Virus record (IMG/VR): IMGVR_UViG_3300045996_000713
Location: 1-32,156 of that record
Origin: a virus
DNA: 32,156 nt
Reading direction: 5' to 3' (one strand)
Part shown: piece after piece, positions 1 through 32,156 of the stretch
Position numbering within the stretch: position 1 is the stretch's first letter
Layout of the letters: every line of letters begins with the position of its first letter
Translations under genes and position numbers: made by a program
The notes under the pieces: generated by a model
The model's database searches: none
Told to the model about the DNA's origin: nothing
The model's input: only the letters and a program-made list of their open reading frames with translations

Positions 1-2
1 AA

Positions 3-245
3 AGCGGAGAGCAAGACGACTGGATAAGCGTTGAAGACCAATTGCCTTATCGTGATGGCGACAGTAGTGTTTACTGTTTGGTTAATGACACCTATGAAGG
101 AATAGTTGTTAGGCCATTTAATGAGGCTCATATGTGTTGGGATCAGGAAGACGGAGATGATTATTATTGCGATGCTAAAGGCGGCAAAATCACCCACTGG
201 CGACCATTGGCTAACCCGCCAAAAAGAAAGGAGGTTAAGCCATGA
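3..245 (+). CDS. DUF551-like small protein, 5' end outside the window
   Basis: The open frame runs in from the left edge, so the true start is not visible; 80 residues remain. The visible N-terminus reads DDWISVEDQLP and the C-terminus reads ITHWRPLANPP. These match the two hallmarks of the DUF551 family (WISV..LP near the start, THW.PLP.PP near the end), a small domain common in phage genomes with no settled function. A TTG at 42 falls inside the WISV...LP motif and is not a credible start. The gene ends in an ATGA overlap with the next gene, so the two are probably translationally coupled. The family call rests on motif recognition only. Confidence 0.72.
   Translation, partial: SGEQDDWISVEDQLPYRDGDSSVYCLVNDTYEGIVVRPFNEAHMCWDQEDGDDYYCDAKGGKITHWRPLANPPKRKEVKP
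227..234 (+). promoter_or_regulatory. Strong Shine-Dalgarno AAAGGAGG
   Basis: AAAGGAGG sits 7 nt upstream of the ATG at 242 and supports that start. It is notable because most gene starts in this window lack a clear Shine-Dalgarno, as is usual for Bacteroidota. Confidence 0.6.
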
Positions 246-445
246 CCCCCTACCAACTCAAACTACAAACCTTCCTGATCGAAATCGGCAAACAATCCGA
301 AAACATAACCCCGTCTCTCACCGAAATGGAGACCACATTCGCAAAGCTAAAGGCCGCTATTGAGAAAGATGATGTTAGAGGCCAGGTGAAGTATGGGAGA
401 TTATTAGCGGCGATGGTAAGTAAGTGGTGCGTGGAGAGGGGGTGA
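242..445 (+). CDS. Hypothetical small protein
   Basis: 67 residues, predicted mostly alpha-helical, with alternating charged and hydrophobic residues and no recognised motif. The start is supported by the AAAGGAGG site upstream and by the 4-nt ATGA overlap with the preceding gene. An overlapping frame (106-363) has an unnatural composition and is not preferred. It probably belongs to the small accessory genes that often precede the terminase in phage genomes. Function unknown. Confidence 0.6.
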   Translation: MTPYQLKLQTFLIEIGKQSENITPSLTEMETTFAKLKAAIEKDDVRGQVKYGRLLAAMVSKWCVERG

Positions 446-459
446 GAAAATGTAATACT

Positions 460-681
460 ATGAAAGATAAACCAAAACAACTGGGAGAACTGGATATTGC
501 TCAACAATTCTGGATCAAGGGTAAAAAGACCTTATACCGGACTATCGACCATATGGAGTCGGCGAGGTGGGTTGCCCAGACTAAACGGTGGTGTTTGAAT
601 TTGAAGACCAATAAGGCGGAGTATTTGTATTGTCGGGAGGAGGTGGTAATTAATGAAAGTTCAAAAGATACTGAAAAATAG
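460..681 (+). CDS. Hypothetical small basic protein
   Basis: 73 residues from the ATG at 460. A GTG at 424 would add 12 residues that overlap the previous gene and look unlikely. The protein is rich in Lys/Arg and Trp and contains a stretch reading WVAQTKRWCLNLKTNKAEYL, suggesting a compact beta-containing fold, but I do not recognise a family. Its last codons overlap the first copy of the palindromic promoter-like element (660-676), which marks the end of this small accessory block before the terminase genes. Confidence 0.55.
   Translation: MKDKPKQLGELDIAQQFWIKGKKTLYRTIDHMESARWVAQTKRWCLNLKTNKAEYLYCREEVVINESSKDTEK
660..676 (+). promoter_or_regulatory. Palindromic promoter-like element, copy A (upstream of terS)
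   Basis: TTCAAAAGATACTGAAA fits the consensus TTCARAANNNWYTGAAA shared by four gene-start regions here. It is followed by AATAGTAACTTTG, in which TAACTTTG (682-689) matches the Bacteroidota -7 box TAnnTTTG exactly. The terminase small subunit starts at 717. Promoter or operator function is inferred from position and repetition. Confidence 0.55.
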
Positions 682-716
682 TAACTTTGGTCAAGATTTA
701 AACGGTTCAAAATTAA

Positions 717-1052
717 ATGGCTACAGGACGACCAGGCCCAGGGAGGCCGAAGAAAGCAGATGAGGAAAGGGTAAGGGACTTATCCTTAAAGGCTATTGTT
801 TCGCATTATGGATCGGAGGAGGCGGGGTTTAAGTCTTTATTGGAATCAAAGGAGCCATCTCTTGTAAAGTTCGTATTCGAACACGCATATGGTAAGCCTC
901 GTGATAAAATGGACTTAGACTTAGATGGTCGACTGACCGGCGGCCCTGCTGTCATCCTTCAAATGCCGGCCGGTACTAATATAAGCCTACCAGACAATAC
1001 CGAAGAACCCGATAACCTGGAAGATGAAGGAAGTCCAACTATTCAAGAATGA
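717..1052 (+). CDS. terS: Terminase small subunit-like protein
   Basis: 111 residues. It starts with a Gly/Arg/Pro/Lys tract (GRPGPGRPKK) typical of phage proteins annotated as small terminase or DNA-binding subunits, then a helical segment (about 17-70) containing KFVFEHAYGKPRDKMDLD. That F..EhayGkp....d pattern is common in Bacteroidota phage small terminases. The C-terminal 40 residues are acidic and Pro-rich, likely disordered. The small subunit recognises the packaging site and hands DNA to the large subunit. Immediate adjacency to terL, with a 29-nt overlap, supports the call. The family assignment is by motif and context. Confidence 0.75.
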   Translation: MATGRPGPGRPKKADEERVRDLSLKAIVSHYGSEEAGFKSLLESKEPSLVKFVFEHAYGKPRDKMDLDLDGRLTGGPAVILQMPAGTNISLPDNTEEPDNLEDEGSPTIQE

Positions 1053-2217
1053 GAAAAGCCCGTTATACTGGGCAAACCTTACCGCTACCGAAAAGATTGT
1101 AGTTAACCAGGGCGGTACCAGTTCGGGCAAGACTGAGGCAATAATGCGGGTGCTGTTCACTATCGCTATAATCCGTAAGGGATATATCATTACCGTTACT
1201 ACCAATACCGTACCTAAACTAAAGGAGGATGCTCTCCGCATCGCTAAGACTATTGCAAAGATGCCCGAAGTCAAAATTTTCATTAAGGACTACAATAGTA
1301 CTGATCGGACCTATACCTTCACTAATGACAGTATAATTGAGTTTAAGAGCTTCGAGGATGAAGAGGAGGCAAAGGGTGGTAAGCGCCATATACTCTATAT
1401 TAACGAGGCAACACGTATTCCTTATAGCATATTCTACCAGGCTGACCTACGCACAAAGGTTAGAACCTTTATGGACTATAACCCTACTTCGTCGTTTTGG
1501 GTGCATGATAAGGTGATCAATTGCCCGACCGGACCAAAGGGTAAGGAGTTCGATAGTGTGAAAGTTATACGCAGCTGGCATGAGCACAACCCATATTTGA
1601 GCGAAGCTGAGCATGCGCGTATTGAGCGCATAGGTGATAAGGACTTATTCAAGGTATACGCCAGAGGGCTAACTGGTAAATTAAGGGGGACAATCTATAA
1701 TTGGGATGAGGTCGAGGCTTTCCCATGGACCGATGGTGTTATTTGGTACGTTGACTGGGGATTCAGCGAGAAAGAAACAGCAGATCCGACGGCATCTGGC
1801 CGGATAGCATATAAGCCACCTGATAGCGAATATGATTATGTGATCGATGAGTTATGTTATGCCAGAGGTCTGGCGCCCGATGTGCTTGCAGATATGATAT
1901 GGAAGGCTGGCTATAAGACAGGACAACCTTGTTATTGCGATCATTCTCCTGAAGGCATAAGAACACTCAGACTAAAAGGAATCGCCGCATTTCCGTTCAC
2001 AAAGGGCCCTGGAAGTATTATCGCTGGGGTGTTGTTTATGCGCAATAAAAAAGTGGCTTACACTTCACGAAGCGAAAACATAAGGACAGAGGTACGCAAA
2101 TATAAATTCCTTGAGATAGAAGGAATTGTAACCAATACCCCTATTGACGAATTCAATCACCATATGGATGGTACAAGAGGAGCCTGTCATACACACCATC
2201 TAGTAACAGGTAGATAA
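1024..2217 (+). CDS. terL: Terminase large subunit (packaging ATPase/nuclease)
   Basis: 397 residues, slightly short for the family. The ATPase domain shows a Walker A (GGTSSGKT, about residues 30-37), a Walker B-like segment ILYINEAT near 125, and a coupling region FMDYNPTSSFWVH. The nuclease domain starts with WYVDWGFSEKETADPTA (about 240), the first acidic cluster of the RNase H-like fold, followed by CYCDHSPEG and a C-terminal DEFNHHMDGTRGACH matching the usual D..NH.mDa.rya ending. The protein powers DNA packaging at the portal and cuts concatemers. It overlaps terS. After the stop comes a non-coding leader and then the cargo block, rather than the portal that usually follows. Confidence 0.95.
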   Translation: MKEVQLFKNEKSPLYWANLTATEKIVVNQGGTSSGKTEAIMRVLFTIAIIRKGYIITVTTNTVPKLKEDALRIAKTIAKMPEVKIFIKDYNSTDRTYTFTNDSIIEFKSFEDEEEAKGGKRHILYINEATRIPYSIFYQADLRTKVRTFMDYNPTSSFWVHDKVINCPTGPKGKEFDSVKVIRSWHEHNPYLSEAEHARIERIGDKDLFKVYARGLTGKLRGTIYNWDEVEAFPWTDGVIWYVDWGFSEKETADPTASGRIAYKPPDSEYDYVIDELCYARGLAPDVLADMIWKAGYKTGQPCYCDHSPEGIRTLRLKGIAAFPFTKGPGSIIAGVLFMRNKKVAYTSRSENIRTEVRKYKFLEIEGIVTNTPIDEFNHHMDGTRGACHTHHLVTGR

Positions 2218-2221
2218 TATT

Positions 2222-2238
2222 TTCAAAATAATTTGAAA
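2222..2238 (+). promoter_or_regulatory. Palindromic promoter-like element, copy B (upstream of the cargo block)
   Basis: TTCAAAATAATTTGAAA contains a perfect dyad, TTCAAA-N4-TTTGAA, the most symmetric of the four copies. A second TTCAGAAAATAATG follows at once, then TAACTTC (2254-2260) as a possible -7 region. It lies 5 nt after the terL stop and drives towards the structured leader and the cargo genes. Confidence 0.55.
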
Positions 2239-2280
2239 GTTCAGAAAATAATGTAACTTCACTATTCCGACATACACAAC

Positions 2281-2350
2281 GGGGTAGTGAGTATGTTGGC
2301 ATTCGTCAACTAAAGAGCGTCGTTCTGGCTACCCCCGGACCGGCGCTTTT
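2281..2350 (+). ncRNA. Structured leader RNA with terminator-like hairpin and possible pseudoknot
   Basis: Three elements are visible. (i) GTTGGC/GTCAAC (2295-2300/2305-2310) closes an ATTC loop. (ii) A long hairpin pairs 2313-2322 (AAGAGCGTCG) with 2341-2350 (CGGCGCTTTT), then after a 1x1 mismatch 2324-2328 (TCTGG) with 2335-2339 (CCGGA), leaving the hexaloop CTACCC (2329-2334). (iii) GGGTAG (2282-2287) is exactly complementary to that hexaloop, allowing a pseudoknot. The hairpin ends in TTTTGCTTT, like an intrinsic terminator, and the next ATG is at 2358. It could be an attenuator, a regulated terminator or a cis-acting RNA. I cannot match it to a named family. Confidence 0.55.
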
Positions 2351-2357
2351 GCTTTAT

Positions 2358-2486
2358 ATGAGAAACAAAGTAGCAAAAGCATTGCGCAAGCAGGCTGAAA
2401 AGTTAACAGTTGGCCAAAGTCAAAAGGTTACCCGGAAGGCATACCAAGGGCTTAAGAAAGAATACAATCGTAATAAACGCAAATGA
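2358..2486 (+). CDS. Hypothetical 42-residue basic protein
   Basis: A short frame from the ATG at 2358 encodes 42 residues, about one third Lys/Arg, with a repeated helix-friendly pattern (ALRKQAEKLT, then KAYQGLKKEYNRNKRK). Its stop TGA shares an ATGA with the first glycosyltransferase-like gene, and it follows the structured leader directly. Both facts argue for real translation. Short basic proteins of this look occur near terminase genes of Bacteroidota phages, but I do not know a function. It might bind nucleic acid or serve as a leader that couples translation to the cassette. Confidence 0.6.
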   Translation: MRNKVAKALRKQAEKLTVGQSQKVTRKAYQGLKKEYNRNKRK

Positions 2487-3187
2487 CATCAATCGTTATC
2501 CCCCTCAACAACCGCTCAACAGTGCGCAACCTGGAATTGAGGTATTGCCTACGTAGTATTGAGAAGCATCTATCCGGCGTGGGTAACATCTTCATTATCG
2601 GTTACATGCCTGAGTGGGTACAAAACGTTACCAATATCCCTTTCGATGAAGATCCGCGTAACCGGTTCCGAGACCGCAATATCATGAATAAGATGTTAGC
2701 CGCATGCAAGGACGAGCGGGTGAGTGATGACTTCCTGATGGTGCATGATGACCATTTTCTGTTAGCAGACTATGAGGCGGGTAAGTTTCCTTACTATCAC
2801 TGTGGGCATATGGTGCCGGGTGAAGGGCAGTATGGAGAGACAAAACGGAATACAGAATACCTGCTTTGTCCATTACCGGGAATTCCAATATTGAATTATG
2901 ACACCCATTGCCCGATTATCTTCAATAAGGAGAAATTCTTGAAGGTCACTAAAGCCGACTGGTCAAAGTGGTACGGCTACTGCCTAAAGACCCTGTACTG
3001 CGTTATGAATAGCATAGAGGGCGAGTATATGGATGACATAAAGATTCGCATGCCGTTAACACGCGAGGGGGTAGAGGGGTTAATAGTCGGCCGCAAGTGG
3101 TTCAGTATCGGCGACCGGTGTTTCTCAGACGGGATGAAAGAAGTATTGAAAACGTTATATCCAAATAAAAGCAAGTATGAATTATGA
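2483..3187 (+). CDS. Stealth-like glycosyltransferase/sugar-phosphate transferase
   Basis: 234 residues. The N-terminus (TSIVIPLNNRS) starts a GT-A-like Rossmann strand. RNIMNKMLAAC followed by DDFLMVHDDHFLL (about 83-94) resembles the conserved D..l..nDD.ffl region of Stealth-type capsule phosphotransferases, and NYDTHCPIIFNKEKF (about 140) resembles their later H.P..f.k block. Stealth proteins transfer hexose-1-phosphates in surface polysaccharide synthesis. This protein would be a compact version. It is the first catalytic gene of the cargo block, coupled through ATGA to the 42-residue gene. Glycosyl or glycosyl-phosphate transfer is inferred; donor and acceptor are unknown. Confidence 0.6.
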   Translation: MTSIVIPLNNRSTVRNLELRYCLRSIEKHLSGVGNIFIIGYMPEWVQNVTNIPFDEDPRNRFRDRNIMNKMLAACKDERVSDDFLMVHDDHFLLADYEAGKFPYYHCGHMVPGEGQYGETKRNTEYLLCPLPGIPILNYDTHCPIIFNKEKFLKVTKADWSKWYGYCLKTLYCVMNSIEGEYMDDIKIRMPLTREGVEGLIVGRKWFSIGDRCFSDGMKEVLKTLYPNKSKYEL

Positions 3188-3389
3188 TGCCAAGAAAGAA
3201 CAGGTTGAAAAGAAGGAGGAGCCAGGGGTGCCAATTAAGATACCATTGTCACTAGTAAGATGGTGGGCTTATTCGGTCGGCGCTGCTCTACTATTAATAC
3301 CGTTTCATTTAACCTACTGGCAGGTAATAAACGGTTCATTACTTATCGGCCACTTCGCAAGTCAACTTAATGCGTTAATTAAAAAGTAA
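3177..3389 (+). CDS. Small membrane protein of the cargo block
   Basis: 70 residues. A charged, Lys/Glu-rich N-terminal tail (about 1-24) precedes one or two hydrophobic segments, roughly residues 28-45 (WWAYSVGAALLLIPFHL) and 50-64. It overlaps the preceding gene by 11 nt and is followed after 2 nt by another small membrane protein, so the pair is embedded in the glycosyltransferase operon. It could anchor the cytoplasmic enzymes to the inner membrane, take part in lipid-linked sugar transfer, or be a displaced holin-like protein. No family recognised. Confidence 0.6.
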   Translation: MNYDAKKEQVEKKEEPGVPIKIPLSLVRWWAYSVGAALLLIPFHLTYWQVINGSLLIGHFASQLNALIKK

Positions 3390-3391
3390 GT

Positions 3392-3598
3392 ATGAAAACA
3401 CTCAGGCATATATTCATTGCGCTTTGTTTGGCTGGTGTTGCTTATTGCATTGCCGCATCTGCAACAGAGTGGTGGATAGATGAGTTAAAGTCGTCGGGCG
3501 GCATGGTGACAGCAAGGGATTTAGTAGGCGCCCAATTTACGCCATGGGGCGCGGCATTGTTAGTTTTTGGCGGTTACTTAAAATTAGTATGGGAATGA
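3392..3598 (+). CDS. Small membrane protein of the cargo block
   Basis: 68 residues with a hydrophobic N-terminal segment (about residues 6-24, preceded by KTLRH) and a second hydrophobic stretch near the C-terminus (about 50-66, WGAALLVFGGYLKLVW). A more polar loop (WWIDELKSSGG...) separates them. The topology suggests two helices. It is linked to the next glycosyltransferase gene by an ATGA overlap. It is the second of two adjacent small membrane proteins and the two may pair. Function unknown. Confidence 0.6.
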   Translation: MKTLRHIFIALCLAGVAYCIAASATEWWIDELKSSGGMVTARDLVGAQFTPWGAALLVFGGYLKLVWE

Positions 3599-4257
3599 CC
3601 ATCTGTTATTCATTTGCCAGCCGGTCAAGGCCGGAGCGATTCTTTGAGACGCTTGACAACGTGCGCACTATGAGCGCTAGTGATGATTATTTCGTAGTGG
3701 CTAAGCTGGACACCGACGACCCAATGATGTACAATGATGCGGTGCTTAACAGGATAGCGGAAAACTACAGCAATGTAACTCCGGTGTATGGCACCAGTAC
3801 CTCAAAGATCCACGCTATAAACCGCGACATCAACGACGCCGGCCTGCCACACTGGGACATCCTCATCAATATGAGCGATGACATGAGGTGGGGAACGTAT
3901 GGCTTTGATGAGATCATAAGGCAACACATGCCGGTTAACCTTGATGGTTTTCTGCATGTACCTGACGACTACGCAAAGGAGCGGGTATGTACGACCAGCA
4001 TTATAGGCTACCGGTATTATCAGCGTGATATGTACGTATATAATCCGGCCTATTACTCAATGTGGTGTGACGATGAGGCTACAATCGTAGCGAAAGAAAG
4101 AGGGTGTTATGTCATGGTGCCGGGTGTAAAACTCGAGCACCTTCACTACACCAACGATCGAAAAGCTGTGAAAGATGAATTGTACTGGCGCAATGATACC
4201 TATAACAAAGACAAGGAAGTATTTGAACAACGTAAAGCGAGGGGGTTTGACTTATGA
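3595..4257 (+). CDS. GT-A-like glycosyltransferase
   Basis: 220 residues from the ATG at 3595, chosen because it overlaps the upstream stop as ATGA; an upstream start would run into the membrane-protein gene. The N-terminus ICYSFASRSRPERFFETL matches the start of family-2-type transferases. A metal-binding DxD-like motif appears as INMSDDMRW (residues 91-99), and the C-terminal half has SMWCDDEATIVAKERG and VKLEHLHYTND, which fit acceptor-site acidic residues and a late conserved His. The protein is probably cytoplasmic and uses a nucleotide-sugar donor; the specific sugar is not deducible. Confidence 0.75.
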   Translation: MTICYSFASRSRPERFFETLDNVRTMSASDDYFVVAKLDTDDPMMYNDAVLNRIAENYSNVTPVYGTSTSKIHAINRDINDAGLPHWDILINMSDDMRWGTYGFDEIIRQHMPVNLDGFLHVPDDYAKERVCTTSIIGYRYYQRDMYVYNPAYYSMWCDDEATIVAKERGCYVMVPGVKLEHLHYTNDRKAVKDELYWRNDTYNKDKEVFEQRKARGFDL

Positions 4258-4844
4258 TTCAACAACTCGGTAAGATGTACGACCCAAAACTAACAATACT
4301 AATCCCGACCATGCCCGGTCGGGCAGCTTTCTTTGAAAGGCTGACTACTGAATTGTTTCGTCAAATGTCAGAGACGGGCGCACAATTCAAGATAAGCGCT
4401 AATGATGACACCGGCATCGACATAGGTACTAAGCGTAATCTAATGATGTCAGCGGTAGATACCGAGTACATGGCCTTCTTTGATGATGACGATATACCGG
4501 GGCCAAACTACATTAAACACATTATGGAAGGTATCGCGAAGGGCGTTGACTGTTGTTCACTCACTGGCATCTATACAAAGGACGGCCAGAACCACACAAA
4601 GTTCGTTCACTCCATTCAGTACGATAGGTTGTTTACCGGCGATGATGGTGTATTCTATCGTCCGATTATGCACATCAATTGCTTAAAGACTGAGCATGCA
4701 CGTAAGGCGGTTTTCCCTCCATGGAGAACGAGCGAAGATAGCAAGTGGGCAATGGACTTGATGGCGACCGGGGTATTGAAGACGGAGCACCAGATTGATG
4801 AAGTGATCTATAACTATTTATTCGTAAGTGATAAACGATATTGA
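4254..4844 (+). CDS. Family 2 glycosyltransferase
   Basis: 196 residues. LTILIPTMPGRAAFF (about 13-27) is the first GT2 strand. GTKRNLMMSAV followed by EYMAFFDDDDIPGPNYI (about 58-87) is a textbook GT2 pattern in which the Asp cluster binds metal and the nucleotide sugar. A later SEDSKWAMDL supplies the ED-type catalytic-base region. The protein is shorter than typical GT2 enzymes and lacks membrane helices, so it is cytoplasmic. It is coupled to both neighbours (ATGA upstream, 1-nt gap downstream). This is one of the most secure enzyme calls in the block. Confidence 0.85.
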   Translation: MIQQLGKMYDPKLTILIPTMPGRAAFFERLTTELFRQMSETGAQFKISANDDTGIDIGTKRNLMMSAVDTEYMAFFDDDDIPGPNYIKHIMEGIAKGVDCCSLTGIYTKDGQNHTKFVHSIQYDRLFTGDDGVFYRPIMHINCLKTEHARKAVFPPWRTSEDSKWAMDLMATGVLKTEHQIDEVIYNYLFVSDKRY

Positions 4845-4845
4845 T

Positions 4846-5013
4846 ATGCTTAAACGACTACTTCAGATCACTCTAACATTTATCAGTGCTGCCATTATGG
4901 CTATCTTAGTTCTCTGTGTTGATTGGTGGCTTTATATTCTCACTGGCAAAACAATGTGTAAAAGGCTTATATACTTTATTGACAGAACAAAACTGAGATA
5001 CTATATTTTATGA
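4846..5013 (+). CDS. Small single-pass membrane protein
   Basis: 55 residues from the ATG at 4846. A GTG at 4828 is possible but would overlap the preceding gene. A strongly hydrophobic segment at about residues 7-32 (ITLTFISAAIMAILVLCVDW) is flanked by basic residues on both sides (MLKRLLQ, then KTMCKR...DRTKLR). It is coupled to the next glycosyltransferase by ATGA. It is the third small membrane protein inside the cassette. No family recognised. Confidence 0.5.
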   Translation: MLKRLLQITLTFISAAIMAILVLCVDWWLYILTGKTMCKRLIYFIDRTKLRYYIL

Positions 5014-5858
5014 ACGCAATCAGCTTTAGCATATTTGGCGCCAATGAACAATATGAGGGTTGCTTTGATGCAAGGTCATACATCCGAGGCTTCCATATCA
5101 ACCTGCGGGTAGCTCAACTATTATACCCTGATTGGCAGATTGTATTGATGGTGGACGAGCCGACTTACAGGTCGAGTTACCAAGGCTATTTATGGAAACT
5201 TCACCAGGAATTTAAGATAGACCTGCATGTGATGCCAAAGGCTGAATTGTGTACCATGATGTTATACCGACTATATCCTATATTCCTGAAGGAGCATGGC
5301 GAACACAAGTACGACCGCGTACTATGCCGAGACACCGACAGCCTTTTATCGTACCGGGAACGCCAGGCGGTTGCTTACTGGGAGATGGGGCCGAAGATGG
5401 CGCATGCAATTACCGACAGCGTAAGCCACTCGGTAACTCTAATGGGGGGTATGGTCGGTTTTAAATCAGGCCCTTTTCAAAACCGCATGGGTGTTAAGTC
5501 ATTCGATGAACTACTATCACTGAGCCAAGGTATAGACTTCACAAAGAAAGGTGCCGATCAGGACTTCCTTAACCGCTACGTATTACCAAAGGTGGCCGAT
5601 AGTATTACCGAGCACTTTGTTCTCGGCCATCCTCAGACGTTCAGGGGCGATTGCTACAACTTCATACATGATATTGACCTGAAAGAAGCAGGGGTGCCGG
5701 ATGAGCTTAAAGAGACGAATGGGTACGGGTTCCACATCGGTGCGTCCGGCTTCCAAACCGATGCCGTGGTGAAGTTCCTACAGAAGCATGGCAAGGACAA
5801 CGAGTATTGGGAGGGGTTAGAGAAACAATATCCTGAAACATTTTATTGGCATTTATGA
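5010..5858 (+). CDS. Glycosyltransferase-like protein with RDTD motif
   Basis: 282 residues, the largest enzyme in the block. YDRVLCRDTDSLLSYRERQAV (from residue 101) holds a DTD motif (108-110) of the DxD type on a strand end, as in GT-A fold enzymes. It is followed by a glycine-rich GGMVGFKSGPF and then GADQDFLNRYVLP, resembling the D..fln segment of GT8-like transferases. GYGFHIGASG near residue 237 could be the late His/Gly loop. Donor and acceptor are unknown. It is coupled on both sides by ATGA overlaps. The glycosyltransferase call rests on motif order rather than on one recognised family. Confidence 0.65.
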   Translation: MNAISFSIFGANEQYEGCFDARSYIRGFHINLRVAQLLYPDWQIVLMVDEPTYRSSYQGYLWKLHQEFKIDLHVMPKAELCTMMLYRLYPIFLKEHGEHKYDRVLCRDTDSLLSYRERQAVAYWEMGPKMAHAITDSVSHSVTLMGGMVGFKSGPFQNRMGVKSFDELLSLSQGIDFTKKGADQDFLNRYVLPKVADSITEHFVLGHPQTFRGDCYNFIHDIDLKEAGVPDELKETNGYGFHIGASGFQTDAVVKFLQKHGKDNEYWEGLEKQYPETFYWHL

Positions 5859-6493
5859 CCGACTTCATCTTTCTTTCCGTCGCTTTTGGTGAACGATATG
5901 TTGAGCAACAAACGAGATTGCACAGTAGCATACTGCAATTCTATTCATCTGATTATCATATTGAATGGACGGATAAACTACCAATTTGCAGCAAGCCACA
6001 TAAAGAAAGCCTATATGGGTTCAAAGTGCATGCGGTTGCATGGGCGCTGCACCAAGGTTATACAAAGATAATCTGGCTCGACCCCGCCTGTATTCTACAG
6101 CACCCAGTTGATCCTTGGTTCAGTGAAGGTATGCCGCCAGTATTAGCCGTAAAGGATGATAACACACTAGACAGGATGATCGGAAAGAAAGCATTGAACT
6201 ACTACGGCAACCCTGACATTACCGGCTGGCATCTTGTAGGCGGAAGTTTGTACGTGTTCGACTTCGCAAAGCAGGTGACGCACGACATATTTAATCACTG
6301 GTATAAAGCCGAGGCTGATGGGGTCTTTGGTAGCCAAGCTGAACAGTCGTCTGAAAAGATTAATGGTCACCGCAACGACGAAAGCTGCATGGCCGTCGCA
6401 ATGTACAGTCACGGAGTTGAGCCGGTTAGTCATGATTTGGCAAGGTATAACCAGAATGAAGATAGTATTATCATTAAAAGGCATTTTAAATGA
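5855..6493 (+). CDS. Glycosyltransferase-like protein with WLDPAC motif
   Basis: 212 residues from the ATG at 5855, which overlaps the preceding stop as ATGA; an upstream TTG would add three residues. TDFIFLSVAFGERYVEQQ begins a Rossmann-like strand and helix. GYTKIIWLDPACILQHPVD (about 68-86) aligns with the vlwlDaD-type segment of GT8 and related enzymes, although the second Asp is replaced, giving DPA. A later HRNDESCMAVAM resembles the D.s.l.va.y segment that follows. The altered DxD may mean a metal-independent or weakened enzyme. It is coupled to the SDR-like gene by ATGA. Confidence 0.6.
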   Translation: MTDFIFLSVAFGERYVEQQTRLHSSILQFYSSDYHIEWTDKLPICSKPHKESLYGFKVHAVAWALHQGYTKIIWLDPACILQHPVDPWFSEGMPPVLAVKDDNTLDRMIGKKALNYYGNPDITGWHLVGGSLYVFDFAKQVTHDIFNHWYKAEADGVFGSQAEQSSEKINGHRNDESCMAVAMYSHGVEPVSHDLARYNQNEDSIIIKRHFK

Positions 6494-7008
6494 TCGTAGG
6501 TAAGGGTGACATAGCGCAGTTCCTTATTGATGCTAATCTCGACCGGGATGATGTGATTTTCTTTGCGAGTGGGGTGAGCAATAGCAAAGAGACAAGCCGG
6601 GCGCAGTTTATGCGAGAGTATGTGTTACTTGCCGAGCATGCGAAGCATCGATTACATCTTGTTTATTTCTCGTCATTGTCAATTTACTATTCTGATTCCG
6701 ATTATGCGGTACATAAACGAACAATGGAGCATGAGATACAAAAAATGTTTAAAACATTTTCCATCTTCCGGATTGGTAATATATCGTGGGGGAATAACCC
6801 AAACACAATTATAAACCATTTTGTACTTGAGCATGCCGCCGGCCGCACCCCCGAATTAAGGGATGAGTACCGACATGTGATTTCAAAGCCCGAGTTTGTA
6901 TACTGGATAAAAAAAATAAATTTAAATGCTAGGGACTTCATTAACATACCTGGCGAATTTGTTAACGTAAAAGAAATATGGAGGAGGGTAAAGGATGGCA
7001 AATATTAA
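6490..7008 (+). CDS. Short NAD-dependent epimerase/dehydratase-like (extended SDR) protein
   Basis: 172 residues, well below the roughly 300 of typical nucleotide-sugar epimerases. MIVGKGDIAQFLID gives a shortened glycine-rich start, DVIFFASGVSNS matches the next strand, and LVYFSSLSIYYSDSDYAVHKRTMEHEI holds the SDR catalytic elements: Ser 61/62 and Tyr72-xxx-Lys76. FRIGNISWG follows like the R.gn.yGp segment of epimerases. The C-terminal substrate domain is reduced. In a glycan cassette it would naturally modify a nucleotide sugar, but it may have a divergent or reductase role. It is coupled by ATGA upstream and overlaps the FkbM gene by 14 nt. Confidence 0.65.
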   Translation: MIVGKGDIAQFLIDANLDRDDVIFFASGVSNSKETSRAQFMREYVLLAEHAKHRLHLVYFSSLSIYYSDSDYAVHKRTMEHEIQKMFKTFSIFRIGNISWGNNPNTIINHFVLEHAAGRTPELRDEYRHVISKPEFVYWIKKINLNARDFINIPGEFVNVKEIWRRVKDGKY

Positions 7009-7576
7009 ACTTATAGCCGAACACTCTGTTGATCTTGACTTATTGTCCGGCGGCATCTGCATTGATGCGGGTTGTTTAGGCTTCCAGTTCAGCGAGGCAA
7101 TGAGGGATAAAGGATTAGAAGTATGGGCATATGACATTCAGCCTATGGTTGCGCCGGAAGGAATTTATTTTCAGCAATGCGCAATCATGGTTGACGATGG
7201 TGTTTATTATTACACGGACACAAAAGACCCGCAGGCGAAATATATAAGTGACAGTGGTATTAAAGTGCCTGGCATTGAACTTAATTGGGTCATGCGAGAG
7301 CATAGTAGCGACGGTAAACCTATTGATATGCTTAAGCTGGATATTGAAGGATCGGAGTATAAAATACTATCAAACCCATTATTTGCGCCCATCCCAAAAC
7401 AAATCAGCGTTGAGTTTCATATGCATGCACACCGACAACTACACGATCAGTATTATGATAAGTGCATGGAGAACCTATTGAAGCATTACGAGCCGGTTAA
7501 ACACGAGTTAACCCAAGCGCATGGGGCGGGATTTAATTACTGGGATAGCCTTTGGATTCGGAGGGATTTACTATGA
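6995..7576 (+). CDS. FkbM-type SAM-dependent methyltransferase
   Basis: 193 residues. GGICIDAGCLGFQFSEAM (about 19-36) is the SAM-binding motif I region of class I methyltransferases. DMLKLDIEGSEYKIL (111-125) is the diagnostic LDiEGsE motif of the FkbM family (Methyltransf_21), followed by QISVEFHMH, the usual E.H strand. FkbM proteins often O-methylate sugars and are frequent in polysaccharide clusters and phage glycan islands. A GGAGGAGGG tract precedes the ATG. The position between an SDR-like gene and more glycosyltransferases fits capping or decorating of a glycan. Confidence 0.88.
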   Translation: MANIKLIAEHSVDLDLLSGGICIDAGCLGFQFSEAMRDKGLEVWAYDIQPMVAPEGIYFQQCAIMVDDGVYYYTDTKDPQAKYISDSGIKVPGIELNWVMREHSSDGKPIDMLKLDIEGSEYKILSNPLFAPIPKQISVEFHMHAHRQLHDQYYDKCMENLLKHYEPVKHELTQAHGAGFNYWDSLWIRRDLL

Positions 7577-7926
7577 AACACATATACCATAGCAACAAGT
7601 TGCGCATTGAGGTTGTAAACAAAAAAGACTTCGTCGGCACCAAAATCATTGTGCTGAAGGTGCAGGAAAAGCGATGGTTGTTTTGGTATACTGTCCACTC
7701 GCAGGATATTGAGATTGACAATTACTGGGGTTATATCCCCGGCCATGAGTTATGGGGTAAACATATGGTCTTGCAATATCAGTTCGGCGGCACTAGGGAA
7801 ATATGGCCACCAGATATATTTGATTTAAAGAAGCGGGTAGACGACCTCTTTGCAACATATTTTGAACACAATCGCCGTTTATTGATGAACGAACGGGCTA
7901 TTAAAAAACAAATGCAGTCTTTATGA
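7573..7926 (+). CDS. Hypothetical cassette protein, Trp/Tyr-rich
   Basis: 117 residues from the ATG at 7573, coupled by ATGA to the FkbM gene and by ATGA to the next glycosyltransferase. The N-terminal two thirds look beta-rich, with aromatic residues (RWLFWYTVHSQDIEID, YWGYIPGHELWG, IWPPDIFD), and the C-terminal third is helical and charged (LKKRVDDLFATYFEHNRRLL). The aromatic pattern might suit carbohydrate binding, but I do not recognise a family and make no functional claim. Confidence 0.6.
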   Translation: MKHIYHSNKLRIEVVNKKDFVGTKIIVLKVQEKRWLFWYTVHSQDIEIDNYWGYIPGHELWGKHMVLQYQFGGTREIWPPDIFDLKKRVDDLFATYFEHNRRLLMNERAIKKQMQSL

Positions 7927-8663
7927 AATATGCAATACTCAGCACCGATAACAACCCGTCGTATTATGAACTCCTGCCCCTCGTCTGCCATAGCTGGCGA
8001 AAGATAGGGTATTGGCCTATCGTTTACACAATCAATGTGCCAGAAGATATTCAATTCAAGTTGATGGAATTTTGCCCTGGTCATGTTTTTGGTAACCCTC
8101 CGATTAAGGATGTTAAAGATTCCACCTTTGCGCAACTCAAAAGGTTGTTTGTTAAAGGATGTCAGGACGACGATATACTATTGACAGGTGATGCTGATAT
8201 GGTTATAGCGAAGGATATATTCACGCATCCGGTTGAAGATGGCCAAATAGTATCATATGGGTTTGACCTAACAGGCAAGTCAGAGATTCCAATTTGTTAT
8301 GTTCGTGCCACTGCAAGAAAGTGGCGTGAGTTAATGGGTGATACCTTTATCCCCGATTCTGCATATAGCGAACAGTGGGAAAAGTATTGGTCATCTGATC
8401 AGCAACTTTTAACATTGAGAGCTAATCAGTACGGTATGAGCCGCATCACATTCATCGACCGTGGCAACCAGAACAAACATGGGCTACCTACCGGCAGATG
8501 GGATCGCTTCGACTGGGCGCATATACCCGAGAGCATCATTGATGTGCATATGAAACGCAATGACTGGGAGGCGCAATACCAGGTAGCAGAAAGGCTATGG
8601 CCGGGCGAAGATCATTCATTCATCACTAAATTCATGGAGGCGTTAAATGGGAGCATACGGTAA
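7923..8663 (+). CDS. GT-A-like glycosyltransferase with GDAD motif
   Basis: 246 residues. MKYAILSTDNNPSYYELLPL starts a nucleotide-binding fold. CQDDDILLTGDADMVI (about 80-95) carries a classic DxD (Asp90-Ala-Asp92) at the end of a hydrophobic strand. YWSSDQQLLTL (about 156-166) supplies the usual D-Q acceptor-side motif, and IIDVHMKRND near 216 places a late His that often closes the metal site in GT8-like enzymes. The motif order gives good support for a retaining GT-A transferase, although the sugar is unknown. It overlaps the next methyltransferase gene by 17 nt. Confidence 0.75.
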   Translation: MKYAILSTDNNPSYYELLPLVCHSWRKIGYWPIVYTINVPEDIQFKLMEFCPGHVFGNPPIKDVKDSTFAQLKRLFVKGCQDDDILLTGDADMVIAKDIFTHPVEDGQIVSYGFDLTGKSEIPICYVRATARKWRELMGDTFIPDSAYSEQWEKYWSSDQQLLTLRANQYGMSRITFIDRGNQNKHGLPTGRWDRFDWAHIPESIIDVHMKRNDWEAQYQVAERLWPGEDHSFITKFMEALNGSIR

Positions 8664-9246
8664 TTATCCACCACCAGCGCAATACACACTGGGTCAACTG
8701 GCAATGAAAGACCAACACGAACATGGCTTCCTTTCAGAGTTCAATAACTGGTCAAACCATCGCGGGTTATTGTTATTGGGGTTACACTTAACATCTGGCC
8801 CGGTCTTGGAATTGGGCAGTGGGGAGGGTAGTACGTCTTATCTGCGAAAGTATTGTAGAGAGAATAATCGTCGATTCGGCTCTTGTGATAATAATCGCGA
8901 ATGGTGCGATAAGACTGGGGCTACATTTGTCACCGATTGGGAGTTGCTTATCTCAGAAGCGGTCACAGTAAAGCATGGCCTCATCTTCATCGACCACGCG
9001 CCGGGCGAACGGCGCCATCTTGATGCCATAGCACTGGCCAATGCTGCCGATATATTAGTATTGCATGACACTGAGGAAGGGGGCGCAGGCAATTACATGT
9101 GGTCAAAGGCATGGCCTCATTTCAAATACCGTCTCAACTACAACAAGACAGGCGGCGGCGCAGGGGCTACCCTAGTGAGCAATAAGATCGACGTTAACCG
9201 GTTCCGGGGGTTAAGTCTCGGGCCTTATACTTTCGACAATGATTAA
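8647..9246 (+). CDS. Class I SAM-dependent methyltransferase
   Basis: 199 residues. GPVLELGSGEGSTSYLRKYC (from about 51) is a canonical motif I with the E-x-G-x-G-x-G-like loop. GLIFIDHAPGERRHLDAIALA (from about 111) matches the later strand with catalytic or substrate residues, and DILVLHDTEEGG is the final conserved strand of small-molecule methyltransferases. A GGAGG tract precedes the ATG at 8647. The substrate could be a sugar in the glycan assembled by the cassette, since no DNA methyltransferase motif such as DPPY or a PC dipeptide is seen. It is the second methyltransferase in the block. Confidence 0.8.
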   Translation: MGAYGNYPPPAQYTLGQLAMKDQHEHGFLSEFNNWSNHRGLLLLGLHLTSGPVLELGSGEGSTSYLRKYCRENNRRFGSCDNNREWCDKTGATFVTDWELLISEAVTVKHGLIFIDHAPGERRHLDAIALANAADILVLHDTEEGGAGNYMWSKAWPHFKYRLNYNKTGGGAGATLVSNKIDVNRFRGLSLGPYTFDND

Positions 9247-9634
9247 AGTAAACGAATTAAGGGTAGGTAATTTGGTTGTATACAAGCAGGATAATGATGA
9301 ATTACCTGTATTAAAAATAGACGGGGATTCCAAAAAGATTTTCATAGACTTATTATTAGGGCTAAACATGGAGGTTGATGAACAAGATATTGACCCCATC
9401 CCACTCACTTCCGAGTTGCTAGAACGGTGCGGGTTTAATAAGGGTAATAAATATGGACTCAGAAATTTTTGGGACGGACCGGGCGATATTTGCCTTGCCG
9501 ATATTGATAAAGAAAATGCTTACCGTTTGTATGGAAGTGAATGGACGATAGGGCAAAACATTAAATACCTCCACCATCTCCAAAACTTGTACTACGCCCT
9601 TACAGGTGAAGAACTTCAAATTAAAAACATATGA
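9239..9634 (+). CDS. Conserved Bacteroidota-phage hypothetical protein
   Basis: 131 residues. The start (MIKVNELRVGNLVVY) resembles a small beta-barrel. The middle IPLTSELLERCGF and the C-terminus IKYLHHLQNLYYALTGEEL form a pattern I associate with a common uncharacterised family in Bacteroidota phages and prophages (LRIGN, IPLT.E.L..cGF, YLHQLQNLYFALTGEEL). No catalytic residues are evident. It overlaps the methyltransferase gene by 8 nt and the next small gene by 4 nt, so it belongs to the same transcript. Its role in the cassette, if any, is unknown. Confidence 0.75.
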   Translation: MIKVNELRVGNLVVYKQDNDELPVLKIDGDSKKIFIDLLLGLNMEVDEQDIDPIPLTSELLERCGFNKGNKYGLRNFWDGPGDICLADIDKENAYRLYGSEWTIGQNIKYLHHLQNLYYALTGEELQIKNI

Positions 9635-9813
9635 GCTACTTACAACAACTCAAAACACACAAGGCTTCTCTGGAAATATCCGTTCAACAAGTCGATAGCG
9701 ACATCGACCATGCCCAAAAGACAATCCAGATACTGGAAGCACAAAAGAAAACATTGCATGAACAAATTTCATTGATAGGGCAATCCATTGCAGATGAAGA
9801 ACGGGAGTCATGA
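9631..9813 (+). CDS. Small coiled-coil protein
   Basis: 60 residues, almost entirely one predicted amphipathic helix (SYLQQLKTHKASLEISVQQV, then IQILEAQKKTLHEQISLIG) with heptad-like spacing of Leu, Ile and Val. Both ends are coupled by ATGA overlaps. It is probably a small oligomerising or scaffold protein. No homologous family recognised. Confidence 0.55.
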   Translation: MSYLQQLKTHKASLEISVQQVDSDIDHAQKTIQILEAQKKTLHEQISLIGQSIADEERES

Positions 9814-10022
9814 TTGACCATGAATGGATAACAGCAAGTAAAGAGAACCCGGATCAGTGGGGTAAAAGCTATCCAAAAGGGTGGTCAGAAACAAGGCATA
9901 GGGTTAAACTTGATGATGGCCGTGAAATACATTCATGGTGGAAAGATGGTCAATGGTCAGTCGAACGATTAATGCCACATTTAAAAGTTGAACTATGGGA
10001 AAGACCGGTGATAATAGCATAA
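9810..10022 (+). CDS. Hypothetical small Trp-rich protein
   Basis: 70 residues. EWITASKENPDQWGKSYPKG, VKLDDGREIHSWWKDGQW and WERPVI suggest a compact beta-sheet protein with several exposed Trp residues. The layout loosely recalls DUF551-type proteins (W-I at the start, an acidic mid-loop, a Trp near the end), but the diagnostic THW.PLP ending is missing, so I do not assign that family. It overlaps the following glycosyltransferase by 28 nt. Confidence 0.55.
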   Translation: MIDHEWITASKENPDQWGKSYPKGWSETRHRVKLDDGREIHSWWKDGQWSVERLMPHLKVELWERPVIIA

Positions 10023-10633
10023 GCCCTTTAATTAACATATTAATAAGGACCTCCAACCGCCCCACCCAATTCGTCCGGTGCCTGGAATCGATAAGGATGC
10101 AGACGTATAAGAACATGAGGGTGATTGTAGGAGTTGACCGGGCGTCTGCTGTTGGGTATATCCCTGATGACATAAAAGCCTACTTTGTATACGCCGATAA
10201 TTCAATCCCTTTCTTCTACGATCTATATTGTAACGACCTTAAGGAGAGAGTAGAAGATGGTTGGTTCTTTTTCCTTGACGACGACGACACGCTAGCCAGC
10301 AATACAGTACTCGAAGAACTGGCCGACCAACTGAAGCAACCCGGCGCAATCATTTGCCAGATGCTACGTAACGGAGTAGCTAAGCCAGCTGACAACTATA
10401 TTCGAAAGGGAATTATCCGGGAAGGTAAGATCGGCCTACCGTGTCTGGTATTGCATTCTAAATATAAGGGACTGTCTGGCCTTGATGGGCAAAAGGCTGG
10501 CGATTACCGGTACATAAAAGCCATAACCGACCAAGTACCCACCAAATTTATCTGCCTACCATTGGTAAATGCCGGCAGCCGAGGCCATGGCAAAATGGAG
10601 ACAAATAACCATGTTTCAAATATTTCAGAATAA
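9995..10633 (+). CDS. Family 2 glycosyltransferase, last gene of the cargo block
   Basis: 212 residues. INILIRTSNRPTQFVRCLES (about 14-33) is a standard GT2 start, QTYKNMRVIVGVD gives the second strand, and GWFFFLDDDDTLASN (89-103) contains the metal-binding Asp cluster (95-98). The enzyme is soluble and short; the late part (YKGLSGLDGQKAGDYRYI) has a plausible acceptor-side acidic residue. Its last codons overlap copy C of the palindromic element (10624-10640), so the promoter-like site of the structural module is tucked into the end of this operon. Confidence 0.85.
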   Translation: MGKTGDNSISPLINILIRTSNRPTQFVRCLESIRMQTYKNMRVIVGVDRASAVGYIPDDIKAYFVYADNSIPFFYDLYCNDLKERVEDGWFFFLDDDDTLASNTVLEELADQLKQPGAIICQMLRNGVAKPADNYIRKGIIREGKIGLPCLVLHSKYKGLSGLDGQKAGDYRYIKAITDQVPTKFICLPLVNAGSRGHGKMETNNHVSNISE

Positions 10634-10640
10634 TTTGAAA
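10624..10640 (+). promoter_or_regulatory. Palindromic promoter-like element, copy C (upstream of com/portal)
   Basis: TTCAGAATAATTTGAAA fits the consensus exactly and differs from copy B at a single base (position 5). It lies within the last codons and just past the stop of the final glycosyltransferase. Downstream, TAATTTCG (10650-10657) is one base from the Bacteroidota -7 box TAnnTTTG, and the Com-like gene starts at 10662. Confidence 0.55.
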
Positions 10641-10661
10641 ATATATTTCTAATTTCGTAGT

Positions 10662-10871
10662 ATGCAAGAAATTAGGTGTAGTGGTCCTAAGTGTAATAAA
10701 GTAGTTGGAAAACTTGAGTTCGGGAAAGCTGAGTTCAAGTGCAAGCACTGCGGCACCTACACAACAGCAGAGATATTGCCAACGCAAGTGGCGCCAGAAC
10801 AAAACATACAACAAGCGACCCAGTGGCCTGAAAGGGCAAATGCATTTGTAGGTAATTACGGTAGAGGTTAA
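10662..10871 (+). CDS. Com-like zinc-ribbon protein
   Basis: 69 residues. The N-terminal half carries two cysteine pairs, Cys6/Cys11 and Cys27/Cys30 (EIRCSGPKCNKVV and EFKCKHCGTYT), with the IRC...K...EfkC..C spacing of the phage Mu Com family, although the first pair is widened to C-x4-C. Mu Com is a zinc-binding RNA-binding protein that activates translation of the mom modification gene; many phage Com-like proteins have no tested role. The C-terminal half is polar and probably disordered. It sits between the glycan cassette and the portal under copy C of the palindromic element, a position suited to a small regulator of either module. Confidence 0.65.
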   Translation: MQEIRCSGPKCNKVVGKLEFGKAEFKCKHCGTYTTAEILPTQVAPEQNIQQATQWPERANAFVGNYGRG

Positions 10872-10902
10872 CGCTTAAACAAAAAAATATTCAGCGCACC
10901 CC

Positions 10903-10946
10903 AGAGGTGCCATTCTACTTCGGTAGGGTGGCACCTCTTTCTTTTT
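10903..10946 (+). terminator. Intrinsic terminator-like hairpin with UUCG loop, abutting the portal start
   Basis: Bases 10903-10918 pair with 10923-10938 in a 16-bp stem (AGAGGTGCCATTCTAC with GTAGGGTGGCACCTCT, including two G-U pairs) around the stable tetraloop TTCG (10919-10922). The tract TTTCTTTTT follows, and the portal ATG begins at 10947. It is a textbook intrinsic terminator, but it stands immediately before a gene that must be expressed. A short upstream CACCC (10897-10901) could compete with the stem. Confidence 0.8.
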
Positions 10947-12533
10947 ATGCAAGTACAACGACTTATAACAGCAGGTAAGGAACTAATCAAAGGCGATTTT
11001 GATACCGCCTTAAAGTCGTTGTCGCCGTATTCGTATGATGTCAGCCCGATCGACTACCGGCCATCAATAGCGACAGGTTCAACGCCGCACTTCTTTGAGG
11101 CTAATGGGAAGTCGATATTCCACTTTACCTATGGTGGCTATAATAGCTGCGTAAAGGCATATGAGGATTGTCCACCGGTGAACGCTATCATTAACCGCAA
11201 GGCGCAGGCTTACATTAACGGTAAGACCTGGGTGCTTAATGAAGAGGGTAAAGAGGCGACCACTGCCGAGGCTAAAAAATTGCAGGCATTGTTAGCCAAG
11301 CCTAACCCATTACAATCATGGAAGCAATTTGAGGCGCAAGGGTACATATATCAACAGCTGTTTGAGTATAACATCATACTTGTTATTAAGCCGGCCGGGT
11401 TCAAAGAGAACATCGACGCGTCAATGCTGTGGAATATACCACCATCCATGGTTGATATAGAGGAAACAAATAAGTTATTCTACCAGAGCGACACGGGTGG
11501 CATGATAAAGCAAATCGTTCTTAACTACAAGGGAACACAAACAATACTGAACATTGATGACATATTCATCATGAAGGGGTTCATCCCATCATTCTGCACA
11601 CTCGTTATCCCTGAAAGCCGTATCAAGTCATTAGAACTTCCTATCAATAATATCATAGGAGCCTATGAGAGCCGTAACGTATTGATCAATTACCGGGGTG
11701 CATTAGGCATACTTAGCCAGGACCCAGGTAATGGTCAGTTTGGCGCGATTCCAATGTCGCCTGAAGAGAAAGAAAATCTGCAATCCGACCTGCGTCGCTA
11801 TGGCCTATCCAACCATCAATGGCAATTCATTATAACATCTGCTTCACTCAAATGGCAGCAGATGGGGGTAGCCACAAAAGACCTCATGTTGTTTGAGGAG
11901 ATAGAGGCCGATACCATGGCTGTTTGTGATAGCTACAACTACCCGTATCAGTTGATGAGCAGTGCAAAGGGTACCACCTTCAGCAACCTTAACGAGGGCA
12001 AGAAGTTATTATACCAAGATGCTACGATACCCGAATCCGAATCTGCATATGAGCAATGGAACCAGCTATTTAATACGAAGAAGTACAACCTTAAAATAGA
12101 TAAAGACTTCAGTCATGTGGCTGTTTTGCAGGAAGATAAGCAACAGTCTGCACAGGCACGTAAGACACTCAACGAGGCGCTTACAATTGAATTTCAAAAC
12201 GGACTTATAACGCTTGACGACTGGCTTGAGAAGTTAGGAGAAGATCCGCTTCCTAACGGATTGGGCAAGGTGCGCGCTACTGACCCTAAGTCGTCGAATG
12301 TACCGCTTGCTGTGACCATTGGCGTGGGTGGTGTTCAGGGGTTGATAGCAGTTATAACAGCGCAGGGTATGAGCGACGAAGCGAAACAGGCAACACTTGA
12401 GGTTGTGTTTGGGCTATCGTCGCAAGACGCCAGCCGCATGGCGGTAAGTGATAACACACAAAATACTAATACCGATGAAACCGGAGAAACAGGAAACCAA
12501 AATCAACAACCAGCAACCGGAGAAGCCGAGTAA
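10947..12533 (+). CDS. Portal protein
   Basis: 528 residues, in the usual size range for siphovirus portals. The N-terminal part contains CPPVNAIINRKAQAYING (about 76-93), the common portal entry helix. The core includes a long stretch with NNIIGAYESRNVLINYRGAL and a DTMAVCDSYNYPYQLMSS segment resembling HK97-type portal clip and stem regions. The last 30 residues are Asn/Thr/Gln/Glu-rich and probably disordered. It forms the dodecameric ring that joins the capsid to the terminase during packaging and later to the tail. The identity is strengthened by the protease and major capsid genes that follow. The start lies directly after the terminator hairpin. Confidence 0.88.
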   Translation: MQVQRLITAGKELIKGDFDTALKSLSPYSYDVSPIDYRPSIATGSTPHFFEANGKSIFHFTYGGYNSCVKAYEDCPPVNAIINRKAQAYINGKTWVLNEEGKEATTAEAKKLQALLAKPNPLQSWKQFEAQGYIYQQLFEYNIILVIKPAGFKENIDASMLWNIPPSMVDIEETNKLFYQSDTGGMIKQIVLNYKGTQTILNIDDIFIMKGFIPSFCTLVIPESRIKSLELPINNIIGAYESRNVLINYRGALGILSQDPGNGQFGAIPMSPEEKENLQSDLRRYGLSNHQWQFIITSASLKWQQMGVATKDLMLFEEIEADTMAVCDSYNYPYQLMSSAKGTTFSNLNEGKKLLYQDATIPESESAYEQWNQLFNTKKYNLKIDKDFSHVAVLQEDKQQSAQARKTLNEALTIEFQNGLITLDDWLEKLGEDPLPNGLGKVRATDPKSSNVPLAVTIGVGGVQGLIAVITAQGMSDEAKQATLEVVFGLSSQDASRMAVSDNTQNTNTDETGETGNQNQQPATGEAE

Positions 12534-12603
12534 AGAAAAAGTGAAAAAGCTGGTTGATGAAAAGAAAAAACAAGTCAAAGACAATCAAATCATACGCAAA
12601 TGA
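12475..12603 (+). CDS. Hypothetical 42-residue charged protein overlapping the portal 3' end
   Basis: A frame from the ATG at 12475 overlaps the last 59 nt of the portal gene in another frame and ends with TGA in an ATGA overlap with the protease gene at 12600. It encodes 42 residues rich in Lys, Glu and Gln (for example EKVKKLVDEKKKQVKDNQ), probably one charged helix. The region between portal and protease would otherwise be an unusually long non-coding gap for this tightly packed genome, which supports it being a gene. No family recognised. Confidence 0.55.
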   Translation: MKPEKQETKINNQQPEKPSKEKVKKLVDEKKKQVKDNQIIRK

Positions 12604-13427
12604 GCCGGTCAATCCCTGAGAATTTACAAGGCAAGGAGCTATTTGAGTTCTTAAAAAAGAACAAGAACCTTCTTATTGCTGAGAAGAAAGCAGAAAAGAA
12701 GGAAGGCGACGCATTCGCTATGAGATACTTTGTAGATGACAAAGGGCAATTGACAAAAGCCTTTGCGCCTATCGATAACACCGCCACGGTTATTAAGGCT
12801 ACATCCATTATCAATACCACGAATTGGCTGGATAGCCACAGCGACGTGCATATCCCCGGATTATGGAAGAAAAGTTTGCAAGAGACGAAAGAGCTATACC
12901 TACTGCAGGAGCATGAAATGACGTTTGCCGGCATTATAACCGATCAGGTAAAAGCATATACTAAGAAGTTTACCTGGCAAGAATTGGGTTATGATGCGCC
13001 GGGCATGACAGAAGCGTTGGTCTTTGAAAGTACTATTGACAATGAGCGAAACACTTTCATGTTCGATCAGTACCGCAAGGGTTATGTTAAAAATCATTCA
13101 GTGGGCATGCGGTATGTCATCCTTGAATTAGCAATCAATGAAGATGACGAGTACTACAAAGAGGAGTTCGCCGTATGGAATAAGTATATAGATACCATTG
13201 CCAACAAAGAAGCAGCTGAAGCCCAAGGTTATTTCTGGGCAGTTAAAGAGGCAAAGTGTATTGAAGGATCTGCTGTGCCAATTGGGTCAAACACGATGAC
13301 CCCAACACAAAGCGTAGAACGAGTTAAGATGTATAGCACTGAAGAACAGCCGCCGTTAGGCACTGAGAAGCAGCCGCAATCATTCAATCTTGACCTCGCG
13401 ATAAAACAAGTAAAAATTATTGTTTAA
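12600..13427 (+). CDS. Prohead maturation protease
   Basis: 275 residues. WLDSHSDVHIPGLW (76-89) and YLLQEHEMTFAGII (100-113) are typical of HK97-type prohead proteases, with His105 a candidate catalytic His. KNHSVGMRYV (164-173) contains the Ser167 nucleophile candidate, and CIEGSAVPIGSN (220-231) matches the conserved E.S.V..pAN block. The catalytic order His, Ser, then acidic fits the S78-like herpesvirus/phage protease fold. The C-terminal 40 residues are a polar tail. It cleaves the scaffold portion of the capsid precursor during maturation. It sits between portal and major capsid, as expected. Confidence 0.85.
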   Translation: MSRSIPENLQGKELFEFLKKNKNLLIAEKKAEKKEGDAFAMRYFVDDKGQLTKAFAPIDNTATVIKATSIINTTNWLDSHSDVHIPGLWKKSLQETKELYLLQEHEMTFAGIITDQVKAYTKKFTWQELGYDAPGMTEALVFESTIDNERNTFMFDQYRKGYVKNHSVGMRYVILELAINEDDEYYKEEFAVWNKYIDTIANKEAAEAQGYFWAVKEAKCIEGSAVPIGSNTMTPTQSVERVKMYSTEEQPPLGTEKQPQSFNLDLAIKQVKIIV

Positions 13428-13446
13428 CCTATAACTAAGGTTCACA

Positions 13447-14709
13447 ATGTTAACAGAACAACAATTTAACGACCTAACTGCGAAGTTGGGTAACGAATCC
13501 GCGACAGCGATAAAAAAACAATTTGCTGAGTCGGAAAAATCCATCAACGACAAGATCGAAGATGTGAAAAAAGGTCTAATGACCTCCAAGGAATTCGAAA
13601 CTTTCAAAGCCGAAGAACTTGCCAAAGTAACAGAAAAGCTCACAGGCTTTGAATCTATCCTTAAAGAGCAAGGCACAGTCATCAACGCACTGAAAGAAAA
13701 TGGCAATCCAGCAAAGCCGAAGACGCTGGAAGATGTTTTGGCAGACAAAGAAGTAATCGCTGAAATTAAAGCCGTTCAGAAAGCCGGCCAGGGTAATGTA
13801 GAAATCCCATTGGATGGCATCGCGCTGAAGACTGCTGGCAGCACGTCAATCGGCAACAGTATTCAGCCAATGACGCCGCCACCAAATAGCCCTTATCTGC
13901 CTGCCGCTGCACCACTGGATGCGACCAACTTTTTCGGCATCATGTACAACCCGAATTTCATTATCAATTACGTAAACAGAGGGAGCACAAACTTCAGCAT
14001 GTTACCGTGGGTGAATGAAACGAGTGTTGAGGGCGCCGCTGCTGAAGTACAGGAAGGCGGACAGAAACCGCTGTGGAATACCAGGTTTAAAGTGGAGATG
14101 TCAACTGCGAAGAAAATCGCAGCCATGTCTACTATCACTGAGGAATTCGATCAGGACCTGCCTGGCTTTACCACGATTGTTCAGCGCCTTCTTACTGAGG
14201 AAGTGGCCCGCAAGTGGGATGATGCTATCTATGCTGCTGTAATCAATGTAGCGAAACTGTATACCATCACTGGCCTAAATGGCAAAGTTGACGACGCTAA
14301 CCTATATGATGCTCTGCGTTCTGCAATCGCTCAGATTGGCAAAAAGAACTTTAATGCAAACTTCATCGGCGTCAATCCAGTTACCGGCGCCCTCATTGAA
14401 ATGCAGAAAAGCGCAACTGACCGGTTATACTTGGTGCCTCCTTTCATTCAGAGGCTGCAAAGCATGATGCGTGAAGGAAACAAGGTAGCAGAAGGTTATG
14501 CGCTGGTAGGTGACATCAATCAGTATAACGTTGATACCTACAAGAACATGGTGCTGAAAGTCGGTTATAACAGTGATGACTTCCGTCGTAACCAGTTCAG
14601 CGTAATTGCCGAGGTGCGTTACCATGACTATATCAGCGACAATCGGAAGGACGCGCTGCTGTATGACGAACTGGACCGCATTGTTTCACTCATCGATTCT
14701 GGTTCATAA
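13447..14709 (+). CDS. Major capsid protein (HK97 fold) with N-terminal scaffold region
   Basis: 420 residues. The first ~120 form a charged helical, coiled-coil-like delta domain (for example KSINDKIEDVKKGLMTSKEF) followed by a linker, as in HK97-type capsid precursors that contain their own scaffold and are trimmed by the upstream protease. The remainder contains WVNETSVEGAAAEVQEGGQK, an AKKIAAMSTITEEFDQD segment resembling the spine and E-loop region, and a C-terminal FSVIAEVRYHDYISD typical of the P-domain. The mature shell protein would be about 290-300 residues. Gene order supports the call. Confidence 0.9.
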   Translation: MLTEQQFNDLTAKLGNESATAIKKQFAESEKSINDKIEDVKKGLMTSKEFETFKAEELAKVTEKLTGFESILKEQGTVINALKENGNPAKPKTLEDVLADKEVIAEIKAVQKAGQGNVEIPLDGIALKTAGSTSIGNSIQPMTPPPNSPYLPAAAPLDATNFFGIMYNPNFIINYVNRGSTNFSMLPWVNETSVEGAAAEVQEGGQKPLWNTRFKVEMSTAKKIAAMSTITEEFDQDLPGFTTIVQRLLTEEVARKWDDAIYAAVINVAKLYTITGLNGKVDDANLYDALRSAIAQIGKKNFNANFIGVNPVTGALIEMQKSATDRLYLVPPFIQRLQSMMREGNKVAEGYALVGDINQYNVDTYKNMVLKVGYNSDDFRRNQFSVIAEVRYHDYISDNRKDALLYDELDRIVSLIDSGS

Positions 14710-15536
14710 TGTTAATTGACCGCACATATTTTGTCGGGGAGTTGAATATTCCTAACACGTCTAACGCTGCCGTCGGTAGTCTGGTAGATCTTTTCATTGA
14801 AAAATATGAAGAGAAATTACTGAACGACGTGTTAGGGTATTCACTCAATAAAGCATTCAAGGCTGGTATGCAAGTGGTGCCGGTTGCGCAAAAGTGGACG
14901 GATTTAATGGAAGGGGTCGAGTATACGGATATAAATTCTAAAGCCAGATTTTGGAAAGGACTGGTATCTCAACCTCCTTCAGTGCTCAATGCGTTAGATG
15001 CTGTAGGTGGTATTGATGTTCGCGTAGGACGCGGGCAACAGTTCGACCCGGTATCGGCGACTACAAGCACAACGATTCCCACAGCACTTGTAGGGAAAGA
15101 CTTCATTATTGAACAACGCGGCGTCGGCAAACTTATCCTTGGCGTCGACTACAGCGTTACAGGTAGTACGCTAACGCTACTATCTGGTCAATTTTCTGGT
15201 AGTGATTGGTATACCTACAAGTCAGCAACACTGGCTATCAATACGAGCACCGGTACAAACAAGGCAAGCCTTATTGCCAATTATGTGTATTACTGGTATA
15301 TGCGTAACAACCATACACAAACAGCCAGCACTGGCGAAACAAAAGGCAAGCACGAGAACGCCGATACGGCAAGCATGGCGGTTAAGCTTACAAGGGCATG
15401 GAACGAAATGTCATTATGGATTTGCGACTTGGTTGATTATCTCAATGCAAAGAAAGATGATTACACCGAGTGGGCAGATCAGGATGTTTGGTGCATGCTT
15501 AAAAAGTTCAGACCGATAAACGAGTTCAATATATAA
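14709..15536 (+). CDS. Head-tail connector/adaptor-like protein
   Basis: 275 residues. The start overlaps the capsid stop by 1 nt. The N-terminus contains VDLFIEKYEEKLLNDVLGYS, and the C-terminus ends in a helical AKKDDYTEWADQDVWCMLKK. This arrangement resembles the DUF6712-like connector proteins of Bacteroidota phages that replace gp6-type adaptors. The middle third, rich in Ser, Thr and Gly, looks like an inserted beta domain. It should sit beneath the portal as part of the neck. The call is mainly positional. Confidence 0.65.
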   Translation: MLIDRTYFVGELNIPNTSNAAVGSLVDLFIEKYEEKLLNDVLGYSLNKAFKAGMQVVPVAQKWTDLMEGVEYTDINSKARFWKGLVSQPPSVLNALDAVGGIDVRVGRGQQFDPVSATTSTTIPTALVGKDFIIEQRGVGKLILGVDYSVTGSTLTLLSGQFSGSDWYTYKSATLAINTSTGTNKASLIANYVYYWYMRNNHTQTASTGETKGKHENADTASMAVKLTRAWNEMSLWICDLVDYLNAKKDDYTEWADQDVWCMLKKFRPINEFNI

Positions 15537-16054
15537 TGGATGCACCGGTTTACATAGTAGAGGAAATGTCGGCAGTGGTTGCGAAGGTAAACACAGCGCT
15601 TACCGCTGCATCTTTTGGGAAGACTGTATACTACATGTACGGACACCCTAAAGAGATCAGTAACCGGCTGCAGGAGTTGACAAGCAGCCCTACAGAGGCA
15701 CATAAAAAGTTTCCGCTGGTTATACTGTTCACTGATATAACCATCGAAAAAGGGGCGCCAGGTTTTTACGGCTCGACAAAGCTCAGGATGTTGGTTTGCA
15801 ATATCACGCAGCCCGACTATATATCCGAGCAACGAACCGAATTAAACTTTAAGCCAATCATCCACCCCATAAAGGATGAACTGCTGAAGCAGATAAGTAA
15901 GTATAAGCAGTTCACTTTTGAAGGTGATTTGAAGTATAAGGAAACTGATATGTATTTCTATGGCAGTCAGATCAACAACAGTAATGTATTTAACGACCGG
16001 GTAGACGGCACTGAACTAAGGGACATAGAATTGAATATAAACAACAAATGTTAA
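15536..16054 (+). CDS. Neck/tail-completion-position protein
   Basis: 172 residues, overlapping the previous stop by 1 nt. It has an N-terminal amphipathic helix (IVEEMSAVVAKVNTALTA), a beta-rich middle (KFPLVILFTDITIEKG, LRMLVCNIT) and a polar C-terminus. Proteins at this place between connector and tail tube commonly act as head-closure or tail-terminator proteins. I cannot assign a specific family from motifs. Confidence 0.6.
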   Translation: MDAPVYIVEEMSAVVAKVNTALTAASFGKTVYYMYGHPKEISNRLQELTSSPTEAHKKFPLVILFTDITIEKGAPGFYGSTKLRMLVCNITQPDYISEQRTELNFKPIIHPIKDELLKQISKYKQFTFEGDLKYKETDMYFYGSQINNSNVFNDRVDGTELRDIELNINNKC

Positions 16055-16073
16055 CAAGCTAATTAAATAAACA

Positions 16074-17030
16074 ATGGCAACACTTAATAAACCATTATGC
16101 GCTACCAACTACGGTAACACAGGAGTGGGTACATGTTTTTTGGAGCCGGATAAATGGATTGGAGCCATCCAGGTAACTGGTGACTTCAAGATCGCTCAGA
16201 GCGATGTGCCTGACCTGCTTGAGTTCTTGACTGCAAAGATTCATGCGGCCATCGGCACACGCATATTCCCTGGCCCTAAGCTCATCAACCTGACAGATAA
16301 CACTGAGGATAGCACAATCAATACCACCGATTACGGGACTAAGATCTTCGTTAAGGATGGCTTCTATGACTGGACTTTCCGTTATCAGAAAGGCGGGGTA
16401 CAGCTGCATCAGGAGTTGGCAAAGAACGCCGGCGCCAACAAGTATTTCCTATTCTTTGATAAGAACAATATTCTGTATGGTTATAATTCGGGTGGCTTCC
16501 TGAAAGGTATTCCGATCGAGCAGTACTTAATCCCACCATGGAGATTGAACACCGGTTCAGAGGCCGCGTTGTACAACCAGCGGTTCATCGTTGACCCTAT
16601 CTACCTGAACAATGGTAACCTCGGTTTCCTACAGGTGGAAGACATCAACCTGATTGACCTTGCCGGGTTGCAGGATGTAGAGCTTACAGTCATTGATCAG
16701 GTGGATAACGTAGCGACTGTACAGGTACGTAGCAAGATCAGTGATGTGAACCTGTATGATGCCTACAAAACCGGATTGCTGCAAACAACTGCATGGCGTT
16801 ACTTCAAGTCAGATGGTTCGGCAAGTAGTGTAACAGGAGTAGCAGACAATGCCGCAGATGAGGCGTTTGACGTAACCGTCAACGCGCTTGCCTACGCGCA
16901 AGAGTTTGACGGTGCTGAAACCACTATCAAGCTGGCTATCCCTTCAGTATTAAGAGCTGCTCCAATATCAATGGAGGGCTTTGAAGATAAAGAAGGCGTG
17001 GCGTTTATCATCGAGTCTGCTTCTAGCTAA
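16074..17030 (+). CDS. Major tail tube-like protein
   Basis: 318 residues, preceded by a 19-nt gap rather than an overlap, which often marks a highly expressed virion gene. The sequence is beta-rich throughout with regular hydrophobic strands (for example VELTVIDQVDNVATVQVRSK) and has a C-terminal domain rich in Ala, Ser and Asp (GSASSVTGVADNAADEAFDV) that may form a surface decoration. Position between neck genes and tape measure, plus size and composition, suggests the tail tube. No diagnostic motif seen. Confidence 0.6.
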   Translation: MATLNKPLCATNYGNTGVGTCFLEPDKWIGAIQVTGDFKIAQSDVPDLLEFLTAKIHAAIGTRIFPGPKLINLTDNTEDSTINTTDYGTKIFVKDGFYDWTFRYQKGGVQLHQELAKNAGANKYFLFFDKNNILYGYNSGGFLKGIPIEQYLIPPWRLNTGSEAALYNQRFIVDPIYLNNGNLGFLQVEDINLIDLAGLQDVELTVIDQVDNVATVQVRSKISDVNLYDAYKTGLLQTTAWRYFKSDGSASSVTGVADNAADEAFDVTVNALAYAQEFDGAETTIKLAIPSVLRAAPISMEGFEDKEGVAFIIESASS

Positions 17031-17227
17031 TGACCATCATCGTCGATAATACCGGGTTCAGTGTTGAGCATTGGGCCCGGTTTACTGAGACTGAGTTTAT
17101 TGAGCAGAATATGAGCAAGGTGTTTCAGCAGCATACAGAGGTAGACCGGCGCCTTCTTTTACAATTCGCTTATCAACAGATTGTTTATGACGCTTCACGA
17201 GATGCAAAGACGGTTGAAAAGCTTTGA
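17030..17227 (+). CDS. Small tail-module protein
   Basis: 65 residues, with a 1-nt overlap with the tail-tube gene. It is rich in aromatic and acidic residues (EHWARFTETEFIEQNMSKVF) and probably helical. It lies where tail assembly proteins are usual, but I see no motif. It overlaps the next gene by 41 nt. Confidence 0.55.
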   Translation: MTIIVDNTGFSVEHWARFTETEFIEQNMSKVFQQHTEVDRRLLLQFAYQQIVYDASRDAKTVEKL

Positions 17228-17627
17228 ACTGCTTAATGAACTGCAAGAGGCAGTCATCGAAACATCAGGTGAAATGATCACATTGAACCAGGGACAAATG
17301 TCACTTGGTAAGAGAGCAGATGGAACAGAGATAACGCCTACCTATTCTGACTTGACTATCATGCTGAAAGACGAGAAAGGGCAGGAAAGCAGGTGGGTGA
17401 CACTCAAAGATACTGGTTCATTCTGGGGCGACATGTTTGTTGATGTAAATGCTAACTCATACAGCCTATCATCAGCAGATGAGAAAACGCAGAAGCTGGA
17501 AAAGAAATATGGTAATAAAATATTTGGCCTGACGAAGGAAAGTAAGAGCGAGGAATATATACCATACTATCTATTGCCAGCCTTGCAACAGCGAATAACA
17601 AAAAAGATAGGATTCAAATTCGGGTAA
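17187..17627 (+). CDS. Tail-module protein, possible tail completion protein
   Basis: 146 residues from the ATG at 17187; a later ATG at 17202 is also possible, and a TTG at 17181 is less likely. An N-terminal helix (MQRRLKSFELLNELQEAVIE) is followed by a beta-rich part with TLKDTGSFWGDMFVDV and a basic C-terminus ending in KKIGFKFG. The DTGSFW-like pattern recalls small tail-completion or minor tail proteins of siphoviruses (substrate-like fold, LKDTG.l..s). Function is inferred from position only. Confidence 0.5.
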   Translation: MTLHEMQRRLKSFELLNELQEAVIETSGEMITLNQGQMSLGKRADGTEITPTYSDLTIMLKDEKGQESRWVTLKDTGSFWGDMFVDVNANSYSLSSADEKTQKLEKKYGNKIFGLTKESKSEEYIPYYLLPALQQRITKKIGFKFG

Positions 17628-17628
17628 T

Positions 17629-17838
17629 ATGAGCGGGTGTCCAGGATGTTTATTGAGTGAACGCGAACGGCAGGAATTAATTGATAAAGTGTCGGCTAAT
17701 GCTAAACAGTCTGCAATTAAAGAGCAAAAGTTTATGGTTTTATATGATCTCCCTGATCGAAAGGTTGCGTTCATGGAAGCAGGCAAAGCACGCGAAGCAG
17801 GTATTACCCCTATCAAATTTGTATCACACCTGCAGTAA
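17629..17838 (+). CDS. Small tail-module protein with CPGC motif
   Basis: 69 residues starting MSGCPGCLLSERERQELI. Cys4 and Cys7 could bind metal or form a disulfide, though only two Cys are present. The rest is helical and basic (IDKVSANAKQSAIKEQKF). It lies between the tail-completion-like gene and the chaperone-position gene, 1 nt after the preceding stop. Function unknown. Confidence 0.55.
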   Translation: MSGCPGCLLSERERQELIDKVSANAKQSAIKEQKFMVLYDLPDRKVAFMEAGKAREAGITPIKFVSHLQ

Positions 17839-17845
17839 GCTGCCA

Positions 17846-18427
17846 ATGGCCAAGTTCCTTGATGTGTTATGTGATGAGAAACTTGAAGCTCTTATTATAT
17901 CGGGCAATGCCAACAACCAACAACTCACAGAGGCGTGGATGTTAGTATTAGCTGAGTACTATGAGTTACGTGGAGACACAATTGACACGGTTGATGAGTG
18001 GTCGCTGAGCAGGGATATATTGAGATTACAAAGCCACCTGCACCTGCTCGATACATGTGTTCAGTTTCTGGCGAATAAGTACAGTGACAGCATAGCTGAA
18101 AGCGTTAGGCGGTTAGGTTACTCATTCAGGCCAGCATCTTTCGAGCCTTTGGATTATATCGGACTGCTTAACCAGGTAGTTAATAAGAGTAAGCTAAAAT
18201 ATATCCAGTTACAACAGTTTATAAAGCAGCTGGAAACAAAGATGGCAGAGGCCGGTAAAGAGAAGCCGAAAAGAGAATATTTCGAAAAGATGATTATTGA
18301 GATTGAAGAAATGCAGCGGTCGAATTATGATCTTGATGAACTAACAGTAAGCAAGTATGTACTCCTGGAAAAAAAGTATTGGCAAAAAGTTGAACAAATA
18401 AAGAAGGCACATGTCAGAACGCATTGA
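17846..18427 (+). CDS. Tail assembly chaperone-position protein
   Basis: 193 residues from the ATG at 17846. The frame is open further upstream to 17681, but the translated extension looks like an out-of-frame shadow. The protein is almost wholly alpha-helical and charged, with a central acidic helix and a C-terminal coiled-coil-like stretch (EEMQRSNYDLDELTVSKYVL). It directly precedes and overlaps the tape measure gene by 17 nt, the usual site of tail assembly chaperones. No slippery heptamer for a programmed frameshift was recognised. Confidence 0.55.
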   Translation: MAKFLDVLCDEKLEALIISGNANNQQLTEAWMLVLAEYYELRGDTIDTVDEWSLSRDILRLQSHLHLLDTCVQFLANKYSDSIAESVRRLGYSFRPASFEPLDYIGLLNQVVNKSKLKYIQLQQFIKQLETKMAEAGKEKPKREYFEKMIIEIEEMQRSNYDLDELTVSKYVLLEKKYWQKVEQIKKAHVRTH

Positions 18428-21400
18428 GAGTTTAATAAGCAAAGAGGCGCTGGCGCAATTTGAGCAGTTAGGAAAACTGACGGATGCGAATGTTTCTGCG
18501 TTTGAAAAACTTATTGCTAAAGGCGTTGAGCTAAATAAGCAACTTGGCGGCGCCACCGGTTTTAAAGACATGAATAAAGCGGCTGCTGAATTAACCGAGA
18601 ATGAAAAGGCACTACAGAAACAGCAGCAGGAGCTTGAAAAACAACAGGCAAAACTTAATCAATTATATAGCGATGAGGCAAAAAGAATTGCTGAGTTAAA
18701 GGTTCAACAGCAGGCAAGAAACAAAGAACTTGCAACGGAAGTTCAGTTGCAAAATGCCGCTAACAATAGCGTCAGCCAGGCGGCAGCTATGATTAAAAAA
18801 TTAACTACCGAACGAAATAATCTTGATCTAGCTACCATCGAAGGCAGAAAAAGACAAGCAGAGTTAAATGCCGAGATTGATAAATATAATAAGTTCATTA
18901 CTGAAAATTCAGACAAGCAGGAGAAACAAAGGCGCAACGTAGGTAACTATGGTAGTGCGTTAAAAACGCTTGAGGGGTATTTGGCAGATGTTAGAACTCA
19001 ATTAACTGCAACTCAAAAGGCGGCATCTGGTGGCTTTTCTATAAGCGCACCTGGCCCGGCGGTTAGAGCTGCCAACAGTACACCCATTCGTGCGGCTGAT
19101 AATAAGCAGCAACTGGTATCGTATAACCAAACCGTTGCTCAGACAACCGATAGAGTGCAGGACCTGGTAAAGCAGGAGCAGTTATTAAGCAGGATTGTTG
19201 AAAGTCAAATGGCCGGCTTTGCATCAGCAACAGCGGAGATTAAGAATAATGAAAAAGCCCTGCAGGCGTTAGGAGCAGCTGGCCTGCAAAATACCGAGTT
19301 CTATCAGGCGCTATTAAAAGATACCGCACAATTAAAGGATAATGTAGGCGATCTTAAAGACGAGATCAAAGCGCTTGCCAGTGATACCCGCCAATTCGAT
19401 TTATTTGCAGGTGCTGTTACTGGGCTTGTAAGCGCATTGCAGGTAGGCGCGTCAGCCGCCGAACTATTTGCCGGAGAGAATGAAGATGTGCAAAAAAGCA
19501 TTCAACGGCTCGTTGCTTTACAAAATATTTCTCAGGGCGTCCAGCAGATTGCAAATGACCTTACTACTAAAGGCACGGCATTAAATAAACTTTACAATTT
19601 CATTATAGGAGAGGGGGCTAAAACTACAAAGGCGGCAGCCGTGGCCACTACTATTAACACGGTTGCAACAGAGGGCAATGTTGTGGCAACCGAAGCTGCA
19701 ACCGTCGCAACTACTGGATTAGCTACGGCAACCAAAGTGTTACGCGCTGCGTTGATAGCAAGCGGTATAGGCTTGCTGGTGGCAGGGGTGGTTTACTTAG
19801 TCAGTAAGTTACAAGAGTGGCGGGATGCCGATATTAACCTAATAAAACACCAGGCAGAACTTAATCAGGTAACCCTTGAGTCTATAAGATTAAATAAAGA
19901 GCTAGCCGACCTTACCCGTACCGACATAGGAACAGACATTCAGGCGCTTAAAAATAGAGTCGCCGCTGCGCAGGCATATGGCAAAAGTCAAGGAGAGATA
20001 TTAGCCGCGGAGCAAGCATTATTGAAAGCCAGGCAGGAAGCTGCAACAATAAAGTTTCTTAATACGGATGGTGCTGGTGAATTAAAAGAATTAGAAAAAC
20101 AACTCAATGGTGCGGCTAAAGCTTTGGATGACTTCAATAAGCAGCAGGCTGCCATACCCGAAGATGATCGGGATAAAAAAACAGCAGATGCACAGAGAGC
20201 ATTATTACAGTCTACGTTAGATCTTACAAAGGAAAAGTATGCAGAACAACGTGTAATAGTAGATGACTACTACAACTACAATAATGAAGTAATTGCGAAG
20301 CAGTTACAGATAGAGAGGTTAAGCGCAGATGAACGCAGAAAGTATGCGCTGGAAACAGCGACCATTTCCGCTAATTCAATAATAGATGCAAACCAGCGAG
20401 CGCTCAATAATGAGGAAGCTACTTTAAAACAACGCCTGGCTTTAATGCAAAGCACCGCTGAACAGCAGAAAAGAATTGCCCGTGCGCAGAATGAGAATGT
20501 CCAGAACGACCCTGGCGCATCAGCGAATGATAGATTACTCGCTGCTAAAAATGCAGCTTACCAGATTAATAAGATTGAAAAGGACAGCCTTGAAGCTCAA
20601 CGAAAATTGCGCGAGGAATATCGAAAGAGGGATGAAAGCGCAGAGTTGCAAATTTTGAAAACAAAGTTAGAGGATTCCGCAAAGGCTAATTCATTGATAG
20701 CCGAGAATGAAAGTAAGTCCTTTGATGCAAGAACAGATGCACTTTATGCAGCCTTTGAGAATCGGCGGTCTATAATAATTGCGGAATACCAAAATGAAAT
20801 AAAGACTGCCGGGTTAACCGCAACCGAACGCATTGCTATTGAGCAAAAATACCTAAGCGATGTAAATGCGCTCACAATTGAGTATGGCCAACAACAGCAA
20901 ACTATCTACCAACAAAACACCGATAAGGTTAATGATATTATTGAGAAGGGCCAGCAGGCACGGCAGGATAAGATTGCAGGTGATGCAGCAAGCGCAAATA
21001 CCGATTTGATAAAACAGCTTGTTGCCGGGCAAATTACTTTAGAACAATACAACCGACAACGTGAACAGACTGAACACACGGCCCGTATTCTATCACTCAA
21101 AGAAGAAGTGAATAATGCAACAGCAAAGGTGTTAACCACTAAGGAAGGTACAGCTGCAAGATTTGAGGCCGAGAAAGAGCTTCGTGAAAAAACACTGGCA
21201 TTAAATGAGGAGTACAATAAGAAAGAGATTGACGCCATTACGAAGCTGAATGATCTTAAGAAAGAGTTAGCTGCGGAGTCAGTTGAAACATTTAATGCCT
21301 TAGTCAATTCCCAATTCGACAACGAATCTGCCCGCATCCAACAGCAGATGGATGAACTTGATAGACAGAAGGAGCATGATGTGCTCGTAGCAAACGCGAC

Positions 21401-22067
21401 TATTGCTAATAAGAAAGAAAGGGAGGCTGAGGTTGCAAAAATAGAATTGAAGGCTCAGCTTCAGAGAGAGCAATTAGAGAAACGTCAAAGACAAATTGAG
21501 CTTGACCGAGCACGCTTCGAGAAGGCTGCAAATATTGCGCAAATCATTTCCAGTACAGCCCTTGCAATAATTGAGGCGTTGAAAACTTACAAAGGCACAC
21601 CTCAAGCCTTTGCTGTTGCAGCAGCTATTGGAACCATAGGGGCACTAAACCTTGCTAAAGCTATCGCCGCACCATTACCAAAGTTTGCCGAAGGTACAAC
21701 TGATGCACCTGGTGGTCTATCATTGGTAGGAGACGGCTATCGAAAAGAATTAGTGATCACGCCTCAAGGTAAGGTGTTACAGACACCATCTGTGCCAACG
21801 GTTATGAATGTACCCAAACACTCAATCGTATTGCCAGATGCAAGGGCAGCCTTAGAAGGCGGCCTTATGGTGAACCAGCAGGGTAGGTTAGTAGCATCGG
21901 GTGGCGGCACAGATATGAGCAGAGTTGAGCAAAAGTTAGACACCATAGCAAAGACAATAAAGAATAAGCCTGTGCTCAATATGAACGCAAGCCAAAGTGG
22001 ACTAACAGCAATGTGGAACTATGGCGCTAACTGGGTAACATATACGGAGGATCAGGTGAGGTTTTAG
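18411..22067 (+). CDS. Tail tape measure protein
   Basis: 1218 residues, the longest gene in the window. Residues 1-180 and about 480-1060 are heptad-rich, Gln/Lys/Glu/Ala-dominated coiled coils. A hydrophobic segment near 445-465 (IASGIGLLVAGVVYLVSKL) and a second near 1065-1090 (AFAVAAAIGTIGALNLAKAI) are the membrane-like stretches common in tape measures. The C-terminal GGLSLVGDGYRKELVITPQG is a characteristic tape measure ending. The protein sets tail length and is injected during infection. It overlaps the convergent lipoprotein gene by 4 nt at its 3' end. Confidence 0.92.
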   Translation: MSERIESLISKEALAQFEQLGKLTDANVSAFEKLIAKGVELNKQLGGATGFKDMNKAAAELTENEKALQKQQQELEKQQAKLNQLYSDEAKRIAELKVQQQARNKELATEVQLQNAANNSVSQAAAMIKKLTTERNNLDLATIEGRKRQAELNAEIDKYNKFITENSDKQEKQRRNVGNYGSALKTLEGYLADVRTQLTATQKAASGGFSISAPGPAVRAANSTPIRAADNKQQLVSYNQTVAQTTDRVQDLVKQEQLLSRIVESQMAGFASATAEIKNNEKALQALGAAGLQNTEFYQALLKDTAQLKDNVGDLKDEIKALASDTRQFDLFAGAVTGLVSALQVGASAAELFAGENEDVQKSIQRLVALQNISQGVQQIANDLTTKGTALNKLYNFIIGEGAKTTKAAAVATTINTVATEGNVVATEAATVATTGLATATKVLRAALIASGIGLLVAGVVYLVSKLQEWRDADINLIKHQAELNQVTLESIRLNKELADLTRTDIGTDIQALKNRVAAAQAYGKSQGEILAAEQALLKARQEAATIKFLNTDGAGELKELEKQLNGAAKALDDFNKQQAAIPEDDRDKKTADAQRALLQSTLDLTKEKYAEQRVIVDDYYNYNNEVIAKQLQIERLSADERRKYALETATISANSIIDANQRALNNEEATLKQRLALMQSTAEQQKRIARAQNENVQNDPGASANDRLLAAKNAAYQINKIEKDSLEAQRKLREEYRKRDESAELQILKTKLEDSAKANSLIAENESKSFDARTDALYAAFENRRSIIIAEYQNEIKTAGLTATERIAIEQKYLSDVNALTIEYGQQQQTIYQQNTDKVNDIIEKGQQARQDKIAGDAASANTDLIKQLVAGQITLEQYNRQREQTEHTARILSLKEEVNNATAKVLTTKEGTAARFEAEKELREKTLALNEEYNKKEIDAITKLNDLKKELAAESVETFNALVNSQFDNESARIQQQMDELDRQKEHDVLVANATIANKKEREAEVAKIELKAQLQREQLEKRQRQIELDRARFEKAANIAQIISSTALAIIEALKTYKGTPQAFAVAAAIGTIGALNLAKAIAAPLPKFAEGTTDAPGGLSLVGDGYRKELVITPQGKVLQTPSVPTVMNVPKHSIVLPDARAALEGGLMVNQQGRLVASGGGTDMSRVEQKLDTIAKTIKNKPVLNMNASQSGLTAMWNYGANWVTYTEDQVRF

Positions 22068-22321
22068 AAACAGGCGATGTCGGTACCACCCTGATCAGTG
22101 ATAGTCCCGTTACACGGAACGCAAGATTCTTTAATTGTAACGGTGCAGGCGCAGGAGTCTTGCACTTTTTTGATTTGATCATTGGTTGGCTTGTAAACCA
22201 CCCAAACATAAATAGAGTTACTGCCTTTCATGGCTTCATAATAACAATAGGTGTCTTGCTTCTTTTTACACGCAAAAATGGATGTTGATAAGAAGATAAT
22301 GGTAATAATGAATTTGTTCAT
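22064..22321 (-). CDS. Small lipoprotein, paralogue 1
   Basis: 85 residues on the minus strand. MNKFIITIIFLSTSIFAC is a short lipoprotein signal with lipobox SIFA|C18, followed by KKK, so the mature protein would be membrane-anchored through Cys18. The mature part has six further Cys, of which the last five sit in an ordered pattern, DSCAC..., ESCVPCN... and GGTDIAC, matching the neighbouring paralogue. It overlaps the tape measure gene tail-to-tail by 4 nt. Inverted orientation inside a plus-strand late operon marks it as a moron-type gene. Phage lipoproteins of this sort often block superinfection; that role here is inference. Confidence 0.75.
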   Translation of the reverse strand: MNKFIITIIFLSTSIFACKKKQDTYCYYEAMKGSNSIYVWVVYKPTNDQIKKVQDSCACTVTIKESCVPCNGTITDQGGTDIACF

Positions 22322-22368
22322 GATTGTTTAATAAATATTAAATATGATAAAAAATAAAAAATGTAAGT

Positions 22369-22632
22369 CTATCGACACGGCACATCAATGCCGCCAGCTG
22401 TTGTTACGGATGTGTTACAAGGAAAGCATATTTCATTGACATTGATTATGCAGGAGCAGGAGTCACCTATTATTTTAACCAATGCGGGAGTTGGCTTTTC
22501 GAGCCATTCATAAGCAACGCGATTATTAAGGATAACATTCCATGAGCATTTATGCCCACTTTCATTGTTATCTTTTTTACAAGCAGGAGTAATAATAATT
22601 AAGGAGACTATGGTAATGGTAATTTTTTTCAT
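22369..22632 (-). CDS. Small lipoprotein, paralogue 2
   Basis: 87 residues from the ATG at 22632; an upstream start at 22668 would place a second hydrophobic stretch before the signal and is less likely. MKKITITIVSLIIITPAC is a lipoprotein signal with lipobox TPA|C18. The mature region shares KPT, DSCSC, ICFPCN and GGIDVPC in the same order and spacing as paralogue 1, so the pair arose by tandem duplication. It is read first in the minus-strand pair, with 47 nt between the two genes. Its expression probably depends on a promoter in the AT-rich 22633-22690 region, read leftwards. Confidence 0.75.
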   Translation of the reverse strand: MKKITITIVSLIIITPACKKDNNESGHKCSWNVILNNRVAYEWLEKPTPALVKIIGDSCSCIINVNEICFPCNTSVTTAGGIDVPCR

Positions 22633-22673
22633 AACGGCTAATATAATAATAAAGAATATGTAAAGCAAATGGC

Positions 22674-22690
22674 CGCATAACTAATTGAAA
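22674..22690 (+). promoter_or_regulatory. Weak fifth match to the palindromic element (copy E)
   Basis: The bases here match copy D at 15 of 20 positions when the window is extended by three bases, keeping AACT and ATTGAAAAT but losing the leading TT. It lies after the inverted lipoprotein pair and 22 nt from the ATG of the next tail gene. That leaves little room for a -7 box, so it may be a degenerate or chance match. Confidence 0.2.
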
Positions 22691-22695
22691 ATCAT

Positions 22696-24816
22696 ATGCA
22701 GGGTAAAGATTTCTTGTATTTTTTATTCGACGAAAACAACAACAGCTATTATCAGTACGGTGATACGGTATTGCTTTCGGCTTCGCTGAAACCGCTGGAA
22801 TTTACCCCTGATGGATGGAGGAAAATTCAAATCCAGAATCAGCGAAACGGTACATATTTCGCCATCGATCGCAGCTTTACAGTACCGTTAGAATATGTAA
22901 AGGATGGTGCTCAAATACTGAAACACATCTATTACAACTATGGTGTAGAGGCTAAGGTGTACATGGCCGTATGTGAACAACGATTGTATTTTGATGCTAC
23001 ACATTACGGATTTTATTATACGCTACTTTACCGAGGTGAAATTGATCTTGCGCAGATGAAGCATGACGGCGCGAAAGTTACGGTTAATGTTATGGAGGGC
23101 GGCATCGTTAAGTTTATAAAGGCATACGAAAACACTAAATACGAAATACCTGTTGATGTGCCTGACGCGGTTGATGTTTATATGGATGGGGTGGAGCTAA
23201 AACAGAATGCTAAGTTTATAATAATAGATCCGTCAACAACATTTAACGGCAATCACTCTGTTCCTATTTCCCTTATTGGAGACGAGACCAAAACTCTCAA
23301 TATCAAAGGGGCAGATAGGGTGCAGCTAGGGGGTAGTAGTGGTTCTGATCAGAACAATAAACTTGTACAGGATGGCCTATGGTTTTACAGGGCATCAACA
23401 AGCCAACCGGTAACAGTTACATGGGACTTTAATATGACCGCACAGCTGGCTACCGGTATTGCGCCTAATCCTACTGTTCAATTATCACTTGTCGTAAGGA
23501 ATTTAAGAGACGACGGGTCTGTGGTTAAATTTGAAGTATTAAATGAGTTTAATGGCCCTACAAACGTGTATCGAAAGAACCATTTTACAGGGCAAAAAAC
23601 TATAACCGGCATCGAGCCGGGGACTTCTCTTTACCTGTTCATGGGTATTCAAATCATAGGTAGTTCTGGCGATCGGGCTGTGTCATTCTTTTATGATACT
23701 AACGAACCTTTTGAGTTTAACATTACCGATGCGACATACACACATCCAGCCTCCACCATCAAAGCCCTGCGCCCTGCTTACGTATTACAACAACTAATAA
23801 GTAAAATATCTAACGGCGCATACACCGTTCAATCAGACTATCTAACCAATACTATCAACGATGTAGTAGTTACCTGCGGTGATGCTATTCGAGGTATAAC
23901 AGGAGCTAAAATAAAGACCAGCTTAAGAGATTTCTTTAGCTCATTCAATAGTCATTTTGGTTTAGGCCTTGGTATGTTAGGTAGTACATTACGCCTTGAG
24001 CAAAAGAGATTCTGGGTACAGTATACCGACTTTATAGACCTCGGCGAAGTGAGTAAGATGAAAGTATCGCCAGCTTCAGACCTGCTTGTAAATAATATAA
24101 AGGTCGGCACTCCTAATCAAGAATACGATGATGTGAACGGTAAGCAGGAGTTCAATACTACACACGAATATTCGGCGCCTATCACAAGAGTTGCAAAAGA
24201 GTTAAACCTTGTTAGTGTTTACCGGGCCGACTGCTATGGTATAGAGTTTACGCGCTTAAACCTCGACGGGAAAGACACAACGGACAATGATAGTGATAAC
24301 GATGTGTTCATGATTCATCTTGAAGATGCGGCTAGGGGTGATGGATTCTACCACCTTGACCGAGCGCTGAACGCGGGCGTAACCGGCTTATTATCACCCG
24401 CTACTGTCTTCAATCTTTATCTCACACCCGCGCGAGCGCTAAGGCGTAATGGCGATTATATACGATCGTTATTCTATAAGCTCGATGCAAGGTATCTGAC
24501 GTTTCAAACAACAGACAAGAACGCTGCAGTTGTGGCTGGCGGTATAACCGAGAATGCAGATGTACAAATTGCATCCCTTGACCCTGCGCTGTTCAGTTGC
24601 AATTACCTGGAATTTGAAACGAAAGTACCGGTTGACACACTGGATTTACTAAAGGCAAATCCATTAAAAGCATTTGCCGGTACATGGGCAGGATTCCCCT
24701 TTATCGGCATTCCTGATAAGGTATCGGTGCAGCCGGGGGATAATGGGTCGCAGACATTCAAGTTATTAGCCAGCCCGCAAACAGATTTAACATTATTAAC
24801 TACAATCGATGGCTAA
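22696..24816 (+). CDS. Distal tail/baseplate-position structural protein
   Basis: 706 residues, beta-rich, with no signal peptide. The N-terminal ~160 residues (DFLYFLFDENNNSYYQYGDT, then a basic LYRGEIDLAQM segment) and a central domain from about residue 230 with many Thr/Val strands resemble large tail proteins that follow the tape measure in Bacteroidota phages. The C-terminal third has LFYKLDARYLTFQTTDKN and a compact end. The position directly after tape measure and morons suggests a distal tail or baseplate hub component. No enzymatic motif seen. Confidence 0.65.
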   Translation: MQGKDFLYFLFDENNNSYYQYGDTVLLSASLKPLEFTPDGWRKIQIQNQRNGTYFAIDRSFTVPLEYVKDGAQILKHIYYNYGVEAKVYMAVCEQRLYFDATHYGFYYTLLYRGEIDLAQMKHDGAKVTVNVMEGGIVKFIKAYENTKYEIPVDVPDAVDVYMDGVELKQNAKFIIIDPSTTFNGNHSVPISLIGDETKTLNIKGADRVQLGGSSGSDQNNKLVQDGLWFYRASTSQPVTVTWDFNMTAQLATGIAPNPTVQLSLVVRNLRDDGSVVKFEVLNEFNGPTNVYRKNHFTGQKTITGIEPGTSLYLFMGIQIIGSSGDRAVSFFYDTNEPFEFNITDATYTHPASTIKALRPAYVLQQLISKISNGAYTVQSDYLTNTINDVVVTCGDAIRGITGAKIKTSLRDFFSSFNSHFGLGLGMLGSTLRLEQKRFWVQYTDFIDLGEVSKMKVSPASDLLVNNIKVGTPNQEYDDVNGKQEFNTTHEYSAPITRVAKELNLVSVYRADCYGIEFTRLNLDGKDTTDNDSDNDVFMIHLEDAARGDGFYHLDRALNAGVTGLLSPATVFNLYLTPARALRRNGDYIRSLFYKLDARYLTFQTTDKNAAVVAGGITENADVQIASLDPALFSCNYLEFETKVPVDTLDLLKANPLKAFAGTWAGFPFIGIPDKVSVQPGDNGSQTFKLLASPQTDLTLLTTIDG

Positions 24817-25750
24817 TCAGATATATATACCGTTTTTAAATCCTGTCAGGTTCGTAGAACTTGACCCGGTGCAACTGCCACAGTATCAAACGAAGCACTT
24901 CGATGACTACTGGTTTAAGGAGCAATTGCAGACATATGAGACTGTAGTTAATTACAAACAGAAATATCAAACCAGTGATACAATATACCTACAATTCGAA
25001 AGCAATTTCGCATCTATACAATTATCGGTTATCGACTGTGAGCAGAACGTTTTATTAACTCAGGCGGCAACACAGGTCAGGGCTAATAAATATCTCGCAG
25101 GCTATTACGTATACGAGATTACGTTAAGTCTTGCGCCCTTTTCAGCCGGCACTATCTGGTTGAAGCTTGACTTAGCACTAGGTAGTAAGTTAATGATTAG
25201 TGAACCAATTGAACTTGCGGAGTCATGGCCTAACACTATTCTATTCCAGTACAACCATTCCAAGTATCACGGTGATGTAATATTCGAAACAGGCATTGTG
25301 TTCGGCTTCAGATGCGAGGGTGTAGTTGGACGATTAGAACCAGGTAGTGAACGGACATTCTACCGCGACCAGAAACTAAATCCTACCACACTTAAAGTAA
25401 GACCATTCCGAGCTTTCGAATTAGGTATTGGTCATCTGACCGGCATACCTGACTGGATGATCGACAAAATGGACTGGATATGGTCTTGTGACAATGTGCA
25501 GGTTGACGGAAAAAGTTTTGCTGTTTTGGAAGATAGCAAGTTTGAGGATAAAGAAATTCATAAACAATATCCACTACGACATTGGGCATTGAACATTCAG
25601 GAAGGCATAAACCGGGCGAGTAAGATAGTTGGGGTAGATGTAAATCCGAATAAGAAGTTATTGGTTGTATACCAGATCGACGGTACTGTGTTTGGAGATC
25701 TTAGTGCACAGGCTGGTAGCAACCTGGTGCCAATTTTATCAAGTGAATAA
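24809..25750 (+). CDS. Tail/baseplate-position protein
   Basis: 313 residues, overlapping the previous gene by 8 nt. It begins with a proline- and aromatic-rich IYIPFLNPVRFVELDPVQLP, continues with beta strands (YVYEITLSLAPFSAGTIWL), and contains a Trp-rich segment near residue 210 (IPDWMIDKMDWIWSCDN). It is probably structural, placed between the large distal tail protein and the collar-like protein. I do not recognise a named family. Confidence 0.6.
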   Translation: MANQIYIPFLNPVRFVELDPVQLPQYQTKHFDDYWFKEQLQTYETVVNYKQKYQTSDTIYLQFESNFASIQLSVIDCEQNVLLTQAATQVRANKYLAGYYVYEITLSLAPFSAGTIWLKLDLALGSKLMISEPIELAESWPNTILFQYNHSKYHGDVIFETGIVFGFRCEGVVGRLEPGSERTFYRDQKLNPTTLKVRPFRAFELGIGHLTGIPDWMIDKMDWIWSCDNVQVDGKSFAVLEDSKFEDKEIHKQYPLRHWALNIQEGINRASKIVGVDVNPNKKLLVVYQIDGTVFGDLSAQAGSNLVPILSSE

Positions 25751-25758
25751 TTAATGAT

Positions 25759-27147
25759 ATGGGACAAATAAGATTAGGGGTAGGACAAGTTAACATTACA
25801 AATTACTTAATCGCAGTAGCACGTAAGACTACTACGCCATTAGTAATTGAGGCGCAAGAATCTTATGCCCCACCTCACCCGGCGACACGTAACGTAGTGG
25901 TACCGGCATCGGGCAACATTGACCCGGTGATTTATTACGTGGACTTTTATGAGTCGTCAAACGGCGTTTCCCTTGACCTACTATTGTCCCAATTCGTCTA
26001 TGATCTTAAGAATCAGATTATCATTTCTGAACGCAGGTTCTACCGTGTAGGTGGCGGCGCCTCAGTAGACCCCGCCCCTGATCAGAAAATATTAATCGAC
26101 CCATACCTGGATGGGAAAACAATTTCGGGAGTATTCAAAGAAGGCTTCCGTTATTTAAAACCAGAGAGTGAACCTGTGCCTGAGTGGGTGCCGTATACTG
26201 GTGGCGGTATTGAGTTACAAGACCCGCTACAATTCAGCATGGATGAAGTGTACAGCATTGAGATTAGTTACCTGGTAGATCAATCGGTAGCTGGTAACAG
26301 TGGCGGCCTATACAACGGCGTCGCTCTTATTGATACCGATACCACGCTCGACAATACCTATCGAAATAAAAGATTACGCTGTGAAGCATCCGTAAGCAAT
26401 AAGCTGGTAGTAACACTAGAATCGGTCGCTACCGTTCCAGATGGCACCTTTTACCATTTCACCTCCAATGCCGGATTGCAGAACCAAACGCGCATACTAC
26501 CAAGTGGGAGTGAAACGATTCTTTACAATGGCGATAATTACACAGAAATGTCGTTCGGCAAAGGCGAATTTCTACGCATCGTTAAAGTGGGCTCAATATG
26601 GGAGGCAGAACTGGCGCATAGTAACATTATTAATGTAGGCGCTCGTTTCTCGGGTGACTGGAAAGACTTCCCATCGTGTAAACCCGAGGATGGAACTTTG
26701 TACGATGGTGATGAATGGCCTCGCATATGGTGGTGGATTAAAAATAAATTACCAATCACGCATTACATAGCGGACGATACTGTAATTAATGGCGGGTATA
26801 CACATCCATTAAACCGAAGAGGGCAATTTGTCATCCATAGTACCTTGAAAAAGTTCAGGGTTCCTAACACGCAAGAACTGACAGATAAGGGATTGAAAGA
26901 TTTTGATGCTTACGGAACCGATACAGAAAGGTCTTACGATTATCCCGGTGGCATTCAGGATGATCAGGTTGGGCAAGTTGAATTAACGCTAAATAAGGGG
27001 AATGGTTATACGGGTGGTAGTCAGAATGCCGGATGGTTTGCGCCGGGGGATCCTAATCACCCGCACCCCGATGAACTTATTATAATGAATCAAGGGGATG
27101 AAACACGGGTAAATAACAATGGCGTAATATTTTTAAGAAGGTTTTAA
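25759..27147 (+). CDS. Collar-like tail fibre/receptor-binding candidate
   Basis: 462 residues. The first ~200 are beta-rich and Gly/Ser/Asp-rich with repeated strand patterns, suited to a fibre shaft. The C-terminal half has EDGTLYDGDEWPRIWWWIKN, then RGQFVIHSTLKKFRVPNTQ, which resembles the phage tail collar domain (P.dGt.y....wp.l...i....g......f..Pd). It ends with GWFAPGDPNHPHPDELIIMN, a His-rich stretch that could bind metal, as collar and fibre tips do. Probable role: receptor binding or tip protein. It is followed at once by promoter-like copy D. Confidence 0.6.
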   Translation: MGQIRLGVGQVNITNYLIAVARKTTTPLVIEAQESYAPPHPATRNVVVPASGNIDPVIYYVDFYESSNGVSLDLLLSQFVYDLKNQIIISERRFYRVGGGASVDPAPDQKILIDPYLDGKTISGVFKEGFRYLKPESEPVPEWVPYTGGGIELQDPLQFSMDEVYSIEISYLVDQSVAGNSGGLYNGVALIDTDTTLDNTYRNKRLRCEASVSNKLVVTLESVATVPDGTFYHFTSNAGLQNQTRILPSGSETILYNGDNYTEMSFGKGEFLRIVKVGSIWEAELAHSNIINVGARFSGDWKDFPSCKPEDGTLYDGDEWPRIWWWIKNKLPITHYIADDTVINGGYTHPLNRRGQFVIHSTLKKFRVPNTQELTDKGLKDFDAYGTDTERSYDYPGGIQDDQVGQVELTLNKGNGYTGGSQNAGWFAPGDPNHPHPDELIIMNQGDETRVNNNGVIFLRRF

Positions 27148-27151
27148 ATGT

Positions 27152-27168
27152 TTCAGAACTGATTGAAA
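27152..27168 (+). promoter_or_regulatory. Palindromic promoter-like element, copy D (upstream of the tail fibre)
   Basis: TTCAGAACTGATTGAAA fits the consensus and begins 5 nt after the preceding stop. It is followed by ATAGTATAATTT; copy A shares the ATAGTA part. The tail-fibre gene begins at 27187, so this site would start a separate fibre/lysis unit. Confidence 0.5.
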
Positions 27169-27186
27169 ATAGTATAATTTTATATC

Positions 27187-30114
27187 ATGAAAGCTCTAAA
27201 ATCATTAGAGCCAAAACAGCAAAAAACTTTCCGGGATAGATACCTGGCAGTGCTATTTGCGGTGGCGGCTCTTCTTATTAGTTCAGTAGTTTCCGCACAG
27301 CTTGACAGTGCAAAGTATTCGCCTATCAATGGTTATGGGTTTAAATATAAACGCATGGTCTTCGATAGTGTGTTGATGATCCCGCGATCAACATCTCCGC
27401 ATGTGCCATGGAGGGCGGGCGCGATACGTTACAACGCCCCTGATTCAACATTGCAATTATGGACGGGCAATCAATGGAATTCGATACTAACCGGTATTGG
27501 TAATGGTGTTGATACGGCATACATGATTGATGACACCTTGATGGTCATTGAGACCCCTGACGAAGATTTCCTATTAACAATACCCGGTCGACCTCAACGC
27601 TTCGGCCTCGAAGATGCCACAACCTCAACAAACCGCTCATTCAATTTCAACAACTTTACATTTGAAGCCGATTCGTTTTCCAACTATAACCTATACTCCA
27701 AAGTACAATCAGCGGGTGTTGACAGAGGGGTGATAGGGCAATTTAGATCATCGCCTACCTCATCGTACTTGTGGCATTATCATAGTAATGGAGTCAGTAC
27801 GCGATCGTACGGGTTTAACACTTACCCTCAGTTAACACAGATGTTTGCGGCTGGCCATATGCCAGGTCATGCAACCTATGTTCAATCAGACACGCTTCAG
27901 GTTATCTTAGAGGCCGACCCTAACCGGTTGTATATGTTTCATGACAGTGTGGCGCTACATAATATTAATGGCGGGGATATTGATTTTAGAATACGGACGT
28001 TGCCAGAAACCATTGATACAACGAACTTCAAGCCATTAGCCATTGGGCCATTAGGGCAGGTTAAAAAAGTGCCTGGTTGGCCGGGGAGCGGGGGAGGCGC
28101 TACGCCGTCATGGCAACAAACATTAGACGTAAGTCATAATACATCTGGAAGATTGCTATTTGATACCTCGTACACGAAACCAGTTGACGCTGGATCACCC
28201 GCGCAACATACATGGTTTACAATGATGCCACTTGTAAAAGAAGACGACACGGTGACGAGCCCTTTTTACTGGAACCAATTCGCGGGTCTTAATAATGGTC
28301 AGGTAAATGAGGTGATGATGTTTGGTTGGAATTTAGGACCAGGCGGTGGACAAGTTCAGGCGGGCAAACCTGCACTAGGTGAAAGTTGGGAAAGTAATTA
28401 CAGGGTAGATATAGGCGGTGGTAACCTAAGGCGATACATGGAAAAGCATGAGTATTATATAAATCCAGCAGGATTACAATTCAGATTAGGGAGTTACACA
28501 ATTAATACCGACGACGGTACGTGCAACTACTATCATTCGGTTGACAATTTCAATTTGAGAAACTTCGGAACGGCTGGAACAAATACGCCTTATTTCACGG
28601 TGCAGGGGGTTGCAAATAATACACAGCAAGCACTTATTAATAATTCAGATCAGGCAGAGTCGTTTAATTTCAATGCTGATTTTAATCAGGACGCAAATAC
28701 ATCAGCATTAAGCATTACGAGTGGCGCAGGTAAACCCGTTTCCTTATTCAACCTGGTTGATTTCACAAGCGCATCCTTCCCGAATATATCAATTACAGGT
28801 CAGGGTTATGACGGTGCCGAAATTTTATTTAACGGATTTACCGATGGGCAACTCGGGCGCTTATTAGTTGATTCGTCGCAAGCTAATTGGGCAACATTTA
28901 CAAATGTGCCCATGCATATCTCCCCTAACTCAGTAAATGTATTGGACATACGAAGTAATCGCGTTAATGCTTACCAGCATATGTCAATACAGACGGGCGG
29001 CGGTACTCCGATCGCCATGCTGGACGTAAGGAGCGCAAGCGAGGATCAAACTCTTTACATCGAGAATGGTAAAGCAGGCGGCTATGGAGCCATAATAACT
29101 TCTACTAACGGTACTGGTGGAAACGTCGGATTAGATATAACTGCCACCGGAACGGCGGCTAACAAGGGGATTAACTTCAATGCTTCAATGGCGGCAACCG
29201 ATTGGAACATATATTCAGCGGGCGCCTCGAAAACGTACTTGGCCGGCAAGGTGGGGCTAGGCGTTACCTCACCTACATCCTATCTGCACATCAAAGCAGG
29301 AACCGCTACTGCTAATACCGCTCCTATAAAAATTGACGCCGGCACTAACCTAACAACACCCGAAGATGGTGCTATTGAATACGACGGGACTCACTACTAT
29401 GCAACAGTAGGAAGTACAAGGTATCAACTCGATCAGCAAGCTGGTAGCCCGTCAGATGAAGCATACAGCGCCACTACATGGAACGGCAGCTTAGATGCGG
29501 CTACAAAAAACGCGTTACGTGACAAGTTCGAAACAATGATTACTTCGCTTAATAGCCAAACCGGGGCTGTTACTATTACTGCAGGCAATGCAATTTCAAC
29601 AAGTACGCTAAGTGGAGATATAACCATCGCAGTCGATGTTAATCACTCAACATTGCCTCATACTATCGCTACGTATTTCACGGACGTAGCAAATAGCGGA
29701 ACTGGCGAGACAGATTTATACAGTACTACCACCTCTGCAAACACTTTATCCGGCAATGGGCAAACATTATACTTTGACTATACCGTTAACATGACCGATA
29801 ACACATCCACGGCGGCTTTAGCGGTTTATTTCGGGGCAACTCAAATAGGCACTACAGGGGCATTAACTGTTAGTTCAACTGGGTACTGGCGCGTTACTGG
29901 TTCTATCACACGTGCTACATCAACAACAGCAAGGGCAACAGTGGTTGTTACAGCACCGGGCGGCAGTACTACTCTATACGTGAACGAAACAGATTTAACG
30001 AGCCAGAATTTTGCTACAACTAATGTTGTGAAAATAACAGGCCAAGCTGGTGGCGCCGGTGGTGGCACCGGAGACATAACGGCGAAGATGGGAAAACTAT
30101 ATTACCAGCCATAG
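27187..30114 (+). CDS. Tail fibre protein with N-terminal signal-like segment
   Basis: 975 residues. RDRYLAVLFAVAALLIS and the following SVVSAQ (about 16-38) look like a signal peptide with a cleavage site after Ala37, which is unusual for a virion fibre. The middle is a long series of beta-rich, Gly/Ser/Thr/Asn segments. The C-terminal part has AGKVGLGVTSPTSYLHIKAG followed by a TTPEDGAIEYDGTHYYATVG segment, a repeat-like fibre motif well known from Bacteroidota phage and host surface proteins. The extreme C-terminus is Gly-rich. It is probably a receptor-binding fibre. Confidence 0.75.
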   Translation: MKALKSLEPKQQKTFRDRYLAVLFAVAALLISSVVSAQLDSAKYSPINGYGFKYKRMVFDSVLMIPRSTSPHVPWRAGAIRYNAPDSTLQLWTGNQWNSILTGIGNGVDTAYMIDDTLMVIETPDEDFLLTIPGRPQRFGLEDATTSTNRSFNFNNFTFEADSFSNYNLYSKVQSAGVDRGVIGQFRSSPTSSYLWHYHSNGVSTRSYGFNTYPQLTQMFAAGHMPGHATYVQSDTLQVILEADPNRLYMFHDSVALHNINGGDIDFRIRTLPETIDTTNFKPLAIGPLGQVKKVPGWPGSGGGATPSWQQTLDVSHNTSGRLLFDTSYTKPVDAGSPAQHTWFTMMPLVKEDDTVTSPFYWNQFAGLNNGQVNEVMMFGWNLGPGGGQVQAGKPALGESWESNYRVDIGGGNLRRYMEKHEYYINPAGLQFRLGSYTINTDDGTCNYYHSVDNFNLRNFGTAGTNTPYFTVQGVANNTQQALINNSDQAESFNFNADFNQDANTSALSITSGAGKPVSLFNLVDFTSASFPNISITGQGYDGAEILFNGFTDGQLGRLLVDSSQANWATFTNVPMHISPNSVNVLDIRSNRVNAYQHMSIQTGGGTPIAMLDVRSASEDQTLYIENGKAGGYGAIITSTNGTGGNVGLDITATGTAANKGINFNASMAATDWNIYSAGASKTYLAGKVGLGVTSPTSYLHIKAGTATANTAPIKIDAGTNLTTPEDGAIEYDGTHYYATVGSTRYQLDQQAGSPSDEAYSATTWNGSLDAATKNALRDKFETMITSLNSQTGAVTITAGNAISTSTLSGDITIAVDVNHSTLPHTIATYFTDVANSGTGETDLYSTTTSANTLSGNGQTLYFDYTVNMTDNTSTAALAVYFGATQIGTTGALTVSSTGYWRVTGSITRATSTTARATVVVTAPGGSTTLYVNETDLTSQNFATTNVVKITGQAGGAGGGTGDITAKMGKLYYQP

Positions 30115-30201
30115 AGAAAGCTAATCCTAAACCTCAATCCTGTACTAATTGAATAATTAACCCTGCCCGATTCGTAGCTAATCTTAGTGAGGGCAATTAT
30201 T

Positions 30202-30393
30202 ATGAAACACGCAGATATGCACGATACTGGCATCGGGAATGTCTACATGACAATTGTAACAACAGTTTTATTTTTTATAGCCCGGTTTGCACTGAGCGAC
30301 ATTGCGGCGATCGCAGCAATCTTTGCTGGCGTGACAACAGGGGGTTATAATATTTATAAATTCATTAAAGACCGTAAAAATAAAACCCAATGA
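30202..30393 (+). CDS. Small holin-like membrane protein
   Basis: 63 residues from the ATG at 30202; a GTG at 30187 would add five. A hydrophobic core spans about residues 14-58 (VYMTIVTTVLFFIARFAL, then IAAIAAIFAGVTTGGYNIY), giving one or two helices, and the tail KFIKDRKNKTQ is basic, as in class II/III holins. It is the first of three overlapping small genes after the fibre. Holin function is inferred from size, topology and place; no endolysin is visible in the window. Confidence 0.6.
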   Translation: MKHADMHDTGIGNVYMTIVTTVLFFIARFALSDIAAIAAIFAGVTTGGYNIYKFIKDRKNKTQ

Positions 30394-30632
30394 ATGAATT
30401 ATTTGGAAAGATAACCAGCAAAGATATACGCAACATACTTGCGGTAATAATTGTACTGGGTAGCTTCATTCTTGTTTACTTGGTGATTATAAAGGCTATT
30501 CCTCCTGAAAACAGGGACATTGCCCATACATCGCTCGGGTTCATTTTGGGCGGGTCGATGGCGGGCGTAGTTGGCTACTATTTTGGTAGTTCAAAAAACG
30601 AAGCCGACAAGGCAAAAAAGGAGGGCGAATGA
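30390..30632 (+). CDS. Small two-helix membrane protein, possible holin
   Basis: 80 residues, coupled to the previous gene by ATGA. Two hydrophobic segments, about 16-37 (ILAVIIVLGSFILVYLVIIK) and 47-66 (TSLGFILGGSMAGVVGYYFG), are separated by a short charged loop, and the C-terminus SSKNEADKAKKEGE is strongly charged. That topology fits a class II holin or antiholin. With the preceding gene it could form a holin/antiholin pair, but neither is proven. Confidence 0.6.
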   Translation: MNELFGKITSKDIRNILAVIIVLGSFILVYLVIIKAIPPENRDIAHTSLGFILGGSMAGVVGYYFGSSKNEADKAKKEGE

Positions 30633-31294
30633 AAAAGAATATCGCAATAATATTATTGGCCATTGCCGTCGCAATCCTTCTCTGGTTTATTCTTCACGAC
30701 CCTAAGCAACCGGACAGCCACAACTATCAGCATGACCAGGTGCAAGCTGATTTAAAGATCGTCAGACAGCAACGTGATTCGGGGTTGAAGGTTATTGATA
30801 GTCTTGTAAAGGAAATCATGCGGCGTGATACAGTAGAGACAAGGCTACGCGACAATCTAACCGGCACCCGCCACGACCTCGACAAAAGCATCAACACCGC
30901 CCTACGTCTCAGTAAAGAGATCAAACTAATGAAAGATACGGCCCGCATGGCCGGTTGGGGTGACGATGAATGGGCGATAGTCAGACGGGCAACACTGGAT
31001 AGTCTAACAAGCGAGTTGCCTAACCTGGCTTATCTCTACCAGCAATACAAAGACTTCAGCGATAGCCTAGCAGTGATCATGTCAAAGAATGAGGTAGACT
31101 ATAAGGCGGCGCTCGCTGAGCAGAAACGATTGTACGACAACCTGTATAGCAAATACGAACAATTGTATAATTTATATGAACAGCTGTTTAAAGATTACAC
31201 ATCCGCTGGCAGGTCGATTAAACGCGAACGATTAAAAACAAAAATCGCGGCTCTGCTGGCGTTGGTTGCTGGCGGGGCGGCGGTACTTAAATAA
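30629..31294 (+). CDS. Spanin-like membrane-anchored coiled-coil protein
   Basis: 221 residues, coupled by ATGA. One N-terminal membrane helix (KKNIAIILLAIAVAILLWFI, about 2-21) is followed by a long periplasmic-type coiled coil (about 38-195, for example QADLKIVRQQRDSGLKVIDS) and a weaker hydrophobic C-terminus (IAALLALVAGGAAVLK). Inner-membrane spanins have this single-anchor plus coiled-coil layout, and their usual partner is a small outer-membrane lipoprotein, not seen next to it. It could also be a general periplasmic scaffold. Confidence 0.5.
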   Translation: MKKNIAIILLAIAVAILLWFILHDPKQPDSHNYQHDQVQADLKIVRQQRDSGLKVIDSLVKEIMRRDTVETRLRDNLTGTRHDLDKSINTALRLSKEIKLMKDTARMAGWGDDEWAIVRRATLDSLTSELPNLAYLYQQYKDFSDSLAVIMSKNEVDYKAALAEQKRLYDNLYSKYEQLYNLYEQLFKDYTSAGRSIKRERLKTKIAALLALVAGGAAVLK

Positions 31295-31301
31295 CAACTA
31301 T

Positions 31302-31712
31302 ATGCGGATAATTATTATTCTACTTGCAGCAATTGCAATCTATTCGACAGCATTCTACCGGCCCAAATGTGAACATGTGTTTACGGAGGTTGAACAGGCT
31401 GAATTAGAAATTGAAAGACAGGGGTGGATTTGCAGCGTTTATACGCCGCCACCAACCGGCAAGCATGAAGGCAAGGAGCTTATCTGCGTGAAATGCTTTC
31501 ATAAACAAAAGCAGATATTGGATTATGGAAAGCCTATCGTTACACCCAATATACTCAGATGGCCCAGTGGGAGTTTAATTAATTGTTGTGACACGTTGGT
31601 TACATGGGGGCCAACACTCAGTTCAGGCACGAACAAGATATCTGACAGTTTAAGAAATGTTATTCTGAACATAAAGCCGGCGCCACCACTTGGCTCTGTG
31701 TTCGCACATTGA
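31302..31712 (+). CDS. Small membrane-anchored protein with CxH and CxxC motifs
   Basis: 136 residues from the ATG at 31302; an earlier start would overlap the previous gene. Residues 2-19 are hydrophobic (RIIIILLAAIAIYSTAFY), an anchor or uncleaved signal. Cys23-Glu-His25, Cys44, Cys62-Val-Lys-Cys65 and His67 (RPKCEHVF and ELICVKCFHKQ) could form a zinc-binding site. The overall look, with C.H near the start and a late IC.KCF, resembles a small phage family of unknown role. It ends just before a hairpin at 31732. Confidence 0.6.
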   Translation: MRIIIILLAAIAIYSTAFYRPKCEHVFTEVEQAELEIERQGWICSVYTPPPTGKHEGKELICVKCFHKQKQILDYGKPIVTPNILRWPSGSLINCCDTLVTWGPTLSSGTNKISDSLRNVILNIKPAPPLGSVFAH

Positions 31713-31726
31713 ATACTCTTTGAAAT

Positions 31727-31755
31727 AAAAAAGCCCACCGTAGTAGCGGCAGGCT
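31727..31755 (-). terminator. Terminator-like hairpin, best read on the minus strand
   Basis: AGCC (31732-31735) pairs with GGCT (31752-31755), and CCG (31738-31740) with CGG (31747-31749), with a 2x2 internal CA/CA loop between them and a TAGTAG loop. Read on the minus strand, a run of Ts (complement of AAAAA from 31727) follows the stem, as in an intrinsic terminator. Read on the plus strand no U-tract follows. No minus-strand gene is visible to its right within the window. Confidence 0.4.
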
Positions 31756-31815
31756 AGGAGAACATAGATTAAGAATAGTGCTGAATGACACATCTAAGTT
31801 ACCAAAATAAACATT

Positions 31816-32022
31816 ATGACAAATCAAACTAAGAACCCAATATTTTGGGCGTTCGTTGCATTCGTAGTAGGTATAGGGTTAGGAATCTGGGGCATGATAA
31901 AAGAGGATTGTATCGGTGGCCCTGGTTGTTGGGTGGGAAGTGGTTTTCTGAAATGGACGGGCGGTCTATTGATTGTTGGTAGCGTGATAGGCTTCTTTAC
32001 CATAAAAGGGAAACGGCGGTGA
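31816..32022 (+). CDS. Small two-helix membrane protein
   Basis: 68 residues with two hydrophobic stretches, about 9-28 (IFWAFVAFVVGIGLGIWGMI) and 46-62 (WTGGLLIVGSVIGFFTI), separated by a Gly/Cys loop (EDCIGGPGCWVGSG) whose two Cys could pair. It ends in KGKRR, so the C-terminus is probably cytoplasmic. It is coupled by GTGA to the next open frame. Function unknown. Confidence 0.6.
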   Translation: MTNQTKNPIFWAFVAFVVGIGLGIWGMIKEDCIGGPGCWVGSGFLKWTGGLLIVGSVIGFFTIKGKRR

Positions 32023-32156
32023 TCTCCTACCTCATCAACCAACTAGCCTTAGTCGGCTTCAACTTCATTAACAGCCGGATTGATGCGTATAGGATAATGC
32101 GCAATAAGCGTATCGCCCATGGTATCAACTTCGGCGCCTATGTGGTATTCGTCGGT
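32019..32156 (+). CDS. Membrane protein, 3' end outside the window
   Basis: An open frame starts at GTG 32019, sharing GTGA with the preceding stop, and runs off the right edge. 46 residues are visible: ISYLINQLALVGFNFINSRI, then a basic stretch (DAYRIMRNKRIAHG) and the beginning of a hydrophobic segment (AYVVFVG). The basic loop before a membrane helix suggests an integral membrane protein. Nothing more can be said without the rest. Confidence 0.55.
   Translation, partial: MISYLINQLALVGFNFINSRIDAYRIMRNKRIAHGINFGAYVVFVG

What the first reader, a model, noticed from the sequence alone, without database searches (positions are those of the whole stretch)
22064..22632. Tandem paralogous lipoproteins inverted inside the tail operon
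Seen: the two minus-strand genes are the only supported genes on that strand. Both have lipoprotein signals with Cys18, and share KPT, DSC.C, E.C.PCN and GG.D..C in the same order. They lie between tape measure and distal tail genes, and the first overlaps the tape measure stop by 4 nt. Known: phage lipoproteins expressed as morons can block superinfection (for example Cor, Llp and TP-J34 Ltp types). Inference: a duplicated, Cys-rich superinfection-exclusion or receptor-masking factor, with the two copies possibly specialised for different competitors.
Basis: partly seen in the sequence, partly recalled or inferred. Interest (0 to 1): 0.7.

Follow-up and report, generated by a model that had tools for sequence, protein, structure and literature searches.

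The report
Antisense lipoprotein pair in phage tail
A phage, probably infecting a Bacteroidota bacterium, carries two small, related, cysteine-rich lipoprotein genes slipped in backwards between two tail genes; they are most likely extra cargo genes that alter the infected cell's envelope, perhaps to keep other phages out.

Summary
Two minus-strand genes (A 22064-22321, 85 aa; B 22369-22632, 87 aa) encode lipoproteins with Cys18. They are true tandem paralogues: 36% identical, BLASTP 1e-17, with six mature cysteines aligned.

They sit in an extra, AT-rich stretch of about 628 nt between the tape-measure and distal-tail genes. Six related viral contigs and three cultured phages have 0-22 nt there. 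A seventh, distant relative holds a different extra gene in the same slot: a secreted protein that looks like an outer-membrane beta-barrel, followed by a terminator-like hairpin. The slot is therefore a moron site, with envelope-protein cargo in two phages.

Three close relatives carry an integrase and unrelated small lipoproteins in leftward genes beside it. That supports expression of A/B from a prophage, although the window lacks a lysogeny region.

No homologue of A or B was found in any collection searched, and structure prediction failed. Neither protein has the Bacteroidota surface-export signal, so a periplasm-facing, T5 Llp-like receptor-jamming exclusion role fits better than surface masking. 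That function is inferred, not shown. This is a new orphan family of a known kind of phage cargo gene.

The parts
22064..22321 (-). gene A: 85-aa lipoprotein, lipid Cys18, six further Cys; its stop codon lies inside the last codons of the tape-measure gene
22369..22632 (-). gene B: 87-aa paralogous lipoprotein, lipid Cys18, six further Cys at aligned positions
22638..22669 (-). Bacteroidota-type promoter-like site TTTG-N20-TATATTAG (1 mismatch to TAnnTTTG), ending 5 nt before the ATG of B; suggestive only, 11 such sites on this strand of the window
22068..22695 (.). inserted cassette, 628 nt, 35.2% G+C against 44.0% for the window; relatives have 0-22 nt here
18411..22067 (+). tape-measure protein gene; C-terminus intact and conserved in relatives
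22696..24816 (+). distal tail / virion structural protein gene; N-terminus intact and conserved in relatives

Best explanation
A moron: a cargo cassette inserted between two tail genes and read on the opposite strand. It encodes two duplicated outer-membrane lipoproteins that probably face the periplasm, their folds held by up to three disulfides. Most likely they are made in the lysogen (or early in infection) and block a host envelope component that incoming phages use, in the manner of T5 Llp and Cor lipoproteins, which bind an outer-membrane transporter from the periplasm and make it unusable as a receptor. During late lytic transcription the tail-operon transcript would run antisense to A/B and turn them down. 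Shown: the genes, their paralogy and the insertion. Strongly suggested: lipoprotein export. Inferred: prophage expression, periplasmic orientation, disulfides, exclusion and its target.
For: Real paralogues with all six mature Cys aligned. Clean insertion relative to L003-L007 and L043 and to three cultured phages, with both neighbouring proteins intact. Low G+C. The same slot in L019 holds a different exported gene that ends in a barrel-like ..AKISFGIKF and is followed by a terminator-like hairpin. Relatives G001, G003 and G004 have an integrase with leftward small lipoproteins beside it, and in G003 and G004 a leftward helix-turn-helix gene follows. Genes antisense to lytic genes are characteristic of prophage-expressed accessory loci (PMC7067206). 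T5 Llp is a small periplasmic lipoprotein with a disulfide, encoded next to a tail receptor-binding gene, and excludes by jamming FhuA (PMC9586334). No surface-export signal in A or B (compare).
Against: No sequence similarity to any known exclusion protein or PADLOC family. No homologue found at all. No confident structure. The window itself shows no integrase or repressor. The promoter match is weak and would give an almost leaderless mRNA, which is rare in Bacteroides (PMC7366714). No terminator-like site was found on the minus strand between B and the end of the tape-measure gene. No phenotype data.
Confidence: 0.42

Rival explanations
1. Lysogenic-conversion lipoproteins that alter host envelope fitness (stress, nutrient uptake, attachment) without excluding phages.
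For: In relatives, the leftward accessory genes near the integrase include unrelated lipoproteins, a GDSL/SGNH hydrolase and a DUF4468 protein, so the class is functionally mixed. L019 carries a possible outer-membrane barrel in the same slot.
Against: A position beside tail genes and very small Cys-rich lipoproteins recall known exclusion factors more than metabolic or fitness genes; this is an argument by analogy only.
Confidence: 0.28
2. TP-J34 Ltp-like inhibitors: anchored lipoproteins that bind the tape-measure protein of an incoming phage and stop DNA injection, which would explain their place next to the tape-measure gene.
For: Adjacent to the tape-measure gene; Ltp is a prophage-expressed lipoprotein whose target is the tape measure (PMC3952083 and its reference to Bebeacua 2013).
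Against: No repeat domain or serine-rich spacer as in Ltp. Ltp itself lies in the lysogeny module, not beside the tape measure, so position is weak evidence. In Gram-negatives the protein would have to act from the outer membrane.
Confidence: 0.13
3. The leftward transcript itself matters: reading past gene A into the tape-measure gene, it makes antisense RNA that silences tape measure in superinfecting sister phages, as STnc6030 of prophage BTP1 does with late genes.
For: Gene A stops inside the tape-measure gene and no terminator-like site lies on the minus strand before it; eight weak candidates in 18400-22330, both strands together, barely exceed shuffles. Precedent: STnc6030 (PMC7067206).
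Against: Two conserved lipoprotein reading frames show selection on protein; no transcript data.
Confidence: 0.1
4. The genes act in lytic growth, for example as virion or lysis components.
For: They lie in the late region.
Against: Opposite strand to all late genes; absent from close relatives that have the complete tail region; they carry lipoprotein signals.
Confidence: 0.05

Closest known systems
T5 Llp and Cor (T1, phi80) superinfection-exclusion lipoproteins
   Same: Very small phage lipoproteins, Cys-containing, encoded beside a tail gene; Llp faces the periplasm (PMC9586334).
   Different: No detectable sequence similarity; six mature Cys rather than one disulfide; a tandem pair; antisense to the tail operon; receptor unknown.
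TP-J34 Ltp
   Same: Phage-encoded membrane-anchored lipoprotein of a temperate phage; leftward in the genome.
   Different: Ltp is in the lysogeny module, has a spacer and a repeat domain, and acts on a Gram-positive cell surface (PMC3952083).
Morons of lambdoid and P22-like phages
   Same: Independently read gene(s) inserted in a late operon, variable between relatives (definition in PMC2629481).
   Different: Here a tandem paralogous lipoprotein pair; own promoter only suggested and no terminator found.
BTP1 antisense exclusion RNA STnc6030
   Same: Transcript antisense to late genes in a prophage (PMC7067206).
   Different: STnc6030 is described as an RNA; A and B are conserved protein-coding frames.

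Membership tests
phage moron | inserted relative to related phages, with neighbours intact | tested here: met
   nine phages with 0-22 nt at the junction; C-terminus of the tape measure and N-terminus of the tail protein conserved
phage moron | base composition unlike the rest of the phage | tested here: met
   35.2% G+C against 44.0%; under 1% of equal-length windows are as low
phage moron | own promoter | tested here: inconclusive
   TTTG-N20-TATATTAG ends 5 nt before gene B; 11 similar sites on that strand, about 0.02 expected in 70 nt
phage moron | own terminator | tested here: not met
   no minus-strand terminator-like site in 21900-22800; this feature is usual rather than required
phage moron | expressed from the prophage | not testable with these tools
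   no transcriptome; the window lacks a lysogeny region
Llp/Cor exclusion lipoproteins | sequence similarity | tested here: not met
   no match in Pfam, PHROGs, NCBIfam, PADLOC or solved structures
Llp/Cor exclusion lipoproteins | small lipidated protein with Cys able to form disulfide | tested here: met
   mature 68 and 70 aa, six Cys each besides the lipid Cys; bonds themselves not tested
Llp/Cor exclusion lipoproteins | inactivates an outer-membrane phage receptor from the periplasm | not testable with these tools
   needs expression and phage challenge
Ltp-type exclusion lipoproteins | serine-rich spacer and repeat domain | tested here: not met
   neither is present in the 68- and 70-aa mature proteins by inspection
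Bacteroidota surface-exposed lipoproteins | export signal K-(D/E)2 or S-D-D-x-x just after the lipid Cys | tested here: not met
   CKKKQD and CKKDNN against the rule in PMC5080379

The most novel reading that the evidence does not exclude
A new, so far unrelated family of six-cysteine phage lipoproteins, duplicated so that the two copies act on different host transporters or different incoming phages, expressed by a transcript that also silences the tape-measure gene of sister phages by antisense.
Probability: 0.06. Interest if true: 0.75.

Novelty: new member of a known kind. Interest (0 to 1): 0.42.

Why it matters
If the inference is right, this adds an orphan lipoprotein family to the few known phage exclusion lipoproteins, and one from a phage group whose relatives include phages of Bacteroidota, where no such protein turned up in the paper searches made here. 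It also marks the tape-measure/distal-tail junction as a cargo site in this phage group, which can be surveyed directly for further envelope-acting genes.

Tried and rejected
Homologue searches of A and B found nothing: single proteins and profiles in viral contigs, the mature-domain profile in genome contigs, phage and plasmid records (only sub-significant hits), whole records of seven relatives. Two cysteine-pattern scans of viral contigs gave eight matches; reading the frames showed only short or low-complexity stretches without a lipoprotein signal, i.e. chance. A distal-tail profile found no prophage in genome contigs. Two AlphaFold models had mean pLDDT 52 and 50, too poor for a fold search, which was therefore not run. 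Sigma-70 promoters: no more than shuffles. Rfam and tRNA: none. Virion or lysis component considered and judged unlikely because of strand and absence in close relatives.

Full report
Observation. Two minus-strand ORFs lie where reported: A, 22064-22321, 85 aa, and B, 22369-22632, 87 aa from its ATG. Both begin with a basic residue or two, a hydrophobic stretch and a cysteine at position 18, the form of a lipoprotein signal. They are 36% identical (BLASTP E = 1e-17 for this single comparison). Leaving out the signal peptides, the alignment score is 127, against a mean of 26 (sd 5.5, highest 58) for 2000 shuffles. All six cysteines of the mature proteins align, as do KPT, DSCxC, ExCxPCN and GGxDxxC. 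DNA repeats show the duplication directly (51 nt, 71%, spacing 305). Codon position 3 differs most (51 of 84, against 36 and 32), as expected for two coding frames. Gene A ends 4 nt inside the tape-measure gene.

Surroundings. All other supported genes of the window are on the plus strand. The left neighbour is a tape-measure protein and the right neighbour a virion structural protein by PHROGs. Five viral contigs encode the right neighbour at 46-85% identity. In all five the tape-measure gene runs straight into it with 0-22 nt between, as it does in a more distant contig, L043, and in Polaribacter phage P12002S, Tenacibaculum phage JQ and Pseudanabaena phage Pan5. The proteins on both sides are complete and conserved up to the junction. 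No insert sequence aligns to the four close relatives beyond a few bases at its edges. The 628-nt stretch is 35.2% G+C against 44.0%. This is an inserted cassette; strictly, loss from the relatives is not excluded, but the spread of empty junctions, including distant phages, makes gain the simpler reading.

The same slot in another phage. In L019, whose tail protein is 33% identical, the junction is about 700 nt long and holds one plus-strand gene of 175 aa with a signal peptide and a C-terminus (..AKISFGIKF) like that of outer-membrane beta-barrels, followed by a hairpin and a run of T. No family matches it, so the barrel reading is by inspection. Two unrelated envelope-type cargoes at one junction argue for a moron slot.

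Lysogeny in relatives. G001, G003 and G004 encode a tyrosine integrase (Pfam). Beside it, on the strand opposite to the lytic genes, stand unrelated small lipoproteins, and in G003 also a GDSL-like hydrolase (E = 1.4e-21). Further along, in the same leftward direction, lie proteins that look like repressors; the helix-turn-helix matches in G003 and G004 are below Pfam's cut-offs and the G001 candidate has none, so this is a likely rather than proven identification. The window holds no such region; its right end maps near the right end of the G001 and G002 records. Lysogeny of the window's phage is therefore inferred from kin. The integrase-side lipoproteins show that this phage group repeatedly carries antisense lipoprotein genes; they are not detectable homologues of A and B.

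Promoter and transcript. The sequence TTTG-N20-TATATTAG, close to the Bacteroidota -33/-7 consensus (PMC7366714), ends 5 nt before the ATG of B. There are 11 such sites on the minus strand of the window, so one in a given 70 nt is expected about 0.02 times. It is suggestive, but would give a nearly leaderless mRNA. No minus-strand terminator-like site lies between B and the end of the tape-measure gene, so the transcript may continue antisense into that gene.

Likely working. A and B are probably exported and lipid-anchored. By the published rule for Bacteroidota (PMC5080379), surface lipoproteins have acidic residues just after the lipid Cys; CKKKQD and CKKDNN do not fit it, so a periplasm-facing position is more likely. 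The rule was established in Capnocytophaga, Bacteroides and Flavobacterium, and the host here is unknown. Six conserved cysteines suggest three disulfides, which fits the periplasm. The closest working model is T5 Llp, a small periplasmic lipoprotein that jams the receptor FhuA and excludes further phage (PMC9586334). A role against the tape measure of incoming phages (as Ltp), a general host-fitness role, and an antisense-RNA role are rivals.

Limits. No homologue was found in viral, genome, phage or plasmid collections at the sensitivity available, so no family-wide conservation test was possible and AlphaFold gave poor models. The degenerate-pattern searches reach only close relatives, so absence is weak evidence. 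Host assignment to Bacteroidota rests on relatives of the tail protein and is itself an inference.

Verdict. A real, clean and somewhat unusual moron with an orphan protein pair. The kind is known, the protein family has no known relatives, and the function is open.

Noticed in passing
L019:7361-7888: A 175-aa secreted, beta-barrel-like protein with a terminator-like hairpin after it occupies the same tape-measure/tail junction in a distant relative.
   Followed up: partly
L027:11090-14966 (G003), L033:3598-6845 (G004), L023:13899-16060 (G001): Leftward accessory genes beside the integrase in related phages: varied small lipoproteins, a GDSL/SGNH hydrolase (G003) and a DUF4468 protein (G001), none detectably related to A/B.
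   Followed up: partly
L031:6656-6835 (G004): A 59-aa Cys-rich lipoprotein ORF (CKKESYSCYVC..) on the plus strand directly after a terminase-like gene, another possible cargo site.
   Followed up: no
window 2483-3187: A 234-aa protein with a below-cutoff match to Stealth_CR2 (E = 3.8e-6); an ORF of the same length stands in the aligned region of G004.
   Followed up: no
L038 (Pseudanabaena phage Pan5): The best match to the distal tail protein in the phage records (31.5%) is recorded from a cyanobacterium, while the named cultured hosts of the next matches are mostly Bacteroidota; the host record may be worth a look.
   Followed up: no
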